A stretch of 64,000 nt of DNA from Halobellus limi (GTDB lineage: Archaea > Halobacteriota > Halobacteria > Halobacteriales > Haloferacaceae): NCBI RefSeq assembly GCF_004799685.1, contig NZ_CP031311.1, forward strand, positions 248,001 to 312,000, read 5' to 3'. Positions within the stretch are counted from its first letter, which is position 1; the number at the start of each line of letters is the position of its first letter. A program made the translations under genes and the position numbers. This document shows, piece after piece, positions 1 to 64,000 of the stretch. The notes under the pieces are model-generated. The model worked only from the letters and a program-made list of their open reading frames with translations. It made no database searches and had not been told where the DNA came from.

Positions 1-1
1 C

Positions 2-115
2 CGGACCGTCGGCGAGGCGATGGCCGACGCGGGCGTCGACGTCGACGTCGACGCCGGCATCGCGGCCGCCGAGGACGAACTCGACGTGACCGAGACGGCC
101 TCCGCGGACGACTGA
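2..115 (+). CDS. C-terminal fragment of an unidentified protein
   Basis: The reading frame is open from the window edge to a TGA at 113-115. The visible tail is 37 residues, acidic and Ala/Asp/Val-rich, with an alternating Val-Asp stretch and an acidic end (TASADD). This fits a haloarchaeal protein terminus. No domain can be recognised from so short a piece, so no function is given. It converges with the membrane gene that follows on the opposite strand. Confidence 0.5.
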   Translation, partial: RTVGEAMADAGVDVDVDAGIAAAEDELDVTETASADD

Positions 116-137
116 TACTGTCGAGCACGACGCAGGG

Positions 138-821
138 TCACTCGCCTCCGCCCGCGGCCTCGTTCTCCAACCGGCGGACGCGAATCGCGAGCGCCAGAAA
201 CGTCGCGAGTATGGTCAGACTGACGGCCGCGGCCGCGGCGACGTCGTGGGCGCGGGTGGCGTGGTCGCCGCCGACGACGAACTCCGGGCCGAAGTACGCG
301 TGGTGGTAGTCGCCGACGACGGGGAGGAGGTAATCGACCACGTCGTTGAAGCCGAACCAGGCCGCGGCGAGGCCGACGCTCGGGACTGTGAACTCGGCGT
401 ACCGGTAGATCACGAACGCCTGGAGCCCCATCCCGAGGTGACTGACGAACAGGAACCAGAGGTAGGGATCGCCGCTCGTGAGCACGTCGTTGATCGCGAG
501 TTGGACGACGACCACCCAGAGGCCGTACTTCAGGTTCCCGACGAACGCCAGCGCGTGAATCCAGTCGCGGTCTCGGCCGAGCTTCCACGACCCGAGGCTC
601 GCGGCCATGAGGACCGTCGCGAGGGGACTGTCGGGAACGACGGGCCACATCACGAGCGGCGTGTGCAGGAGCTGAAACCGGTAGTACCAGAAGCCGAACG
701 CGGTGCCCGCGAGGTTGACGGCGACCACCACCCAGGCGAGGCGGAGCGTCGCCGTCTCGACCCGATCGGGCAGCGGCGCGAGGTACGCGGGGAGGTCGTC
801 GCCGCGGGGAATCGACGCCAT
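138..821 (-). CDS. DUF1405-like multi-pass membrane protein
   Basis: This is a 227-residue integral membrane protein with about six hydrophobic segments. The early segment has a Trp/Tyr-rich patch (FWYYRFQL), followed by LWFLFVSHLGMG and a C-terminal membrane helix ending in a basic stretch (RVRRLEN). Length and pattern match the DUF1405 family of uncharacterised archaeal and Firmicutes membrane proteins. The family assignment is from memory of its pattern. The frame stays open further upstream, but that part is low-complexity Arg/Thr/Pro sequence with no membrane character, so the ATG at 821 (MASIPRGDDL) is chosen. The gene is divergent from metY; the roughly 265 nt between them must hold both promoters. 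Confidence 0.75.
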   Translation of the reverse strand: MASIPRGDDLPAYLAPLPDRVETATLRLAWVVVAVNLAGTAFGFWYYRFQLLHTPLVMWPVVPDSPLATVLMAASLGSWKLGRDRDWIHALAFVGNLKYGLWVVVVQLAINDVLTSGDPYLWFLFVSHLGMGLQAFVIYRYAEFTVPSVGLAAAWFGFNDVVDYLLPVVGDYHHAYFGPEFVVGGDHATRAHDVAAAAAVSLTILATFLALAIRVRRLENEAAGGGE

Positions 822-1048
822 CGTGCGTACCGTCTCGCCGCCAGCGACATAGGTATTTGTCGGGACCGCGGTCGCCGGCGGACGGTCGGACCGGTCCGTC
901 GAGAGCGCGGCAGCGCGGTTCGTCCGCCGGGGGACGGCCGCCGTCGAACGCGACGCCGCTCTCGTCGGTAGCGAGACGACCGAGCCGCAGATCCGGGGAA
1001 CCGGGGTGCCGAAGGGACTCCCGCCGTGCCCCCGACCGTAACCGCTGG

Positions 1049-1056
1049 TTATAAGC
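1049..1056 (+). promoter_or_regulatory. TATA-like element of the metY-metX operon
   Basis: TTATAAGC lies about 31 nt upstream of the metY ATG at 1087. That spacing would give a very short leader. A second AT-rich patch (CATATAAC) sits immediately before the start and is too close to act as the TATA box. Confidence 0.5.
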
Positions 1057-1086
1057 CCTCGAACGAATATGCATATAACACATAGT

Positions 1087-2460
1087 ATGGTCGATGGGTT
1101 CCACACCCGGAGTCTGCACGCCGGCCAGGAGCCGGACGAGGTGACGGGCGCTCGCGCGCCGCCGATCTATCAGACCACCTCCTACGCCTTCGAGGACGCC
1201 GACCACGCCGCGGACCTCTACGCGTTGGAGGCCGACGGCGACGTCTACTCGCGGATCTCGAACCCGACGACGCGGGTCCTGGAGGACCGACTCGCCGCGC
1301 TGGAGGGCGGCGTCGCCGCGGTCGCGACCGCCTCGGGGATGGCCGCCCTGGACTCGGCGACGAGCGTCCTCGCAAGCGCCGGCGACAACGTCGTCGCGAG
1401 CGCCGATATGTACGGCGGCACCGCCACGTACCTCACGAAGATGGCGACGCGCCGCGGCGTCGACGTCCGGGTCGTGGACACCCTCGACTACGAGGCGTAC
1501 GCCGAAGAGATCGACGAGGACACCGCCTTCGTCCACGTCGAGACCATCGCCAACCCGTCGCTGAAGACGCCCGACTTCGAGCGGCTCGCGGACGTCGCCC
1601 ACGCCGAGGCCGCGCCGCTCGTCGTCGACAACACGTTCGCGACGCCGTACCTCTGCCGCCCGATCGAACACGGCGCGGATATCGTCTGGGAATCGACGAC
1701 GAAGTGGATCCACGGGTCGGGCACGACCGTCGGTGGCGTCCTCGTCGACGGCGGCACCTTCCCCTGGGAACACGCCGACTACGACGAGCTTTCCGGCGAG
1801 AACCCCGCGTTCGGCGTCGACTTCGTCGAGCGCTACGGCGACGCCGCCTTCGCCAACGTCGCCCGCCAGCGCGCGCTGCGGACGCTCGGAAACCAGCAGT
1901 CGCCCTTCGACGCCTGGCAGACGATCCAGGGGCTCGAAACCCTGCCGCTCCGGATGCAGCGTCACTGCGAGAACGCCCGCGCGGTCGCGGAGTTCCTCCG
2001 CGACCACGGGGACGTCGCCTGGGTGTCGTATCCGGGCTTCGAGGACCACCCGACGCACGAGAACGCGCGGCGGTACCTCGGATCCGGCGGCGACGCGAGC
2101 GAACGTGGCGACGCCGACGACGACGCCGGCGAATTCGGCGGGATGGTCACGTTCGGCCTGGCCGGCGGCTTCGAGGCGGCCAAGCGGACCTGCGAGGAGA
2201 CCGACCTCGCCTCCTTCCTCGCGAACGTCGGCGACGCGAAGACGCTCGTGATCCACCCCGCGTCGACGACGCACGCGCAGCTGTCGGAAGAGGAACAGCG
2301 CGCCGCGGGCCTCAGCCCCGAGATGCTGCGGCTCTCGGTCGGGATCGAGGACGCCGACGACGTGATCGCCGACCTGGATCGGGCGATCCGCGCCGCGACC
2401 CGAGACGTTTCGGGGGCGGGCGACGAAGGGGGCAGGGACGGAGGAGACGACGAGCGATGA
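1087..2460 (+). CDS. metY: O-acetylhomoserine sulfhydrylase (PLP-dependent, MetY type)
   Basis: This 457-residue enzyme belongs to the Cys/Met-metabolism PLP family. It makes homocysteine from O-acetylhomoserine and sulfide. Family marks seen are the N-terminal [11 protein letters not shown], the YQTTSY segment, a VYSRISNPT loop, and the PLP lysine at about residue 206 in [11 protein letters not shown]. Compared with the paralogue at 4725-6023 it carries an acidic insertion at about residues 336-351 and an acidic Gly/Asp tail. The ATG at 1087 is preferred over the in-frame ATG at 1069 because MVDGFHTRS aligns with family N-termini. metX begins 16 nt after its stop, so the two are probably co-transcribed. 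The enzyme's exact acceptor/donor preference cannot be read from sequence. Confidence 0.9.
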
Positions 2461-2476
2461 GGGGGAGACCGACACG

Positions 2477-3682
2477 ATGAAAACCGAAAGCGGCACCGTC
2501 GACCTCGGCCGGTTCGACTTCGCCTCCGGCGACGAGATCGAGAACCTCGAAGTCGCCTACGAGTCCTACGGCGAGTTCGACGGCGACAACGCGGTGTTAG
2601 TCTGTCACGCCCTCACCGGCAGTCAGAACGTCGCGGGCTACGGCTCGGAGACGACCGGGCAGGCCCGCGCGTGGTGGAACGACATCGTCGGCCCGGGAAA
2701 GGCCATCGACACTAACGAGTACTACGTCGTCTGCGCCAACATCCCCGGGTCGTGTTACGGCACCACCGGGCCCTCCTCGGAGGACGCCGAGGGCGAGGTG
2801 TACGGCACGGACTTCCCGCCCGTCACCGTCGGCGACTGGACGCGCTCGCAGCGACTGCTGCTGGATCAACTCGGCGTCGGCCGCCTCCACGCGGTGGTCG
2901 GCGGCAGCGTCGGCGGGATGAACGCCCTCGACTGGGCGAAGCGCTACCCCGACGACGCCCGCTACGTCGTCTCCGTCGCCGCCGCGGCCCGCCTCGACGC
3001 GCAGTGTCTCGCGCTCGACGCCGTCGCGCGCCGGGCGATCACCACCGATCCGAACTGGAACGGCGGCGAGTACTACGACCGAGACGAGAAGCCGACCGAC
3101 GGCCTCGCGATCGCCCGGCAGATCGGGCACATTATGTACCTCTCGAAGTCGTCGATGGAGCAGAAGTTCGGTCGCCGCGCGGCCGGTCGCGACGCCAGAC
3201 GCGACTCCTTCCCGTCGGATCCGGCCGCGGCCTTTTTTCCCTACCGCGACGTGGAGTCGTACCTCGACTACCAGGCCGAGAAGTTCGTCGACCGCTTCGA
3301 CGCCAACTCCTACCTCTATCTCACCCGCGCGATGGACGACTACGACCTCGCGGAGGGGTACGAGGACGACGCCCGCGCCGTCGCGGCCTTCGAGGGCGAG
3401 GCGCTGTTGCTCTCTTTCACCGGCGACTGGCACTTCACCACCGAGCAGTCAGAGACGGTCGCGGCCGCGTTCCGCGAGAAAGACGTTCCGGTCGCGCACC
3501 ACGTGATCGACTCCGATCACGGCCACGACGCGTTCCTCGTCGAACCCGAGAAGGTCGGGCCGCCGCTCCGGGACTTCCTCGACGCCGGCGTCGAGGGGCG
3601 CGCCGTCCACGACACCGACGAACCGGACGCCGACTCCGGGACCGACTTCGCGCCCGTGCACGCCTCGCTGTTCAGTCAGTGA
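2477..3682 (+). CDS. metX: homoserine O-acetyltransferase
   Basis: This is a 401-residue alpha/beta hydrolase that acetylates (or succinylates) homoserine and so supplies the substrate of the preceding MetY. The nucleophile elbow is GGSVGG with Ser144. The C-terminal half carries the expected Asp ([12 protein letters not shown]) and His (DSDHGHDAF). Other family signatures are [16 protein letters not shown] and [10 protein letters not shown]. The family is normally 350-400 residues; the extra length is an acidic tail. Start codon and spacing fit translation soon after metY. Acetyl versus succinyl specificity is inferred from the MetX class, not proven. Confidence 0.92.
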
Positions 3683-3704
3683 TCGGGCCGGACGGACGCT
3701 GCCG

Positions 3705-4154
3705 CTACGCGCTCCGGAGGAAGTACGCCAGCGGCACCAGACTGACACCGACGCCGACGGCCGAGAGGACGAGCAACTGCGCGCCCAGATACAGCAGGCC
3801 CGCACCGAGCACGCCGACCACGACGGTTCCGACGGCGAAGTTGAAGAGGAAATCGAGTCCGGCGTCGGACTCTCTCGGAACCGCGGCCACGGCGAAGATG
3901 AAGAAATGGACGCTCAGCGGGACCGCCGCGAGGACGGCGTATCCGACGTCGACCCACCGCCGCGGTAACGTCGTCGCCGCGGCGAAGACGCGGAGCGTCT
4001 CGACCGACTGGAGGTAGAACTCCCCGACGCCCTGCAGGAGCAGATCGAGAACGGAGGCTGGCGGACCGGACGTCGTCGCGAGCACGATCGAGACGCCGAC
4101 GAATCCCCAGGCCAGCAGCCACAGCGCCGAGGCGACGAACATCACTCGTCTCAT
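3705..4154 (-). CDS. small membrane protein of unknown function
   Basis: The predicted protein has 149 residues. An N-terminal hydrophobic segment (VMFVASALWLLAWGF) is followed by at least three more, the last ending at the C-terminus (LVPLAYFLRSA). The longer open frame upstream is Arg/Thr/Pro low-complexity, so the ATG at 4154 (MRRVMFVAS) is chosen. It sits between metX and a second small membrane gene and converges with metX. No family is recognised. Confidence 0.65.
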   Translation of the reverse strand: MRRVMFVASALWLLAWGFVGVSIVLATTSGPPASVLDLLLQGVGEFYLQSVETLRVFAAATTLPRRWVDVGYAVLAAVPLSVHFFIFAVAAVPRESDAGLDFLFNFAVGTVVVGVLGAGLLYLGAQLLVLSAVGVGVSLVPLAYFLRSA

Positions 4155-4233
4155 CCCGACAAGTCCTGAAAAATCCTGCCGTGTCCGTCGCCGAACCCGA
4201 ACGCACTTTTCGGTCCGCCCCCTCGTCGGAGGT

Positions 4234-4605
4234 ATGTCTCCATCGGTGTTCCTGACCCGCCTCGTCGGCCTGCTCGTCGCCGTCGCGGGCGGCGTGCTCG
4301 CGTGGGGCGGCTTCCTGGTCCCGGTGGCCGGCGCGCGCGGCGTCGATCTGCTCGCGCGCGGTGCCGTCGCGAACGTCGTCGTCGCCGGCGGGATCGCCGG
4401 AATCGCCTTCGTCGTGGCCGGTCTCGCCGTGCTGATCGATCGCGGCCGTGGGTTCGCCGTTTCGGTCGGCGGCTCGGTCCTCGTCGCGGCCGTTTTCCTC
4501 CTCGCGGTCGGCACCGACTCGACGTCGAGCGTCCTCGGCGTCGCCGTCGTCGCGCTCGGACTGCTGTTCGCCGGGGCGTCGGTCGGGCGCCGCTCGACGC
4601 CCTGA
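4234..4605 (+). CDS. small four-helix membrane protein of unknown function
   Basis: The 123-residue protein is almost wholly hydrophobic. It has four Gly/Ala/Val-rich membrane helices (starting at about residues 7, 47, 73 and 98) and a short basic C-terminus (GRRSTP). A GGAGGT stretch directly precedes the ATG at 4234 and may help initiation. It is divergent from the membrane gene at 3705-4154. Function is unknown. Confidence 0.65.
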   Translation: MSPSVFLTRLVGLLVAVAGGVLAWGGFLVPVAGARGVDLLARGAVANVVVAGGIAGIAFVVAGLAVLIDRGRGFAVSVGGSVLVAAVFLLAVGTDSTSSVLGVAVVALGLLFAGASVGRRSTP

Positions 4606-4724
4606 GCGACGTCGATCCCCGTCTCGGACGAAGAACGATCGACTGCACCGAGGCCGCCGTCGCAGATACCGGCGGAAATTGCTCACGTCACGTCGATTAG
4701 GATTCCCCTCCGAGAAGGGCGGGT

Positions 4725-6023
4725 ATGGCAGACGAAAACGAGAAACCGCTCGGGTTCGGAACCCGCAGCCTCCACGCTGGGCAGGAACCGGACTCGGCCA
4801 CCGGCGCGCGCGCACCGCCGATCTATCAGACCACTTCCTACGTCTTCGACGACGCCGAGGACGCCGCGGGGCAGTTCGCTCTGGAGAAAGAGGGCTTCAT
4901 TTACAGCCGGCTGATGAACCCGACGGTCGCGACGCTGCAGGAACGCCTCGCGTCGCTGGAGGGCGGTATCGGCGCCGCGGCGACGTCCTCCGGGATGGCC
5001 GCGCTCGACCTCGCGACGTTCCTCCTGGCCTCCGCCGGCGACAACGTCGTCACGGCGTCGTCGCTGTACGGCGGCACCTACACGTACTTCACGCACACCG
5101 TCGAGCGCCGCGGCATCACGACGAAGTTCGTCGACACGCTCGATTACGAGGCCTACGAGGAGGCCATCGACGAGGACACCGCCTACGTCCACCTCGAGAC
5201 GATCGGCAACCCCGCGCTCGTCACGCCCGACATCGAGCGCATCGCCGACATCGCTCACGATCACGACGTCCCGTTGCTCGTCGACAACACGTTCGCGACG
5301 CCGTATCTCTGCCGCCCGATCGAGCACGGCGCGGACCTGGTGTGGAACTCCACGACGAAGTGGATCCACGGCGCGGGCACGACCATCGGAGGGATCCTCG
5401 TCGACGGCGGGTCGTTCCCCTGGAGCGAGAACGCCGAGAAGTACCCCGAGATCGGCGCCTCGAACCCCGCCTACCACGGCGTCAACTTCGCCGAGCGCTT
5501 CGGCGACGCGGCGTTCACCTACGCCGCCATCGCCCGCGGCCTGCGCGACCTCGGCAACGCCCAGTCGCCGTTCGACGCGTGGAACACCATCGAGAAACTG
5601 GAGTCGCTGCCGATGCGGATGGAGCGCCACTGCGAGAACGCGCTTGCGGTCGCGGAGTTCCTCGAAGACCACGAGGCGGTCTCGTGGGTCAACTACCCCG
5701 GACTGGAGAGCCACGAGACCCACGAGGAGGCTTCTGAGTACCTCGAGGGCGGCTACGGCGGGATGATCACCTTCGGTCTGGAAGCCGGCTACGACGCCGC
5801 TCGCGACACCGTCGACAACGTCGAACTCGCCTCGCTGCTCGCGAACGTCGGCGACGCGAAGACGCTCGTGATCCACCCGGCGTCGACGACTCACCAGCAA
5901 CTGACCGAAGAGGAGCAGGCGGCCGCGGGCGTGACGCCGGACATGGTCCGCCTGTCGGTCGGCATCGAGGACGTCGGCGACATCATCGCGGACTTAGAGC
6001 AGGCGATCGAATCGGCGACCTGA
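4725..6023 (+). CDS. metY: second O-acetylhomoserine sulfhydrylase paralogue
   Basis: The 432-residue protein is a close paralogue of the MetY at 1087-2460. The [11 protein letters not shown] start, YQTTSYVF, NPTVATLQ loop, and PLP lysine at about residue 212 in [11 protein letters not shown] are all kept, as are long identical blocks near the C-terminus ([14 protein letters not shown]). It lacks the acidic insertion and acidic tail of the first copy. It lies 1 kb past metX with its own upstream region. The pair may divide sulfide versus other thiol donors, or biosynthetic versus catabolic roles; which is which cannot be told from sequence. Confidence 0.88.
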   Translation: MADENEKPLGFGTRSLHAGQEPDSATGARAPPIYQTTSYVFDDAEDAAGQFALEKEGFIYSRLMNPTVATLQERLASLEGGIGAAATSSGMAALDLATFLLASAGDNVVTASSLYGGTYTYFTHTVERRGITTKFVDTLDYEAYEEAIDEDTAYVHLETIGNPALVTPDIERIADIAHDHDVPLLVDNTFATPYLCRPIEHGADLVWNSTTKWIHGAGTTIGGILVDGGSFPWSENAEKYPEIGASNPAYHGVNFAERFGDAAFTYAAIARGLRDLGNAQSPFDAWNTIEKLESLPMRMERHCENALAVAEFLEDHEAVSWVNYPGLESHETHEEASEYLEGGYGGMITFGLEAGYDAARDTVDNVELASLLANVGDAKTLVIHPASTTHQQLTEEEQAAAGVTPDMVRLSVGIEDVGDIIADLEQAIESAT

Positions 6024-6366
6024 GGGGCGTGATGGAGTCGGCCACTCGGCACCGGTGATGGAGTCGTCCACTCGGCGCCGGTGATCCGATCGTGCGGCCG
6101 GCGCGCCGACGATTAGACTTTTTTGCTCTCGCAACTCTCCTCGACGGGCGTCGCGTTCGGCCCCGCTGTCGGCGATCGCCCCCTACGTGCGCTTCGCGAC
6201 GACGCCCGTCCGATCGACGATCGAACGTATCCCGGCGTGACGACCGAACGTGTTCCCGATTGTGTCGCCGTTCGGGCAGAAACCGGGCAGTCTTTTGCTA
6301 TCAATCCGGTGACGGAGGCGAACTGAACAGCAAAGTCTAATGGGATGGCATACAAACCGCCTGCTG
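6024..6366 (+). other. 343-nt intergenic region before ferredoxin
   Basis: This gap holds the 26-bp direct repeat at 6030-6081 and a mixed-composition stretch with no convincing coding frame. A TATA-like GTCTAATG at about 6335-6342 lies roughly 25 nt before the ferredoxin ATG. No RNA gene was recognised. Confidence 0.5.
6030..6081 (+). repeat. two-copy 26-bp direct repeat
   Basis: Copies at 6030-6055 and 6056-6081 both start TGATGGAGTCG and differ at two positions. They lie directly after the metY paralogue stop. They are probably replication slippage products; no function is evident. Confidence 0.85.
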
Positions 6367-6756
6367 ATGCCTACCGTAGAATACCTCAACTACGAAGTGC
6401 TGGACGACCAGGGCTGGGATATGGACGACGACGACCTCTTCGAGAAGGCCGCTGACGCCGGGCTGGACGACGAGGACTACGGCTCTCTCGAAGTCAATCA
6501 GGGCGAGTACATCCTCGAAGCCGCCGAGGCACAGGGCTACGACTGGCCCTTCTCGTGCCGCGCCGGTGCGTGTGCGAACTGCGCGTCCATCCTCAAGGAG
6601 GGCGAAATCGACATGGACATGCAGCAGATCCTCTCCGACGAGGAGGTCGAAGAGAAGAACGTCCGTCTGACCTGCATCGGCTCGCCGGCGGCCGACGAGG
6701 TCAAGATCGTCTACAACGCGAAGCACCTGGACTACCTCCAGAACCGCGTCATCTAA
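6367..6756 (+). CDS. fer: 2Fe-2S ferredoxin (halophilic plant type)
   Basis: This 129-residue soluble electron carrier has the four cluster cysteines C64, C69, C72 (CRAGACANC) and C103 (LTCIGSP). The acidic N-terminal part is the halophile-specific insertion seen in haloarchaeal [2Fe-2S] ferredoxins, which serve 2-oxoacid oxidoreductases. An in-frame ATG 27 nt upstream exists, but [11 protein letters not shown] is the usual N-terminus of this family. The gene stands alone, as expected for a highly expressed housekeeping protein. Confidence 0.95.
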
Positions 6757-6915
6757 TTAACAGCGTAAAACGCTCGTTAAACAGATGCGGTCCCTTCGAG
6801 GGGTAGCGACAGTTCGGACCAGCTGTTTCCGGCCTGAACTAGCTCCCTCCTGACCGTTTTCTCTTCAGCACCAACTGCGTTCAGAACAGATCTGTGTTTT
6901 CGGGTTTCGTTCGGA

Positions 6916-8322
6916 CTATTCGGACAGTGTTTCAACGACGCTGTCAACTGTGAACAGACCGAGGCCGTCCCGCTCCTCGGCTGCTTCCTCCAGTGACGAC
7001 ACGAACCCGCTTCGGCTGAACAGTGCGTACTCGTAGTTCACGTCGCCGTCGGTCGGCGACCACTCGATTTCGGGTGCCTCCTGTTCAAGCTGGGCGAGAA
7101 CATCGTACCCCATCGGTTGCTGCTGGAATTTCGCTTCCCCGACCAGTAGCGTGTCGCCGTTCGTCGGGGCCACGATATCGATCTCGCGTCCGTCGGTGTC
7201 CCACCACCGACCCGGGGATTCCGTGAACGTGTACACGTCTCCGTACTCGTAGAGAACTGCCCGCTGACAGAGTCGTTCGAACGACGAACTGACGAAGTCC
7301 GGAAGATGTGGTTCGACCAGTTCGTCGTACGCATCCGCCCCGAACACTTCGTACCGAGACGAGCGACCGTGCACGAACCGGAACCAGAACGCGAACAGTT
7401 GGTCCCGGATTCGATATCGGCTGTTCCGACTCCGGGTGGGGTCAACGGTGACTGGGTACTTCTGCTCGATTATCTGGAGTTCCCGCAGGCGGGAGAGGTA
7501 GTAACTCGCGCTGTTGGCGTTGATACCAGCAGCCTGGATGATCTCGTTTCGCTTGTGGTCCCCCTCCGCCATCGCTTTCAGAACGGCGAAATACCGATCC
7601 ACCTCGTCCAGTTCCCGGTACAGGACGTCCTCGGGCTCCTCGTGGAGGCCGCCATCACGGAGAAGCAAGGTTTCCGTAATGTTTCCCTGGAGTGACTGCG
7701 TGTCGTCCACAGCACGGAGGTACTCCGGCGTCCCCCCGAACACGCCGTACGCGATCACCCGCTCAGCCGGCGCGTAGTTCGGGAAGAACTCCATCGCGGC
7801 AGCGAATGGTAGCGGGCCGATCTCGAGTTTTCCGTTCGGCCGTTTCGAGATTCGACCGTACAGCGGTGAACTCCCGTCGAGCGCGATCTTGTGTATCATC
7901 CCGATCGCCGAGCCAGTCAACACGAAAGTCGCAGCCGTATCAGCGACTTCGTGATCCCAGATCCGCTGGATGAGGGAGGGGAGCGCTTCGTTTTCGTCCA
8001 CGAGGTACGGGAACTCGTCGAGGATTACGATCGCATCCTGTTCAGCGAGGTACGTGAGAACGTTCTCCCAGTCTTTCCGAATCCGGTTAACTCCCGGGAA
8101 CACCGTTGCAGCATCAGCGATGAAGGAGTCGAGTTGCTGCTCTGTTGTCCCATGTGCAGCTTGATGGTACACCGCGTCGTCACGGTTTTCGATGGATTTG
8201 ACAACGAGCGCTGTCTTGCCCATCCGCCGACGTCCGTAGACGACGCTCAACTCCGCAGAGTCACTGTCGTATAAATCGTGGAGTCTGTCGAGTTCTTGTT
8301 CTCGGTTCACGAACGCAGGCAT
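6916..8322 (-). CDS. archaeal ATPase (ATPase_2/DUF234 type) with HTH and nuclease-like tail
   Basis: The 468-residue protein starts MPAFVNREQELDRL. It shows a Walker A-like GRRRMGKT at about residue 31 and a Walker B (VILDEFPYL). Next comes a sensor-like LTGS, then a winged-helix segment (AAGINANSASYYLSRLRELQI). The C-terminal DUF234 region holds EIDIVAP followed by LLVGEAKF, the spacing of a PD-(D/E)XK nuclease core. Family members are common in archaeal genomes and mobile regions; their role is poorly known. The gene uses more A/T-rich codons than its neighbours, suggesting transfer. The start is fixed by the family N-terminus and by a TATA box 24 nt upstream. Confidence 0.85.
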   Translation of the reverse strand: MPAFVNREQELDRLHDLYDSDSAELSVVYGRRRMGKTALVVKSIENRDDAVYHQAAHGTTEQQLDSFIADAATVFPGVNRIRKDWENVLTYLAEQDAIVILDEFPYLVDENEALPSLIQRIWDHEVADTAATFVLTGSAIGMIHKIALDGSSPLYGRISKRPNGKLEIGPLPFAAAMEFFPNYAPAERVIAYGVFGGTPEYLRAVDDTQSLQGNITETLLLRDGGLHEEPEDVLYRELDEVDRYFAVLKAMAEGDHKRNEIIQAAGINANSASYYLSRLRELQIIEQKYPVTVDPTRSRNSRYRIRDQLFAFWFRFVHGRSSRYEVFGADAYDELVEPHLPDFVSSSFERLCQRAVLYEYGDVYTFTESPGRWWDTDGREIDIVAPTNGDTLLVGEAKFQQQPMGYDVLAQLEQEAPEIEWSPTDGDVNYEYALFSRSGFVSSLEEAAEERDGLGLFTVDSVVETLSE

Positions 8323-8345
8323 ACCCCACCTTTGAACCACCAGCA

Positions 8346-8353
8346 CATAAAAG
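8346..8353 (-). promoter_or_regulatory. TATA box of the ATPase gene
   Basis: On the minus strand CTTTTATG lies 24 nt upstream of the ATG at 8322. This is the classic spacing for a leaderless haloarchaeal transcript. The repeat block at 8364-8400 lies immediately upstream of it. Confidence 0.6.
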
Positions 8354-8363
8354 GTGCAGATAG

Positions 8364-8400
8364 CGTAGCTCAGACTATCGTAGCTCAAACTACGGTAGTT
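8364..8400 (-). promoter_or_regulatory. operator-like repeat block upstream of the ATPase
   Basis: Two adjacent 15-bp direct repeats (plus strand CGTAGCTCAGACTAT at 8364-8378 and CGTAGCTCAAACTAC at 8379-8393) are followed by a short inverted repeat, AACTAC-G-GTAGTT, at 8388-8400. The block is phased at 15 bp and sits just upstream of the TATA box. This is the expected place for an archaeal activator or repressor, possibly the protein's own winged helix. Confidence 0.6.
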
Positions 8401-8674
8401 GGAACAACGGAACTTTAGAGTTTGTAAGTACGGGGTAAAGAGAACCGCGTCATCTGAGCCCGATCCCTGGCGCCCCACTCCCCCGACCGCGGTGGTCGGC
8501 GGCCGCAACGTCTCGAAGGTGCGCGAGCGCATCTTCGCTTCTCTGTTAACTCGTGCCGTGTCGTGCCGTCTCTGGTCTTCTTGCCCACCGGCGGTTTCGG
8601 GTCCCTTCCGATCTCTCGAACTCCTCTCGTGACGGCCTTCGCCCGGGAGGACGCCTTCGCTCCCCGGGACGTGG
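8401..8674 (+). other. gene-free stretch between ATPase promoter and kinase 3' end
   Basis: Together with the repeat block this makes a gap of about 350 nt. No coding frame has domain content or a promoter. A short imperfect direct repeat (GTGCCGTGTCGTGCCGTC) lies at about 8551-8568. Nothing else is recognisable. Confidence 0.4.
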
Positions 8675-10552
8675 CTACGTCGTCTCCGCGCGGGCGACGT
8701 TCCGGATCTCGAACCTCGCGCCGCCGGCGTCGCTCTCGGTCAGCCGCAGTTCCCACCCGTGCGCCTCGACGACGGTTTCGACGATCGAGAGCCCGTACCC
8801 CGTCCCGTCTTCCGCGGTGGTGTAACTCGTCTCGAACACCCGATCGCGCTCCGCCGCCGGGATGCCCGGCCCGTCGTCCTCGACGTAGAAATCGGGGCCG
8901 TCCCCGAGGTGACCGACGCGGACCGAGACGTCTTCGCCGGCGTGTTCGCGGGCGTTTCGGAACAGGTTCTCGAACAGCTGCTGGAGCCGATCCGGATCGG
9001 CCGCGATGTCCGCCGTGCAATCGACCCGGAGCGTCGCGTTCGGTGCGTTCGTGTGCTCCCACGCCCGTTCGACGACCTCCGGGAGCGACGTCGGCCGCAG
9101 TTCGCCGATCGTTCGCCCCTCCCTGGCCAGCCACAGCAGGTCGTCGACGATCCGCGCCATCCGGTCGTGGGCGCGCTCGACCTCGTCGAGGTGCGCCTGC
9201 GACCCGGTCTCTCGAGCCAGTTCGAGGTAGCCATCCGCCACCGAGAGCGGGTTCCGGAGGTCGTGTGAGACGACGCTCGCGAAGTTCTCCAACCGGTCGT
9301 TCCGCTCCTGCAACTCGCGCTCGTAGTCGATCCGGTCGATGACCTCGGCCAGCGCGGCCGTGAAGACGCTGAGGACCGCCTCGTCGGTCGCGTCGAAGGC
9401 GTCGGGGTCCGACGACCCGACGAACAGGACGCCGTGGGAGTCGACGGGAACGAACAGGCCGCTGCGGACGTCGCATTCGGCGTCCGAGTCGACGTCGTCG
9501 ATCCTCTCACACCGACGGGCCCGTTTCGTCTCGAAGACGTCCCGGGCGATCGATCGCCCGCCGGAACCCGCTCTCTGAGCGCTGGAATCCGGTTTCCGGT
9601 CGCCGCTCTCCAGGGTGTGTATCAACCGGTCGGTCGACTCCTCGTATCGATACACGGCGTGCGTCTCGAACCCGGGAAGCTCCGACAGCTGTCGGTCGAC
9701 GAGCGAGCAGATCTCCCCTCGTGAGTCGGCCTCCAGCCACCCGGTCATCGACTCGTACAGCCCCCAGAGCTGTCTCTCGCGGCGCTTTCGATCCGTTATC
9801 TCGGCGTTCACTGCGACGAAGCGCTCGATCTCGCCGTCGTCGCCCTCGACGGGCGCGATCGTCTGGTCGACGACGTACCGTTCGCCGTCCTTGGTGCTGT
9901 TCGTGAGTTCGCTCCGCCAGACCTCCCCCGAGAGGATCGTCTCCCACAGGTCCGCGTAGAACTCCTCGTCGTGTTCGCCGGACTTCAGAATCCGCGGGGT
10001 CCGTCCGATCGCTTCCTCGGCCGCGTAGCCGCTCACCGACTCGAAGGTCGGGTTCACGTAGGTGATCGTCCCGTCGGTCCTCGTGCAGTAGATCGAGTGT
10101 CCCGAGGCCTCGACGGCCTTGCGGAAGGTCCGGAGCCGGCGGGCCTCGTCGTCCTCGGAAATCCCGCACCCGACGACCGACCGGAGTCGCTCGGCGAGCG
10201 TCGCGTGTCCGCCCTCGGATTCCGAACGCACGACGTAGTCGTCGACGCCGGCGCCGATCGCGTCGCTGGCGACGGCCTCGGACCCGGCGGACGGATAGAG
10301 GACGAACGGGAGGTCCGGGCGAGACGACCTGACCGTCCGAAGCAACTCGACGCCGGTCGTCGGTCCGAGGTCGTACGCGGCGACGACGCAGTCGTACGAG
10401 GTCGCACCGACCGCCGAGCGCGCGTCGTCGGCCGTCGCCGGGTCGACGTCGAAGGACGCGTCCTCGCGTTCGAGCGCCGCGGCGGTCTCCGCCGCAGCGT
10501 GCGGATCCGCCCCGACGTAGAGCGCGCGGATCCGATCCGGTGTGCGTTCCAT
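8675..10552 (-). CDS. hybrid-order sensor histidine kinase (REC-like, PAS, GAF, HisKA, HATPase)
   Basis: The 625-residue soluble kinase has these domains in order: a receiver-like domain at about 1-125, PAS at 140-265 (YVNPTFESVSGY), a GAF-like domain at 285-415, the phosphorylated His in VVSHDLRNPL, then N box (NLFRNAREHA), DDGPGIP and GTGYGLSI. The N-terminal receiver-like module ahead of PAS is a common haloarchaeal arrangement. There are no membrane helices, so it probably senses a cytoplasmic signal such as redox or a small molecule. No response regulator is adjacent. The ATG at 10552 is used because the eight residues before it do not belong to the receiver fold. Confidence 0.88.
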   Translation of the reverse strand: MERTPDRIRALYVGADPHAAAETAAALEREDASFDVDPATADDARSAVGATSYDCVVAAYDLGPTTGVELLRTVRSSRPDLPFVLYPSAGSEAVASDAIGAGVDDYVVRSESEGGHATLAERLRSVVGCGISEDDEARRLRTFRKAVEASGHSIYCTRTDGTITYVNPTFESVSGYAAEEAIGRTPRILKSGEHDEEFYADLWETILSGEVWRSELTNSTKDGERYVVDQTIAPVEGDDGEIERFVAVNAEITDRKRRERQLWGLYESMTGWLEADSRGEICSLVDRQLSELPGFETHAVYRYEESTDRLIHTLESGDRKPDSSAQRAGSGGRSIARDVFETKRARRCERIDDVDSDAECDVRSGLFVPVDSHGVLFVGSSDPDAFDATDEAVLSVFTAALAEVIDRIDYERELQERNDRLENFASVVSHDLRNPLSVADGYLELARETGSQAHLDEVERAHDRMARIVDDLLWLAREGRTIGELRPTSLPEVVERAWEHTNAPNATLRVDCTADIAADPDRLQQLFENLFRNAREHAGEDVSVRVGHLGDGPDFYVEDDGPGIPAAERDRVFETSYTTAEDGTGYGLSIVETVVEAHGWELRLTESDAGGARFEIRNVARAETT

Positions 10553-10611
10553 CTGCTTGCTTCGTTCTGCACACACCGCCGTTTAATTATTACCTTTCGA
10601 GCGCCGACCGC

Positions 10612-10815
10612 TCACAGCGATTCGACGTCCTCGCTCGTCACCACGCGGTCGTCGGGGAGTCGCGCGATGCAGTCGTGACACAGAAAGAACTCCCCGCCGT
10701 CGTCGAGTTCGAGCGTCATCCCGCCGCTCGACTCGGTCTCGAACGACCAGAAGTCGCCGATGCCGCCGGCGATCCGCACGGACCGACCGCAACCGTCGCA
10801 GGGCTCGCTCGTCAT
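10612..10815 (-). CDS. zinc-ribbon microprotein (DUF7561-like)
   Basis: A 67-residue protein with two CxxC pairs, CDGCGR near the N-terminus and CHDC near the C-terminus, separated by an acidic beta-rich middle. This is a typical haloarchaeal single zinc-ribbon protein. I recall very similar proteins under DUF7561, but the number is from memory. It is convergent with nothing and lies between the kinase and the permease operon, facing away from the permease. Function is unknown. Confidence 0.8.
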   Translation of the reverse strand: MTSEPCDGCGRSVRIAGGIGDFWSFETESSGGMTLELDDGGEFFLCHDCIARLPDDRVVTSEDVESL

Positions 10816-10871
10816 ACCCGATCGACGTGGTCGAGCGTGAAACCACCTGCGAGAAGTGTCCGATATCTTAC

Positions 10872-10881
10872 CTACCGGTAG
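10872..10881 (+). promoter_or_regulatory. 10-bp palindrome upstream of the permease gene
   Basis: CTACCGGTAG is a perfect palindrome 34 nt before the permease ATG, in the core promoter region. It could be a regulator site, but short GC-rich palindromes also arise by chance here. Confidence 0.3.
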
Positions 10882-10914
10882 CTTCTATGGACGACCCGAC
10901 GAACTGACGGTCGG

Positions 10915-12348
10915 ATGACTACTTCCGAACGGGAGTCCCCCGCGACCAGCAACCGGGCCGGCGAGTCGCCGCAGACCGTCTCGGTCCCGGACGCCGGCGA
11001 GGAAACCACGACCACCGAAGCCGGCTCGGAACTCGAACGGACCATCGGCCTGTCCGGCGGGGTCGCCATCGGCGTCGGGACGATGATCGGCGCGGGGATC
11101 TTCGTCTTCCCGGGCCTGGCCGCCGGACGCGCGGGCCCCGCCGCCGCGGCGTCGTTCGGCATCGGCGCGGTCATCGCGCTCCTGGTCGCGCTGCCCGCCT
11201 CGGAGCTGGCGACGGCGATGCCGAAGTCCGGCGGAGGGTACTACTTCATCTCGCGGGCGCTCGGCGCGTTGCCGGGGGCGATCGTCGGAATCAGCATCTG
11301 GCTCGGACTCGTGTTCGCGACGGCGTTCTACCTCGTCGGGTTCGGCAACTACGCCGCCGCGGTCCTGGCGGAGGCCGGCGTCGCCGTCGGCGACGTGCCG
11401 ATCGTGGTCCCGCTCGGCCTCCTGTTCGGCGCGTTCCTGACCGCGCTGAACCTCGTCGGGACCGAGAACGCCGCCACGCTTCAGAACTACGTCGTCGGCC
11501 TGCTCTTGACGATCCTCGTGTTCTTCCTGAGCTACGGCGGCCTCGACGCCCTCGGGGTGTTCGGCCGCGCGAGCGCGCCCGAGACGTTCGCGCCGTTCGG
11601 ACCCGTGCCGGTGTTCACCACCGCCGCGCTCGTGTTCACGTCGTATCTCGGCTTCGCGCAGGTCGCGACCGTCGCCGGCGACATCAAGCGGCCGGGGCGG
11701 AACCTCCCGCTGGCGATGGTCGCCTCGGTGGTGATCGTGGGCGTGCTCTACGTCGTGACGATCTTCGTCGCCACGAGCGCCTTCGGGAGCGCGGCGCTCT
11801 CGTCGTTCGGGGAGACGGCGATCGTCGAGGTCGCCCGCAACTTCGTCGGGACCGCCGGCGCGATCGCGATCCTCGTCGCGGGGCTGCTGGCGACGATCTC
11901 CAGCGCGAACGCGTCGATCCTCTCAACCTCCCGAGCGGTCTTCGCGGTGAGCAAAGACGCCATCCTGCCGCGCTCTGCCGCCCGGATGAACCTCCGCTAC
12001 GGAACGCCGCACGTCGCCCTGGCGATGGCGGGCGGGCCGGTCCTCGTGCTGGTGGCGTTCGGCGAGGTCGAGGTCCTCGCGGAGGTCGCCTCCTTCCTCC
12101 ACCTCGTGATGTACGGCCTGATGTGCGTCTCCCTGATCGCGATGCGCAGAGACGAACCGGAGTGGTACGACCCGTCGTTCCGGGTGCCGGCGTACCCGGT
12201 CGTCGCGGGTCTCGGTGCGGTCGCGAGCGCCGGATTGATCCTGTTTATGCAACCCACCTCACAGTTCATCGGAGTCGCCATCATGATCGCGTCCGCCGGG
12301 TGGTACAAGTACTACGCCGCCGACGTCGAACTCAGAGGGGTGCTCTGA
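10915..12348 (+). CDS. APC-superfamily amino-acid/polyamine permease
   Basis: The 477-residue transporter has about 12 membrane helices. The first starts after an acidic cytoplasmic head (about 45 residues) with [19 protein letters not shown], the glycine-rich helix-1 signature of the APC superfamily. Substrate cannot be told. The gene lies 2 nt upstream of a UspA-domain gene; permease-UspA pairs are frequent in haloarchaea, where the Usp protein is thought to act as a cytoplasmic regulatory partner. Co-transcription is inferred from the spacing. Confidence 0.88.
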
Positions 12349-12350
12349 GG

Positions 12351-13364
12351 ATGTTCCCGAACCGCTCGGCGGACGACGGTGGCCGACGTATCGTCGACGG
12401 GGACCGCCCGGGGTACGACGACGACCGATCCGCACCGTGCGGTGCCCCACTCGTCTCCGACGGCGGCCTGGCGATCCGCGAGCCGCCGGTGATCCTCGTC
12501 CCCATCGAGGTTCTGGAGGGCCAGACGATCCCCGAGACGCTCGTGGAGTTCCTCGCGCCGGCGGAGGTGGTCGTCCTCGGCTACCACGTCCTCCCCGAGC
12601 AGACCCCGACCGAACAGGCGAGCCTGCAGTTCGAAGACCGGGCCCAGGAGGCCGTCGACGACATCGCGCGGACGTTCGTCGACGCCGGCCGCGACCCCGA
12701 GACGCGCGTGGTGTTCACCCACGACCGCGAGCAGACGATCGACCGCGTCGCGAGCGAAGTCGGCGCGACGGCGATCCTGCTGCCGAACCCGACGGGAGAG
12801 GTCGACTCCGTTCTCGTTCCGATTCGCGGCGTCGTCGACGACGACCGACTCGCGGACCTCGTCGCGACGCTCGTCAGCGAGGACCGCGAACGGGTGACGC
12901 TGTGGGGACTCACGCCCGACGAGTCCGACTTCGATCCCGACCGGGCGGTCGAGCGGGCGGCCGAACGGCTCCGCGACCGCGGCATCCCGGACGCACAGAT
13001 CACTCGCGAGGCGACGGAGACGAACACGCCCATCATCGACATCGTCGACCGGTCGGGCGAGGCCGGCGTCATCGTGATGGGGGAGGGCCGCGAGTCGCTG
13101 GTCTCGGTGTTCCTCGGCGAGGACACCGAGCGAGTCGCCGAGGGAGCGGTCGCCCCGGTCCTCGTCGTCCGGGACCGGGAGCCGGACGAGATCGAGGACG
13201 GCGCGGCCGACGATGCCGAGCACGGTACCTCCGATGATGCCGAGGACGGCGCGGCCGACGATGCCGAGCACGGCGCGGCCGACGGCGACGAGGACAGCGC
13301 GTCGAAAAACGCCGAGACGGGGGCGCCCGAGGCGGGGTCGACGGGGCCCGATTCGTCCCGATGA
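12351..13364 (+). CDS. tandem universal-stress-protein (UspA) domain protein
   Basis: This 337-residue protein has two Usp-like halves: about 40-155 (PPVILVPIEVLEGQ) and about 155-285. The second half ends in GVIVMGEGRESLVSVFLGED and the buried strand APVLVVRD. The C-terminal ~50 residues are an acidic low-complexity tail built from a 16-residue repeat. The gene starts 2 nt after the permease stop and overlaps the next gene by 4 nt (ATGA), so the three probably form one transcript. It is likely a nucleotide-binding modulator of the transporter, by analogy with other permease-UspA pairs. Confidence 0.82.
   Translation: MFPNRSADDGGRRIVDGDRPGYDDDRSAPCGAPLVSDGGLAIREPPVILVPIEVLEGQTIPETLVEFLAPAEVVVLGYHVLPEQTPTEQASLQFEDRAQEAVDDIARTFVDAGRDPETRVVFTHDREQTIDRVASEVGATAILLPNPTGEVDSVLVPIRGVVDDDRLADLVATLVSEDRERVTLWGLTPDESDFDPDRAVERAAERLRDRGIPDAQITREATETNTPIIDIVDRSGEAGVIVMGEGRESLVSVFLGEDTERVAEGAVAPVLVVRDREPDEIEDGAADDAEHGTSDDAEDGAADDAEHGAADGDEDSASKNAETGAPEAGSTGPDSSR
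13194..13273 (+). repeat. two identical 32-bp repeats in the UspA acidic tail
   Basis: Copies at 13194-13225 and 13242-13273 are identical and spaced by 16 bp, a period of 48 nt or 16 codons. They encode the repeated EDGAADDAEHG unit. Recent in-frame expansion by slippage is likely. Confidence 0.9.
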
Positions 13365-14311
13365 AGCTGAACTGCGAGGGCTGTGCCGGTTGCTGTCTCG
13401 ACTGGCGACCGCTCGCCTCGTCGCCGTCGGACCACGAGCGCCGCGGCCCCGGCGAGCCGCTGGACGACGCGTACAACCTCGTGCCGCTGACGCGCGACGA
13501 GGTGGCGCGCTTCGTCGAACGAGGCCTCGGCGACGCCCTCACGCCGCGGCTCTGGCGCGTCGACGAGGAGACGCCCGGCGTCGTCGTCGACGGCGTACGC
13601 CTCGCCGCCGTCGACGGTCGCCCCGTCTTCTTCGTCGGACTGCGGAAGACGCCGAAGCCGGTCGCGCCGTTCGACACCGAGCGGCAGTGGCTGCGGACCT
13701 GCGTCTTCCTCGATCCGGACTCCCTCCAGTGCCGGATCCACGACGCCGACACCTACCCCGGGGAGTGCGCGGCGTACCCGAGTTACAACCTCAACCTCGG
13801 CGTCGGGACCGAGTGCGAGCGCGTCGAGGCCGAATACGGAACCGAGCGGCTCCTCGACGACGACCCCGGCGAGTACGAGGGCCCGCTGCTCGGCCCGCAG
13901 GCGCTCGGCGCGAAGCTGTTCGGCTACCCCGATCCCGACGAACTCGCGGGCGTCGTCGATCGGATTCGCGACGGGAGCCTGCGGGAGACGGACCGGGCCG
14001 CCTTCGTCGGCGTGGCCGCGGGGTCGCGGCCGGGGACGCTCGAAGTGAACGACGAGCGGGCGGCCGCGGCGACGGCAGACGTGCTCGACGCCGACTCCTG
14101 GGTCGGACGGGCCATCGACGAGTGGGAGGCCGCGGCCGCGGAGGGAGGCGGAGTTCCGGTCGAGTCGTGGGACTCGGCTGCGGCCGAGGACGGGTCGGAA
14201 GACGACGCGCTCGAGTCTGCGGCGCCCGACGCCCCGACCGGAGACGAGATCGAAGTCGCCCGCGGCGCGCCCGAGACGCCCGGGTGGGACGCCGTCGACG
14301 ACGGCGAGTGA
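13361..14311 (+). CDS. YkgJ-family cysteine-cluster protein
   Basis: The 316-residue protein opens with a cysteine cluster (CEGCAGCC), with further cysteines at TCVFLD, QCRIHD, GECAAYPS and TECER. This is the CxxCxxCC...C pattern of the YkgJ (putative zinc- or iron-chelating) family. The C-terminal 90 residues are acidic and poorly conserved. Its ATG overlaps the UspA stop by 4 nt, so translation is probably coupled. The bound metal and the role are not established for the family. Confidence 0.85.
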   Translation: MKLNCEGCAGCCLDWRPLASSPSDHERRGPGEPLDDAYNLVPLTRDEVARFVERGLGDALTPRLWRVDEETPGVVVDGVRLAAVDGRPVFFVGLRKTPKPVAPFDTERQWLRTCVFLDPDSLQCRIHDADTYPGECAAYPSYNLNLGVGTECERVEAEYGTERLLDDDPGEYEGPLLGPQALGAKLFGYPDPDELAGVVDRIRDGSLRETDRAAFVGVAAGSRPGTLEVNDERAAAATADVLDADSWVGRAIDEWEAAAAEGGGVPVESWDSAAAEDGSEDDALESAAPDAPTGDEIEVARGAPETPGWDAVDDGE

Positions 14312-14390
14312 CGCCGCCCTCGACGGCGGTACCGTCCGCCGCGTCCGGCGCGGCGAGAACGGTTAACCCGATGGGGGCCCACGTGCCGGT

Positions 14391-15488
14391 ATGAGAGTTC
14401 TCGTGACGGGCGCGACGGGCTTCGTCGGCGGCCGTCTCGTTCCCGCGCTGCTCGCTGCGGGTCACGACGTGACGGCGCTCGTCCGCGACGCGTCCCGGTA
14501 CGACGCGCCCGAGGGCGTCCGCGTCGTCGAGGGCGACCTCCTCGACGCCGGGAGCTTCGAGGCCGCGCTCGACGTCGACGCGGCGTACTACCTCGTCCAC
14601 TCGATGCGGGCCGGGGCGGACTTCGAGGAGCGCGACAGGCGCGCGGCGGAGAACTTCGCGCGCGCGGCCGCCGAACGCGGCGTCGACCGCGTCGTCTACC
14701 TCGGCGGTCTCGGCGAGGACCGCGACCGGCTCTCCGAGCACCTCCGGTCCCGCCGGGAGGTCGAGCGGATCCTCGGGGAGGGAGCGTACGACCTCACGAC
14801 TCTCCGGGCCGCCATCCTGATCGGCGACGGCTCGGCGAGCTTCGAGATGATCGAGCAGCTGTCCTCGCGACTGCCGGTGATGGTGACGCCGAGGTGGGTC
14901 GAGACGGCGTGTCAACCCATCTTCGTCGACGACGCGGTCGAGTACCTCGTCGGCGTCCTCGACGTGCCCGAAACGGCGGGCGAAACCTACGAGATCGGCG
15001 GTCCCGACGTGCTGTCGTACCGCGAGATACTCCGTCGGGTCGGCGAGCACCGCGGCCGCGCCCCGCGGATCGTCCCGGTCCCGGTCCTCTCGCCGAAGCT
15101 CTCCTCTATGTGGATCGGCCTCGTCACCGACATCCCCGCCTCGGTCGCCCGGCCGCTGATCGAGGGGCTGAAGAACCCCGTCGTCGTGCGCGATCACCGC
15201 ATCGAATCGCTGGTCGCGGTCGATCTCACTCCGTTCGACGAGGCCGTCTCGCAGGCTCTGGGCGGCGACGTCGCGACCGACGGCGGTGGCGGGCGGACCG
15301 GCGATGCACGCGGTGGTGCCGGTGGCGACGGCGGGGGGGTTCGTTACGACGGCGAGGGTGCCGGTGACGAGGGCGGTGCGCACGACCCGCCGACTCGCGG
15401 CGATGGCGCCGCCTCGTCCGACGACGGGGTCGGTGCCGACACTGCGGGAAACGCCCGTCTCACGAACGCCGGGAGCCCCGATCGCTGA
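14391..15488 (+). CDS. NAD(P)-binding NmrA/NDUFA9-like atypical SDR protein
   Basis: A 365-residue Rossmann-fold protein. VTGATGFVGG at residues 5-14 is the NAD(P)-binding loop, and DAAYYLVHSM plus VVYLGGLGED match the extended/atypical SDR pattern seen in complex I assembly factor-like and NmrA-like proteins. The catalytic YxxxK of classical SDRs is not obvious. From about residue 295 on the sequence turns into Gly/Asp-rich low complexity, probably a disordered tail. The stop overlaps the next gene's start (TGATG). Confidence 0.82.
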   Translation: MRVLVTGATGFVGGRLVPALLAAGHDVTALVRDASRYDAPEGVRVVEGDLLDAGSFEAALDVDAAYYLVHSMRAGADFEERDRRAAENFARAAAERGVDRVVYLGGLGEDRDRLSEHLRSRREVERILGEGAYDLTTLRAAILIGDGSASFEMIEQLSSRLPVMVTPRWVETACQPIFVDDAVEYLVGVLDVPETAGETYEIGGPDVLSYREILRRVGEHRGRAPRIVPVPVLSPKLSSMWIGLVTDIPASVARPLIEGLKNPVVVRDHRIESLVAVDLTPFDEAVSQALGGDVATDGGGGRTGDARGGAGGDGGGVRYDGEGAGDEGGAHDPPTRGDGAASSDDGVGADTAGNARLTNAGSPDR

Positions 15489-16231
15489 TGGTCGGGTCGC
15501 GCGCCGCCTCTGAGGACACCGCCGAGCAGTACGGCGACACCTGGGTCTACGAGAGCATCGTCGGCGCGGTTCCCGGCGTCGACCTCACCGACTGGCAGGC
15601 GATCGCGATCCAGTTGGCGCTCTTCGAGGCTGGCGTCCTGCTCCTCGCGTGGGTCTACGGCCACTGGGGGGCGGTCCTCCCCGGAACCGTCGCCGTCGCC
15701 GTCGCGGCCGCCGGCAGCGGGGTGATGCGGCAGTTCGGTCGACGCACGCGCCGCCTCGACCTCCCCGAACCGTACCGGCGCCTCCTGTTCGGGTCGAGCA
15801 TCGAGGTCGTACTCGGGATCCTCGCGTTCGTCGCGCTCGTGACGCACCTGTTCGTCTTCGATCCGCGGGCGGCCGACCCGCCGCTTCTGGAGTGGCTGTT
15901 CGGCCCCGATCCGGCGGTTCCGGTGGTCTACCTCACGCTGTTGATCCTCTGGGACCTCTGCTACCGCATCGGGACCTCGTGGTGGGCCGCGGTCGTGGCG
16001 CTGTGGCGCTCGTGGCGGTACGAGTTCGATCCCGACACGGCCCGTCGACTCAGGCGACTGGACGCGCTCAACGTCGGGTTCGGTCTGACGCAACTCGCGA
16101 TGGTCCCCTTTCTGCTCGACCGGCCGGTGCTGCTCGTCGCCGTCGGGGGTCACATCGTCGCGGTGACGGTGGTCTCGACGGCAGCGATGGCGACGCTGCG
16201 CGTTCGCGAGTCCGGCCCGGTCGCTAACTGA
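15488..16231 (+). CDS. multi-pass membrane protein of unknown function
   Basis: The 247-residue protein has about six hydrophobic segments. The first runs through ALFEAGVLLLAWVYG, and the last (VGGHIVAVTVVSTAAMATL) ends close to the C-terminus. A central motif, LLILWDLCYRIGTSWWAAV, is rich in Trp. Homologues occur in haloarchaea without known function. Its ATG overlaps the stop of the SDR gene, so they are translationally coupled and may act together at the membrane. Confidence 0.78.
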   Translation: MVGSRAASEDTAEQYGDTWVYESIVGAVPGVDLTDWQAIAIQLALFEAGVLLLAWVYGHWGAVLPGTVAVAVAAAGSGVMRQFGRRTRRLDLPEPYRRLLFGSSIEVVLGILAFVALVTHLFVFDPRAADPPLLEWLFGPDPAVPVVYLTLLILWDLCYRIGTSWWAAVVALWRSWRYEFDPDTARRLRRLDALNVGFGLTQLAMVPFLLDRPVLLVAVGGHIVAVTVVSTAAMATLRVRESGPVAN

Positions 16232-16270
16232 GTATCTTCCCCCACGCGCGAAGTCGAACTGACGCCATCG

Positions 16271-16444
16271 CTACTCGCCCTGTAGCTGCTTGAACTGGTC
16301 GAGGAGCGCCTCGGTCGAGTCGCCGGAGTCGTACTCGATGGACCCTCGATACACCGTCCGGTCGTCCGAGAAGTCCGCGTCGACCGTCCCGTTCTTCCGC
16401 TCGCGACGCTCGTGTTCGTCGTCGTCGTATGCGCCCATCGACAT
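16271..16444 (-). CDS. 57-residue conserved haloarchaeal protein (DUF5786-like)
   Basis: A short, very hydrophilic protein (MSMGAYDDDEHERRE) with a C-terminal helix (LLDQFKQLQGE). I recall near-identical small proteins across haloarchaea under DUF5786. The ATG at 16444 rather than 16438 is chosen because the MSMGAYD start is the common one. It is divergent from the DUF5784-like gene, and both promoters share the 16445-16587 gap. Function is unknown. Confidence 0.82.
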   Translation of the reverse strand: MSMGAYDDDEHERRERKNGTVDADFSDDRTVYRGSIEYDSGDSTEALLDQFKQLQGE

Positions 16445-16557
16445 GGTACGACATACCGTGCGGATCCGACCCACATATATGTATCGCCGTTTCGCGGGAC
16501 GACGGCCGCACCGCCGCCGTCGACACCGCCGTGCAGGCGGCCGGACGAGGCCGACAG

Positions 16558-16563
16558 TATAAA
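16558..16563 (+). promoter_or_regulatory. TATA box for the DUF5784-like gene
   Basis: TATAAA ends 25 nt before the GTG at 16588, the spacing of a leaderless transcript. It supports that GTG over the upstream in-frame start at 16429. Confidence 0.6.
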
Positions 16564-16587
16564 CGGGACGGCGCGTTACTGGTGGGT

Positions 16588-17577
16588 GTGGCACGCCCCC
16601 TACGCTTTCGACACGCCCCCGGTCGCTGGACCGAAGACCGGGTGGTGGGTCAGATCTACCGCGATTTAGACCGGAATCTCGGCGCGACGCGCGGCCGTCC
16701 GTGGTTCAAACAGCCCGAACGGTACAACGGCGAGCGGTTCGAGATGGACAACGGCGACGTCGCCCTGTTTCTGTGGAACGACGACGAGGCCTACTGGCTC
16801 GGCAACACCGAGACGCCCGAGGCGCTCTGGCGGACCGAGAAGTACGGCTTCGAGGCCGTCCCCGACGACGTCGCCACGTGGGCGACGCGGGAACTCACCG
16901 CCCAGTTGCACGAGGAGAGCCCCTGGCTCGAACCGTACCCGCACCTCTCGTGGTTCTTTCTGCCCGTCTTCCTCTCGAAGGACGGCCGCGAGACGACGCG
17001 GGAGTTCTTCGACGACCACGCCGCGGGGTTCCCCGACGCGACGCGCGAGGAGGCCCTGGAGTTCTACGAGTCGTTCTTCCGCACGCGCGTCCTCGACGAC
17101 TGGCGGGAGGTGATGGCCGGCAAACTCGGGACCTCCGAATACCTCGATCACACCCGGATGACGGCGGCGATGGGCGAGTTCAACGTCGGCCACCTGCTCG
17201 TCGAGGCCGGCTACGAGATCGAACCCGAGATCGAGGTGTCGACCGGACACGCCATCGACTACCGCGCGGGCAGCGGCGGCGACGCGGTTCTCGTCGAGGT
17301 GACGCGGCCGACGCCGACGGGCGACCGCCGGGCGGGCACGCCGGTCGCGGCCGTCCGCGACACGGCGTCGACGAAGTCCGAGGGCCAACTGGAGGAACAC
17401 GGCGGCGGCGTCGTCCTCTTCGTCGACTGCTCGTCGTTCCCCGACGACGAGTGGCGGTCGGTGCTCGCCGAGCAACCCGAAGTACACCACCGGCCGGCGG
17501 TAGTCTTCCGACTCAGGCCGTCCGGTCGTGTCGAGGGGTACACGAAGGGGAGCGTCCCGCTCGACCTGCCGTTCTGA
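16588..17577 (+). CDS. conserved haloarchaeal protein (DUF5784-like)
   Basis: A 329-residue soluble protein starting VARPLRFRHAPGRW on a GTG codon. The upstream extension encodes unrelated basic sequence that overlaps the divergent gene. The protein is rich in Trp/Phe (WLEPYPHLSWFFLPVFLSKDG). Its C-terminal third contains IDYRAGSGGDAVLVEVTRP, which could be a nuclease-like (D)...ExT/K arrangement but lacks a clear ExK. I recall this family as DUF5784. Function is unknown. The TATA box at 16558-16563 backs the start. Confidence 0.8.
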   Translation: MARPLRFRHAPGRWTEDRVVGQIYRDLDRNLGATRGRPWFKQPERYNGERFEMDNGDVALFLWNDDEAYWLGNTETPEALWRTEKYGFEAVPDDVATWATRELTAQLHEESPWLEPYPHLSWFFLPVFLSKDGRETTREFFDDHAAGFPDATREEALEFYESFFRTRVLDDWREVMAGKLGTSEYLDHTRMTAAMGEFNVGHLLVEAGYEIEPEIEVSTGHAIDYRAGSGGDAVLVEVTRPTPTGDRRAGTPVAAVRDTASTKSEGQLEEHGGGVVLFVDCSSFPDDEWRSVLAEQPEVHHRPAVVFRLRPSGRVEGYTKGSVPLDLPF

Positions 17578-17625
17578 GCGCTCCGATCTACCGTCGAAAA
17601 AACCGCTACACCGCGTTCGCGCTCC

Positions 17626-17910
17626 TCAGAACGAAACCTGCTGCGGACCGTCTTCGCCCATCGCGTAGGCGTCGCGGTCGCTGTAGTACCGCCGGCCGAT
17701 GGCCTCGTGGCCGAGGCCGCACAGGAGCGCCGAGTGGGCGTCGTCGGCGCTGGTGTAGGTCTCCGAACCCGCACGGGCGAGTACGTCTCCGAGGCGGGCG
17801 GTCCCGTTGGGGAGTTCGATAGTCTGGTCGCCGTACGCCTCGATGAGTTCCTCGGTCGTCGCCGGGAACTCGTGAGCGTCGATGAGATCGCCGGTGCGGT
17901 TCAAGCGCAT
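17626..17910 (-). CDS. small conserved haloarchaeal protein (DUF5789-like)
   Basis: A 94-residue protein starting MRLNRTGDLIDAHEFPATTEEL, with a central alpha/beta region and a YYSDRDAYAMGEDGP end. The helix after EELIEAYGDQTIELPNG resembles a small winged-helix or HTH-like fold found in several haloarchaeal DUF5789 proteins (recalled, not checked). It converges with the DUF5784-like gene, 49 nt apart. Confidence 0.8.
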   Translation of the reverse strand: MRLNRTGDLIDAHEFPATTEELIEAYGDQTIELPNGTARLGDVLARAGSETYTSADDAHSALLCGLGHEAIGRRYYSDRDAYAMGEDGPQQVSF

Positions 17911-17934
17911 TGCATCCGTCTCTGATCGCCGAAG

Positions 17935-18072
17935 GTTCTTAATGGTTTTCTGTTATGGTCTTTATAGAACGGATATTCCTTTCAGCACCTTACATATCCT
18001 TAATTGAAACATTATTTCACTAATATTGACTTGGTGTGACACGGCGACCGACCCGTACGCAACTGCTTTATT
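17935..18072 (+). promoter_or_regulatory. AT-rich divergent promoter region with TATA box for the PHP gene
   Basis: From about 17935 to 18035 the DNA is markedly AT-rich for this genome (for example TTCTGTTATGGTCTTTATAG). It contains several TATA-like words on both strands. TTTATT at 18067-18072 lies 23 nt before the GTG start of the PHP gene. The region could also hold a small RNA or a regulator array, but I see no hairpin or coding frame strong enough to call. Confidence 0.5.
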
Positions 18073-18094
18073 TCGCAGACGCCCATCGAGACGC

Positions 18095-18928
18095 GTGCAA
18101 CGCGAGCGAAACGGCGACCGCATTCCCGATGAGCCGCCGGCCGCGGACCTCCACGTCCACACCACCGCCTCCGACGGCGTTCTGACGGTTCCCGAACTCG
18201 CCGACGCCGCACGCGACGGCGGCGTCGACGTCGTCGCCGTGACGGATCACGACCGGGTTCACCCCGACCTGTCCGCTCCCGTCCAGACGCTCGACGGCGT
18301 GACCGTGATCCGCGGGATCGAACTCCGCGTCGACGCCGGCGACCAGCGCCTCGACCTCCTGGGGTACGGCCTCGAACCGACCGAGGGAATCGAGACGGTG
18401 ACCTCCCGGATCCAGCGCGATCGAAAGCGGCGCGGCGCGGAGATCGTCTCGCGCGTCGAGGACCGACTCGACGTCGACCTCGACGTGGAACTGAAAGAGG
18501 GGATCGGCCGGCCGACGATCGCTCGCGCCATCGAGGCCAGCGACGCGCCGTACGACTTCGAGGCGGCCTTCGCGGAGCTGATCGGCGACGGCCGCCCCTG
18601 CTACGTCGAGCGGTGGGTCCCCTCCTTTTCGGCCGGCGCCGACGTTCTCCGCGAATCGTGTGCCGTCGTCGCCCTGGCGCACCCGTTCCGCTACGCCGAC
18701 CCCGAATCGGCGCTCGAACGCGCCCGCGAACTCGACGCAGTCGAGCGCTTCTACCCGTACGGCGGGACCAGCGCCGAGCGGGAGGACCGAGCGCTCCTCG
18801 ACCGCGTCGCCGCGGACGCGGACCTGCTCGTCACCGGCGGCTCGGACGCCCACGACCGGACGCTCGGGGTCACCGGACCGCCGTCGGCCGAGTTCGAGGC
18901 GTTCGCCGCGCGTCTGCCGGGAGTCTGA
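18095..18928 (+). CDS. PHP-domain metal-dependent phosphoesterase
   Basis: A 277-residue PHP-family enzyme. The metal-binding motifs are DLHVHTTASDG at the N-terminus, TDHDR, a distal AHPFRY, and GGSDAHD near the C-terminus. Such TrpH/YciV-like proteins hydrolyse nucleoside 3',5'-bisphosphates or short RNA 5' ends; the precise substrate here is not known. The GTG at 18095 is chosen because it has a TATA box 23 nt upstream. The alternative start at 18026 would put a promoter inside the gene. Confidence 0.85.
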   Translation: MQRERNGDRIPDEPPAADLHVHTTASDGVLTVPELADAARDGGVDVVAVTDHDRVHPDLSAPVQTLDGVTVIRGIELRVDAGDQRLDLLGYGLEPTEGIETVTSRIQRDRKRRGAEIVSRVEDRLDVDLDVELKEGIGRPTIARAIEASDAPYDFEAAFAELIGDGRPCYVERWVPSFSAGADVLRESCAVVALAHPFRYADPESALERARELDAVERFYPYGGTSAEREDRALLDRVAADADLLVTGGSDAHDRTLGVTGPPSAEFEAFAARLPGV

Positions 18929-18993
18929 CGCCGATTCTCGGTGGAGATAGCCGCGAGCGTAGAGTTAAACCCCGAGGGGACCGAAGTGGGGGT

Positions 18994-19158
18994 ATGAAGT
19001 GCCACTACTGCGACCGGGACGCCGCCTACGCCGCGGAGAAAGACGGGATCAAGGTCGGACTCTGCGAGCGGCACTTCCGGACGCAGGTCGAGTCGCTCGC
19101 CGACTCCGAGGAACTGTCCGCGATCCGCGAGCAGATCGACATCGACCGGACCGAGTAG
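18994..19158 (+). CDS. 54-residue zinc microprotein (DUF6757-like)
   Basis: Starts MKCHYCDRDAAYA and contains CxxC followed by LCERHF, a C-C-C-H zinc-binding set, then an acidic C-terminal helix. Very similar proteins are widespread in haloarchaea (recalled as DUF6757). It is preceded by a GGGGGT stretch before the ATG. Function is unknown. Confidence 0.8.
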   Translation: MKCHYCDRDAAYAAEKDGIKVGLCERHFRTQVESLADSEELSAIREQIDIDRTE

Positions 19159-19218
19159 ACCGCTCTCTCTCTCCTGGGGGATCCAACAGCGCGAGCCCCG
19201 CTTTGCTGTTTTCCCACG

Positions 19219-19326
19219 CTACTGTTCGGCCAACGGCCGCCCGCAGTCCGGACACTCTTCGTCGACGATCGTCACCGTCGCGTCGCAGTGCGGACACACC
19301 TCGCGGTAGCACGCTCTGTCGCCCAT
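19219..19326 (-). CDS. 35-residue double-CxxC zinc microprotein
   Basis: This minus-strand frame encodes MGDRACYREVCPHCDATV and then DEECPDCGRPLAEQ before a stop: two CPxC knuckles 14 residues apart plus two other cysteines. That is a complete rubredoxin-like zinc ribbon in 35 codons. The composition is acidic and protein-like. Two-zinc-knuckle microproteins are a known haloarchaeal class, which raises the odds that it is real. It is short enough to be missed by usual length cut-offs. Confidence 0.6.
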   Translation of the reverse strand: MGDRACYREVCPHCDATVTIVDEECPDCGRPLAEQ

Positions 19327-19511
19327 CTCGTCAGAGATTCGGTACCTATTCACAAAGCCGTTTCGTCAGGGTCCCGGCGCTATCGAGTCGACCGGAACTG
19401 ACAGTCCTGCCGCTCTCCGATTCGGTCGTCGAAAAAATCGGGTTCGTCGCGAGGCGTTCGGCGGGCGATTCGAGCGGGCGTGGGAGGTGGGTGTTGGCTA
19501 CGTGACCGACT

Positions 19512-21194
19512 TCACATTGCGCCGCCCATACCGCCCATGCCGCCCATGCCGCCGCCCATACCGCCGGCGCCGCCGGGCGCGCCGCCCTCGTCGCCGCCGT
19601 CGTCGCTGCCGCCGCCCTTGAGGTCGCCGGCGGCGATGACGTCGTCGATGCGGAGGATCATCACGGCCGCCTCGGTGGCGGACTCGATGGCCTGCGTCTT
19701 CACGCGGAGGGGCTCGACGACGCCGTCGTCCTCCATGTTGACGATCTCGCCGGTGTAGGCGTCGAGGCCCGCACCGAAGTCGCCGTCGGCGTGCTCCTTG
19801 CGGAGGTTGACGAGCGACTCGATGGGGTCGAGGCCGGCGTTCTCCGCGAGGGTGCGCGGGATGACGTCGAGCGCCTCGGTGAACGCCTCGATGGCGAGCT
19901 GCTCGCGGCCGCCGACGGAGCTGGCGAACTCGCCGAGCTGCATCGACAGTTCGGTCTCGCTCGCGCCGCCGCCGGGCAGGACCTTGCCGTCTTCGAGCGT
20001 CGTCTTGACGACGCCGAGGGAGTCCTCGATGGCGCGTTCGAGCTCGTCGACGACGTGCTCGGTGCCGCCGCGCAGGATGAGCGTGACGGACTTGGCGTCC
20101 TCGACGTCCTCGACGAAGATGCGCTCGTCGCCGCCGATGTCCTTCTGGGCGACGGAGCCGGCGAAGCCGAGGTCGTCGGCCTCGATGTCGTCGAGCGAGC
20201 CGACGACGTTGCCGCCGGTCGCGCGGGCGAGCCGGTTCAGGTCGGAGGACTTCGCGCGGCGGACCGCGAGGATGCCCTCCTTCGCGAGGTAGTGCTGGGC
20301 CATGTCGTCGATGCCGTCACCGACGAAGACGACGTCGGCGCCGACGTCGACGAGCTGGTCGACCATCTCCTTCAGCTGTTTCTCCTCCTGGTCGAGGAAC
20401 TGCTGGAGCTGGTCGGGGTCGGTGACGTTGACTTCCGCGTCGATCTCGGTCTCGCGGACTTCGAGTGCACCGTCGAACAGCGCGACGTTGGCGTCCTCGA
20501 CGCCGAAGGGCATGTTCTCGTGGACGCGCTCTTTGTCCACGATGACGCCCTCGACGAGCTCGGAGTTGTCGATCGAGCCGCCGACGACCTTCTCGACGGA
20601 GACGTTCTCCGTGTCGATGTCGTCGTCGTCGGCGACGGCCACAACGGCGTCGACGACGAGTTCGGCGAGCAGGTCCTTCGAGGACTCGGCGCCCTTGCCG
20701 GTCATCGCCGTCTCGGCGATCTTCACGAGCGTCTCGTGGTCGTCCTCGCTCACCTCGATGGCGTTCTCCTCGAGGATCTCCTTGGCCTTCTCTGCAGCCT
20801 GGCGGTAGCCCTGGGCGATGGTGGTCGCGTGGACGTCCTGGTCGATGAGTTCCTCGGCCTGATCGAGGAGTTCACCGGCCACGACGACGGCGGTCGTGGT
20901 TCCGTCTCCGACCTCGTCCTCCTGGGTCTCGGAGACTTCCACGATCATATTCGCCGCGGGGTGGTCGATGTCCATCTCCTTGAGGATCGTGACGCCGTCG
21001 TTCGTGACGACGACGGACCCGCCGGAGTCGACGAGCATCTTGTCCATCCCTTTCGGACCGAGCGTGGTCCGAACGGACTCGGCTACCGCCTTGCCGGCGG
21101 AGATGTTCATCGACTGTGCGTCCTTCCCCTGTGTGCGCTGGGAATCCTCGCCCAGAATGATCATGGGCTGGCCCTGCTGCATTCGCTGAGACAT
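19512..21194 (-). CDS. thermosome subunit (group II chaperonin)
   Basis: A 560-residue ATP-dependent chaperonin subunit that assembles into a double ring folding cytosolic proteins. Signature blocks are [11 protein letters not shown], the ATP loop [25 protein letters not shown] and the Gly/Met-rich GGMGG tail typical of group II subunits. Haloarchaea usually have two or three paralogues; which one this is cannot be told here. ATG 21194 ([11 protein letters not shown]) matches family N-termini, and a TATA box lies 27 nt upstream. The gene is divergent from the DICT gene. Confidence 0.96.
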
Positions 21195-21220
21195 AATCAC
21201 CCGTTGATTGTTTGTGATTC

Positions 21221-21230
21221 TATAAAAAAG
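21221..21230 (-). promoter_or_regulatory. TATA box of the thermosome gene
   Basis: On the minus strand CTTTTTTATA lies 27 nt upstream of the chaperonin ATG. The divergent DICT gene has TTTATATA at about 21299-21306, and a small inverted repeat (GTGT-AAA-ACAC, 21326-21336) lies between that box and its ATG. Confidence 0.6.
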
Positions 21231-21365
21231 CATCGCTACCGACAGACAGAAACGTCAGATCGTCCGAAAAATGCGTGTTAATCTCTCTCAATGAATACGT
21301 TTATATATTCGACGTCACGGCCGGTGTGTAAAACACTATTACCGAGACTGGACATACACCGAGCG

Positions 21366-22139
21366 ATGGGGCTTCGGGAGTTCATCGACGAGTTCGCCGA
21401 CGGCGACCACGAGACGTCGCTCTCGATCGTCAACAGCGAACAGCCCCCGATGGTCGCTCGTATGCTGAACTCGCTCTTCGAGGAGCAGTCCGTCGACGTC
21501 GATGAGGTCGCCCGCGTGCTCTCGGAGTCCGACGTGATCCAGTTGCGGAGAGACGGTCGCGTCGTCGCCGAGTCCGAGTTCGACGACGTCCGCGACTCGA
21601 TCCTCGCGGTCAACTCCGACCTGTACATCACCGGCACGCGGCCGCTCGAAGACGTCGACACGCCCGCCGTCGTTCGCGACCTGGAGGGCACGCGCTTTCG
21701 CGTCCGCGGGTACCCCGCCGGGACGAAGGGGAAACTGCTGCTCATCGAGATCTCTCGCTACATCGAGGCGATGGCGCTGCGCCACGGCGACGGCGAACTC
21801 CACACGGGGTTTCAGCGCCTCTCGCGCATCGTCGACGAGCGCGGGACCGAACGCGCCTACGAGAAACTGGCCGACACCGACCTCGACGTTCACGTCTACG
21901 GCGTCGGCGACCCCTCCCCGCTCGAATCGCGCGCCCTCACCGTCCACGACGAGGACGTCCCGGAGATCCGGCGCGGGTGGTTCGTCGTCTTCGTCCCGCC
22001 GCCGGAGTCCGAGGCGGTCGGCGCGGCGCTCGTCGCGGTCACCGAGGACGACGTCGAGTGGGACGGCGTCTGGACGATCGACACGGGGAGGGCCCGGCGC
22101 GTCGCGGCGTATCTCTCCGCGGAATACGGGCAGAACTAG
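21366..22139 (+). CDS. DICT sensory-domain protein
   Basis: A 257-residue soluble protein (MGLREFIDEFADGDHETSL). The core has VYGVGDPSP, WFVVFVPPPESEAVGAALVA and a final DGVWTIDTGRAR, the pattern of the DICT (diguanylate cyclase and two-component-linked) sensory domain common in haloarchaea. The in-frame upstream extension covers promoter-like AT-rich DNA, so the ATG at 21366 is preferred. It may link a signal to stress gene expression, but no effector domain is visible. Confidence 0.8.
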   Translation: MGLREFIDEFADGDHETSLSIVNSEQPPMVARMLNSLFEEQSVDVDEVARVLSESDVIQLRRDGRVVAESEFDDVRDSILAVNSDLYITGTRPLEDVDTPAVVRDLEGTRFRVRGYPAGTKGKLLLIEISRYIEAMALRHGDGELHTGFQRLSRIVDERGTERAYEKLADTDLDVHVYGVGDPSPLESRALTVHDEDVPEIRRGWFVVFVPPPESEAVGAALVAVTEDDVEWDGVWTIDTGRARRVAAYLSAEYGQN

Positions 22140-22217
22140 CGTCGGTCCGTATCCGGACCGGTCGCGACCGTCCGGGGATCGATCACAACCGCTCGACCTC
22201 GGGTCGCTCGCGGCCGT

Positions 22218-22760
22218 TCAACCGGACTGCCGAACGTCGAATCCCTGCGTGAGTTCGTTGTGCTTCCGTTCGAGGAACGAGTAGACCGCGCCGTGCGGCG
22301 CGCCGTCGAGGATCATCCCCACGGCGCGGCGGACGGCCTCGACCTCCTCGGGTTGGCCGATGATGCCGAGCGTGGTGCCCTTGATGACGACCTCCGCGCC
22401 GGTGAGTTCTTCCATCAGCTCGCGCGTCCGGCCGTTCTCGCCGATGAGTCGACCCTTCTGTCGCTTGAGGTCGTTCTTGTTGCGCGTGTGCGATTCGAGG
22501 TCGACGAGCTCGAACGTCCGGAGGTCGTCGTCGAGGATCGACAGCGCCGACTCGGGCGTGAACCCCCGCCCGATCGCCCGAACGATGTCGGGGGCGAGCA
22601 TCCCGCTCACGGGGTCGCCGACGTCGTCGATGGCGACCGACCCGCTCTCGGAGTCGATATCGAGACGCACTTCCGCCCGGCGCTCGATCTCGCGCATCGT
22701 CTCCCCGCCCTCGCCGATGAGGACGCCGATGCGGTCCTGCGGTACCTTCACGTGCTTCAT
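22218..22760 (-). CDS. KH-domain RNA-binding protein (archaeal Dim2/Krr1-like)
   Basis: A 180-residue protein with two KH domains; the GxxG loops are IGEGGETMREIE (about residues 14-25) and IGENGRTRELMEE (about 102-114). Archaeal Dim2/Pno1 homologues bind the 3' end region of 16S rRNA during small-subunit maturation. The gene follows rio1 and aif1A on the same strand. Dim2, Rio1 and the initiation factor act on the same 30S particle, so the cluster is functionally coherent. About 108 nt separate it from rio1, so it may have its own promoter. Confidence 0.9.
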   Translation of the reverse strand: MKHVKVPQDRIGVLIGEGGETMREIERRAEVRLDIDSESGSVAIDDVGDPVSGMLAPDIVRAIGRGFTPESALSILDDDLRTFELVDLESHTRNKNDLKRQKGRLIGENGRTRELMEELTGAEVVIKGTTLGIIGQPEEVEAVRRAVGMILDGAPHGAVYSFLERKHNELTQGFDVRQSG

Positions 22761-22868
22761 ACGCCGAATACCGGGCGGAGCGGTTTAAGCGTTTGTTCGT
22801 CGTTCGGTCCCACAGCGCGCGGTTCTCGCGATCACGCCGTCGGATCGTTGGACTCGTGGTGGTGGCGG

Positions 22869-23813
22869 CTACGTTGCCGGATCGTCGGGACCGTCGACGT
22901 CGTTGGAGCCGTCGACATCGTCGGGCCCCTCGGGCGTCCCACTCGGATCCGCCTCGACGGCGGTGACGAACTCGAACAGGTCCTCGGCGGTCACGTCGAG
23001 CCCCTGCCGGCCGAAGAACGCGGCGACGTTCCGGCAGTCCCGGCGGAGGAACTCCTCGGCGTTCGGGTGGTGGACCGTCACCGCCTGCCCGAGGTCGATC
23101 ACGACGAGTTCGCCCTCGTGGATGATCATGTTGTACTCCGAGAGGTCGCCGTGGACGAGGCCGGCGGCGTGGAGCCGTCGCATGTATTCGGAGACGACCT
23201 CGTAGGCCGTCTCGGGGTTCTCGACGTCGACCTCGGCCAGCCGGCGCGCCCGGTCTTCGACCAGTCCGACGAGTTCCATCACGAGCACGTTGCGCTCGAC
23301 GGCGATCGGCTCGGGAACGCGGACGCCCGCCTGTCGGGCGCGCGAGAGGTTCGCGAACTCCTTCTGGGTCCAGGCGAGCACGACCTGTTTCTTGTCGCTT
23401 CCGATCCCCTCGAAGCGCGGGTCGCCCTCGAGGTACTCGCGCATCTGTCGGAAGTTCGAGGCGTTGATCCGGTAGATCTTCACCGCGACGTCCCGCTCGG
23501 CTCCGTCGTCGCTGCCGAGGGCCTCGTAGACGTTCGCCTCCTTGCCGGTCGAGATCGGTCCGCCGAAGGCGTCGATGTGTCCGTCCTGGACGAGTTTGTA
23601 GATCGCCGCGAACGTGGCGTCGTCGAAGACCGACTGCTCGACCTTGAACTGGTCGGCGTCCTTCAGTCGCTTGCGGAAGTCGTCGAACTCCCGGTCCCGA
23701 CGCCGGGCGATCCGGTCGGCCTCGGTGTCGGAGACGTCGATCTCCTCCCACTCGTCGCCGGGGGCGTCGGCCTCCTCGGGCGCCAAAAAACCGTACTCGT
23801 CGGAGTCAGTCAC
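22869..23813 (-). CDS. rio1: Rio1-type serine kinase/ATPase
   Basis: A 314-residue atypical kinase required for late 30S maturation in archaea and eukaryotes. Motifs seen are the Rio P-loop [19 protein letters not shown] with the catalytic Lys, the [10 protein letters not shown] catalytic loop and the VVIDLGQAV metal-binding Asp. The start is a GTG at 23813 overlapping the aIF1A stop (GTGA), giving translational coupling. The acidic Asp/Gly tail after about residue 290 is not part of the fold. Confidence 0.94.
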
Positions 23814-24100
23814 TGAATGTGTCCTTCCTCGCGGAGTTGCTCGGCCTCCGATTTCTCGTAGCGCCAGGTGATGTCGCCCTTCTCGTCCTGCCAGTCCCAC
23901 GGTTCGACGAGGACGACGTCGTCCTCGCGGATCCAGATCCGCTTTTGCATCCGGCCGGGGATCCGTGCGGTGCGCTCGACGCCGTCGGCGCACCGAACCT
24001 TCACGCGGTTCGCTCCGAGCATCTCCGTGACGACGGCGAACACCTCGTCGTCGTCGGGCATCCGGAGGTCGCGTCGGCCCCCGTTCTCGTCGTCGCTCAT
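23810..24100 (-). CDS. eif1a: translation initiation factor aIF1A
   Basis: A 96-residue OB-fold factor that binds the A site of the 30S subunit during initiation. Recognisable segments are [40 protein letters not shown] and [14 protein letters not shown], essentially the whole S1/IF1 fold. A TATA-like CTTAAA lies about 25 nt upstream on the minus strand, fitting a leaderless start. First gene of the aIF1A-rio1 operon. Confidence 0.96.
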
Positions 24101-24253
24101 ACGCGGCCGTTCGTCGCGCCCCGGTTTAAGTTCTGCGAGAGCCGTCGTATCTTCCGATGTGGACGCTTCCGCGCGGTTTCGCCCGAGCCACCGCGCTCTC
24201 CGCGGCAGCCACCAGACGATAGCCTCATACGCCCGCCGTCGGTACCGCTCGGT

Positions 24254-25561
24254 ATGGCTTCCGACACGCTTCTGGTCTCCGGCGGCCGGGTGCTGCGTCC
24301 GGACTCTGACGTCGTCGAGGCGGACGTGCTCGTCGACCGCGAGGACGGCCGGATCGTCGAAATCGGTCCGGACCTGGCGACCGACCGCGACGCCGACGAG
24401 ACGCTCGACGCGTCGGGCGGGATCGTGATGCCCGGACTGGTGAACGCGCACACGCACGCCGCGATGACGCTCCTCCGCGGCTACGCCGACGACAAGCCGC
24501 TCGACGCGTGGCTCCGCGAGGACATCTGGCCCGCGGAGGCCGAACTCACCGCCGAGGACGTCCGCGCCGGCACCGAACTCGGCCTCGTCGAGATGATCCG
24601 CTCGGGGACGACGACCTTCGCGGACATGTACTTCCACGTGCCCGAGGTCGTCGCGGCCGTCGACGAGGCGGGGATGCGCGCCCGCGTCGGTCACGGCGTC
24701 GTCACCGTCGGCAAGGACGAGGAGGCGGCCCGCGCGGACGTCAGAGAGAGCCTCGACGTCGCCCGCGAGTACGACGGCGCGGCCGACGGCCGAATCCGGA
24801 CCGCCGTGATGCCGCACTCGCTGACGACCGTCGACGAACCCCTGCTCCGGGAGGCCGTCGCCGAGGCGCACGCGGACGGGATCCCGGTCCACACGCACGC
24901 GAACGAGACGCGCGACGAGGTGGAGCCGATCGTCGCGGAGCGCTCGGAGCGGCCGCTCGCGTACGCCGACGACGTCGGCCTCCTCTCCGAGGCCGACTTC
25001 CTCGCTCACGGCGTCCACGTCGACGAGACCGAGATCGACCTCCTGGCCGAGCGCGAGGCGGCGGTCGTCCACTGTCCCGCCTCGAACATGAAGCTCGCCT
25101 CCGGGATCGCGCCCGTGCAGGACCTCCTCGACGCCGGCGTGACGGTCGCGCTCGGCACCGACGGCGCCGCCTCGAATAACGATCTCGACCTCTTCGACGA
25201 GCTCCGCGACGCCGCGATGCTCGGGAAGCTCGGCGCCGACGACGCCTCGGCCGTTCCCGCCGAGGCCGCGGTGACGATGGCGACGCGGGGCGGTGCGGAG
25301 GCGCTGTCGCTGCCGGGCGGTCGCGTGGAAGTCGGGGCCGCCGCTGACCTCGCTGTCGTCGACTTCGACGCGCCGCACCTCGCGCCGGCGCACGATCCGG
25401 TGAGCCACCTCGCCTACGCCGTCCGCGGCTCCGACGTCCGACACACGATCTGCGACGGGCAGGTTCTGATGCGGGATCGCGAGATTCTGACGCTCGACGA
25501 GGACGAGGTGGTCGAGACGGCTCGTCGGCGTGCGGTCGACCTCGTCGCCCGCGCGGAGTGA
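24254..25561 (+). CDS. mtaD: amidohydrolase, SAH/MTA/5'-deoxyadenosine deaminase type
   Basis: A 435-residue metal-dependent amidohydrolase. Metal ligands are visible in [21 protein letters not shown], a later His ([10 protein letters not shown]) and the catalytic Asp in [15 protein letters not shown]. This pattern belongs to the TrzN/MtaD/DadD group, which deaminates S-adenosylhomocysteine, methylthioadenosine or 5'-deoxyadenosine. With ahcY and the met genes in the same window, a role in recycling SAM by-products is likely. Family members cannot be separated by motifs alone. ATG 24254 excludes an unrelated upstream extension. Confidence 0.88.
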
Positions 25562-25563
25562 CG

Positions 25564-26160
25564 ATGCACCGGCGCACGTACCTCGGGCTGCTCGGGTCGG
25601 GGGCCGCGGGGCTGTCGGGGTGCGTGCGCGACACCTCCGGCGTCGACGACGCCGCCAGCGACACCACGCGGACGACCGGTTCCTCGCCGACGTCCGCGAC
25701 GACCGAGACGGCGGCCCCTCCGGCGTCGACGTCGGAGCCGACGACCACCGTCTCGATCCACGAGGACTACGAGACGACCGAGGTCGAGGTCCGGACGCCC
25801 GACGGCGACCCGCTCGGCTCGGTCACGGCGGCGATCGCCGACACGGGAGAGCTCCGCTATCTCGGCCTCAGCGACACCGAATTCCTCCCCGAGGACCGGG
25901 GGATGCTCTTCGTGTACGAGAACGTCGGCGACCGGACGTTCGTGATGCGGGAGATGGACTTCGGGATCGACATCGTCTACGCCGACGCCGACGGCACGAT
26001 CACCCGCATTCACCACGCGCCCGAACCCGCTCCCGACGAGGACGGAAACGCGCAGCGGTACCCCGGCCGCGGTCGGTTCGTGCTCGAAGTCGGATTCCAC
26101 TGGACGACCGACCGTGGAATCACCGAAGGAGATCAGCTGGCGTTCACGCTTCCGGAGTGA
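25564..26160 (+). CDS. DUF192 lipoprotein
   Basis: A 198-residue exported protein. The N-terminus [20 protein letters not shown] shows twin arginines and a lipobox cysteine at residue 20, so Tat export and lipid anchoring are likely. A Thr/Ser/Ala-rich linker follows, then the DUF192 domain (about 75-198: [31 protein letters not shown]). DUF192 is an extracellular domain of unknown function. A GTG at 25558 would only add two residues; the ATG just after the mtaD stop is preferred. Confidence 0.85.
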
Positions 26161-26197
26161 TCCGTCTGACCGGAATCCGGATTTCGCTTCCCGGTAG

Positions 26198-26530
26198 TCA
26201 CTCGGGTCGGACTTCGACGCCCTCGTCGGTGATCGACACCGTCAGCGACTCGACGGAACGTTCGTAGACGCTGGCGTGCCGGCCGTTCTCGGCGTCGACG
26301 CGGACGCGCTCTTCGAGCAGCCCCGCCTCGACGAGCTTGTGCGCCTCGCGGTAGACCGTCGACAGCGGAATTCCCGAGCGGTCGCGTAGTTCGCAGGCGG
26401 TCCCCGGCCGTCCTGCGGCCTGCAGCAGCTCGGCACCGGAGTCGCTCGCCAGTAGCGTCAGTGCGTCCGACCGCGGTAGCGGAGCCTCTCTCCCGTCTTC
26501 GCGGTTCGGATCGCTTTCGGGTGCGGACAT
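26198..26530 (-). CDS. winged-helix transcriptional regulator
   Basis: The 110-residue protein carries a winged-helix domain in its middle: ALTLLASDSGAELLQAA, then CELRDRSGIPLSTVYREAHKLVEAGLLEE (recognition helix), and a two-strand wing ending TDEGVEVRP. No ligand domain is present. The frame continues upstream, but ATG 26530 (MSAPESDPN) gives the family-typical length. It converges with the DUF192 gene, 37 nt away. The regulated genes are unknown; the divergent gene-free region upstream could hold its operator. Confidence 0.8.
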   Translation of the reverse strand: MSAPESDPNREDGREAPLPRSDALTLLASDSGAELLQAAGRPGTACELRDRSGIPLSTVYREAHKLVEAGLLEERVRVDAENGRHASVYERSVESLTVSITDEGVEVRPE

Positions 26531-27100
26531 CTCCGACGGTTGTGTGTTCGGCGCGATTACTGAAACGTTTACCGGCGGTCGAATTGCGGTTTCGAAACCG
26601 GTCGAGAAGCAGTACGTGCTCCGGATCTCGAATGGCGAACAGTCGGCACCCGCTAACGACGGCACCCCCGACGTGTCGTCGCCGTCCCCTTCCGCGTCGA
26701 CGTGCCGAGCAACCGCGACCCGACGCGGGGTGAATCCTAGGTCACGCCGGCTGTGGTCCCGTGTTCGGATATAAACCTAGGGGGGTCCGTCGACGCGCTG
26801 CGGTGGTCGTGTGCTCACAGAACTCGAACCGAACGCTGCTGTCGCGGGGCAGTAGCCGGTGCCAGAGAAGAGTTGGGACAACGCGGGGGGCACACTCACG
26901 TCGTTGTAGTTGTTCCAGTAGTTCCTGCTGTAGTGTTCCAGCAGTTGTACCGCGAGGCTCGCGAGCGCGAGCCGAGCGGCATTTTTCCCTCTAGGTTTTT
27001 GCGTGGCGGGTTCCCGCAGCGAACGCAGTGAGCGAGGAAACCCGCCACGTCAAAAAGGTAGGTCGGTAGCGTTTTGGCCCGCCTGCCGTAACCGGGAGAT
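26531..27100 (+). other. 570-nt gene-free region upstream of ahcY
   Basis: I see no credible gene. The region holds two CCTAGG words flanking a TATA-like ATATAAACC (about 26738-26783), a GTT/CAG-rich stretch with CTGCTG...CAGCAG pairing (about 26900-26950) and the hairpin at 27001-27051. It is unusual for such a compact chromosome. Candidates are a remnant of a mobile element, a small RNA or a regulatory region for the winged-helix gene. Confidence 0.45.
27001..27051 (+). repeat. inverted repeat upstream of ahcY
   Basis: Arms CGTGGCGGGTT (27002-27012) and AACCCGCCACG (27039-27049) pair perfectly over 11 bp, with two more G-C pairs after a bulged A. The loop carries GCGAACGCAGTGAGCG, itself partly self-complementary. 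It lies 50 nt before the ahcY ATG. It could be a structured leader, an end of a mobile element, or an operator. Confidence 0.75.
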
Positions 27101-28384
27101 ATGAGTGCGTATCCACCGATCGGCGAGCAACTCGACGACCTCGAGGACGCTCGCACCGAGGGGCGGCGGAAGATGGACTGGGCGCTGCAACATATGCCCA
27201 TCCTGCAGGAACTCCGCGAGCAGTTCCGGGAGTCGAAGCCGCTCGAAGGGCAGACACTCGGGATGGCGATGCACGTCGAGGCGAAGACGGCGAACCTCGT
27301 TGAACTGCTCGCCCTCGGTGGCGCCGAGGTCGCGATCACGGGCTGTAACCCTCTCTCGACCCACGACGACGTGAGCGCGGCGCTCGATGCCAACGACCAC
27401 ATCACTTCCTACGCGAAGCGCGGCGTCGGCGACGACGACTACTACGCCGCCATCGAGTCCGTCGTCTCCCACGACCCGACGATCACCGTCGACGACGGGA
27501 TGGACATGGTCTACGCCATCCACGAGGACTACCCCGAACTCATCGACACCATCGTCGGCGGGGCCGAGGAGACGACGACGGGCGTCCACCGCCTGCGCGC
27601 GATGGACGACGACGGCGAGCTGAAGTATCCGGTGTTCGCCGTCAACGACACCCCGATGAAGCGGTTGTTCGACAACGTCCACGGGACCGGCGAGTCCTCG
27701 CTCTCGACCATCGCGATGACGACGAACCTCTCGTATGCGGGTAAAAACGTCGTCGTCGGCGGCTACGGCTACTGCGGGAAGGGCGTCGCGAAGAAGGCCG
27801 CCGGCCAGAACGCGAACGTGATCGTCACCGAGGTCGAACCCCGACGCGCGCTGGAGGCGCACATGGAGGGCTACGACGTGATGCCGATGAACGAGGCCGC
27901 CGAGGTCGGCGACGTCTTCGTCACGACGACTGGCAACCGCGACGTCATCACCCGCGAGGACTTCGCGGAGATGAAAGACGGCGCGCTGCTCGCGAACGCC
28001 GGGCACTTCGACATCGAGATCGACCTCGACGCGCTCTCCGACCTCGCGGTCGACGAGTACGAGGCGCGCGACGGCGTCCGCGCCTACGAGATGGCGGACG
28101 GCCGCCGCCTCAACGTCCTCGCCGAGGGGCGACTCGTCAACCTCGCCTCGCCCATCGCCCTGGGTCACCCCGTCGAGGTGATGGACCAGTCCTTCGGAAT
28201 CCAGGCGGTCTGCGTCCGCGAACTCGTCGAGCACGGCGACGAGTACGACGCCGGCGTCCACGACGTCCCCGACGAACTCGACAGAGAGGTCGCAGAGATC
28301 AAACTCGACGCCGAGGGCGTCGAGATCGATTCGCTCACCGACGCACAGGCCGAGTACATGGACAGCTGGAGCCACGGGACGTAG
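27101..28384 (+). CDS. ahcY: adenosylhomocysteinase (S-adenosylhomocysteine hydrolase)
   Basis: A 427-residue enzyme that reversibly splits S-adenosylhomocysteine to adenosine and homocysteine. It uses a bound NAD, whose site is GGYGYCGKGVA. Other blocks are NPLSTHDDV, DDGMDMV, GGAEETTTGVHRL and TTTGNRDVI. The archaeal type lacks the C-terminal tyrosine tail of eukaryotic enzymes but is otherwise of normal length. Homocysteine produced here feeds methionine synthesis, linking this gene with metX/metY. It converges with the GtrA gene. Confidence 0.96.
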   Translation: MSAYPPIGEQLDDLEDARTEGRRKMDWALQHMPILQELREQFRESKPLEGQTLGMAMHVEAKTANLVELLALGGAEVAITGCNPLSTHDDVSAALDANDHITSYAKRGVGDDDYYAAIESVVSHDPTITVDDGMDMVYAIHEDYPELIDTIVGGAEETTTGVHRLRAMDDDGELKYPVFAVNDTPMKRLFDNVHGTGESSLSTIAMTTNLSYAGKNVVVGGYGYCGKGVAKKAAGQNANVIVTEVEPRRALEAHMEGYDVMPMNEAAEVGDVFVTTTGNRDVITREDFAEMKDGALLANAGHFDIEIDLDALSDLAVDEYEARDGVRAYEMADGRRLNVLAEGRLVNLASPIALGHPVEVMDQSFGIQAVCVRELVEHGDEYDAGVHDVPDELDREVAEIKLDAEGVEIDSLTDAQAEYMDSWSHGT

Positions 28385-28478
28385 TCTCTCGACGTCTCGG
28401 CAGTCGGTGTGGTCCCCGGAGTGGCCGTAACGCGAGGTGTCTCCGCCGACGCGACTCGTCGGTCGTGCGCTCGGCCGC

Positions 28479-28904
28479 CTACTGCCCCCACGTCCACTTC
28501 GCATCGAGCACGTACCGGTAGATCCCGCTCACGAAGATCGCCACGGCGTTGGCGGCGAGATACAGGATCGACAGCGACTCGACCAGCAGGTACAGCACCG
28601 CGAGCTGGATGGGAATCGCCGTCCCGCGGACGACGTTCGTCTTGAGCAGTCCGTAGAGGTACTCGGCCGTCCCGGTGTTCTGCGTGGCCTCGAACGTCCA
28701 GGCGTTGTTGAGGACGTACGAGAGAACGATCGTGATCTCGATCGAGAACAGCGCGCCGAGGAGGTAGAACAGTCCGGCGACGTCGACAAAGAGCCACAGG
28801 AGCACCATCTGGATCCCGGCGGTGACCGCGCCGACGGCGACGAAGCGACGCAACTGAAGCGCGAGCGGACCGCTATGGAGGTTGCGAAGGAAGCTCCGGA
28901 GCAT
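28479..28904 (-). CDS. GtrA-like membrane protein
   Basis: A 141-residue protein with four membrane helices (FVAVGAVTAGIQMVLLWLF; LFYLLGALFSIEITIVLSYVLNNAWTF; ILYLAANAVAIFVSGIYRYVLDAKWTW). This is the GtrA pattern; such proteins are thought to help move lipid-linked sugars across the membrane. The gene starts 1 nt after the sulfatase stop, so the pair is an operon, probably in cell-surface glycan processing. The ATG at 28904 gives the typical family length. Confidence 0.88.
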   Translation of the reverse strand: MLRSFLRNLHSGPLALQLRRFVAVGAVTAGIQMVLLWLFVDVAGLFYLLGALFSIEITIVLSYVLNNAWTFEATQNTGTAEYLYGLLKTNVVRGTAIPIQLAVLYLLVESLSILYLAANAVAIFVSGIYRYVLDAKWTWGQ

Positions 28905-28905
28905 C

Positions 28906-30402
28906 TTATCGGTAGCCGAGCGCCTCCAGCCGCGCGCCGAGGTCCTCGTCGACGTCGCCGGCCGCCGCCGCGGCGTCGCCCTTCTCGCGGAGCAGTTCCG
29001 CGTGGGCGTCGACGATCGGTCGGAAGCGCCTGACGACCGCTCGGGCGTCGCCGTCGGCGCGGTCGGTCCGCGCGCCCCCGTCACCGTCGCCGTCGACGCG
29101 GTCGGTCCGTGCGCGCTCGTCGCCGTCGGAGCGGTCGTCCTGCTGGGTCGGATCGTCCGGGCGGTAGTACACCTCTTCGACTTCCTCGTCGACGTTTCGG
29201 ATGTACGTCCAGTCGCGGTCGCGGACGCTCACCAGCAGGTCCCCGTCGCCGAGCGACCGCGGGATCGGCTGGGCGGTCACGTCCTCGCCGCGGACGGTGA
29301 CGGAGACCACCGGTTCGTCGGCCGGTTCGTCGCCGTCGAGGACGGTCGACGCCAGCGAGTCGCCGGTCCACTCCTCGGGGGCGTCGATCCCGAGCAGCTC
29401 GGTCACCGTCGGCGGGATGGCGTCCAGGCCGACCTGCCGTTCGACCCGACGACCCTCCGCGCCCGGCACGTCGACGACGAACGGCACGTGGATCAGTTCG
29501 TCGTACAGTTTGGGGTAGTGTGCGAGGTGGCCGTGTTCCTGGAACTCCTCGCCGTGGTCGCCCGCCAGGACGACGGCCGTCTCGTCGTCGAGACCGTTGG
29601 CCGCGAGTTCGTCCAGCAGTCGGCCGATGCTGGCGTCGACCTGTCGAGCGGCCGCCTGATACAGCGTGCGGAGTTCGTCGAGGGTCCGCTCGTCGACCTC
29701 CCAGCCGAGGCCGGTCCGCGTGTGGGCGTGCAGCATCCGGTGGGTGCCCAAGATTCCGTCCGACACCTCCCGAATGTAGCGCGGCGCGGGCACGTACGGC
29801 GTGTGGGTGTCCATGTAGTGCACCCAGAGGAAGAACGGCTCCTCGGCCGCTTCGAGGAACTCGCCGGCGGCGTGTTCGACGTCGAACATCCGCGAGGTGT
29901 CCAGAAACGGTCGATCGTCGGTGTTGCCGGCGAGCCGCGACCGGACCCGTCGGATCGGCGACGCGGCCAACTGGAGCCACGCCTCGACCGTCGGGTGCGT
30001 CGCGAGGTAGCGGCTGTAGATGCTCGATCCGACGCTGGCGACGAACGGTTCGAACTCGTCGAAGCCGTCGTCGTACCCCCAGTGAGAGGTGAGAAACCCG
30101 TTCGCGGCGTTGAACCCGCCGGTCGCGACGCCCGCCTCGGAGACCGTCTCCGCGAGCGTCGCCACGGTCTCGACGCCGATCTCGCCGGAGTCGGCGAACA
30201 CCGGCCGCGACGCCAGGATCGAGGGGAAGGAAAAGGGCGTCCAGTTGCCGGTCGCGAACGCCCGCTCGAACACCGTTCCGCGGTCGGCGAGGTCGTCCAT
30301 CACCGGCGTGTGCCGGTCGTCGTCGTACGCGCCGATCGCGTCGGCTCTCAGCGAGTCGACGGTGACGAGGACGACGTTCGAAACGGGTGTATCTGTGTTC
30401 AT
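28906..30402 (-). CDS. sulfatase/alkaline-phosphatase superfamily hydrolase
   Basis: A 498-residue protein. The metal-site motif VTVDSLRAD at residues 13-21 and GDHGEEFQEHGHLAHYPKLYDELIHVPF in the C-terminal half define the superfamily. The position normally holding the formylglycine Cys/Ser (C/S-x-P-x-R) reads NWTPFSFPS, so Thr55 or Ser58 must serve and ordinary sulfatase maturation is not expected. No signal peptide or membrane helix is visible. A low-complexity tail with repeated RTDR-DGD units (about 457-475) is odd. It is coupled to the GtrA gene, so a surface-glycan role is inferred. Confidence 0.82.
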   Translation of the reverse strand: MNTDTPVSNVVLVTVDSLRADAIGAYDDDRHTPVMDDLADRGTVFERAFATGNWTPFSFPSILASRPVFADSGEIGVETVATLAETVSEAGVATGGFNAANGFLTSHWGYDDGFDEFEPFVASVGSSIYSRYLATHPTVEAWLQLAASPIRRVRSRLAGNTDDRPFLDTSRMFDVEHAAGEFLEAAEEPFFLWVHYMDTHTPYVPAPRYIREVSDGILGTHRMLHAHTRTGLGWEVDERTLDELRTLYQAAARQVDASIGRLLDELAANGLDDETAVVLAGDHGEEFQEHGHLAHYPKLYDELIHVPFVVDVPGAEGRRVERQVGLDAIPPTVTELLGIDAPEEWTGDSLASTVLDGDEPADEPVVSVTVRGEDVTAQPIPRSLGDGDLLVSVRDRDWTYIRNVDEEVEEVYYRPDDPTQQDDRSDGDERARTDRVDGDGDGGARTDRADGDARAVVRRFRPIVDAHAELLREKGDAAAAAGDVDEDLGARLEALGYR

Positions 30403-30662
30403 TTGCGTGTGCGCACTCGTTCGACGAGGACGCGACCGCCCACGGAACGACGTATTACCCGATTGATGGCATTTTGGACATATATACCCGCGGATTTATT
30501 TCGATCGGCCTGACAGACCGGTCTCGCGGGGCGAGACGCCACTTTCGGCGTTCTGCAGTATCGGTCGGAGACTCCGGTCTACTCGACGTCGGCGTCGTGC
30601 GGTCGCGCGAGTGAGGCCTCGGAAACGCTACTGTAATCAGTCGCAAACGCCACCGTCCGCGT

Positions 30663-31109
30663 ATGTCCTCGAATCGGAAGGGCGACCGCCGCGAGCGCGA
30701 ACTGGTCAACCGCCTCGACGAGGCCGGATTCGCGGTGATGCGTGCGCCCGCCTCCGGATCGGCGACCGAGCGGGAACTCCCGGACGTGCTCGCCGGCGAC
30801 GGCGACGTCTTCTACGCCATCGAGGCGAAGTCCAGTTCCGGCCGACCGATCTACCTCTCCGGCGAGGAGGTCGAGGCGCTGATCTACTTCGCGCAGAACT
30901 TCGGCGCGAAGGCCCGGATCGGCGTCCGGTTCGACCGCGAGGAGTGGTTCTTCTTCCACCCGGGCGACCTCCACGTGACCGACGGCGGCAACTACCGGGT
31001 CAAGAAGGAGAAAGCGCTCGCGGAGGGCGAGGACTTCGAGTCGTTCGTCGGCGGCCCCGGGCAGTCACGGCTGACCGACGTCGGTGACGTCGACGACGGC
31101 GTCGAGTAG
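30663..31109 (+). CDS. hjc: archaeal Holliday junction resolvase
   Basis: A 148-residue PD-(D/E)XK nuclease that cuts four-way DNA junctions. Catalytic residues are E13, D41 and the E54-x-K56 motif ([10 protein letters not shown]). [12 protein letters not shown] before D41 is the conserved beta-strand region. Length fits the family. It is convergent with and overlaps the 3' end of the SWIM gene by 45 nt. Confidence 0.93.
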
Positions 31110-31970
31110 CGGGGGCGTGTCGGCGGCGGCGTCTCGGTGACTGCCGATGCCGTCGTTTCCGACCCCGCTTTCGTCGCCGTCTTTGACTCCGCTTTCGCCG
31201 CCGTCTCCGATTCCCCTTTCGCCGCAGCCGCGCCGCTTCTCGGGCGCTCTGCTCTCGTCGAGGTGCTGCAGCCGCGAGGCCGGGAACAGATACCGTCGTC
31301 CCCCGTCGGCGTCGGCCGGCAGCGACTCCACGTAGACCGCCGCGAACACCGGCTCCTGCCCGCCGTAGGCCGCGTTCGTCTCGTATTCCGAGACCAGGCG
31401 TCCCTCGTCGGTCGGCGTCTCGTCGGCCCGCTCGCCGACGGCCTCGACGACCGCGAGGAGTGTTCCGGTCTCCCGATCGCGGACGAGGTCGCCGGGCGCG
31501 TGCTCGTGTCGCGCACAGAGCGCCGGCCCCCCGTCGTCGATCGGACCGAACGTCCGGCCGCCGCAGACGGCACAGACGCGCTCGCGCTCGTTCGGTCCGG
31601 GGACGTTCCCCGCCTCGATTTCGAGGCTCACGCGACGGATATGCTTGCAGCGAGCGCCGCGGATCGCACTGTCCGGGCAGGTACACGTCGTCCGCTCGGC
31701 GGCGACGACGTACGTCCCGCCGTCGCTCTCGACGACGTAGCGACCGTCCCGCAGCGGTCTGACTACCATCGGTTCGGCGCGTGCGCGGTACGCGCGGCCG
31801 TCGTATCCGTCGGCGGGGAAGGTACGGCCGCGTCCGTCGGTCGCAGTCGATCCGCGCCGATCGCCGGATGCGGTTCCGTCCGCAGGGCGGGCGTCGCGCG
31901 ACCGGTCGGGAGCGGTGTCGCTCGAAACGGCCGCTTTTCCTGACGCGGGTGGATTTCTGATGTGCGTCAT
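31065..31970 (-). CDS. SWIM zinc-finger protein
   Basis: The 301-residue protein has a disordered, Arg/Asp-rich head, then a SWIM finger: C96-x-C98...C108-x-H110 ([15 protein letters not shown]). A second cysteine pair, CAVC, comes with a nearby CARH. The C-terminal Gly/Asp-rich tail is low complexity. SWIM domains bind DNA or protein and occur in archaea as stand-alone proteins of unknown role. Its last 15 codons lie antisense over the hjc 3' end. The ATG at 31970 begins just before the disordered head and the true start could be further in. Confidence 0.75.
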
Positions 31971-32127
31971 CGGAGGCTCTCCCGAGAGTGCGGTTCCGTC
32001 GCTGGGGGACCGCCTTCTCGTTACGTACGGTACGTGCTCGACGACCCTAAACCCTCGTTTCAGGTGGAGTTCGGCGGCGTCGCGTCGCATCGAAGCCCTT
32101 TTAGAACGTCCTCCGGAAGGCAGCGGT

Positions 32128-32322
32128 ATGGATATCGACGCGGCGATGCGCCGGAAGATCGTGGTCTCTATCGTCTCCGTCGGTGCGTTCTTCGCGCTCT
32201 TCGTCGGCATCGGTGTCACGTTCGGCCCGGACCTCGGCGACACCGGCGGCCTCGCGCTCGTCGGCGCGATCGCGCTTTTCGTCCTCGTGATGGCCGGCGT
32301 CGGCGTGATCCTGCAGGACTGA
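32128..32322 (+). CDS. 64-residue two-helix membrane protein
   Basis: MDIDAAMRRKIV is followed by a membrane helix (VSIVSVGAFFALFVGIGVTF), a short polar turn (GPDLGDTGG) and a second helix ending ILQD. Two-helix hairpins of this size are common in haloarchaea. It is divergent from the SWIM gene. Function is unknown. Confidence 0.7.
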   Translation: MDIDAAMRRKIVVSIVSVGAFFALFVGIGVTFGPDLGDTGGLALVGAIALFVLVMAGVGVILQD

Positions 32323-32395
32323 GTACCTCGAAATCACCCCCTGCCCCTTTCTCGCCGTCTCCGCCGCTTCGGACGTCCCCGAACGCTGTCGGTCG

Positions 32396-33562
32396 TTACT
32401 GTCCGTCCGCGGCGGTCTCACGCCAATCGCGGACGTCGCCGGCGTCCCCGAGCGCATCGGTGTAGTACGACAGCGGGTGCGAGATCGTCTCACAGCGCTC
32501 GTCGGGGTCGACGCAGGTGCCGTACGCCTTCATCGTCGAACACGACGGCGGCGGGTACTGCGTCCCGTCGCTCTCCGCGAGGTACTCGATACGCGTCTCG
32601 ATGCGCGCGCCGGTCTCGCTCTCGGCGTCGACGTCGAGGAGCGTCGTCACGTCGCCGCGGTCCATCCCGAGCGCCGCGAGGAAGGAGACGAGCGAGAACT
32701 CGGCGTGCTCCGAGAGCGCCTCGTCGCCGCGGGCGCGGCGGACGAGCGTCCGCATACACGGCGGAAACAGGGCCGGAACGACCGTGTCGACCCGCCGCGG
32801 ATCGACGGCGTCGTGGTCGTCGAGCAGGCCTCGGAGCTCCGAGACGGCCTCTTCCAGCGCCGCCGCGATGGCGTCGCCGCCGTCGGTGCCGCGAACCTCG
32901 AACGGGAGGCCCTCCGCCACGCGTCGCTCCACGGCCGCTTCGAGGAGCCGCGAGAGGTGGTCGGCGGGGACCCGGACCTCGCCGTCCGCGACCTCCCGGT
33001 TGGCCAGGCGCCAGCGCTCGCCCCAGTCGGCGTCGGCGAGGTCCAGATACGGGCCGATCCCGACCCAGTAGTGAGTGGGGCCGCGACCGCCGCGGCCGCT
33101 TCCGCTCGGCCCCGCGCTTCCCGTCGTCTCTCCACCCGGTCCGTCCCGCTCGGGGCGGACGGCGTCAGCGAGGTCGAAGTCCCGCAGGACTTCCTCCAGC
33201 GACGCGCGCCGCCGCCCCGTGCTCCGGATGTCGTCGTCGGCCGCGAAGTCCTCCTCGAACCGCTCGCGCGCCGTCGCGGCCTCCGCCGTGGCGTACTTCT
33301 CGACGGCCGCCGGCGTCTCGATCAGCGAGACGAGGATCCGCGCGATCGGATACGAGAGCAGCTTCTCCCTGTTGTCCCACCGCGAGGGGTCCTCGGGAGC
33401 GACGGTCCCCTCCATCAGCGCGCGTCTGACCCGCTCTGTGCCCCGCTCGACGGCCGGGGCGTCCTCGGCGATGAGCGCCGCCGGCGAGATGTCGGCCTCG
33501 CGGACGGCCTCGCGCGCCCCCCGGAAGAACGGATAGCGCGCGTAGAGCGGATCCATCGGCAT
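32396..33562 (-). CDS. priL: DNA primase large subunit
   Basis: A 388-residue archaeal PriL, the Fe-S subunit that supports primer synthesis with PriS. N-terminal YARYPFFRGAREAV is typical. The C-terminal cluster cysteines are C269 (FPPCMRTLV), C341 (PPPSCSTM), C350 (AYGTCVD) and C357 (DERC), matching the [4Fe-4S] set of PriL. A Gly/Arg-rich linker at about 140-165 (GPGGETTGSAGPSGSGRGGR) separates the two lobes. The start is MPMDPLYARYP or MDPLYARYP; the two ATGs are 6 nt apart. The priS partner is not in this window. Confidence 0.93.
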   Translation of the reverse strand: MPMDPLYARYPFFRGAREAVREADISPAALIAEDAPAVERGTERVRRALMEGTVAPEDPSRWDNREKLLSYPIARILVSLIETPAAVEKYATAEAATARERFEEDFAADDDIRSTGRRRASLEEVLRDFDLADAVRPERDGPGGETTGSAGPSGSGRGGRGPTHYWVGIGPYLDLADADWGERWRLANREVADGEVRVPADHLSRLLEAAVERRVAEGLPFEVRGTDGGDAIAAALEEAVSELRGLLDDHDAVDPRRVDTVVPALFPPCMRTLVRRARGDEALSEHAEFSLVSFLAALGMDRGDVTTLLDVDAESETGARIETRIEYLAESDGTQYPPPSCSTMKAYGTCVDPDERCETISHPLSYYTDALGDAGDVRDWRETAADGQ

Positions 33563-33730
33563 CGCCCTCCTCTTTCCCCTGCCGCCGAATAAACACGACG
33601 ATCAAGCGACTCGCGCCGATCGGACGTCCCCGAGCGTCCGATCCGCCGGCCGCAGCACCGTCTTCCCCTCGACGTCGCCGCCGACCGCGACACCGTATCA
33701 TCTAAGACGGCCCCGCTCCTCTCTCTCCCC

Positions 33731-34321
33731 GTGCCGCAGTTCGACTACCCGTGCCCCGACTGCCGGGCCACGAACAGCCTCCACGACGCCGACTGCGAGT
33801 TCGAGGGGACGCCCTGGCCGGAGGTGGAAAAGGCCTACACCGACATCGTGGCCCGTCTCACGGCCGCGCCGACCGAGGAGTCGGAACTGTACGACGCCGT
33901 CGACGGCGAGTGGGGCGCGCTCCACCGGGCGGCGCTCGAACGCCTGAAGCGCGACGAGCGGGTCACGGAGGGCAACGACGTGCTCCGCCTTCGCACGTCC
34001 GAGGAGTTCCGCGAGGAGGTGTCGGAGCCGACCCGCGAGCCGATGCGCACCATCTACCGCAACGGGAGCGTCCCCGGCTGTCACGACAACGCGGTTTTCG
34101 CGATGATCGCGTGGTACGAGATGGTCGGCCTCTCGTGGTCGGAGACGCGCGAGAACGTTATCGAGTGGCTCCGCGATAGCGGCGCGTGGGCCCGCGGCGG
34201 GTTCGAGGAGCCCTCGCCCGAGGCGCTCGTCGACGCGAAGCGCCACGTCTACGAGGCGGGCTACGGGTGGAAGGAGAAGGCCGAGGCGGCCAAGCGCGTG
34301 ATCGATCGGCACCGCGGCTGA
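33731..34321 (+). CDS. zinc-knuckle protein of unknown function (DUF7474-like)
   Basis: A 196-residue protein starting on GTG (MPQFDYPCPDCRATNSLHDADCEF): CPDC plus a third Cys with a nearby His makes a zinc knuckle. A helical region follows, and the C-terminal half has a repeated small-helix pattern (VIEWLRDSGAWARGGF). Homologues are haloarchaeal. The start is supported by absence of an earlier start in a sensible context. Function is unknown. Confidence 0.78.
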   Translation: MPQFDYPCPDCRATNSLHDADCEFEGTPWPEVEKAYTDIVARLTAAPTEESELYDAVDGEWGALHRAALERLKRDERVTEGNDVLRLRTSEEFREEVSEPTREPMRTIYRNGSVPGCHDNAVFAMIAWYEMVGLSWSETRENVIEWLRDSGAWARGGFEEPSPEALVDAKRHVYEAGYGWKEKAEAAKRVIDRHRG

Positions 34322-34417
34322 GCGATCGGACGCGCCTTGCCGTCGTCTCTGTCGGTGTCGTGATTCTCCCCGGCAGCTACGCCGCAGCGTTATCCCTCTG
34401 GGACCCGTGGTAACGCT

Positions 34418-35956
34418 ATGCATTCGACGCCCGTGCGGCGCGGCGCAGTGGGCGCCGCCGTCGGTACCGTGTGGCTCGCCGGACTGTACGTTGCCGCCCC
34501 GCTCGTCGGCGGGTTCGCTCCCGTCGCCCTCGCGGAGGCCATCATCGTCCGCTCGCCGGGGTGGCTGTCGACGCTGGCTGTCGGCCTCCTGGGGTTCTCC
34601 GCGAAGCCGGTGCTTCTGGGATCGGTGCTCGTCGGGATCGCCGCCCTCTCGGCGGTCGCGCGGATCGTCTGGCCGCGGGTCCGGCCGGAGACGCCGCTCC
34701 TGGCCGGCGTTCTGGGGGTGGGTGCGACTGCGGCCGTCTTCCTCGCCGCCGGAGCACCCCCCTCGCCCGGAGCGGTCCTCGGCGTCGCCGTCGCCGTCAC
34801 GCCGCCGTATCTCGCGGACCGACTGCTCTCGACGGCGAGGACCTCTTCCGAACCGGACCGCCGACGGTTCCTCCGACGGGTCGGCTCCGTCGCGCTCGTC
34901 GGCACAGGATCGCTCGTCGGTCTGCGCGCGGCCTTCGACCGATTCGCGGGTGGGAGCGGTCGCGGCGGGGCCGGGGGTGACGTCGCGGACGACGTCGAGA
35001 CGAACGACGGCGGTGCCGACGCCGGAGGAACGTCGCAGTCGACCGCCGGTCCCGGCGATCCCCGGTTCGACTTCGCGGGGATGCCGGCGGCGGTCACGCC
35101 CGCTGAAGACCACTACGTCGTCGACATCAACATCCGACCGCCGGACGTCGATTCCGACTCGTGGAGCCTCGACGTCGACGGCGCGGTCGAGAGCCCCTAC
35201 GGCCTGAGCTACGACGAGTTGCGCGCACACGACGCGAGCGTCGAGCAGATCATGACGATGGTCTGCGTCTCGAACACCGTCGGCGGCGACCTCGTCGGGA
35301 CGCCCCGCTGGACGGGCGTCCAACTGTCGGATCTGGTGGCCGACGCCGATCCCGTCGACGGGGCGGTCGACGTCGTCACCCACGCCGCCGACGGGTACAG
35401 CGAGGCGGTCCCGCTCGACATCGTCGAGCGCGAGGACATCCTGATCGCCTACGAGATGGGATCGGGGCCGCTCCCGACCGAACACGGTTTTCCCGCCAGG
35501 TTGCTCGTCCCCGGGCGGTACGGGATGAAGATGACCAAGTGGATCACGAGAATCGAGGTCTCGACCGCGGACCACGAGGCCTACTGGGAGTCCCGCGGGT
35601 GGGACGAGGAGGCGGTCGTCAACACGATGTCGTACGTCCGCGGCGCCGAACGCGACGGCGATCGGGTCACCGTCGGGGGCGTCGCCTTCGGCGGCCTGGA
35701 GACCGGCGTCGAGGAGATCGCCGCCGTGGAGGTCAGCGTCGACGGCGGCGACTCCTGGCGCGAGGCCGAGTTGGAGGCGCCGATCGCGCCCCACGCGTGG
35801 CGGCGGTGGCGGCACGCCTTCGACGCGCCCGACCGCTCGGAGTTCGAGGTCGTCGTCCGCGCGATCACTCGGGAGGGCGAAGTACAGACCGAAGAACGGA
35901 GTTCGCCCCGTCCGAGCGGGGCGACGGGGTGGCACCGTCGGTCTATTCGCGTCTGA
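34418..35956 (+). CDS. membrane-anchored sulfite-oxidase-like molybdopterin oxidoreductase
   Basis: A 512-residue protein: about four membrane helices (residues 8-140), a linker with RRRFLRRVGSVALVG, then the oxidoreductase molybdopterin-binding fold (about 205-400). The molybdenum cysteine is at about residue 283 (MVCVSNTVGG), and the Mo-co dimerisation domain (VEVSVDGGDSWREAEL) lies at the C-terminus. This is the layout of YedY/SUOX-like enzymes; substrates may be sulfite, sulfoxides or protein methionine sulfoxide. It lies 5 kb upstream of the TsdA-like cytochrome on the same strand, so a combined sulfur-oxyanion role is possible. That link is inference. Confidence 0.85.
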   Translation: MHSTPVRRGAVGAAVGTVWLAGLYVAAPLVGGFAPVALAEAIIVRSPGWLSTLAVGLLGFSAKPVLLGSVLVGIAALSAVARIVWPRVRPETPLLAGVLGVGATAAVFLAAGAPPSPGAVLGVAVAVTPPYLADRLLSTARTSSEPDRRRFLRRVGSVALVGTGSLVGLRAAFDRFAGGSGRGGAGGDVADDVETNDGGADAGGTSQSTAGPGDPRFDFAGMPAAVTPAEDHYVVDINIRPPDVDSDSWSLDVDGAVESPYGLSYDELRAHDASVEQIMTMVCVSNTVGGDLVGTPRWTGVQLSDLVADADPVDGAVDVVTHAADGYSEAVPLDIVEREDILIAYEMGSGPLPTEHGFPARLLVPGRYGMKMTKWITRIEVSTADHEAYWESRGWDEEAVVNTMSYVRGAERDGDRVTVGGVAFGGLETGVEEIAAVEVSVDGGDSWREAELEAPIAPHAWRRWRHAFDAPDRSEFEVVVRAITREGEVQTEERSSPRPSGATGWHRRSIRV

Positions 35957-35982
35957 CGGACCGATACGCGAAGAACGGCGAC

Positions 35983-36726
35983 CTAGTCGCTCTGGATCCG
36001 CGGCGCGAGCATGTACGTGACGTTGCCCTGCCCCTCCGCGACCGCGTAGTGGATCTTCACCGGGAACTCCTCGCCGAGTTCGACGGTGACCTCGGCGGCC
36101 TTCGGGATCGCCTTGTTCATGTCCTTCAGGTAGTCCAGCGAGAACAGCGAGTCGGCGGTGCCGGCCGTGAGCGCGATGAGGTCGTCGGCGTCGAGCTCGA
36201 AGTCGACGTCGTCGGTGTCGCCCTCGGCCTGAATGTGGAACGCCTCGTCGTCGGCGTCGACGCGGAGGCGGACGTGATCGGAGACCATGTCCGCGGCCTT
36301 GATCCCGCGGTCGAGCTGTGCGCCCTCGAGGACGATCTCGGCCGCCAGGTCGAGGTCCGGAATGTCGGGCTCCTGGCGGATCGAGTCGGGGTCGATGAGA
36401 GCGAGCGTCGAGGAGAGGCCGTCCATCCGGATGTTGAGCTTACGGGTCTCCTCGTCGAGTTCCAGTTCGACGAGTTCGTCTCCCGAGGCCATCCCGACGA
36501 AGTCTTCGAGTTTCGCGAGGTTGACGCCGATGACGCCCCCGTCGGCCTCGTAGGACTCGAAGGCGGCGGCGTCCAGCGAGAGATCGACCATGCCGACGTT
36601 CGCGGGGTCGACGGCGCGGATCGACAGTTCGTCCTCGTTCAGTCGGATCTTGCACTCGTCGACCAGCACGCTCACCGAATCGAGCGCGTCCTGGAGCGTA
36701 GACGCGCTCACGATGGCCTTGAACAT
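35983..36726 (-). CDS. pcn: DNA polymerase sliding clamp (PCNA)
   Basis: A 247-residue sliding clamp subunit. The segments [43 protein letters not shown] and a C-terminal APRIQSD read as a complete archaeal PCNA. It forms a trimeric ring that tethers DNA polymerase, Fen1 and ligase. TATA-like TTTTTAA about 25 nt upstream fits leaderless transcription. The neighbouring genes are not replication genes, but PriL, Hjc and Orc1/Cdc6 lie in the same window. Confidence 0.97.
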
Positions 36727-36750
36727 ATGAACGCTGCTACGACAGCGGGC

Positions 36751-36757
36751 TTAAAAA
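36751..36757 (-). promoter_or_regulatory. TATA box of the PCNA gene
   Basis: On the minus strand TTTTTAA sits 25 nt before the ATG at 36726, inside an A/T-rich stretch that continues to about 36775. Confidence 0.6.
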
Positions 36758-36794
36758 TACTCCTGATTTTTCTCTTGCGCGCGCGACGGAGACG

Positions 36795-38012
36795 TCACTC
36801 CGGGCGCGTCGCTCGGTACGCCCCGAGGCCGACGGCGACCGCACCGAAGACCCCCGCGAGGATCGGGGCGCCGGGGAACGACGGGATCGACCCGCTCTCT
36901 GAGGACGACGGTTCGACCGCGTTCGCCGTCGAGTCGCTTCCGGCGGTCGATCCGGTGGCGTTCGTCCGCGCCCCGGCGACGTCGACGCTGATCGTCGTCC
37001 CCGTCGCCAGCGACTCGTTCGTCGTGAGAAGCGGGATCGGTGCTGACCCGGTCCGGAGGTTCGACGAGTGACGCACCCGCGAGGGGTCGTAGCCCTGGAG
37101 AACCACCGCGAGCGACGTCGTGTTCCGCCGGACCTCCTTCTCGAACCGCGTCCCGGTCAGGTCGTAGGCCGCGCCGACCTGGGTGCTCCCGTTCGCCGGC
37201 ACGCTGACGTTCAGCTCGACGCCCGCGTCCGTCCGCCGATACTCCGCCCCTGAGCCGTCGACCATCGCGGCGTACGCCGACGCGTCGGCGGGCAGTCCGA
37301 CCGTCACAGTCCCGAGGAACGGCCGGTCGCTCGGGTTCTCGAAGGCGATCGTCTCGACGACGCTCGGCGCCTCCGAGTCGTTCGCCGGCGGCACGATCTG
37401 CACGACGTGACCCGTCGGCGTCCGATTCGCGACGCCGAGCACGGACGTGTCGTTCGTCGGCGGCAGCGCGGTGACCGTCACGTTCCCATCCGCCGACGGA
37501 TCGACGGTCCGCCGGTACGCCGCGTTCCCGACGGTGGTGCGGAGCTCGTAGGTCTCGTCGGGTTCGAGCGGACCGAACGCGAACGCGCCCGTCTCGTTCG
37601 TCCGTTTCGTATCGACGACGAACTCGTTCTCGTCGATCAGTTCGACGACCGCGCCGGACTGTGCAGTCCCGTCGGCATCGACGACCCGTCCGGAGAGCTG
37701 CTGGGACAGTTCCACCTCGACCCGCGTACGGTTCTGTAGCACCTCGTAGTGCGTCGCGCCCTCGTGTTCGATCCGGACGGCGTACGCCGGCGCGTCCGGC
37801 GCCTCGACCGAGAAGGACGTTCCCTCGACCGTCGTCGTCACCGCGTCGTCCGTCCGCTGCTGCTGCTCCGTGAGCGGGACGACCTCGACGCGGGCGCCGT
37901 CCGCGCTCCCGCCGTCGACCGTGACCGTCCCGCCCACCGTCGTCGTCGCGCTGGCGACGGGGACGAACGCGAGCGCGCTGAGAACCACGATGAGCGCGAG
38001 CAGCCGTCTCAT
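36795..38012 (-). CDS. secreted protein with carboxypeptidase-regulatory-like domains, Ccm-linked
   Basis: A 405-residue exported protein: a signal peptide (LLALIVVLSALAFVPVASA), two carboxypeptidase-regulatory-like Ig repeats (about 27-100; 105-165 with SGRVVDADGTAQSGAVVEL and ETGAFAFGPLEPDETYEL), a beta-rich domain, a Ser/Thr-rich stalk and a C-terminal membrane helix. Its ATG overlaps the ccmF stop (ATGA), so it is translated with CcmF. No CxxC or heme motif is present. Its place in the operon is where CcmH or CcmI might stand, so a structural role in the maturation complex is an inference. Confidence 0.8.
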   Translation of the reverse strand: MRRLLALIVVLSALAFVPVASATTTVGGTVTVDGGSADGARVEVVPLTEQQQRTDDAVTTTVEGTSFSVEAPDAPAYAVRIEHEGATHYEVLQNRTRVEVELSQQLSGRVVDADGTAQSGAVVELIDENEFVVDTKRTNETGAFAFGPLEPDETYELRTTVGNAAYRRTVDPSADGNVTVTALPPTNDTSVLGVANRTPTGHVVQIVPPANDSEAPSVVETIAFENPSDRPFLGTVTVGLPADASAYAAMVDGSGAEYRRTDAGVELNVSVPANGSTQVGAAYDLTGTRFEKEVRRNTTSLAVVLQGYDPSRVRHSSNLRTGSAPIPLLTTNESLATGTTISVDVAGARTNATGSTAGSDSTANAVEPSSSESGSIPSFPGAPILAGVFGAVAVGLGAYRATRPE

Positions 38013-40459
38013 CGGTCCGACACCTCCGTGACGCCCTCCGGTCGATCGCGGGCCGTCCCGGCGCTCGGTTCGCCGGAGCCGACGACCGAACTCGTTCGCA
38101 CGCCGTGTTTCGGATCGAAGACAAACACGAGCAGCATCCCGAGGAGGAGCGACAGGATGCTCAGGCGCATCAGCGTCACGAAGGGGATCCGCTTGACCGA
38201 CATCGACGCGGTCCCGTCGCTGACGCCGGCGATGACGTACGTGTCGACGAGCGCCCCGCGATCGATCAGCACGTCTCTGACTTGGAGGCCGCCCTGTTCG
38301 GGGTACTCCCGCTGTCCGGCGACGCCGGAGACGACGAGACCGCTGTCGTCGTACACCCCGACGGACACGCCGGTGGCGATCACCCGGGTCGGAACGGCCG
38401 CATCCGGCGGATCGCCGGCGGGACCGACGGTCTCGGGGCCGGCGAGGACGATCACGTCGGCCGTCGGGACGAACTCCCACATCACCTGCCCGCGGGCGAC
38501 GACCTCCTGACCGGTTTCGACGCCCACCGTCCCGTTCCCGGCGACGCCGATCCACACCTGGGAGTCGTCGAGTTGCACCACCGTCGCCTGCGGCCCCTCG
38601 CGTATCGCCGTCACCGTCCCGTGGACGGTCTGCACCGACGTGTTCAGCGACTGTCCGCGCGTGAGGACCTGCGACGAGGAGAGCGCGTACGTCCCCGGTT
38701 CGGGGTCCGTCGGGAACTCGGTCCGCTCGTAGCCGAGCACCCGGACGTCGTAGTCGGACGCGCCGACGTCGCGCTGGGAGGTATCGACCGCGCCGGCCGC
38801 GACGCCGGTCGCCATCACCGACGCCTGTCCGGCGAAGAGATACATAAACGGCAGCGACAGAACGAGCAGCGCCGCGCCGACGTGGATCAGCGTGATTCCG
38901 GTCTCCTTCAGTTTCGCGTCTCGACTCTCCGTGGCGACGATCCGCCCCCACGTCCGCTTGACCGTCCCGAGAATCGCGTACGCCACCGGCGGCAGCACCG
39001 AGAGCGCGCTCGCGCCCCCGATCACCTGATAGACGAGCGCGTCGCCCGGCCGAACGGACGCCAGTCGCCATGTCTCCGACGGCGCGACGGCGGCGCCGAC
39101 GAGCGTCGCGAGGCCGAACACCGCCAGTCCGACGAGGCTCCGGCGGAGGCCCTCCCGGTCGTAGTCCATGTAGAACCCGAGGAGGAGCAGGGCCGCGAGC
39201 ACGAGCGGGTAACTCCACAGGTTGTAGTAGCGCGATTCGACGGACACCTCGAGGCCGGTCATCGCGCTCCGGAGCACCGGGAACGAGAGGCCCCAGAGGG
39301 ACACGAAGGTGAGAAGCCCGAAGAGGAGGACGGCGAGGTGTAGCAGGTTCGAGCGGGTGATCCACCGGGCGAGACGGCTCTCCTCGGTCGGCTCGGAAGC
39401 GGATGCGTCGGCGTCGCTCTCCTCGGTCAGCATCCAGTAGGCGAGCGGGAGCACGACGCCGAGGAGGGTCGTCACCCCCATCAGCACGAGGAACGACGCC
39501 CCGATCCCGCCGTCGGCGAACGAGTGGATGCTCCGGAAGACGCCGCTTCTGACCACCGACGTCGTGTACACCGCGAGCGCGAACACGCTGGCGGTCATCG
39601 CGGGTGCGAGGACCCGATACCGGCCGCCGGGCCGGTAGTTGGTGACCGCGTGCAACGTCGCGGTCAGGAACAGCCACGGGATCAGGATGGCCGTCTCGAC
39701 GGGGTCCCACGCCCAGATCCCGCCCCAGCCGAGCACCGTGTACGACCAGAGGCCGCCGAGCGCGACGGCGGCGGTGAGAAACAGCCACCCGAGTCGGAGC
39801 CAGCGGGTCACGCTGCCGATCCACGCCGAGAAGAGGCCGTCGTCGCCGCGGAACAGCGCGATGAAGTGTGCGGCTCCGATCGCGAACGGCATCGTCAGCA
39901 GCGCGTAGGAGACGAACATCACTGGGGGGTGGATCGCCATGTACGGATCGACGAGGAGGGGGTTCAGCCCCTGTCCGCTCGTCGGCGTGAACCCCGGCGG
40001 CGCGTTGGGGAACGCCGTCCGAACCGACGCGAACGGGCTCTGCAGCAACAGCATCGCCGCGAAGTACGTCACGACGCCGACGGTGAGCGCGTGAACGAGC
40101 TTCCCGCGCCGCGTCGGGTATCCTCGGGTCACGCCGGCGATCAGCGCGACGACGGCGACGATCGAGGCCCACAGGAGCACCGATCCCTCGTTGGCCGCGT
40201 ACACGCCGGTCACGCGGTAGAGCACCGAGAGGTACGCGGCGGTGTTCTCCCACACGTAGGCGTTCGAGTAGTCGAGGCTCACGAACTGGTAGGTGAGATG
40301 CGAGAGGGCACCGACCAGGAGCACCGCCGTCGCCGCGGTCAGCTTCGGAACCCACGGGAGGTACCGGTCGTCGTCGAGGAGATACGCTCGCGCGAGGAGG
40401 GACGTACTCGTCAGTCCGGCGAGGAACGCGAGCGCCAGCAGGACCGTTCCGGGGTTCAC
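38009..40459 (-). CDS. ccmF: cytochrome c heme lyase CcmF
   Basis: An 816-residue multi-pass membrane protein of the CcmF/CycK family, which joins heme from holo-CcmE to apocytochrome c outside the membrane. The WWD heme-handling motif is present (WGGIWAWDPVETAILIPW), preceded by the HPPVMF segment and followed by a long helix array. It is about 150 residues longer than usual: residues ~560-760 form an extracytoplasmic beta-rich region containing an OB-fold-like stretch near 600-665 (VHGTVTAI, GQEVVARGQV). GTG start overlapping the thioredoxin stop (GTGA). Confidence 0.92.
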   Translation of the reverse strand: MNPGTVLLALAFLAGLTSTSLLARAYLLDDDRYLPWVPKLTAATAVLLVGALSHLTYQFVSLDYSNAYVWENTAAYLSVLYRVTGVYAANEGSVLLWASIVAVVALIAGVTRGYPTRRGKLVHALTVGVVTYFAAMLLLQSPFASVRTAFPNAPPGFTPTSGQGLNPLLVDPYMAIHPPVMFVSYALLTMPFAIGAAHFIALFRGDDGLFSAWIGSVTRWLRLGWLFLTAAVALGGLWSYTVLGWGGIWAWDPVETAILIPWLFLTATLHAVTNYRPGGRYRVLAPAMTASVFALAVYTTSVVRSGVFRSIHSFADGGIGASFLVLMGVTTLLGVVLPLAYWMLTEESDADASASEPTEESRLARWITRSNLLHLAVLLFGLLTFVSLWGLSFPVLRSAMTGLEVSVESRYYNLWSYPLVLAALLLLGFYMDYDREGLRRSLVGLAVFGLATLVGAAVAPSETWRLASVRPGDALVYQVIGGASALSVLPPVAYAILGTVKRTWGRIVATESRDAKLKETGITLIHVGAALLVLSLPFMYLFAGQASVMATGVAAGAVDTSQRDVGASDYDVRVLGYERTEFPTDPEPGTYALSSSQVLTRGQSLNTSVQTVHGTVTAIREGPQATVVQLDDSQVWIGVAGNGTVGVETGQEVVARGQVMWEFVPTADVIVLAGPETVGPAGDPPDAAVPTRVIATGVSVGVYDDSGLVVSGVAGQREYPEQGGLQVRDVLIDRGALVDTYVIAGVSDGTASMSVKRIPFVTLMRLSILSLLLGMLLVFVFDPKHGVRTSSVVGSGEPSAGTARDRPEGVTEVSDR

Positions 40460-41022
40460 TGTGCGGCCTCCGTCGTCATCGCCGAGGCCGCTCTGGGGGT
40501 CGACGTCGGTCCGGTAGCGGCTGTCGTAACCGATCCGTTATCGGCCGTCTCGCCGTCCTGGTAGCGCTCTCTGGCCGTCTCCAGGTACGCGAGGAAATCC
40601 TCGGGCGGGGCGTAGCCGGGGATCCGCGTGAGCACGTCGCCCTCGGGCGTCACGACGACGTGCTGCGGCGGGTAGTTGACGTTGTACCGCTGCTGTAGCC
40701 GCGCGTCGGCCTCGGCGTCGCTGTCTAAGTTCACCGCTACCTTCGTGAACTCGTCGAGCTCCGATCGCACCGCCGGATCGCTGTAGTGGTTCTGGTTGTA
40801 GTCCTCACAGTAGGTACACCAGGTCGTCCAGAAGTAGATCACGACCGGTTCGTCCTCCGCGGCGGCGGTCTCGACGGCGTCGGCGTAATCGGTCTGCCAT
40901 CGCGTCTCTCCGTGGTAGGAGTACCCCTCCCCGGAGAGCACGGGCGCCGCGTTCATCGACACGTACCCGATTCCGAGCAGTGCGGCGAAGAAGGCGATCG
41001 TCATCGCCTTTCGTGGATTCAT
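40456..41022 (-). CDS. membrane-anchored thioredoxin (CcmG/DsbE-like role)
   Basis: A 188-residue protein with a single N-terminal membrane helix (AMTIAFFAALLGIGYVSMNA) and a thioredoxin fold outside the membrane. The redox pair is C69-x-x-C72 in FWTTWCTYCEDYNQNHY, and cis-Pro lies in NYPPQHVVV. The sequence is nearer to DsbD-gamma/SoxW-like thioredoxins than to classical CcmG. Being first in the ccmF operon, it is the likely reductant of apocytochrome c cysteines, fed by CcdA encoded across the divergent region. The C-terminal Ala/Thr tail is disordered. Confidence 0.9.
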   Translation of the reverse strand: MNPRKAMTIAFFAALLGIGYVSMNAAPVLSGEGYSYHGETRWQTDYADAVETAAAEDEPVVIYFWTTWCTYCEDYNQNHYSDPAVRSELDEFTKVAVNLDSDAEADARLQQRYNVNYPPQHVVVTPEGDVLTRIPGYAPPEDFLAYLETARERYQDGETADNGSVTTAATGPTSTPRAASAMTTEAAQ

Positions 41023-41171
41023 CGATATGCCCGGCTATTAGACTGCGATAGTAAAACCTACCGTCGTCGTTCCGATAATCGAGTGTAGTAATGGACTCAT
41101 ATAACACGATATAACTGATACTGTCCATCGAAATCGCGAATATCAGCCGGATAGCCGTGCAGAGGGGAAGC

Positions 41172-41178
41172 TTTATTA
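41172..41178 (+). promoter_or_regulatory. TATA box for the TsdA-like operon
   Basis: TTTATTA lies about 84 nt upstream of the cytochrome ATG, predicting a leader of about 60 nt. The divergent region (41023-41261) has several other AT-rich words on both strands. Confidence 0.45.
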
Positions 41179-41247
41179 CTCGCGTATTTTGATTCGGAAA
41201 CACGATACCGCAGAGGGATATGAGAAATGACAGACCATCTGATCGCC

Positions 41248-41255
41248 AGGAGGGA
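41248..41255 (+). promoter_or_regulatory. strong Shine-Dalgarno sequence before the TsdA-like gene
   Basis: AGGAGGGA is placed 6 nt before the ATG at 41262. Strong ribosome-binding sites are uncommon in haloarchaea, where most mRNAs are leaderless. Here it matches the leadered transcript predicted from the TATA position. Confidence 0.75.
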
Positions 41256-41261
41256 ACGTAA

Positions 41262-42614
41262 ATGAGCCAGGGCGACTCGACGCTCCTGCTCAAACCCGTC
41301 CTCCTCGTCTTCGGGACGGTGTTCGCGGCGATCGTCGTCGTGTTCGCCATCAACGGTGCCGTCGCGTTCCTCGGCGGCCCGGCGGACGCGCCGGCCGCCA
41401 GCGCCGGCGGCGGCGAGGCCCGCGACCTCCCCGGCACGTGGAACGGCAGCAAGTGGTACAGCGAAGACCTGCGCGAGCAGGGGTTCGAGTACAAGAACGC
41501 GACCGCGGGCGAGGAGGTCAACTTCGTCCCCAAGGAGATGAACGACTCGACGCTCCCGGAGAACGAGAACCGCCGGGAACTCATCCGTGAGGGGCGTTCG
41601 CTCTTCGCGAACACGTCCAACGAGATGCCCGAACACGTCGGGAACGACCTCTCGTGTGCGAACTGCCACGGCGGGGGCGACCTCCCCACGACGACCGGAA
41701 TGGTCGGGCAGGACATCGACATGATCCCGCTCGTCGGGACCGCGGCCGGCTACCCCGAGTGGACCGGTCGCACCCAGCGGATGCGGGACATGCGCCAGCG
41801 GATCATGGGGTGCTTCCTCCGGAGTATGAACGCGCCGGGCTCCGAGGAGGGCGTCCCCGCGTACGACAGCCGCGAGATCCAGGCGATGGAGTCGTACATG
41901 GTCTGGTTGAACAAGGGAACCCCGAGCGAGACCGTCCCCTACTGGCGACACATCGAGAAGCCGGAGGGCGACGAGAAGGTCCCGGTCTCGGAGATCAACC
42001 CGGTCCGCGGGGCCGAGCTGTACCTCGAGAACTGCGCCTCCTGTCACGGTGCAGACGGCCAGGGGACCGAGGGGCAGTACCCGCCGCTTTGGGGCGCGGA
42101 CTCGTTCAACGACGGGGCCGGAATGGGCCGCGTCTACACGTCCGCCGGCTTCACCCGCGAGGCGATGCCGTACGGCGCGGCGCACACGTTCTCCGACTGG
42201 GAGGACGTCCAGGACGTCGCCGGGTTCATGAACGCCCACAAGCGGCCGCACCTCCCGCGACAGCCCAAGGACTGGGCCGCCGCCGGTGCGCCCGATGAGG
42301 CGGTCTACTACAACCGCACGCAGCAGCGTCTCGGGTACGATATGAACCCGATGACGAAGAAGCTCATGCTCGCGGACATCCCGATCGACGACTCGGAGAT
42401 CAACGAGAGCGTGATCCCCGACGACGTCGAGCGGTACGACCAGCCGCTTCGGAACGAGTCCGTCGACGGCTCCTGGCAGACGACGTGGATCCGGACCTAC
42501 GAGGACGTGAACAACTCGACGAGCGACGACGCCGCGAACCGGTCGTCGGTGACCGCCCAGGACGCGGTCACGACCGCCCTGGCGGCAGAGCAGTCCGGCC
42601 GGACGGCGAGCTAA
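41262..42614 (+). CDS. tsdA: diheme cytochrome c, thiosulfate dehydrogenase/tetrathionate reductase (TsdA-like)
   Basis: A 450-residue protein with one N-terminal membrane anchor (8-37) and an outer-facing domain with two heme sites: C132-A-N-C135-H136 and C258-A-S-C261-H262. C184 (RIMGCFLRSMN) sits where TsdA has its heme-1 cysteine ligand. GQYPPLWGADSFNDGAGMGR and M302 (REAMPYG) match the TsdA heme-2 region. TsdA couples two thiosulfates to tetrathionate, or the reverse, one electron at a time. The anchor is unlike soluble bacterial TsdA. The downstream halocyanin is the likely electron partner. Confidence 0.85.
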   Translation: MSQGDSTLLLKPVLLVFGTVFAAIVVVFAINGAVAFLGGPADAPAASAGGGEARDLPGTWNGSKWYSEDLREQGFEYKNATAGEEVNFVPKEMNDSTLPENENRRELIREGRSLFANTSNEMPEHVGNDLSCANCHGGGDLPTTTGMVGQDIDMIPLVGTAAGYPEWTGRTQRMRDMRQRIMGCFLRSMNAPGSEEGVPAYDSREIQAMESYMVWLNKGTPSETVPYWRHIEKPEGDEKVPVSEINPVRGAELYLENCASCHGADGQGTEGQYPPLWGADSFNDGAGMGRVYTSAGFTREAMPYGAAHTFSDWEDVQDVAGFMNAHKRPHLPRQPKDWAAAGAPDEAVYYNRTQQRLGYDMNPMTKKLMLADIPIDDSEINESVIPDDVERYDQPLRNESVDGSWQTTWIRTYEDVNNSTSDDAANRSSVTAQDAVTTALAAEQSGRTAS

Positions 42615-42639
42615 CGAAACCCACCACGACCAGCATCGA

Positions 42640-43332
42640 ATGATAACCGACCCGACCACCGTCACCGTGTTTCTCGCGGGCGTTTTGACGATCCTGACCC
42701 CGTGCTGTCTCCCGATGATCCCCGTCCTCGTCGTCGGGGCGAACGGGCACCGGCTTCGGCCGGTCGCGATCGTCGTCGGGAGCACGGTGACGTTCACGGC
42801 TCTCGGGATCTTGACCGGGATGGTCGGCTCCGTGACGCCGGATTCCGTCCGCGCGCCGTTCGCCATCCTGATGCTGGCGTTCGGGGCCGTGATGGCCGAC
42901 GACGACCTCAACGAACTCTACTCGCGGTACGCGTCCCGTCTCGCCGGACGGGCCTCGCGGCTCACCGGCCGCATCGACGAGGACGCCCATCCCCTGGGCA
43001 ACGCGCTCGCGGTGGGGCTGCTCCTGGGCGTCATCTGGCTCCCCTGCGTCGGTCCCGTCCTCGGGGGCGTCTTGGCCTACGTCGGGACGACGTCGGACGT
43101 CGTCGGCAGCGCTCGGCTGTTGGCGACGTACGGGGCGGGCTTCTCAGTCCCGCTCCTCGGCGTCGCGTACCTCGGCCAGGCCGGCAGCAGTCGGCTGCTC
43201 GACTCGGCCACGAGCGGGGGGTCGCCCGAACTGTTCCGGACGGCGACCGGCTACGCGCTCGTCGCGCTCGGGATCGCCGTCCTCTTCGGTCTCGACAAAC
43301 TCGCGCTCGCATCGGTAACGACGTGGACGTAA
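42640..43332 (+). CDS. ccdA: CcdA-type thiol-disulfide membrane transporter
   Basis: A 230-residue six-helix membrane protein. The two conserved cysteines are in LTPCCLPMIP (helix 1) and LPCVGPVLGG (helix 4), the CcdA/DsbD-beta pattern. It carries reducing power from cytoplasmic thioredoxin to the outside, where it would reduce the thioredoxin at 40456-41022 and keep apocytochrome cysteines free for heme. It starts 25 nt after the cytochrome gene in the same operon. Confidence 0.92.
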   Translation: MITDPTTVTVFLAGVLTILTPCCLPMIPVLVVGANGHRLRPVAIVVGSTVTFTALGILTGMVGSVTPDSVRAPFAILMLAFGAVMADDDLNELYSRYASRLAGRASRLTGRIDEDAHPLGNALAVGLLLGVIWLPCVGPVLGGVLAYVGTTSDVVGSARLLATYGAGFSVPLLGVAYLGQAGSSRLLDSATSGGSPELFRTATGYALVALGIAVLFGLDKLALASVTTWT

Positions 43333-43336
43333 CAGC

Positions 43337-44122
43337 ATGAACGGTAGCTCATCGACACAGGACGACGACGCGCACGATCGCACGAGCAGAGACCGCAGCG
43401 TTCGCTTCGCCCGGTTCCTCGGGACGGTCACGGGCGTTCTCCACCGCGTGACGGGCAGTCGGTTCGTCGCGTGGGGCGCGTTCGGCTTCGGACTGCTCTC
43501 GATGGTGTTGGTCTTCGGGTTCGCGTCCGACACGATGTACGGGATCGAACACGGCGCGAACCTCCTCGCGTACTGGCACATCTCGCTCGCGTGGGTCGCC
43601 GCCGCGGCACTCGGATCGACGTTCGTCGGCAGCGCGCTGTATCTTCGCTACCGGGGGCCGTTCTGGAGCCGGCTGGCCCACAGCTCCGGCGAACTGGGGT
43701 TCCTCTTCGCGACGCTGACGCTGCTTCTGGGCAGCGCGTGGGGGCGCGTCATCTGGAACTCCTGGTGGGAGTGGACCGACGTCAGGCTGGTGACGTTTCT
43801 GATCGTCTGGTTCATCTACGCGGGCTACCTCGTCGTTCACTCCGCGACCGACGCTCAGTCGGGCGACCGGTACGCGGCGGTCTACGGCGTCGTCGGATTC
43901 GTCACCGTCCCGCTGTCGTACGCGTCCACGCGGCTCTGGACGCCGACGTTTCACGAGACCACGATCGGGAACAGCGGCGTCAGTGCGAACATCGACCCGC
44001 TGACGCTCGTCGTGACGCTCGTCGCGGCGACGTTCCTCTATCTGTACCTCGTCGGTATCCGGATCCGCATCCACGAACTCGAACAGGACGTCCGCAGAGC
44101 ACGGCTCTCACGGAGGCGATAA
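43337..44122 (+). CDS. ccmC: heme exporter permease CcmC
   Basis: A 261-residue six-helix protein. The tryptophan-rich heme-handling loop SAWGRVIWNSWWEWTDVRL at about 133-151 is the WWD motif of CcmC, and His residues flank it (H81, H115). With CcmA/CcmB it forms the ABC-type complex that loads heme onto CcmE. It starts 4 nt after ccdA and is followed by ccmD. A polar charged head (DDDAHDRTSRDR) precedes the first helix. Confidence 0.92.
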   Translation: MNGSSSTQDDDAHDRTSRDRSVRFARFLGTVTGVLHRVTGSRFVAWGAFGFGLLSMVLVFGFASDTMYGIEHGANLLAYWHISLAWVAAAALGSTFVGSALYLRYRGPFWSRLAHSSGELGFLFATLTLLLGSAWGRVIWNSWWEWTDVRLVTFLIVWFIYAGYLVVHSATDAQSGDRYAAVYGVVGFVTVPLSYASTRLWTPTFHETTIGNSGVSANIDPLTLVVTLVAATFLYLYLVGIRIRIHELEQDVRRARLSRRR

Positions 44123-44124
44123 CG

Positions 44125-44244
44125 ATGGAACCACTACTGCTGGCCGGCTACTCCGCGCTCTTCGTCGCGTTCTTCGGATACGTGACGTACCTACAGCGCC
44201 GGATGGCCCGGCTCGAACGGCGACTCGAAGACGTACAGGCGTGA
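44125..44244 (+). CDS. ccmD: CcmD-like small membrane protein
   Basis: A 39-residue protein: one membrane helix (LLLAGYSALFVAFFGYVTYL) followed by a charged amphipathic tail (RRMARLERRLEDV). Size, topology and position directly after ccmC match CcmD, which helps release holo-CcmE from the CcmABC complex. CcmD proteins have almost no sequence conservation, so position carries the call. It is too short for routine length cut-offs and starts 2 nt after the ccmC stop. Confidence 0.8.
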   Translation: MEPLLLAGYSALFVAFFGYVTYLQRRMARLERRLEDVQA

Positions 44245-44321
44245 GACCGGGTCGCGGAGCGACCGTCGACCGATCGAACCGAAACCACACCGAACACACA
44301 GACCATTCACGACCGATACAT

Positions 44322-45035
44322 ATGTCAGTGCAACTCGACGACACGACCGACCGACGAGCGTTCCTGCGCCGGACCGCGACCGGACTCGGCGCGGCGGCGA
44401 CGATTGGACTCGCAAGCGACACCGCGGCCGCGCAATCGGAGCCGGACTACGGCGGCTGGTTCGACGGCGTCTCCAACTACGAGGGGACCTACGACTACAC
44501 CGGCCAGTCGGAGGTGACCGTCGCGGTCGGCTCCGAGGCCAACGGCGGGTACTACGGGTTCGGCCCCGCGGCGATTCGCGTCGACCCCGGGACCACCGTC
44601 GTCTGGGAGTGGACCGGCGAGGGCAACAGTCACAACGTCGTCGCCGAGGACGGCAGCTTCGAGAGCGAACTCTACAACTCCCCGGGCGAGACCTTCGAAT
44701 ACACCTTCGAGAGCGAGGGGACGTACAAGTACTACTGCGATCCGCACCGATCGCTCGGAATGCTCGGGGCCGTCGTCGTCGGCGGCAGCGGCGGCCTCGA
44801 TTCGAGCGCGGTCGAACAGCCGCTTCTGGAAGCCGGCGGCGAGGGCGGAAACGGCGGATCCGGCGGCGGAGGCGGATCGGACGGCGGATCCGACGGTTCC
44901 GGGGCGCCGGTCTCCTTCGAGAACGGGACGCTCGTCGCCACTCTCGCCCTCGGACTTCTCTCTCCGATCTTCTTCGGGCTCTTCCTCCTGCTACAGGGGA
45001 CCGACCCCGCGGAACCGCCGGCGAAGACCGACTGA
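44322..45035 (+). CDS. halocyanin (membrane-anchored blue copper protein)
   Basis: A 237-residue exported protein. DRRAFLRRTATG is a twin-arginine signal. The plastocyanin-like domain carries the copper ligands His (EGNSHNVVAED), Cys (YYCDPH), the following His, and Met (LGMLG). A Gly/Ser-rich linker leads to a C-terminal membrane helix (LVATLALGLLSPIFFGLFLLLQG), so the copper site is tethered at the cell surface. Halocyanins carry single electrons to terminal oxidases. Being last in the TsdA-ccdA-ccmCD operon, it is the probable acceptor from the cytochrome. Confidence 0.93.
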   Translation: MSVQLDDTTDRRAFLRRTATGLGAAATIGLASDTAAAQSEPDYGGWFDGVSNYEGTYDYTGQSEVTVAVGSEANGGYYGFGPAAIRVDPGTTVVWEWTGEGNSHNVVAEDGSFESELYNSPGETFEYTFESEGTYKYYCDPHRSLGMLGAVVVGGSGGLDSSAVEQPLLEAGGEGGNGGSGGGGGSDGGSDGSGAPVSFENGTLVATLALGLLSPIFFGLFLLLQGTDPAEPPAKTD

Positions 45036-45052
45036 GCTGAGGGACGCTCGCC

Positions 45053-45120
45053 CGGGCGTCGCCTCCGACCTCACTCGGGCGTCGCCTCCGACCTCACTCG
45101 GGCGTCGCCTCCGACCTCAC
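45053..45120 (+). repeat. three-copy 23-bp tandem repeat
   Basis: Units at 45053-45075, 45076-45098 and 45099-45120 (the last one base short) share CGGGCGTCGCCTCCGACCTC. They sit between the convergent halocyanin and ccmB genes, and the last unit runs into the ccmB stop. They may be slippage products or part of a shared termination region. Confidence 0.92.
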
Positions 45121-45791
45121 GTCTCGACGACGTACTCGAAGGTCGCGACGCCGGCGAGCAGTACGATCCCGGTGTACAGTCCGAGGAGTCGGAGCCAGCC
45201 GCCGAGCGGCGCGCCGCTTTCGAGCGCCGCAGTGAGTTCGACCCCGGCCAGCAGCAGCGGAACGACGAGCGGAACGAGGAGGACCGGCAGCGCCAGTTCG
45301 TCGAGGCCCGAGCGAAACGTCAGAATCGAGACGACGACGCCGATGGCGGAAAATCCGAGCGCGGCGACGGAGAGCACCGCCACGACCGAGACCGCCGTGG
45401 AGACCGACGGAGCGTACCCGAGAAAGACCGTGGTCGCACCCAGCGTCACGACGCTCACCGCGAAGACGAACACCGCCGCGCTGAGCACTTTTCCCAGATA
45501 GATCGCCGACCGATCGACTGGGGCGACCAGCATCCCGTCGAGCGCCCCGTTCCGGTCTTCGAGTTCGACCGTCTTGGTGACGCCGAACGTCCCGGCGAAC
45601 ACGAAGGCGACCCACAGCGCACCGCGGCCGAGCAACGCCGAGCGCTGGAGCGTCTGGACGAAACTGAACGCGAACACGAGCACGACGAGCAGCGCGAAGA
45701 CGGCGACGGTGGTCGTCACCTGCTTCGTCCGCCGTTCGATCCGGAGGTCCTTTCTGAACACCCGGTAGACCGCCCGGAGAAACGCGCTCAT
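45117..45791 (-). CDS. ccmB: heme exporter permease CcmB
   Basis: A 224-residue protein with six membrane helices, beginning VYRVFRKDLRIERRTKQ and with FGVTKTVELEDRNGALDGMLVAP after helix 2, which is the CcmB loop. It forms the permease of the ABC complex with CcmA and CcmC. The gene is the last of the ccmE-ccmA-ccmB operon on the minus strand, 19 nt after ccmA. Length matches the family. Confidence 0.9.
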   Translation of the reverse strand: MSAFLRAVYRVFRKDLRIERRTKQVTTTVAVFALLVVLVFAFSFVQTLQRSALLGRGALWVAFVFAGTFGVTKTVELEDRNGALDGMLVAPVDRSAIYLGKVLSAAVFVFAVSVVTLGATTVFLGYAPSVSTAVSVVAVLSVAALGFSAIGVVVSILTFRSGLDELALPVLLVPLVVPLLLAGVELTAALESGAPLGGWLRLLGLYTGIVLLAGVATFEYVVET

Positions 45792-45810
45792 CGGCCCGTC
45801 CCGGCGGCGG

Positions 45811-46578
45811 TCATCGCGCCGGGTCCCCCCTCGGTTCCCGCTCGGAGTCGACGCCGATCGTCCGGCGATACGCCTCGGCGAACGACGCCGCGTCCCCGAG
45901 CGCGAGGTCCGCCTCGAGGCGACCGCGATCGACGACGAGCCCCCGGTCGCAGCGGGCGACACCGCGTTCGAGGTCGTGCGTCGTCAGAACGACGGTCCGG
46001 TCGTCGAACCCGTCGAGGACGGCTTCGAGGTCGGCGGCTGAGTGCTGGTCGAGTCCGGTGTACGGCTCGTCGAGCAACAGCACCTCGGGATCGTGGAGCA
46101 GCGCGCGGGCGAGCGACAGCCGCTTCCGAAGCCCGTGTGAGAACGCCGCCGGTCGGTCGCTCCCGCGGCGGGACAGCCCGACGGTATCGAGTACCGACGC
46201 ACACCGGTCCGCGGGGTCGTCGACGCCGTGAAGGTCCGCGTGGAACCGGAGGTTCTCCCGGGCGGTGAGGTCGTCGTACAGCATCGTCTCGTGAGTGACG
46301 ACGCCGATCGTTCGGTAGGTGGCGTAGTCGTCCGGGGCCAGTTCCACGCCGTCGACCGTGATCGTCCCGCGGGTCGGTCGCGCGAGCCCCGCCATCATCC
46401 GAAGCAACGTCGTTTTGCCCGCGCCGTTCGGGCCGAACAGCCCGACCGTCGAGCCGCGTTCGACGGCGAACGACAGGCCGTCGACGGCGGTGAAGTGCCC
46501 GTACGATTTCGTCACGTCTTCGACGGCGATCGCCGGGGGGTTCGAGGCCGTCTCCGCGCGCTCGCCCACCGCCGTCAT
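45811..46578 (-). CDS. ccmA: heme exporter ATPase CcmA
   Basis: A 255-residue ABC ATPase. Walker A GPNGAGKTT and Walker B LLLDEPYTGLD are normal, while the signature is FSHGLRKRLSLARALL, a variant lacking the canonical LSGGQ. CcmA powers release of holo-CcmE from CcmCD. The ATG overlaps the ccmE stop (ATGA). An extended in-frame N-terminal sequence upstream is Arg-rich and overlaps ccmE, so it is not used. Confidence 0.9.
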   Translation of the reverse strand: MTAVGERAETASNPPAIAVEDVTKSYGHFTAVDGLSFAVERGSTVGLFGPNGAGKTTLLRMMAGLARPTRGTITVDGVELAPDDYATYRTIGVVTHETMLYDDLTARENLRFHADLHGVDDPADRCASVLDTVGLSRRGSDRPAAFSHGLRKRLSLARALLHDPEVLLLDEPYTGLDQHSAADLEAVLDGFDDRTVVLTTHDLERGVARCDRGLVVDRGRLEADLALGDAASFAEAYRRTIGVDSEREPRGDPAR

Positions 46579-46985
46579 CGAGTGCTCTCGGGCCGCTCCT
46601 CGCCTTCGTGTGCACGGACGGAGAGTTTGTTCGCGACCAGTCGGTCCCCCTCGAACTGTCCCTTGGCGACGACGACGCGGCCGTCTTGGAGCGTATCGGG
46701 GACCGTCCCCTCGTAGACCACCGGGACGGTGTGGTTCCCGTCGGTCACCGCGAAGGTGATCGTCTCTCCGTCGACGTCGAGGTCGGTGACGACGCCCTCG
46801 AGGTTGACCCACTCTTCTTGGTACGTCCCGTCCGATTCCGAGAGTTGCGTCGGCGACACGAACGCGGCCGAGGCGTTCATACTCGTCACGCCGAGGGTGG
46901 CCAAGAGGACGAGTACCCCGACGGTCGTGACGAGCAGTTTGTTCTTCCGGCGCACGTGTGCGGTTCGTACGCGGCTACCCTTCAT
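46575..46985 (-). CDS. ccmE: heme chaperone CcmE (variant)
   Basis: A 136-residue protein with one N-terminal membrane helix (LLVTTVGVLVLLATLGVTSM) and an OB-fold outside the membrane (LEGVVTDLDVDG, VVVAKGQFEGDRLVANKL). CcmE binds heme covalently through a His or Cys in an H/C-xxx-Y motif before handing it to CcmF. Here the region reads VRAHEGEERPES: a His (H126) is present but the Tyr position holds Glu, and there is no Cys. It is the first gene of the ccmEAB operon. Confidence 0.88.
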   Translation of the reverse strand: MKGSRVRTAHVRRKNKLLVTTVGVLVLLATLGVTSMNASAAFVSPTQLSESDGTYQEEWVNLEGVVTDLDVDGETITFAVTDGNHTVPVVYEGTVPDTLQDGRVVVAKGQFEGDRLVANKLSVRAHEGEERPESTR

Positions 46986-47163
46986 TGTACCGAACTACCG
47001 CGGTCGGGAGGCCGGCCGCGCCGGGGGTCGCAGACGACGCTGTCGTTCGCGACCGCCGTGTCGTCCGCGACTGACTGGCAGCCGGTCGCGCGCCGTCGTG
47101 CGACCGCGCGAGCGGCTGCCCGCGAACGCTACGATATATGCCGCTCCGCCGCCAAAACGACGT

Positions 47164-47928
47164 ATGCGCGAACTCGTCTTCGCCCTCGAGTACGAACCCG
47201 GGTGCAACCGGGTGGCCGACGCCCTCGCCGACCACCCCGACGCCCGGGTCCGGTCGCTCTCGCTGCACGTCACCGCCGACCACCTCTGGCGGGTCGATCA
47301 CGCGACCGGCACGCCGGCGGCGCTGGACGACATCGAGGCCGCGTTCGTCGACAGCGACTACTACGCGGACTGCTTGGCCGCCGAGCACTGCGGCGCCACG
47401 CAGACGACGGAGGTGCTGGATCACACCGACGACACGCTCGTCCTCTACTCCCACTGGGAGCGGACCCCCGCCTGCGACTCGGTCCCCCACATCGCCCGCG
47501 ACCACTTCGGCGACGGCGTCCTGTTCGAGACCCGCCACGAGGGCCGCCACTACACGTGGCGGCTGATCCACTCCGGCGACGGCGACGCCGCGGCGTTCTT
47601 CGACGACCTCGCGGCGGCGGTGGGCGACTGCGCCCAGACGGAACTCCTCCGGTCGACGGAGACGGCCGCGCCCGCGGGTCGCGTCTCTGAGACCTCCGAC
47701 GGACTGCCCCCCGAACAGGAGGCCGCGCTCCGGGCCGCGGTCGAACACGGCTACTACGAGTCGCCTCGCGAGGTCGACGTCGGCGAGCTCGCGGCGCACC
47801 TCGACGTACCGCGATCGACGCTCACCTACCGGCTCCGACGGGCCGAAGAGCGGCTGGCGAAGCGACACGTGGCGAGAGAACACGTCGCCGACGGGCGGGT
47901 TTCGACGGGATCGTCGACGTCACTCTGA
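47164..47928 (+). CDS. Cys/His-rich HTH_10 (bacterioopsin-activator-like) regulator
   Basis: The 254-residue protein has an N-terminal sensor domain (about 1-165) rich in Cys and His (C14, C70, C76, C104, C156 and many His). A C-terminal HTH_10 domain at about 184-235 has the usual LPPEQEAALRAAVEHGYYESPREV and the recognition helix RSTLTYRLRRAEERL. Bat-type HTH_10 proteins regulate single operons in haloarchaea. Lying directly upstream of the metal ATPase on the same strand, it probably senses Zn/Cd/Pb and controls that gene. Confidence 0.85.
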   Translation: MRELVFALEYEPGCNRVADALADHPDARVRSLSLHVTADHLWRVDHATGTPAALDDIEAAFVDSDYYADCLAAEHCGATQTTEVLDHTDDTLVLYSHWERTPACDSVPHIARDHFGDGVLFETRHEGRHYTWRLIHSGDGDAAAFFDDLAAAVGDCAQTELLRSTETAAPAGRVSETSDGLPPEQEAALRAAVEHGYYESPREVDVGELAAHLDVPRSTLTYRLRRAEERLAKRHVAREHVADGRVSTGSSTSL

Positions 47929-47946
47929 CGGACGGAGCGGCCTGTT

Positions 47947-47960
47947 TTGGAATATTCCAA
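47947..47960 (+). promoter_or_regulatory. perfect palindromic operator before the metal ATPase
   Basis: TTGGAATATTCCAA is a perfect 14-bp palindrome. A TATA-like GCTTATCG follows at about 47966-47973, and the ATG is at 47998. Position just upstream of the core promoter suits an activator site; the adjacent HTH_10 protein is the obvious candidate. Confidence 0.7.
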
Positions 47961-47997
47961 CGAAGGCTTATCGAACTGAGGGGCTTACCCCGACACG

Positions 47998-50391
47998 ATG
48001 ACAGACGACAGGGATCCGGTAGGACAGCCGACGGGCGAAGGGAGACGGGAGGTGACGGTCCGGCTTGTCGTCCCCGAGATGGACTGCCCGTCGTGTGCGG
48101 GCAAGGTCGACAAGAGCCTCGACCGCGTCGAGGGCATCGTCGACACGACGCTGCAACCGACGACGGGCACCGCCTCCGTCACGTACGATCCCGATCGGGT
48201 CAGTGAGGCGGACCTGATCGACGCGATCGAGGGCGCGGGCTACGAGGTCGTCGCGGGCGGCGGTTCCGAGGACGGGACCGCCGCCGGATCGGGGCCGGAA
48301 GCGTCGGCCGGCGGCGTCGACGTCGCCCCGCCCGCGGAGGTGTGGACGAGTCCGCGGGCGATCAAGACGTGGATCGGCGCGGTCTTCGTCACCCTCGGCC
48401 TCCTCTTCGAGTTCGTACTCGCGGGGCAGAACCCCGCGGTGGCGAGCGTGCTCGCGTACCCCCTCCACCTCGCGGACGTGCTCTTCCTCGTGGCGATCGC
48501 CGTCAGCGGCTACCCGGTCGTCCGCGGCGGCTACTACTCCGCGCGGAACCGGAGCCTCGACATCGACCTGCTCATGGGGACGGCGATCATCGCGGCGACC
48601 GGCATCGGCTACTTCGTGGAGGCCGCGACGCTCGCGGTGCTCTTCAGCGTCGCCGAACTGCTGGAGGACTACTCGATGGACAGGGCCCGGGACTCCCTGC
48701 GGGAACTGATGGAACTGTCGCCCGACGAGGCGACCGTCCGCCGCGACTCGGACGCGGCGGGAGACAGCGGTGAAACGGCCGAAGAGGTGACCGTCCCGGC
48801 CGAGGAGGTCGCCGTCGGCGAGACGGTGATCGTCCGCCCGGGCGAGAAGATTCCCCTCGACGGGGTCGTCCGGGAGGGCGAGAGCGCGGTCGACGAGTCG
48901 CCCATCACCGGCGAGAGCGTCCCGGTCGACAAGACCGAGGGCGCGGCGGTCTACGCAGGCAGCATCAACACCGAGGGGTACCTCGAAGTCGAAGTCACCT
49001 CCACCGCCGGCGACTCGACGCTCTCGCGGATCATCGAGATGGTGCAGGGAGCCCAGGAGAAACAGACCGACAAAGAGCAGTTTGTCGACCGCTTCGCGGG
49101 CTACTACACGCCCGCCGTCGTCGTGCTCGCGATCCTGACGGCCGCGGTTCCGCCGCTCCTGATCGCCGATCCCGTCTCGGTGGGGGCGGCCGGCTACGCG
49201 ATCACGTTCGTCGGCGACTGGGGGACGTGGTTCGTCCGCGGGCTCACCCTGCTCGTGATCGCCTGTCCCTGCGCGTTCGTCATCTCGACGCCCGTCTCCG
49301 TCGTCTCCGGTATCACCAGCGCCGCGAAGAACGGCGTCCTGATCAAGGGCGGCAACCACCTCGAAGCGATGGGCGAGGTCGACGCGGTGGCGTTCGACAA
49401 GACCGGGACGCTCACGCGGGGCGAACTGGCCGTGACCGACGTCGTCGCCTTCGGCGACCGCGACGAGGACGACGTCCTCCGGTACGCCGCCGGCCTCGAA
49501 CGGCGGAGCGAACACCCGATCGCGTCGGCGATCCTGGCCCGCAGCGAGGAGGCGGGCATCGAGAACCCGCCGAGCGCCTCGGATTTCGAGAGCTTCACCG
49601 GCAAGGGCGTCCGGGCCGACGTCGACGGCGAGACGTTCTATGCGGGCAACCCCGCGCTGTTCGAGGAGCTCGGCTTCGATCTCACGGCCTCCCAACACCG
49701 CACCGACGGCGGCGCGCTGACCGGTCGGTCCGCGGGCGAGGACGTCGGCGACGTCCTCGCCGACCTGGAGCACGAGGGCAAGACGGTCGTCCTCGTCGGT
49801 ACCGAGACGGAACTGCTCGGAACGGTCGCCATCGCCGACGAGGTGCGGCCGGGCGCCCGGCGGACCGTCGAGCGGCTCCACGAACTCGGCGTCGAACACG
49901 TGGTGATGCTGACCGGCGACAACGAGGGCACCGCCCGCGCCATCGCCGAGGACGTCGGCGTCGACGAGTACCGCGCGGAACTGCTGCCCGAGGAGAAGGT
50001 CGAAGCGATCGAAGAGATCCGCGACGCTCACGGCGACGTCGCGATGGTCGGCGACGGCGTCAACGACGCGCCCGCGCTGGCCACCGCGGACGTCGGCGTC
50101 GCGATGGGCGCGGCGGGGACCGACACCGCCTTAGAGACCGCCGACATCGCGCTGATGGGCGACGACATCGGCAAACTCCCGTACCTCTACGCGCTGTCGC
50201 ACACGGCCAACGGCGTGATCCGGCAGAACATCTGGGCCAGCCTCGCCGTGAAGGCGCTGCTCGCGCTCGGGGTCCCCCTGGGCTTCGTCAGCGTCGCCGT
50301 CGCGGTCGTCGTCGGCGATATGGGGATGAGCCTCGGCGTGACCGGCAACGCGATGCGGCTGGCTGGGATCGACCCCGAGCGGTTCGCGTAA
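47998..50391 (+). CDS. zntA: P1B-type Zn/Cd/Pb-exporting ATPase
   Basis: A 797-residue heavy-metal pump. An N-terminal HMA domain holds MDCPSC (C30, C33). The membrane part has the CPC motif at residues 423-425, phosphorylation Asp467 in DKTGTLT, the phosphatase TGES and a late GDGVNDAPAL. The last membrane segment carries DMG (a D-x-G), the mark of the P1B-2 group that exports Zn, Cd or Pb rather than Cu. It is probably driven by the upstream regulator and palindrome. One acidic linker (residues ~82-108) follows the HMA domain. Confidence 0.93.
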   Translation: MTDDRDPVGQPTGEGRREVTVRLVVPEMDCPSCAGKVDKSLDRVEGIVDTTLQPTTGTASVTYDPDRVSEADLIDAIEGAGYEVVAGGGSEDGTAAGSGPEASAGGVDVAPPAEVWTSPRAIKTWIGAVFVTLGLLFEFVLAGQNPAVASVLAYPLHLADVLFLVAIAVSGYPVVRGGYYSARNRSLDIDLLMGTAIIAATGIGYFVEAATLAVLFSVAELLEDYSMDRARDSLRELMELSPDEATVRRDSDAAGDSGETAEEVTVPAEEVAVGETVIVRPGEKIPLDGVVREGESAVDESPITGESVPVDKTEGAAVYAGSINTEGYLEVEVTSTAGDSTLSRIIEMVQGAQEKQTDKEQFVDRFAGYYTPAVVVLAILTAAVPPLLIADPVSVGAAGYAITFVGDWGTWFVRGLTLLVIACPCAFVISTPVSVVSGITSAAKNGVLIKGGNHLEAMGEVDAVAFDKTGTLTRGELAVTDVVAFGDRDEDDVLRYAAGLERRSEHPIASAILARSEEAGIENPPSASDFESFTGKGVRADVDGETFYAGNPALFEELGFDLTASQHRTDGGALTGRSAGEDVGDVLADLEHEGKTVVLVGTETELLGTVAIADEVRPGARRTVERLHELGVEHVVMLTGDNEGTARAIAEDVGVDEYRAELLPEEKVEAIEEIRDAHGDVAMVGDGVNDAPALATADVGVAMGAAGTDTALETADIALMGDDIGKLPYLYALSHTANGVIRQNIWASLAVKALLALGVPLGFVSVAVAVVVGDMGMSLGVTGNAMRLAGIDPERFA

Positions 50392-50460
50392 GGGTTCTCG
50401 GCTGCGGCACCTCCCTATCGGAATCGGGTGCTCGAAGATACGTCTGCGAGCGATACGATA

Positions 50461-50949
50461 ATGCTCCTCCGACCGAAAGACCGGACGGTCCGGATGCTCC
50501 GTCAGTTCCCCGCTCGCAAGCCCCTCCAGGCCTCGAAACTCGCGGCCGTGCTCGCCGTCCTCCTCTTCGGGACGCTCGGCTTCTTCCGTCTGGTGCCCGA
50601 CCGGCAACTCACCGCGCTCCTCGTCGTCCCGTTCGCCGGGTTCGCCCTCGCTCTCGTCGTACTCGGCGAGGTCCTGGTCGCGGGGTTTCGCCTCGTTTCG
50701 GCCGACGCGCCGGCGAGCGATCGGATCGACGACCGCCCGGTGTATACGACGGTCCGGGTGATCGAGGCCGTCGCCGCCCTCGTCGCGGTAGTCGGCGTCG
50801 CCGGCACGATCGCCTCCGTTCCGTCGGACCCGCCTCCCGGTCCGGGAGCCATCGGTCTCCTCTTCGTCGCGGGGGGATTCGGCCTGCTGGTGCTGGGTGC
50901 GACGCTGGTTCGTACCGCCGTCGAGTGCTACCACACCGCTCGCGGGTGA
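50461..50949 (+). CDS. four-helix membrane protein of unknown function
   Basis: A 162-residue protein. A basic head (RPKDRTVRMLRQFPARKPLQ) is followed by four membrane helices (LAAVLAVLLFGTLGFF; LLVVPFAGFALALVVLG; VIEAVAALVAVVGVAGTIA; GLLFVAGGFGLLVLGATLV). ATG 50461 is preferred to a GTG 33 nt upstream. It follows the metal ATPase on the same strand by 69 nt and could be co-expressed. No family is recognised. Confidence 0.65.
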   Translation: MLLRPKDRTVRMLRQFPARKPLQASKLAAVLAVLLFGTLGFFRLVPDRQLTALLVVPFAGFALALVVLGEVLVAGFRLVSADAPASDRIDDRPVYTTVRVIEAVAALVAVVGVAGTIASVPSDPPPGPGAIGLLFVAGGFGLLVLGATLVRTAVECYHTARG

Positions 50950-51066
50950 CCCCTCCGGTGGCCATCCGATGTGCCTTTCCGGTTCGACCACGTTTCGACC
51001 GGTAATGAAGACACATTCGCCGGCCGTTTGCGGCCGACGCAGAACGAGAAGTTCGATGGGGGACGT

Positions 51067-51843
51067 ATGACTGGGAGAGACGAGTACTACAACAAGGCGA
51101 AACAGGAGGGCTACCGGGCTCGCTCGGCCTACAAACTGAAGCAACTCGACGAGGAGGCGGGGCTGTTCGGTCCCGGGAACACCGTCGTCGACCTCGGGGC
51201 GGCCCCGGGCGGGTGGCTCCAGGTCGCCTCCGAGGCTGTCGGCGAGGGCGGGACCGTCGTCGGCGTCGACTTCCAGCGGATCCGCGATTTGGAACTGGAG
51301 AACGTCGAGACGATCCGCGGCGACATGACCGACGAGGACACCAAGGCCGAACTGAGAGAGAAGATCGGCGAGGACGGCGCCGACGTCGTCGTCTCCGATA
51401 TGGCTCCGAATATGACCGGCGAGTACTCGCTGGATCACGCCCGTTCGGTCCACCTCGCGCGACAGGCCTTCGAGGTCGCGCTCGACCTGCTTCCCGCCGG
51501 CGGCGACTTCGCCGCGAAGGTGTTCGACGGCCAGGACCTCGACGACCTGCGAGCGGAGGTCGACGAGGAGTTCGAGTACGTCCGGTCGATCCATCCCGAG
51601 GCGTCGAGAGACTCCTCCTCGGAACTGTACCTGGTCGGCAAACACCGGATCACGGCGCCGGTCCGCGAGGGCGAGGAACTCGACGCCGTCGTCGACGACG
51701 TCGGCAGCGAGGGCGACGGCGTCGTCAAGATCGACGGCTACGCGCTGTTCGTTCCCGGGACGGAGGCGGGCGACTCGGTCCGGATCCGCGTCACCGACGT
51801 CAAGGCGAAGTTCGGCTTCGCGGAAGTCGTCGACGAAGCGTAG
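51067..51843 (+). CDS. rlmE: 23S rRNA 2'-O-methyltransferase (RlmE/FtsJ type) with TRAM tail
   Basis: A 258-residue SAM-dependent RNA methyltransferase. The SAM motif DLGAAPGGWLQVA, SDMAPNMTG, and GDFAAKVFDG with the catalytic Lys place it in RlmE/RrmJ. The family ends near residue 195; the extra C-terminal ~60 residues (REGEELDAVVDDVGSEGDG...GDSVRIRVTDV) form a TRAM domain. This RlmE-TRAM fusion is known in archaea and adds RNA binding. The start MTGRDEYYNKAKQ is the family N-terminus. Confidence 0.93.
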   Translation: MTGRDEYYNKAKQEGYRARSAYKLKQLDEEAGLFGPGNTVVDLGAAPGGWLQVASEAVGEGGTVVGVDFQRIRDLELENVETIRGDMTDEDTKAELREKIGEDGADVVVSDMAPNMTGEYSLDHARSVHLARQAFEVALDLLPAGGDFAAKVFDGQDLDDLRAEVDEEFEYVRSIHPEASRDSSSELYLVGKHRITAPVREGEELDAVVDDVGSEGDGVVKIDGYALFVPGTEAGDSVRIRVTDVKAKFGFAEVVDEA

Positions 51844-51888
51844 CCGAAACGTCGTCGAACCGCAGCCGAAACGCCGTCGTCGAACTGC

Positions 51889-52602
51889 TCAGTCCGCCGC
51901 CCAGGCGTTGTCCTCCGTCTCGATGGTCGATCCGCCGAAGAACGCGACGACCGCGTAGACGAACGGCGTGTCGAGCAAGGCGATGAGTAGTTTCAGGAGG
52001 TACTGCCCGACGATCAGAGAAAGGATCACAGAGACGGGCAGCGGATCGCCGAACCCGAGCACCCGCGGTGCGACGTAGAACGCGACGCCGACGAAGAGCA
52101 CCGTGTCGATCGCTTGACTCGTCGCCGTCGAGGCGATGTTGCGGAGCCAGAGCATCGACGCGCCGGTGGCGTCGCGGATGCGGTGGAAGACGAGGACGTC
52201 CCAGTTCTGACTGACGACGTAGGCCAGCAGGCTTCCGAGGACGATGTTCGTCCCCGGTGCGAGCACCGCGCGGAACTGCCCGGCGGCCTCGGGGTTCGCC
52301 GCGGGCGCGAGGATGGTGCTCCAGACGAGCGCGAGCAGCACGAAGTTCATCGCGAAGCCGACGTTGACCATCACCTGCGCCGCGCGGCGGCCGTACAGTT
52401 CGGAGTAGCAGTCGGAGGCGAAGAACGTCAGCGCGTACGCCAGCGCCGCGCCCGGGAGCACGATGCTCGCGCCCGTGACCGGTAGCTCGAACGGGAGGCC
52501 GAACGCCAGCAGCTTCGAGGCGGTCAACTGGGCGGTGGTCAGCGCGGTCACGAACAGCGCCACGAGGGCGATCCGGCCGGCCTGCGTCCGCGTCTCACTC
52601 AT
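51889..52602 (-). CDS. queuosine/archaeosine precursor transporter (YhhQ/VUT family)
   Basis: A 237-residue membrane protein with six or seven helices. GASIVLPGAALAYALTFFASDCYSELYG is the family signature, and a later QNWDVLVFHRIRDATG loop fits. Bacterial YhhQ imports preQ0/preQ1; archaea need preQ0 for archaeosine in tRNA, so salvage of that base is the likely role. Its ATG lies inside the 3' end of a CopG-family gene (8-nt overlap), so translation is probably coupled. Confidence 0.88.
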   Translation of the reverse strand: MSETRTQAGRIALVALFVTALTTAQLTASKLLAFGLPFELPVTGASIVLPGAALAYALTFFASDCYSELYGRRAAQVMVNVGFAMNFVLLALVWSTILAPAANPEAAGQFRAVLAPGTNIVLGSLLAYVVSQNWDVLVFHRIRDATGASMLWLRNIASTATSQAIDTVLFVGVAFYVAPRVLGFGDPLPVSVILSLIVGQYLLKLLIALLDTPFVYAVVAFFGGSTIETEDNAWAAD

Positions 52603-52768
52603 CGTCGATCCGCCCGTGTCGGGAGTCGATCTCGTCCAGCACGTCCAGCGTCTTCCGGATCGACGCGCGGACCGCGTCGCTGCGGTTGACGAACTTGCCG
52701 TCGTCGCCGACGTGCTCGTCGAGGTCCGAGAGCAGTTCGTCCGGAATCTCTACGCTTATTTTGGCCAT
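52595..52768 (-). CDS. 57-residue ribbon-helix-helix (CopG) regulator
   Basis: Encodes MAKISVEIPDELLSDLDEHV followed by NRSDAVRASIRKTLDVLDEI, the beta-strand plus two helices of a ribbon-helix-helix DNA-binding dimer. The strand residues ISVEIP would contact DNA. The ORF is short and overlaps the transporter start by 8 nt. It may repress the transporter, or be part of an autoregulated pair with an unseen ligand. Confidence 0.85.
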   Translation of the reverse strand: MAKISVEIPDELLSDLDEHVGDDGKFVNRSDAVRASIRKTLDVLDEIDSRHGRIDDE

Positions 52769-52787
52769 ATCTCGGGATTCTCTCGCG

Positions 52788-52797
52788 AATATTTATG
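52788..52797 (-). promoter_or_regulatory. TATA box of the CopG-transporter operon
   Basis: On the minus strand CATAAATATT lies 20-29 nt upstream of the CopG ATG, matching a leaderless transcript. The plus-strand gene at 52887 has its own TATA-like CTATAC at about 52857-52862. Confidence 0.55.
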
Positions 52798-52886
52798 CGT
52801 TCGCTCTCGGCGTCACCGAGTCCGAAAACCGATGGCTGAGAACCGAGGACAGGTACTATACCCGCGGACGACCGAACGACAGGTCG

Positions 52887-53339
52887 ATGACCGCGACTCC
52901 CGACGCGCACGTCACCGTAGACGGCGAGAGCTCCGTCAGGATCCCCGTCCCGCTCCCGGCGGACCACGGCCACGAGACGGCGACCGTCGAGGGGGCGTTC
53001 CGGTGTTCGACGGGCGACCTCATCGCGGAGGAATGGACCGGCCTCGCGGTCGACGCGCTGTTGCTCGACGCCGACGCACCCGACGAGACCACGCACGTCC
53101 AGGTGGCGGGCGAAGACGGGTTCACCGTCTGCGTTCCGGTCGGTGCCGCGCTCGACGGCGTGCTGAGCTTCGCGGAGTCCGGTGAGAGCGTCGAGTCCGA
53201 TCCGCGGTTCGCCGCTCCCGGGGTCTCCGGCACGCGCACCGTGAAGGGCGTCCGGCGAGTCCGACCGATCACGCTCGATCCGAGCGAGCACCCCGAAGAG
53301 CGGGAGGAACTCAACCCCGCCGAGAGCGACGACGAGTAG
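52887..53339 (+). CDS. small molybdopterin-oxidoreductase-fold protein
   Basis: A 150-residue protein that reads like a reduced sulfite-oxidase core: GAFRCSTGDLIAEEWTGLAVDALLL contains the equivalent of the molybdenum-binding Cys, then a DGFTVCVPVGAALDGVL strand, and an end like VKGVRRVRPITL. There are no membrane helices and no dimerisation domain. It may bind molybdopterin or be a decayed relative; the acidic tail (EEREELNPAESDDE) is typical halophilic. It is divergent from the CopG operon. Confidence 0.6.
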   Translation: MTATPDAHVTVDGESSVRIPVPLPADHGHETATVEGAFRCSTGDLIAEEWTGLAVDALLLDADAPDETTHVQVAGEDGFTVCVPVGAALDGVLSFAESGESVESDPRFAAPGVSGTRTVKGVRRVRPITLDPSEHPEEREELNPAESDDE

Positions 53340-53492
53340 CGTCGGCCGGGAAGGCCCGTATATTCGCCAGAGAATACCCAACTACTACGCGGCGCGGATC
53401 CGGTTCGGACGAGACCTGCGTCGTTCCGGGACCGTGTCCGCCGTTCGAAACGTCGGGGCAGCGTTTTGTACCGCGCCGTAGTTCGCGACCGT

Positions 53493-54098
53493 ATGGCACG
53501 CGTCGACCTCCTCGATCCGAACGAGTCAGACGACCCGGACGTCCGCGAGTTCGCCCCGAAAGTGACCGCTCCCGACGGATCGGTCGGCAAGCACTTCCAG
53601 GCGGAGACGCACTTCCCGGAGGTGATGATGAAGGTGTACGAGGCGCGTCTCGACCTCGCACGGAAGGGCGACCTCGGCACCGAACTGTTCACGAAACTCG
53701 CCGTCGCGGTCTCGATGGCGAACGAGTGCAAGTACTGCACCGGGGCCTACGCCAAGCAGCTGTCTCCGCGCCTCGGCGGCGACGAGGCGACCCGGGAGTG
53801 GCAACTCGCGCTCGCGAGCGGCGACCTCGACGGCGACGAGGCGCTCGTGATCGACTTCGCGCTCGACGCGCTCGACGACCCCGCCGCGGTGACCGACGAG
53901 GACTTCGAGACGCTCCGTGAGGCGTGTGGGTTCACGGACGAGACGTTCGTCGAACTGCTCTACGCCGTCAACATCGTCTCGGGGTACAACCGGGTGACGA
54001 TGGCGACGGACCTCGGATACGACCACGACTACCCGGAGGAGTGGGCCGATCCGGACTCCTACCCTGCCGGGTTCCGGAGGTCGGCGTGGCCGTCGTAG
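53493..54098 (+). CDS. AhpD-like carboxymuconolactone-decarboxylase-family protein
   Basis: A 201-residue all-helical protein with the AhpD/CMD redox motif NECKYCTGAYAKQL (CxxC followed by a His-like region). Such proteins reduce peroxides or act as disulfide redox partners; the exact partner here is unknown. Start MARVDLLDPNESDDP is chosen because the nine in-frame residues before it are unlike the family. It converges with the TatC fusion gene, 2 nt apart. Confidence 0.85.
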   Translation: MARVDLLDPNESDDPDVREFAPKVTAPDGSVGKHFQAETHFPEVMMKVYEARLDLARKGDLGTELFTKLAVAVSMANECKYCTGAYAKQLSPRLGGDEATREWQLALASGDLDGDEALVIDFALDALDDPAAVTDEDFETLREACGFTDETFVELLYAVNIVSGYNRVTMATDLGYDHDYPEEWADPDSYPAGFRRSAWPS

Positions 54099-54100
54099 CC

Positions 54101-56320
54101 TCAGGCGTCCACGCTTCGTGGCGGCGCCAGATCGCGCCGCCCGCCGAGCGTGACGACGAACAGCACCCCGAGGCCGATCCCGTAGGCGGCCATCAGCGGG
54201 ATCGTCACGAGGAACATCGTGAGGACGTCCGCCGGCGTGAAGAGCGCCGCGAAGGCGAGGACGCCGACGGTCACCTCGCGCCAGCGGCCTCGCATCGACC
54301 GGTAGCTCACGCCCGCGCTGTTGAGCAGGATCATCAGGATCGGCACGTCGGCGAGGATCCCGATACCGGCCGTGGTGAAGAAGATGAGCCAGAAGAAGTT
54401 GGTGATGCGGTAGGCGATCACCATGTTCGCCTGGACGGCGTCGTTGACCAGCCAGGAGATGATGCCCGGGGCGATCGTGGAGTAGCCGAGCGCGAACCCG
54501 CCGATCAGGCCGGCCGCCAGCGCCCCGGTCCACAGGAAGACCGCACGCTGGCGCTGGCGGATGATGTTCCGTTCGCGGAGGGCGGGCCACGCGTAGTAAG
54601 CGAGCACCGGGGCAGTCACGATGCCGGCGACGATCGTCGAGAACTTCACCTCGAACACCAGCGCCTCCATCGGGTGGAGGGCGACGACGTTGAGCACCTC
54701 CTCGGGGGTCACCTGCGCCGGAAGCCGACTGAGGAAGTCCTCGTAGACCCGCTTGATTCCCCCGGTGTAGAGCCACCCGAACGTCCCGGCGAGCACGAGC
54801 ATGAACAGCCCCACGATGCGGAACGCCCGCGAGGTGATCGAATCGAGGATGAACGCGATGTCGGTGTAGTAGCCCTCGAACTCGCTCTCGTCACCGTCCG
54901 CGGCGTCGGAATCGCCGCCGGACTCCTCGTCGTCACCGAACTCGTCGAAGAACGTGCTGCTGGCGCGTGAGAACCGGTCGCCGATCGATCCGCCCGACTC
55001 GGCGGCCGTCGCCGCTTCCGACTCGGCCGGGGCGGCCGCTCCGTCGGTCCCATCGCCGCCGCTGTCGCCGTCCTCGTCGAAACGGTCGATGATGGCCTGC
55101 GCCTTCGCCCGCTCGCCTGCGTCGAGCGCGTCGCCGGCGGCGGCCATCGCCTCGTCCTCGCTGAGCGCGCCGAACACCTCCGGCGGCGCGGCGCGGACCC
55201 CGTCGGCGTCGAGGTCCGCGAGGTCGATCTTGCTCGGGTCGCCGACGCCCGCCTCGACGACCGCGAGGTCGTCGAGGTCGTGGTAGACGAAGTAGCCGAC
55301 GGCGACGATCGCGGCGGCGACGCCCGCCAGGAGCACGTAGCCCCCGAGCAGGGCGGTCGACGACGGCGCGAGGATCACGTAGTCGCTGCCGATGGCGGCG
55401 AGGCCGTCGTTGACGTAGCCGACGCCCCCGCGCTCGAAGAACGCGTAGACGAGGAGGGCACCGACGACGCCGACGCCGGCGATGACGTTCCAGTGCGCCC
55501 GGACGCTGGCGGCGACGTCCATCTTCTCGCTCCCGCGCCGCGCGGTCGTGACGATCTTCGCGAGGTAGAGGCTGACGCCGTACAGCGCGAGGACGGGTAT
55601 CGCCCACATAATCTGCGTGAACGGGTCCGGCGGCGTGAACAGCGCCCCGACGGCGAAGACGCCGACGGCGGCGTGACGCCACTTGTCGCGGAAGGTCTCG
55701 TAGGGGACGATCTCGGCGTAGGAGAGCCCGGTCATCGCGAGCGGTAACTGGCTCGCGAGGCCGAAGGAGGCGGTGAGCAGGAAGATGAACTGCGCCCACT
55801 TGACGATCGAGTACGTCGGCGAGAAGCCGGCGGCGATGGCGTTCTGCGCGAGGAACGCGAACGTGAACGGGAAGAAGACGAAGTAGCCGTAGGCGACGCC
55901 GAGGACGAAGAGCGTCACCATCCCGAGGAAGATGAGCACGAGCTGCCAGACGGGAACCGGCGAGGAGGGCCACAGCCCGCGCTCGACGAGGGCGTCGCGG
56001 GAGAAATAGAGGAACACGGGGAGCGCGAGGACGACGCCGACGACGAGGCCGATCTTCGCCTGCAGGAGGATCACGTCGAACGGCGTCTGGGCGATGATCG
56101 AGACGTCGCCGCTGACTCCCGCGGACATCTGCGCTCTCGTGACGCGCTTCAGGAAGTCCCAGACGTAGAGCCGGAGGGCGTAGAACGTCCCGAGAAAGCC
56201 GATCAGGAAGAAGATGAAGACCTTCTGCAGGTCCTTTTGCGCGGCTCGAAGCATCGCGCCGGCGGTCTCCCGTCCGGCGTCGAGTGTCGCTCTCGTGTCC
56301 TCGTCGAGCGCGCTGGACAT
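54101..56320 (-). CDS. tatC: fused tandem TatC translocase
   Basis: A 739-residue protein with two complete six-helix TatC units (about 22-280 and 505-730) joined by a membrane-spanning linker pair and a long acidic cytoplasmic stretch (about 330-500). TatC binds twin-arginine signal peptides and recruits TatA. Haloarchaea depend on Tat for most export and are known to carry such a double TatC (TatCt). The ATG at 56320 is chosen; ten further upstream residues are unlike TatC. It is divergent from the second TatC. Confidence 0.92.
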   Translation of the reverse strand: MSSALDEDTRATLDAGRETAGAMLRAAQKDLQKVFIFFLIGFLGTFYALRLYVWDFLKRVTRAQMSAGVSGDVSIIAQTPFDVILLQAKIGLVVGVVLALPVFLYFSRDALVERGLWPSSPVPVWQLVLIFLGMVTLFVLGVAYGYFVFFPFTFAFLAQNAIAAGFSPTYSIVKWAQFIFLLTASFGLASQLPLAMTGLSYAEIVPYETFRDKWRHAAVGVFAVGALFTPPDPFTQIMWAIPVLALYGVSLYLAKIVTTARRGSEKMDVAASVRAHWNVIAGVGVVGALLVYAFFERGGVGYVNDGLAAIGSDYVILAPSSTALLGGYVLLAGVAAAIVAVGYFVYHDLDDLAVVEAGVGDPSKIDLADLDADGVRAAPPEVFGALSEDEAMAAAGDALDAGERAKAQAIIDRFDEDGDSGGDGTDGAAAPAESEAATAAESGGSIGDRFSRASSTFFDEFGDDEESGGDSDAADGDESEFEGYYTDIAFILDSITSRAFRIVGLFMLVLAGTFGWLYTGGIKRVYEDFLSRLPAQVTPEEVLNVVALHPMEALVFEVKFSTIVAGIVTAPVLAYYAWPALRERNIIRQRQRAVFLWTGALAAGLIGGFALGYSTIAPGIISWLVNDAVQANMVIAYRITNFFWLIFFTTAGIGILADVPILMILLNSAGVSYRSMRGRWREVTVGVLAFAALFTPADVLTMFLVTIPLMAAYGIGLGVLFVVTLGGRRDLAPPRSVDA

Positions 56321-56343
56321 ACCCGAAGAGAACCGACTCGCAG

Positions 56344-56352
56344 TTATCAATC
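56344..56352 (-). promoter_or_regulatory. TATA-like element of the fused tatC
   Basis: The AT-rich word TTATCAATC (plus strand, 56344-56352) lies about 24 nt upstream of the minus-strand ATG at 56320 and is the best candidate promoter for the fused tatC. Confidence 0.4.
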
Positions 56353-56400
56353 TTTTCGAGTCCCGCGCCGGGATCGGCGTCGAGACGATGCGGAAAGGCC

Positions 56401-56406
56401 TATAAG
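56401..56406 (+). promoter_or_regulatory. TATA box of the single-domain tatC
   Basis: TATAAG ends 25 nt before the ATG at 56431, leaderless spacing. The divergent fused tatC shares this 110-nt intergenic region, so both translocase genes may be co-regulated. Confidence 0.55.
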
Positions 56407-56430
56407 ATCCGGGCGGCGAAACTCTGGTGA

Positions 56431-58560
56431 ATGGCCGACGATTCGGAGGACGGGGACCGGACGCCCGAAGACGACGCGACGGCGTCCCGGGAGGACGAAT
56501 CCGCCGGCGGCGACACGACGACGGAGCGCTCCGCCAGCGACGAGTCCGAGGAACCCGTCGGTTCCGAGGTCGTTGGCGACACCCCCGCTTCCGACGTCGA
56601 GGCAGACGACACTCCCGCTTCCGACGTCGAGGCCGACGATACTCCCGCTTCCGACACTGAGACCGGCGACGACGAATCCCTCGCCTCGTCGGACGCGAAC
56701 GACGGGGAGTCCGGTGCGAGCGGCGAACCGGACGAGACGAGCGAACGACCGGACGAGGAAGGCGACGGATCGCCGGAGACGGACGAAAGTCCCGCGGACG
56801 AGACCGACGCGTCGCCGGACGCTGACGGGGAACCGAGCGAGTCGGAGTCCGACGATGAACCGGACGGTTCAGAGCCCGAGGCCGAATCGGACGGTTCAGA
56901 CGACGACCTCCCGGCGTCCGGGGACCCGACGGCCGGCTGGGACCTGTCGGTGGGAGAAAACGTCGCCGACGATCTCGATTCCGAATCCGAGTCCGCCGGT
57001 TCGCCCGACGACGCGGCCGACTCGCCCGACAAAGAGGCGGATTCGACCGACGAAGCGGCCGGTGGGGCGTCCGAACCGGCCGACGACGGGGGCGACGATG
57101 ACGCCACCGCCCCCGACGACGAATCGGACTCGCGCGTCGCCGGCGACGACACCGACGAACTCTGGCCCGACTCGCGGACGGAGATCCCCGAGGGGTCCGC
57201 CGCCGACGCGGCGACCGGGACGGACGGCGGCGCGCCCGCGGCCGCTGACGCCGCCGGCGACACGGCGGGCGGAACCGCCGCTTCGGACCCGCTCGTCGAC
57301 GACGGGATGCTCTCTGACGGCCCCGAGAGCGACGAGGAGATGCCGCTCGCGGACCACATCGAGGAGATGGTCCGCCGGCTGGCGGTCGTCCTCGGCATCG
57401 GCGGCATCGTCACGCTCCTCCTCTATCCCGGTGCCGACCTCGTGAACTCGGCGTTCGGCCTCGAACTCGTCAGTTCCACGGAGGTCATCGACTTCCTCTG
57501 GAACAAGCACATCCCCGGTGCACCGGAGATGGTCGACCGCCGACCGCGGGTCTACGGCCCGCTGGAACTACTCCTCACGGAGCTGAAGGTCGCCGCGCTC
57601 GGCGGCCTGGTGATCGGACTGCCGGCGTTCGTCTACGAGACCTACCTGTTCATGCGGCCGGGGCTGTACCCGAAGGAACGTCGCTACTACCTCGCGGCGG
57701 TCCCGACGAGTCTCATCCTCGCGTTCGTGGGCATCTCTTTCGCGCACTTCATCGTCCTGCCGGCCATCTTCGCGTACTTCACTTCTTATACCACCGGGAC
57801 GGCGGTCGTGGCGTTCGGCCTCAAGGAGACGTTCAACCTGATCCTCATCCTGATGGGCTACAACGCCATCATCTTCCAGATCCCGCTTTTCGTGATGCTG
57901 GCGATTATGATGAACCTCGTCACCCGCGTGTGGATGGAGGACCGCCGGCTGCTCTTCTGGGGGACGTTCCTGGGGCTCGCCTTCCTCGTCAGCCCCGACC
58001 CGACGGGGATGGCCCCGATCATCATCGGCGCGACGATGATCGCGCTGTTCGAGGGGACGCTGTTCGCGCTGCGGTGGACCGCGAGGGGGTCGCTGGTCCC
58101 CACCGCCGAGGAACTGGCGGCCCGCCGTCCCCTGGCCGCCGTGCTCGCGGCGCTCGTCGGCTACCTCCTCAGTCCCCTGCCGGTCCCGACGGGCTATTAC
58201 GACCTCCTCCCCTCGGCGGTCGTCGAGACGCTCGCGGCCAACGGCCTCGCGGTGTACACGCCGCTGATCATCGCGGGCGCCCTCGTCGGTGTGTTCGAAC
58301 TCGCGTCGTTCCTCCTGCGCCGCTACGGCCGCTCGCGTCGGATGCTGCGGGCCCGCCTCGCCCTCGACAGCGCCCGCCGTCCGGTTTGGCTGATCGCCGT
58401 CGTCGCGGGCTATCTCGGCAGCCCCGACCCGGCCGTCCTCCGGTGGGCCACTGCGCTGAATCTCCACCCGGCGCTGGCCGGCGGAATCGCGGTCGGGCTG
58501 GTGGTCGGCTACGAGGCGCTTCGCCTCCTGCTCGCGTCCCGCGAGGATCGTGCCGCCTGA
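56431..58560 (+). CDS. tatC: TatC with a long acidic N-terminal extension
   Basis: A 709-residue TatC (TatCo type). Residues 1-295 are an extremely acidic, Ser/Asp/Glu-rich extension with a repeated ASDVEADDTP unit; the TatC fold starts at about residue 305 (LADHIEEMVRRLAVVLGIGG), includes KEETFNL-like VAFGLKETFNLILILMG, and runs to about 560. A further C-terminal helical set (580-705) is extra. The acidic head should be cytoplasmic. It is divergent from the fused tatC. Confidence 0.9.
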   Translation: MADDSEDGDRTPEDDATASREDESAGGDTTTERSASDESEEPVGSEVVGDTPASDVEADDTPASDVEADDTPASDTETGDDESLASSDANDGESGASGEPDETSERPDEEGDGSPETDESPADETDASPDADGEPSESESDDEPDGSEPEAESDGSDDDLPASGDPTAGWDLSVGENVADDLDSESESAGSPDDAADSPDKEADSTDEAAGGASEPADDGGDDDATAPDDESDSRVAGDDTDELWPDSRTEIPEGSAADAATGTDGGAPAAADAAGDTAGGTAASDPLVDDGMLSDGPESDEEMPLADHIEEMVRRLAVVLGIGGIVTLLLYPGADLVNSAFGLELVSSTEVIDFLWNKHIPGAPEMVDRRPRVYGPLELLLTELKVAALGGLVIGLPAFVYETYLFMRPGLYPKERRYYLAAVPTSLILAFVGISFAHFIVLPAIFAYFTSYTTGTAVVAFGLKETFNLILILMGYNAIIFQIPLFVMLAIMMNLVTRVWMEDRRLLFWGTFLGLAFLVSPDPTGMAPIIIGATMIALFEGTLFALRWTARGSLVPTAEELAARRPLAAVLAALVGYLLSPLPVPTGYYDLLPSAVVETLAANGLAVYTPLIIAGALVGVFELASFLLRRYGRSRRMLRARLALDSARRPVWLIAVVAGYLGSPDPAVLRWATALNLHPALAGGIAVGLVVGYEALRLLLASREDRAA
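56578..56654 (+). repeat. repeat unit in the TatC acidic extension
   Basis: The unit CCCGCTTCCGACGTCGAGGC and its near copies recur three times between about 56582 and 56660 with a period of 30 nt (10 codons), encoding the TPASDVEADD repeat. Recent expansion is likely. Confidence 0.75.
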
Positions 58561-58652
58561 ACCCTCGGCTGTCTCTCTGAACCCTCCCGGACAGCCGGAA
58601 TCGGAGTCACGACGCTGCGACCACCGGCCACCGACGCGGCTTCATACTGACT

Positions 58653-58714
58653 GCTGTAACCGTTTATCGGTGCTCACCACGCCCGGTGCGGTGAGCACCG
58701 GTAAGGACTACAGC
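58653..58714 (+). terminator. long hairpin between convergent tatC and larE
   Basis: Arms CGGTGCTCACC (58668-58678) and GGTGAGCACCG (58690-58700) pair perfectly over 11 bp around an 11-nt loop. An outer GCTGTA (58653-58658) pairs with TACAGC (58709-58714). The element lies between two convergent genes, fitting a bidirectional terminator or a transcript end. There is no run of T typical of archaeal termination. Confidence 0.6.
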
Positions 58715-58722
58715 CGCCAGTA

Positions 58723-59664
58723 TCACTCGCTGGCGGTCGGGTACTCCGCCGAGAACACGTCTTCGACGAGCGGTTCGTCGTCGTCGCTTCCGCTCGCCTC
58801 GCTATCTCCCTCCGCCTCGTCCCCGCCGTCGCTCGGACTGACACTGCCGGTCTGATACCCGTGCAGATCCAGCGTCACGTGCTCGAAGCCGAGGTCCGCG
58901 AGGTGCTCGCGCACGGCGACGGCGAAGTCGTGATTCAGGGCGGCCTCCAGCTCCTCGCTCGCGATCTCGATGCGGGCGAGGCCGTCGTGATCGCGGACGC
59001 GGAACTGCGAGAAGCCCCACTCTCGGAGCACGCGCTCGGCCTTCTCGACGCGCGAGAGTCGCTCTGTCGTCACTTCCAGTCCCGTCGGGATCCGCGAGGA
59101 GAGACACGCCATCGAGGGCTTGTCCGCGACAGAGAGATCGAAGGCGTCGGCGATTTCTCTGACCTCCTCCTTCCCGATTCCCGCTTCCAAAAGCGGCGAG
59201 CGGACGTCTAATTCCTCGACGGCGCGGAGCCCCGGGCGGTGTCCCTCGCCCGGATCGGAGGCGTTGGTCCCGTCGCAGACCGTGCCGATTCCCAGCTCCC
59301 GCGCCGCCTCGTACATCCGGCCGAGGCGCATCGTTCGGCAGTGATAGCACCGGTCACCATCGTTCTCGACGAAGTCGGGGTTGTCGAGCTCGGAGAACTC
59401 GACGATCTCGTGGCGGATCCCGATCTCCGCCGCGACCCGACGGGCGTCGTCGAGTTCGGCCGCCGGCAGCGTCTCCGACTTGGCCGTGCACGCGACGGCG
59501 TCGTCGCCGAGGGCCTCGTGTGCCAGCGCGGCGACGACCGAGGAGTCGACGCCGCCGGAGAAGGCGACGAGAACGCCGTCACACTCCGAGAGCGAGTCGC
59601 GGACGGCGGCGGCCTTCCCCGTCGCGTCCTCCGCGACCGGTTCCGGGTCCGTCTGGGTTGCCAT
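58723..59664 (-). CDS. larE: LarE-like ATP-dependent sacrificial sulfur transferase
   Basis: A 313-residue PP-loop enzyme. SGGVDSSVVA at residues 36-45 is the ATP pyrophosphatase loop. LarE makes the thiocarboxylate groups of the lactate-racemase nickel-pincer cofactor. Two forms exist: one sacrifices a single Cys, the other carries a [4Fe-4S] cluster on three Cys. Here C106, C109 (DRCYHCR) and C187 (SMACLSSR) favour the cluster form. No larA, larB or larC is nearby. The tail after residue 275 is acidic and disordered. Confidence 0.87.
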   Translation of the reverse strand: MATQTDPEPVAEDATGKAAAVRDSLSECDGVLVAFSGGVDSSVVAALAHEALGDDAVACTAKSETLPAAELDDARRVAAEIGIRHEIVEFSELDNPDFVENDGDRCYHCRTMRLGRMYEAARELGIGTVCDGTNASDPGEGHRPGLRAVEELDVRSPLLEAGIGKEEVREIADAFDLSVADKPSMACLSSRIPTGLEVTTERLSRVEKAERVLREWGFSQFRVRDHDGLARIEIASEELEAALNHDFAVAVREHLADLGFEHVTLDLHGYQTGSVSPSDGGDEAEGDSEASGSDDDEPLVEDVFSAEYPTASE

Positions 59665-59946
59665 ACCCGACGTATCCGGTGCAGCGGCAAAAACACGTTG
59701 TCGTCGGCCGCGGTACTGTTTAGTTAAGATTGAAATCACCGAGAAAGGTACGAAGAAGGCTTCCATTCCCGCCCGGTAGCGGGTCTTCGGCCGCAATCGC
59801 GTAACTAATCACGGCCTCGGCCGCGGACCGACCCGAGATCGCCGGTCCAGTTCCGCGGGGCACACGACGGGATGACGATGTTGTCCGGAACCGTGGCCCG
59901 ATCGGACCCGTAACGTTTTGTCGGATCGGGAGCGAAGCCAGTCCGA
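59665..59946 (+). other. 282-nt divergent region between larE and the MutS-like gene
   Basis: Contains AT-rich words near 59715-59735 (TACTGTTTAGTTAAG) that could serve as TATA elements on either strand, and short inverted repeats such as CCCGCccggtaGCGGG at about 59767-59782. No coding content was recognised. Confidence 0.4.
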
Positions 59947-61959
59947 ATGGAGTTCGAGGCCATCCCGGGCGTCGGCGAGAAGACGGCGGCGGCGCTGTCG
60001 GAACTCGACGACGCCGAACGGGCGCTCAGAGAGGGCGACGTCGCCACGTTGACGCGCGCCCCCGGCGTCTCGGAGGGGCGAGCGGCGGCCGTCGCGCGCG
60101 GGGCGATCCGCCGCCGACACGACGACGACGGCGACTTCCTCGCGACCGATCGGGCGCGGGAGGTGTACGAGGACGCGCTCGGCCTCTTACGCGAGCGGAC
60201 CGTCACCGACTACGCCGCGAAGCGGATCGCCACGTTCTACCCCACCGACTCGGCCTCGCGGATCGCGGAGGTCCGCGAGTTCGTCGAGCGCGCGACCGAC
60301 CGCGACCCCGACCCCGACGTCCTCGACGCGCTCTCGGGCGTCGAACCGCTCTCCCCGCCCGCCACGCGTCGAGTCCGCGACCGCTGTCTCGCCACCGCCG
60401 ACGCCGAGCGGTTCGCCGCGGCGGAGGAGGCGTTCCCCGAACTCTCGGTGGAGGTCGTCGAGGACGCCCGCGGGCTCGCGGAACTCGCCCGCTCGTACTC
60501 GACGGTCGTCGCGCTCGACGAGCAGTTCGCCGGGATCGACGTCGAGGGCGACGTCCGCGTGCGGCCCGACGCGATGGAGAGCCCCGACGAGATCGTCCCC
60601 GAGCGCGTCCTCGCGTTCTTCGCGGAGAACCGCTCGCGGGTCCTCGCGGCCGCGGCGGTGCACGAGGCCGCGGACCTGGACCCCCCCTGCGACCTCGACG
60701 CGCTGCGGGACGCGCTCGACCGCCTCGACGACGACGGGACCATCGTCGGCGACGCGGAACTCGACCGACTGGTGACGGCCGTCGACGACCTCGACGCGAC
60801 GGTCTCGACGGCCGAGTCCGTCGCCAACGACCGGCTCCGGGAGGCGATCCGCGAGCGCGACGTGACGATCGAGGGGACGGACTTCCTCTCTCTGGTCGAG
60901 CAGGGCGCGCGGGTCGACTCGCTGCTCGACCGGGAGCTGGAGGACGAGTACGACGACGCCGTCGCCGCCGCGCGCGAGCACCTCGTCGACGCGCTCGACC
61001 TCCGACCCGAGGAGGCGGACTTCGCAGAGCGGGCGTTTCCCGACGACCCGGCGTTTCCGGTCGAGCACGAGCCGTCGGTGATCTCGCGGCTCCGGACCGA
61101 ACTGAAAGCCGGTCGCGACCGCCGAGCCGCGCGGCTCAAGCGCGACCTCGCGGCGGACCTCTCGGCGCTCCGCGACCCGGTCGAGGAACTCGTCCGCGAG
61201 GCGCTCGAACTCGACGTCGAACTCGCGGTCGCGCGCTTCGCCGCGGACTTCGAGTGCACGCTGCCGTCGTTCGTCGATATCGACGGCGCGGACGTCACGG
61301 GGGAAGCGAGTCCCGAGAGCCACGGCTTCGCGATCGAGGGCGGCCGCTCGCCGCTCTTGGACGTCGACTTCGCCGACGTCGACCCCGTCGACTACCGGGT
61401 GTCGGGGGCGACGCTCCTCTCGGGCGTCAACTCCGGCGGGAAGACGTCGACGCTCGATCTGGTCGCGCTCGTCGTCGTCCTCGCGCAGATGGGGCTTCCG
61501 GTCCCCGCCGAGCGCGTCGAACTCGAACGCTTCTCGGAACTGCACTACTACGCGAAGACGCAGGGGACGCTCGACGCCGGCGCGTTCGAGAGCACGCTGC
61601 GGGACTTCCGCGCACTCGCCGACGGGGAGACGAACCGACTGGTCCTCGTCGACGAACTGGAGAGCATCACCGAACCCGGCGCGTCGGCGAAGATCGTCGC
61701 CGGAATCTTAGAAGCGCTCGACGAGCAGGCCGCGACGGCCGTCTTCGTCTCGCACCTCGCCGGCGAGATCCGCGAGGCCGCCGGCTTCGACGTCGCCGTC
61801 GACGGCATCGAGGCGCTGGGGCTCGAAGACGGCGAACTCGTCGTGAACCGCTCGCCGGTGAAGGACCACCTCGCGCGCTCGACGCCCGAACTCATCGTCG
61901 AGAAACTCGCCGACGACGACGGGTCGGGATTCTACGACCGACTCTTAGAGAAGTTCTGA
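59947..61959 (+). CDS. mutS5: MutS-like ATPase with N-terminal HhH (MutS5 group)
   Basis: A 670-residue protein. The N-terminal ~55 residues hold two helix-hairpin-helix motifs (IPGVGEKTAAALSEL; APGVSEGRAAAVARG). A long coiled/helical middle (about 60-470) takes the place of MutS domains III-IV. The C-terminal ATPase has Walker A SGVNSGGKTST and Walker B LVLVDELESI, then TAVFVSHL. There is no MutS mismatch-recognition domain I, so it belongs to MutS5-type proteins implicated in recombination or junction binding. The HhH head is an unusual addition. Confidence 0.85.
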   Translation: MEFEAIPGVGEKTAAALSELDDAERALREGDVATLTRAPGVSEGRAAAVARGAIRRRHDDDGDFLATDRAREVYEDALGLLRERTVTDYAAKRIATFYPTDSASRIAEVREFVERATDRDPDPDVLDALSGVEPLSPPATRRVRDRCLATADAERFAAAEEAFPELSVEVVEDARGLAELARSYSTVVALDEQFAGIDVEGDVRVRPDAMESPDEIVPERVLAFFAENRSRVLAAAAVHEAADLDPPCDLDALRDALDRLDDDGTIVGDAELDRLVTAVDDLDATVSTAESVANDRLREAIRERDVTIEGTDFLSLVEQGARVDSLLDRELEDEYDDAVAAAREHLVDALDLRPEEADFAERAFPDDPAFPVEHEPSVISRLRTELKAGRDRRAARLKRDLAADLSALRDPVEELVREALELDVELAVARFAADFECTLPSFVDIDGADVTGEASPESHGFAIEGGRSPLLDVDFADVDPVDYRVSGATLLSGVNSGGKTSTLDLVALVVVLAQMGLPVPAERVELERFSELHYYAKTQGTLDAGAFESTLRDFRALADGETNRLVLVDELESITEPGASAKIVAGILEALDEQAATAVFVSHLAGEIREAAGFDVAVDGIEALGLEDGELVVNRSPVKDHLARSTPELIVEKLADDDGSGFYDRLLEKF

Positions 61960-62168
61960 GGGCGGTCGACTGCGTCGCTCTCGTGGTTCGCGTCCTCTCG
62001 GTTTCGAGGGGTGATCGGGAGTATCGTAGCCAACCGGCGGTCCACGGACCCTCGGCCGGCCGCGGTCATCGATTCGCGTGAAACCGAATCTGTGGACCTC
62101 GCCGACGATCCCTCGGAGATCCCGAAAACATACGGACCGCGGTTCGCATAGTCCTCCGTGACTCCGCT

Positions 62169-62681
62169 ATGAACCGATCGGACCCTCCACACTCGACCCC
62201 GAAGGTGGCCCTCGTCGGCCTCGTCGCCGCCCTCGCCGCCGTCGACCTCGTGCTACTCGTCGCGACGACGTCGCGAACGGAGTTGCTGCGGCTTCTGCTC
62301 GCGGTCGGCGCGTTCGGCGTGCCGTTTCTCGGACTCATCCTCGGCCTCGCCGACAGACCGCTTTACGCGGTCGGCGCCGTTCTCTCGCTGCCGCTCGCGG
62401 CGTTGTACGCCTACACCGGACTGTTGCTGCCGTGGACGCAGCTCTCCTTCTCGCTCGGCCAGGCCGGGCTCGAACTGCTTCTCGCGGTTCCGGTCCTCGG
62501 CGAACCGCTGGCGACCGCGCTGTTCGGCGGCGTCACGCTCGGTCAGGCGACGCTCCGGGCGTCGTTCCGGTATCATTACGCCATCGTCGCGCTCGGCGTC
62601 GTCGGGGTCGCAGCGGCGGTCGCGAGGGTCGGGTGGCGGCGCTCGGATTTTGCCCCCTCCGGGGACAGCCCCGGAAACTGA
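62169..62681 (+). CDS. five-helix membrane protein of unknown function
   Basis: A 170-residue, very hydrophobic protein with about five membrane helices, Leu/Val/Ala-rich, and a charged linker (VARVGWRRSDF) before the C-terminus. Homologues are restricted to haloarchaea. The ATG at 62169 fits the first helix. The downstream gene starts 95 nt later on the same strand. Confidence 0.72.
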   Translation: MNRSDPPHSTPKVALVGLVAALAAVDLVLLVATTSRTELLRLLLAVGAFGVPFLGLILGLADRPLYAVGAVLSLPLAALYAYTGLLLPWTQLSFSLGQAGLELLLAVPVLGEPLATALFGGVTLGQATLRASFRYHYAIVALGVVGVAAAVARVGWRRSDFAPSGDSPGN

Positions 62682-62776
62682 TGCCGCGTCGAAGCCGCCG
62701 ACGGAACCGGACCGGCCGCCCCCGTGACGTCTCGTCCGCCTCCCGCATTTTTCACGCAGCGGCCGGTGTGTCGGGT

Positions 62777-63088
62777 ATGGTCCCCGACCGCTCCGCCGGT
62801 TCCTCCGGTCACGCCGAAACCGACGAAACGTCCGCCGAGGATGTCGACGCCGCCGCGTACGACCTGATCTACCGAGCGACCCGCGATGCGATCTGGGACG
62901 TGCTCGGGACGGCCACCCTGATCCTCTTTCACCTGGTACTGGCCGCGATTTCCCTCTCGATCGCCGTCGGCGGGATCGGCCCGTTCCTCCGCGGCTCGGC
63001 GTCGTACGCGGCGCTGGGGGTCGGTGTCGTGGCGCTCGCGGTCGGCGTCTTCGCCGCCGTCCGCGTCTACCGGCTCGTCACCGAGTGA
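62777..63088 (+). CDS. small two-helix membrane protein
   Basis: A 103-residue protein with an acidic head (SGHAETDETSAEDVDAAAYD) and two membrane helices (LGTATLILFHLVLAAISLSIAVGG; YAALGVGVVALAVGVFAAV). An in-frame ATG at 62681 would add a basic stretch that looks unlike protein, so 62777 is chosen. Function is unknown. Confidence 0.65.
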   Translation: MVPDRSAGSSGHAETDETSAEDVDAAAYDLIYRATRDAIWDVLGTATLILFHLVLAAISLSIAVGGIGPFLRGSASYAALGVGVVALAVGVFAAVRVYRLVTE

Positions 63089-63187
63089 CGGCGCTCGTCG
63101 CGGTTAGCCGCCGGATACGTCACCTGACGCGACAGCGACCGCGCTCCTGGGGAACGATTAAGTAGACTCCTGATCCAGATCCAAGCG

Positions 63188-64000
63188 ATGAGGGACGACC
63201 CCGACGAGGGGATGCTGTCGTGGGACGAGACCGTCTTCCGCGACGAACACGTCTTCGAGATCGACTACGTCCCCGAGACGTTCGAACACCGCGAGAGCCA
63301 ACTGGAGAGCCTGAAGTACGCGCTCCGGCCGGCCGTCCGCGGGTCGCGGCCGCTGAACACGATGGTTCGCGGGCCGCCGGGGACGGGCAAGACGACCGCG
63401 GTTCAGAAACTGTTCGGCGAACTCGGTGCCCAGAGCGGCGTCCAGACCGTCCGCGTGAACTGCCAGGTCGACTCGACGCGCTACGCCGTCTTCTCGCGCA
63501 TCTTCGAGGCGATCTTCGCGTACGAACCCCCGTCGTCGGGCATCTCGTTCAAGAAGCTGTTCGGGCAGATCACCGACCGCCTCGTCGAGGAGGAGCAGGT
63601 CCTCGCGGTCGCCCTCGACGACGTGAACTACCTCTTCTACGAGAACGAGGTCTCCGACACGCTGTACTCGCTGCTCCGGGCTCACGAGGCACACTCGGGA
63701 GCCCGAATCGGCGTCGTCGTCGTCTCCTCGGACCTCTCGCTGGACGTGATCGACGAACTCGACACCCGCGTCCAGAGCGTCTTCCGCCCCGAGGAGGTGT
63801 ACTTCCCCGTCTACGACGTCGACGAGATCGTCGACATCCTGCGCGAGCGGGTCGAACGCGGCTTCCACGACGGCGTCGTGGGTCCGCAAGAGCTCGATCG
63901 GGTCGCCGAACTGACGTCCGAGAGCGGCGACCTCCGGGTGGGGATCGACCTCCTCCGACGCGCCGGCCTCCACGCGGAGATGCGCGCGAGCCGCACCGTC
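63188..64000 (+). CDS. Orc1/Cdc6 origin-binding protein (partial, 3' end outside the window)
   Basis: The first 271 residues of an archaeal Orc1/Cdc6 AAA+ initiator. FEHRESQLESLKYALRPAVRG leads into Walker A RGPPGTGKTTAVQ and a Walker B-like LAVALDDVNYLFY, then sensor-1 VVVVSSDLSL and the RVQSVFRPEEVYFP block. Orc1/Cdc6 binds origin repeats and loads MCM. Haloarchaea carry several copies, so this one need not mark the main origin. TATA-like TTAAGTAG lies about 25-32 nt before the ATG. Confidence 0.93.
   Translation, partial: MRDDPDEGMLSWDETVFRDEHVFEIDYVPETFEHRESQLESLKYALRPAVRGSRPLNTMVRGPPGTGKTTAVQKLFGELGAQSGVQTVRVNCQVDSTRYAVFSRIFEAIFAYEPPSSGISFKKLFGQITDRLVEEEQVLAVALDDVNYLFYENEVSDTLYSLLRAHEAHSGARIGVVVVSSDLSLDVIDELDTRVQSVFRPEEVYFPVYDVDEIVDILRERVERGFHDGVVGPQELDRVAELTSESGDLRVGIDLLRRAGLHAEMRASRTV

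Follow-up and report, generated by a model that had tools for sequence, protein, structure and literature searches.

An OB-fold domain inserted into the extracytoplasmic beta-domain of CcmF in Halobellus limi and related archaea

The DNA analyzed here, referred to below as the window, is a stretch of 64,000 nucleotides from Halobellus limi (NZ_CP031311.1, positions 248,001 to 312,000). It carries a ccm locus in which ccmF is accompanied by ccmE, ccmA, ccmB and ccmC, together with the gene of a CcdA-type protein and that of a cytochrome c, the apocytochrome being encoded at 41262-42614. The features used in this work are the following, with the positions counted from the first letter of the window:

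36795..38012, minus strand: exported protein with a carboxypeptidase-regulatory-like domain, with a 4-base overlap at the ccmF stop (export judged by eye from a signal-like N-terminus)
38009..40459, minus strand: ccmF, cytochrome c heme lyase with an inserted OB domain, GTG start, 816 aa (Pfam, 6zmq match, conserved motifs)
40456..41022, minus strand: membrane-anchored thioredoxin-like protein (WCxxC), 188 aa (Pfam Thioredoxin_2, 1.7e-14; neighbourhood survey)
42640..43332, plus strand: ccdA/DsbD-type membrane electron carrier (Pfam)
43337..44122, plus strand: ccmC (Pfam Cytochrom_C_asm; TIGR01191 at 2.8e-23, below its cut-off)
45117..45962, minus strand: ccmB, start codon not settled (Pfam)
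45811..46812, minus strand: ccmA, start codon not settled (Pfam)
46575..46985, minus strand: ccmE, OB fold, with RAHEGE replacing CXXXY/HXXXY, 136 aa (PF03100, alignment)

The product of ccmF is predicted to be a CcmF heme lyase of the working type, belonging to an archaeal subfamily. Pfam recognizes both Cytochrom_C_asm (5.1e-26; 92.1 bits against a cut-off of 29.9) and CcmF_C (5e-8; 33 bits against 28.7), and the Thermus thermophilus CcmF structure 6zmq matches the protein by sequence at 1.5e-41. With this known lyase (PF01578 plus PF16327) the window protein shares the core, the WWD motif (residues 245-255, conserved in haloarchaeal relatives), the beta-domain and four histidines. These histidines, H177, H270, H312 and H526, are all kept in the haloarchaeal relatives, and they correspond to the heme ligands described for CcmF of E. 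coli. Two things set the protein apart from CcmF of the 6zmq type, namely an OB domain of about 100 residues within the beta-domain and a genome without CcmH. Because it stays below the NCBIfam cut-offs of both TIGR00353 (170 bits against 569) and TIGR03145 (178 against 927), it is a divergent CcmF that lies outside the curated CcmF/NrfE subfamilies; its best-matching named relative among the matches listed is that of Halobellus rufus, at 94% identity. The unusual length of the protein had already been remarked upon from the letters alone, and a comparison of ORFs measured from stop to stop agrees with this: CcmF with the insert has a median of 793 aa (range 745-873, n = 71), against 664 aa (range 582-793, n = 62) for CcmF without it, and about 100 of the extra residues are the insert itself.

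An alignment to other archaeal CcmF places the extra residues (about 100) between strands of the extracytoplasmic beta-domain, which is divided in the following way:

38708..38824, minus strand: first half of the ordinary CcmF extracytoplasmic beta-domain, residues 546-584 (model 1..215 on 6zmq 513..609)
38411..38707, minus strand: inserted OB-fold domain, residues ~585-683 of CcmF (alignment to insert-less CcmF, AlphaFold2 model, fold search)
38552..38554, minus strand: codon of Trp636, which lies on the third OB strand (58 of the 62 sequences have Trp here)
38180..38410, minus strand: second half of the ordinary beta-domain, residues 684-760 (alignment, AlphaFold2 model, fold search)

The sequence-only reading had proposed an OB fold for this outer region, and the proposal has stood up well. 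An AlphaFold2 model of residues 546-760, made with 62 aligned sequences (the model numbering is shifted by 545), reached a pLDDT of 86.9 and has the five-stranded OB topology, with a helix at 595-605 and strands at 609-621, 625-630, 635-640, 652-664 and 667-680. The two stretches that had suggested the fold, VHGTVTAI (residues 612-619) and GQEVVARGQV (residues 650-659), both lie on its strands. In VIA-align, model residues ~40-138 (~585-683 of the protein) were placed on the OB domains of Asp-, Asn- and Lys-tRNA synthetases with Z ~10, the best of these matches covering 89 residues at 2.5 A, and model residues 1-215 were placed on 6zmq 513-609 over 96 residues (Z 10.2, 2.7 A). Since each part finds its own place on known structures, the OB domain splits the host beta-domain and leaves both recognizable, and the model confirms residues ~585-683 as a predicted OB fold spliced into the extracytoplasmic beta-domain. 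The Foldseek E-values for the model are modest (best 1.3e-3, probability 1.00). It is also worth noting that CcmE structures are not among the best 50 VIA-align matches, an absence that is compatible with kinship.

At the residue level, Gly614 and Gly657 are present in all 62 inserts compared, with Trp636 close behind. Cysteine occurs three times in the whole set, with no column holding more than one, and the best His column reaches 15 of the 62, none of these being haloarchaeal. The insert is the fastest-changing part of CcmF: the median identity between haloarchaea and the others is 20% for the insert, 24% for the host domain and 35% for the core.

CcmF is present in eight of 79 genomes of the class (nine copies), and the alignment finds the insert in all nine copies, the window copy included. 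The wider survey took 80 loci out of at least 572 confirmed relatives, the contigs coming at one genome per species; 61 of the 80 have the insert, which rejects the notion that it is a peculiarity of the Halobellus limi genome. The case that would have emptied the original observation of interest, an insertion common to all CcmF, did not occur either, because 19 of the 80 loci lack it. These are ten bacterial loci, eight archaeal loci (Archaeoglobi, Pyrohabitans/Hydrothermarchaeota and relatives, and one unclassified) and the locus L123 of a Methanoperedens bin, where the gene is also frameshifted. The members of the insert clade are haloarchaea, Methanoperedens, Argoarchaeum and some unclassified archaea. 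A quick CcmF tree, with SH-aLRT support only, was calculated from residues 20-545 with the insert columns left out, for 86 of 133 rows after removal of near-copies. The insert-bearing CcmF form one clade in this tree (SH-aLRT 97; 35 insert rows and one broken gene), on which the insert changes twice, by one gain and by L123. Taking the model, the alignment and this quick tree together, the insert was gained once within the archaeal CcmF subfamily. PF16327 matched 126 of 294 genomes of the phylum, and the aligned loci come from part of them (those in L011-L060). Because the survey took 80 of at least 572 relatives, insert-bearing CcmF may exist outside the surveyed groups, bacteria included.

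From its strand pattern, the inserted domain had been likened to CcmE of the same locus. The likeness holds at the superfamily level, but CcmE is not the nearest relative found. In hhalign, the profile of the inserts (62 rows) matched the CcmE profile (30 rows) at 95.8% with an E-value of 7.5e-9. This is above chance: thioredoxin gave 0.1%, and the host beta-domain taken from insert-less CcmF 0.8%. The haloarchaeal inserts alone matched CcmE at 73%. Among 11,190 ORFs, a profile made of CcmE only, with every CcmF excluded, detected six to seven that encode CcmF at E <= 1e-3, and in most of the CcmF matches displayed the significant stretch is the insert. Run against the 294 phylum genomes, the insert profile had its best non-CcmF matches in short proteins that carry the OB copy once or twice. 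Exported archaeal OB proteins of this kind (L191-L197, single or tandem, aligned as 11 OB stretches from seven proteins) gave the closest profile found to the insert, at 99.4% (E 2e-21), with best bits of 98 against 31 for CcmE, in a comparison that favours them since they were picked through their match to the insert profile. They match CcmE in turn at 97.2%. Unlike the insert, these proteins are free-standing; the N-termini of L191 and L192, read by eye, are lipoprotein-like. The insert, the exported OB proteins and CcmE make up one superfamily, in which the insert stands nearest to the free proteins. The idea that the insert descends directly from CcmE is weakened by these closer relatives, selected through the insert as they were. 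The same search matched 162 of the 294 genomes at E <= 0.01, with seven places looked at; most of these matches are weak, and they are probably to other OB proteins.

Standard domain families were compared as well. PF03100 matched 8 of the 62 inserts at E <= 1 (best 3.8e-4) and PF01336 matched 16 of them (best 3.6e-6), with no match of the window insert to either; the insert of L041 reached 23.6 bits with PF01336, for which the cut-off is 27. The anticodon-binding OB domain of class II aminoacyl-tRNA synthetases (PF01336) has the same fold as the insert, at Z ~10 over ~89 residues, but it is cytoplasmic, and the profile of all inserts matches archaeal AspRS OB domains at 30.7% (23 of 30 fetched OB loci used), a weak match for which the synthetase domain was rejected as the source. 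A search of the PDB sequences with the insert profile gave no match at E <= 0.01, the best being 0.041.

The CcmE of the window is itself odd, as the sequence-only reading had noticed. A PF03100 search finds it as the single CcmE of the genome, and CcmE occurs in the same eight of 79 class genomes as CcmF. At the heme-motif site, all 28 haloarchaeal CcmE show RAH and then E, D or N, while the non-haloarchaeal archaeal CcmE have CXXXY or CXXXF (n = 30) and the actinobacterial ones HXXXY (n = 4). The model of the window CcmE was folded from one sequence and has a pLDDT of 66. In a passage of eLife 2022 (PMC9084895), CXXXY is called universal in archaeal CcmE; the 28 haloarchaeal proteins contradict universality as that passage words it.

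It had been suggested in this connection that the insert could receive heme and so make up for the odd CcmE. We find it highly improbable that the OB domain receives or carries heme itself in such a compensating role. Its kinship to CcmE and the lack of both CXXXY and HXXXY in the haloarchaeal CcmE are in line with the suggestion. The insert is also, like CcmE (PF03100), an exported OB fold, but it is part of CcmF and has no heme-binding Cys/His/Tyr tail: looking for a tail of the CcmE type, HXXXY or CXXXY, we found no conserved His or Cys in the 62 inserts, and in hhalign the stretch matching CcmE ends short of the heme-binding tail. Because of the missing His and Cys the insert is not a CcmE, and with the early end of the match added, a heme-carrying role is unlikely. 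Compensation for the odd CcmE was rejected, since in four loci (L090, L093, L097 and L111) an ordinary CXXXY CcmE stands beside an insert-bearing CcmF, which means that the insert is more widespread than the change in CcmE.

The neighbour that does go with the insert is the thioredoxin. Its gene lies directly upstream of ccmF, overlapping the ccmF start by 4 bases, and its membrane anchor is a hydrophobic N-terminus that was read by eye. Using a profile grown from the window protein, we looked for thioredoxin directly upstream of 133 CcmF at E <= 1e-10. It was found next to 69 of the 71 insert-bearing ccmF (68 intact genes and an 80-aa fragment in L110). Of the 62 insert-less ones 3 have it, namely the broken L123 and two Chloroflexi, whose matches are weaker; once near-copies are taken out, the counts are 34 of 35 against 2 of 51. 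In the two remaining insert loci, L114 and L115, frameshifted remnants of the gene are left, and together with L110 these loci make up an Argoarchaeum-type group in which the thioredoxin has decayed and the insert has been kept. In the Methanoperedens locus L098 a PCYCGC protein is followed by a CcdA-type protein, a Fer4_5 protein, the thioredoxin and then CcmF. The tie between insert and thioredoxin is old and tight, yet it counts as a single evolutionary event, since the insert-bearing CcmF are one clade and each of the two arose about once. Rate covariation over 28 haloarchaeal loci, with the CcmF core removed, gave a partial r of -0.25 for insert and thioredoxin and 0.16 for insert and CcmE, and we regard this test as uninformative. 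CcmH (PF03918) was found in none of the 79 genomes of the class, the same search being positive in 4 of 14 control genomes.

According to a passage of JBC 2023 (PMC10663686), the beta-domain of CcmF forms a cap directly above the active-site heme. As the host domain has this position, the OB domain would sit atop the meeting place of holo-CcmE, apocytochrome and thiol reductant. Since the domain has no conserved heme ligand, the reading that we consider the most likely, and hold tentatively, is that of a docking platform which keeps a partner over the CcmF active site and takes over some of the work of the bacterial CcmH that haloarchaea lack. The best candidate for the partner would be the thioredoxin encoded immediately upstream, perhaps along with the apocytochrome; this thioredoxin may reduce the cysteines of CXXCH and could receive its electrons via the CcdA-type protein encoded nearby. 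The retention of the catalytic motifs, the place of the OB domain in the host domain, the single clade, the thioredoxin linkage and the lack of CcmH across the class are all consistent with docking. On the other side are the single origin of the insert-thioredoxin association, the Argoarchaeum-type group with its decayed thioredoxin and the lack of covariation between the rates of insert and thioredoxin. The absence of CcmH does not demand an insert, because in Methanosarcina acetivorans CcmABCEF1F2 suffice for making cytochrome c, as stated in a part of eLife 2022 (PMC9084895), and CcmH homologues occur in ANME-2d, as noted in a part of PLoS Biol 2022 (PMC9012536), which also speaks against docking as a substitute for CcmH.

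The docked partner could instead be CcmE, with an OB-OB contact holding holo-CcmE over the lyase for heme hand-over. The CcmE-like profile of the insert, the one CcmE in each sampled haloarchaeal genome with CcmF and the weakly positive covariation with CcmE would all agree with such a contact, which we nevertheless consider somewhat unlikely: insert-less CcmF co-occur with CcmE in other archaea and in bacteria, and the insert has nearer kin in the exported OB proteins than in CcmE. It is unlikely, too, that the domain serves the cap purely structurally, as a lid or spacer to which no partner is dedicated. Rapid change and few conserved residues are what such a filler could show, but Trp636 is near-invariant, and no intact member of the clade was seen without the insert, as the sole loss, L123, is in a broken gene. 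Returning to the docking platform, a more far-reaching form of it would have CcmF-OB and the co-encoded thioredoxin replace CcmFH, with the OB domain in haloarchaea joining directly in the heme hand-over by a non-bacterial route. This strikes us as quite improbable; the context for it is the haloarchaeal CcmE without either of the known heme-binding motifs.

In the titles and abstracts of open-licence PubMed Central we found no description of an OB insert in CcmF, and in the same collection only a 2013 review appears to treat CcmF and the OB fold jointly. As far as searched, the insert is new and not in print. The work defines an archaeal CcmF subfamily by a module added to the cap over the active site and by a fixed thioredoxin neighbour, and with it the question of how archaea manage without CcmH can be tested directly, through deletion in a culturable haloarchaeon. 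Another specialized CcmF paralogue is the CcmF2 of ANME and Argoarchaeum, which in ANME adjoins the large multiheme cytochrome MHC-B, according to the section on CcmF duplication in PLoS Biol 2022 (PMC9012536), a section that does not mention an OB domain. Among 43 of our loci scanned (L087-L093 and L095-L130), an ORF with at least three heme motifs occurs in one, L117. For this reason the MHC-B-linked CcmF2 was rejected as the identity of the insert-bearing CcmF, and the two probably differ.

The CcmE proteins of the haloarchaea do not carry the heme-binding motif expected of them. In all 28 haloarchaeal sequences compared (window 46575-46985, minus strand; loci L061-L086 and L094), RAH[E/D/N] stands in the place of the CXXXY or HXXXY of ordinary CcmE, which contradicts the universality of CXXXY in archaeal CcmE as stated in a passage of an eLife article of 2022 (PMC9084895).

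The lyase operon may also have a third part, whose gene overlaps the stop codon of ccmF in the window:

36795-38012, minus strand, carboxypeptidase-regulatory-like domain protein with a signal-like N-terminus

Membership in the operon is suggested by its relatives, which adjoin ccmF in 20 other haloarchaeal loci.

Outside CcmF, the nearest kin of the OB-fold insert, within a comparison set chosen by means of the insert profile itself, are two archaeal proteins:

L191 2140-2907, minus strand, free-standing tandem OB protein, N-terminus lipoprotein-like by eye
L192 1499-2329, minus strand, free-standing tandem OB protein, N-terminus likewise lipoprotein-like

CcmF was present in 8 of the 79 Halobacteria genomes, and one insert-bearing ccmF locus is carried on a plasmid of Natronorubrum bangense (L079); taken together, these suggest that the system has been passed between haloarchaea by transfer. 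One genome of the class (G037) encodes two insert-bearing CcmF paralogues (L004 and L010) against a single CcmE, and a TGA lies within the matched CcmF frame of L010.

In a Methanoperedens operon (L098, 4908-11295), a PCYCGC protein, a CcdA-type protein, a Fer4_5 protein and a thioredoxin precede the insert-bearing CcmF. The thioredoxin gene upstream of ccmF is decayed, as a fragment or by frameshifts, at three loci (L110, L114 and L115), where the CcmF insert is intact.

Follow-up and report, generated by a model that had tools for sequence, protein, structure and literature searches.

A TsdA relative with a predicted membrane anchor, encoded within a cytochrome c maturation cluster of the haloarchaeon Halobellus limi

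Introduction

Haloarchaea are usually regarded as organotrophs in which c-type cytochromes are all but absent. The enzyme of the thiosulfate/tetrathionate step has, to our knowledge, been studied in bacteria only, and a literature search found no experimental papers on a haloarchaeal TsdA. Three bacterial proteins are among the closest described systems, one of which, TsdBA of Marichromatium purpuratum, is TsdA fused to its electron acceptor TsdB. In Allochromatium vinosum TsdA, Cys123 is a ligand of the catalytic heme and Arg109, Arg119, Ser127 and Arg224 lie at the active site (PMC4423706), while heme 2 is ligated by Lys208 when oxidised and by Met209 when reduced (PMC5146829). In the Campylobacter jejuni enzyme Cys138 and Met255 are the corresponding ligands, and Asn254 takes the place of the lysine; replacement of this asparagine by glycine lowers thiosulfate oxidation but does not lower tetrathionate reduction (PMC5146829).

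Haloarchaeal homologs of thiosulfate dehydrogenase were grouped by Kletzin et al. in 2015 as cluster 28 (368–485 aa; PMC4429474). In the part of that account drawn on here, their modelled structure is SoxA-like, they are arranged in an operon-like fashion with ccm genes in five species, some haloarchaea have cytochromes of cluster 28 and cluster 29 (MauG) only, and an origin by acquisition from bacteria is suggested. The gene described below is thus not the first TsdA homolog reported beside ccm genes in haloarchaea. It shares with cluster 28 the host group, the TsdA/SoxA likeness and the ccm linkage, but the same part of the account gives no residue-level assignment of the heme ligands. What is new here is that assignment, together with an R-E-[A/S]-M motif at heme 2, two types of membrane anchor, a C-terminal extension, a halocyanin neighbour and a larger count of genomes.

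Organization of the tsdA locus

The DNA analysed (the window) is a stretch of 64,000 nucleotides of the Halobellus limi genome (contig NZ_CP031311.1, positions 248,001 to 312,000). Its tsdA homolog lies within a complete ccm cluster (Table 1), with divergent genes for a thioredoxin-like protein, CcmF and a CarboxypepD_reg protein on one side, and co-directional genes for CcdA, CcmC, CcmD and halocyanin on the other, followed by CcmB, CcmA and CcmE. The base composition of the open reading frame (68% GC, 94% at third codon positions) is similar to that of its surroundings, and close homologs in related Halobellus genomes are full-length open frames with 84–96% identity.

Table 1. Features of the tsdA locus in the H. 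limi window.
Feature	Coordinates	Strand	Basis or remark
tsdA homolog	41262..42614	+	ATG start, 450 codons
Heme-1 attachment motif CANCH (residues 132–136)	41655..41669	+	Read directly from sequence
Codon for Cys184, predicted to be the distal ligand of catalytic heme 1	41811..41813	+	Alignment
Heme-2 attachment motif CASCH (residues 258–262)	42033..42047	+	Read directly from sequence
Codon for Met302, predicted to be the distal ligand of heme 2	42165..42167	+	Alignment; preceded by Ala301
CcdA/DsbD-type transmembrane thiol-disulfide protein	42640..43332	+	Pfam DsbD_TM; syntenic
CcmC-like heme handling protein	43337..44122	+	Pfam Cytochrom_C_asm; TIGR01191 below cut-off
CcmD-like small membrane protein, 39 aa	44125..44244	+	Conserved in 28 loci; no Pfam match of its own
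Halocyanin (blue copper), Tat-type signal, C-terminal transmembrane segment	44322..45035	+	Pfam Copper-bind
CcmB	45117..45791	-	Pfam CcmB
CcmA	45811..46578	-	Pfam ABC_tran; adjoins CcmB; homolog annotated CcmA in Halorussus halophilus
CcmE heme chaperone	46575..46985	-	Pfam CcmE 1e-15; His kept, HxxxY tyrosine absent
HVO_2928-type HTH_10 regulator and heavy-metal P-type ATPase	47179..50391	+	Adjoin ccmE
Thioredoxin-like protein (WCTYC), divergent from tsdA	40456..41022	-	Pfam Thioredoxin_2
CcmF/NrfE-type heme lyase	38009..40459	-	Pfam Cytochrom_C_asm and CcmF_C above cut-off
Carboxypeptidase-regulatory-like protein, secreted, membrane-anchored	36795..38012	-	Pfam CarboxypepD_reg
Membrane-anchored molybdopterin oxidoreductase, sulfite-oxidase fold	34418..35956	+	Oxidored_molyb and Mo-co_dimer

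The thioredoxin-like protein is likely a CcmG-type reductant, and the heme lyase scores 171 bits against TIGR00353, below the cut-off of 569. A homolog of the CcmD-like protein is annotated as a CcmD family protein in Halobacterium noricense. The gene set recurs in the 31 loci examined, with CcmB/A/E placed either before or after the remainder, and CcmA, CcmB, CcmE and CcmF adjoin tsdA in 29 of them. Exceptions arise because a contig ends (L074, L077) or because the ccm cluster lies elsewhere (L068, genome G193); in G193, some 6 kb separates CcmE from a MauG gene.

We note three further features of these neighbourhoods. First, the CarboxypepD_reg protein is free of cysteines and adjoins ccmF in all tsdA loci examined, the shortest contig included; we know of no role for it in cytochrome c maturation. 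Second, the haloarchaeal CcmE proteins (that of the window and those of loci L017–L078 and L081–L094) keep the heme-binding histidine (RAH[END]) and have no tyrosine at +4. They fit neither the bacterial HxxxY motif nor CxxxY, which is the CcmE motif of other archaea, and in MauG-type genomes the sequence is mostly RAHEGEH, with long tails rich in histidine and tyrosine. Third, the regulator and P-type ATPase genes beside ccmE are conserved in Halobellus rarus.

Relationship to TsdA and SoxA

The first-pass annotation had proposed that the gene encodes an archaeal TsdA, and the comparisons bear this out: that the product is a genuine haloarchaeal relative of TsdA is confirmed at the level of sequence. 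A phmmer search of the PDB gives A. vinosum TsdA as the best match (E 2.5e-39), followed by the TsdBA fusion of Marichromatium (E 1.5e-37), both over residues of about 96–335. The next matches, to cytochromes of the bc1 complex, have E-values more than 30 orders of magnitude higher, and SoxA appears at E 0.09. The ranking is unchanged, with TsdA at the top, when a profile built from nine sequences is used. The Pfam domains SoxA-TsdA_cyt-c (PF21342) and Cytochrom_C (PF00034) follow one another in a single chain, both above their cut-offs.

Best matches to another diheme family, such as SoxAX or cytochrome c peroxidase, had been named in advance as an outcome that would speak against TsdA. A SoxA-type enzyme, loading thiosulfate onto a SoxYZ-like carrier, would draw on the facts that PF21342 spans both families, that their heme-1 domain with its cysteine ligand is common to both, that the NCBIfam SoxA model (TIGR04484) gives 41 bits, and that the haloarchaeal proteins are described as structurally similar to SoxA in the part of Kletzin et al. 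used here (PMC4429474). However, the 41 bits are far under the cut-off of 110, the PDB match to SoxA is weak beside that to TsdA, and the second heme domain shares the chain as it does in TsdA. The genes examined around tsdA (ccm, thioredoxin, halocyanin, PCNA and transport ATPase genes) include none recognised as soxX, soxY or soxZ. We therefore consider this reading very improbable. CCP_MauG (PF03150) has no match in the protein or elsewhere in the genome, and the SoxA and MauG identities were both dropped.

Heme ligands and active site

The open reading frame holds every residue that had been singled out as a heme ligand signature, i.e. both CxxCH sites, C184 and M302. The protein has exactly five cysteines, two in CANCH, two in CASCH, and C184; residues 271–290 read GQYPPLWGADSFNDGAGMGR. 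We aligned 47 sequences, comprising 34 from haloarchaeal genes, 11 from bacterial plasmid-borne relatives and two from the PDB. Both CxxCH motifs, R180, C184, S188 and M302 are invariant in all 47; every haloarchaeal sequence also has R170 and R290. C184 aligns without ambiguity with A. vinosum Cys123 (precursor numbering; Cys96 in the mature protein) and M302 with A. vinosum Met209, the counterpart of C. jejuni Met255, so that the predicted places of these two residues, at heme 1 and heme 2 respectively, correspond to established ligands. By the same alignment R170, R180, S188 and R290 are the counterparts of Arg109, Arg119, Ser127 and Arg224.

The protein thus resembles A. vinosum TsdA (PDB 4V2K and 4WQ7 series) in having two heme c domains per chain, a cysteine as heme-1 ligand, a methionine as heme-2 ligand and all four active-site residues. 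It departs from it in having alanine rather than lysine before the heme-2 methionine, an N-terminal transmembrane anchor, a C-terminal extension and five additional residues between H136 and C184. The haloarchaeal heme-2 signature is R-E-[A/S]-M-P-Y, whereas that of the bacteria is mostly K-x-[N/K]-M-P. With A301 in place of lysine, the published switch between Lys and Met ligands would not be expected. Heme-2 ligation by His/Met in the absence of lysine is closer to C. jejuni TsdA, compared by the published roles of its residues, but asparagine precedes the methionine there and alanine or serine in haloarchaea. In M. purpuratum TsdBA (PDB 5LO9), the TsdA half of which is the part matched, heme 2 has Asn-Met; the haloarchaeal protein differs from it in having no TsdB domain, and there is a halocyanin gene nearby instead.

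The distance from H136 to C184 is indeed 48 residues, as first noted, but it is not particularly near the family value, since counts on the sequences of the solved structures give 43 (A. vinosum TsdA) and 39 (TsdBA fusion); the greater spacing results from an insertion after the first CxxCH. AlphaFold2 models of the full protein (from an alignment with nine haloarchaeal sequences) and of the core (residues 96–342) alike have a mean pLDDT of 31.2, most likely because the alignment consists only of nine closely related sequences. The ligand positions given above accordingly come from alignment to residues that were assigned by crystallography.

The conserved active site also bears on whether the protein is an enzyme at all. 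A diheme electron-transfer cytochrome with a TsdA fold, in which thiosulfate chemistry was lost or never present, would be compatible with the isolation of the haloarchaeal sequences, which form a group of their own at the end of a long branch and carry a C-terminal extension. However, the catalytic cysteine, both active-site arginines, Ser188 and R290 are kept across 34 haloarchaeal genes of about 60–98% identity, and a simple carrier would offer little reason for selection on a free-standing catalytic cysteine, so we regard this as unlikely.

Membrane anchor and C-terminal extension

The protein is made up of an N-terminal transmembrane anchor, the heme-1 and heme-2 domains, and a haloarchaeal C-terminal extension (approximately residues 336–450). 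The anchor is a hydrophobic segment at about residues 8–38 with a Kyte-Doolittle mean of up to 2.8, and in this protein and its near relatives it looks like an uncleaved helix. Cleavage by signal peptidase after APAASA was considered and rejected, as the motif is not kept in distant relatives (e.g. L021 and L057), and an uncleaved anchor is preferred for that reason. In almost half of the haloarchaeal relatives, belonging to other families than the near relatives of the window protein, the signal ends in a lipobox (LAGC; e.g. L064, L069, L071 and L077). Hydrophobic N-terminal segments are also present in bacterial relatives (L047, L049, L052, L053, L054 and L055). The first-pass annotation was therefore correct that an anchor is present, but not in treating it as distinctive within the TsdA family; tethering to the membrane is a common theme, with two haloarchaeal solutions, and does not single this gene out.

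All haloarchaeal members have a C-terminal extension of ~65–150 residues, the core of which contains invariant Y349-Y350-x-R352-x-Q354 and N362-P363-M364 segments that bacterial members lack or keep in part.

Proposed function and electron partner

We propose that the product is very probably a diheme cytochrome c of the TsdA family, extracellular but tethered to the membrane and matured by Ccm, that interconverts thiosulfate and tetrathionate and hands electrons to an acceptor at the membrane's outer face. The homology, the conservation of ligands and active site, the hydrophobic N-terminal segment and the ccm linkage form the basis of this proposal, from which we infer the activity, the halocyanin partner and the direction. 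The protein would be exported unfolded, its N-terminal helix remaining uncleaved, and its hemes would be attached outside the cell by the Ccm system encoded around tsdA. Interconversion would take place at the His/Cys-ligated heme (H136/C184), with two thiosulfates joined through a Cys184 S-thiosulfonate intermediate. Electrons would then pass from heme 1 to the His/Met-ligated heme 2 (H262/M302), on to the acceptor at the outer membrane face and into the respiratory chain.

In species that have it, a halocyanin whose gene lies a short way downstream of tsdA is the probable acceptor. That gene directly follows ccmD in 11 of the 31 loci, lies elsewhere in one, and is missing from the surroundings of tsdA in 19; halocyanin may therefore not be the general partner, and it was rejected as a universal one.

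The genera concerned are aerobic heterotrophs, which favours thiosulfate oxidation as a supplement, and we lean towards this over tetrathionate reduction as the physiological direction. An appreciable, if less favoured, possibility is that the same enzyme is mainly a tetrathionate reductase, using tetrathionate as an acceptor at low oxygen as in C. jejuni; this differs from our proposal in direction only, and the confidence we place in the two overlaps. The His/Met ligation of heme 2 without lysine agrees better with C. jejuni TsdA than with that of A. vinosum, and by analogy with N254G, a small residue before the methionine that favoured reduction in the C. jejuni enzyme (PMC5146829), Ala or Ser before Met302 could point the same way. 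However, the evidence on N254G comes from a single bacterial enzyme, and the sulfur-reducing haloarchaea tested, which may or may not have TsdA, did not grow on tetrathionate (PMC5437934).

The molybdopterin oxidoreductase of Table 1, encoded some 5 kb away from tsdA on the far side of PCNA, might be a sulfite dehydrogenase. In Halorussus halophilus (L058, 15173–17368) genes for DsrE, TusA and rhodanese/MBL-fold proteins follow the tsdA cassette at a distance of a few kb; they are found in none of the other loci and were set aside as functional evidence.

Distribution and origin

TsdA is present in 26 of 391 haloarchaeal genomes (about 7%), CcmE in 40, and a CCP_MauG protein above cut-off in 14. 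All 26 TsdA genomes and all 14 MauG genomes have CcmE (Fisher p 9e-31 for TsdA with CcmE, uncorrected for kinship among the genomes). Conversely, TsdA or MauG is found in 39 of the 40 CcmE genomes, one of which has both (kinship again uncorrected); in the fortieth, G393, CcmE is weak and divergent. This near-perfect rule offers a simple two-client system in which archaeal cytochrome c maturation could be studied. In H. limi, TsdA is the only protein found in the genome with a PF00034 cytochrome c domain and is plausibly a dedicated client of the Ccm system; judged from the genome sequence, it appears to be the main or only client of the genes that surround it. That these genomes pair a complete, catalytically conserved TsdA with cytochrome c assembly genes of its own suggests that some haloarchaea oxidise thiosulfate for additional energy or respire tetrathionate in brines; if true, this would bring archaea into that step of the sulfur cycle.

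Among 393 genomes sampled from the phylum, TsdA matches are confined to the order, and no more relatives turned up in two scans of viral contigs. In a tree with 13 bacterial sequences the haloarchaeal ones are split off by a fully supported branch (100/99). The bacterial sample is small and the connecting branch long, so that the split is no more than compatible with a single transfer of tsdA from a bacterial donor. A more far-reaching reading, which we hold with somewhat less than even confidence, is that haloarchaea lacking other c-type cytochromes acquired TsdA and its own Ccm system as one transferable cassette, that TsdA was rewired so that a membrane halocyanin stands in for TsdB or cytochrome c, and that this constitutes an unrecognised branch of thiosulfate/tetrathionate respiration in several families. 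Copies of tsdA-ccm are plasmid-borne in Halobacterium noricense and Halorussus halophilus. Two cassettes, each complete, are present in each of two genomes, G375 (H. noricense plasmid; L057 and L078) and G380 (L066 and L067). On the A. vinosum plasmid pALVIN01 (L050, 3001–3638) a tsdA-like copy matches as two pieces under two annotated genes, and is apparently a broken gene.
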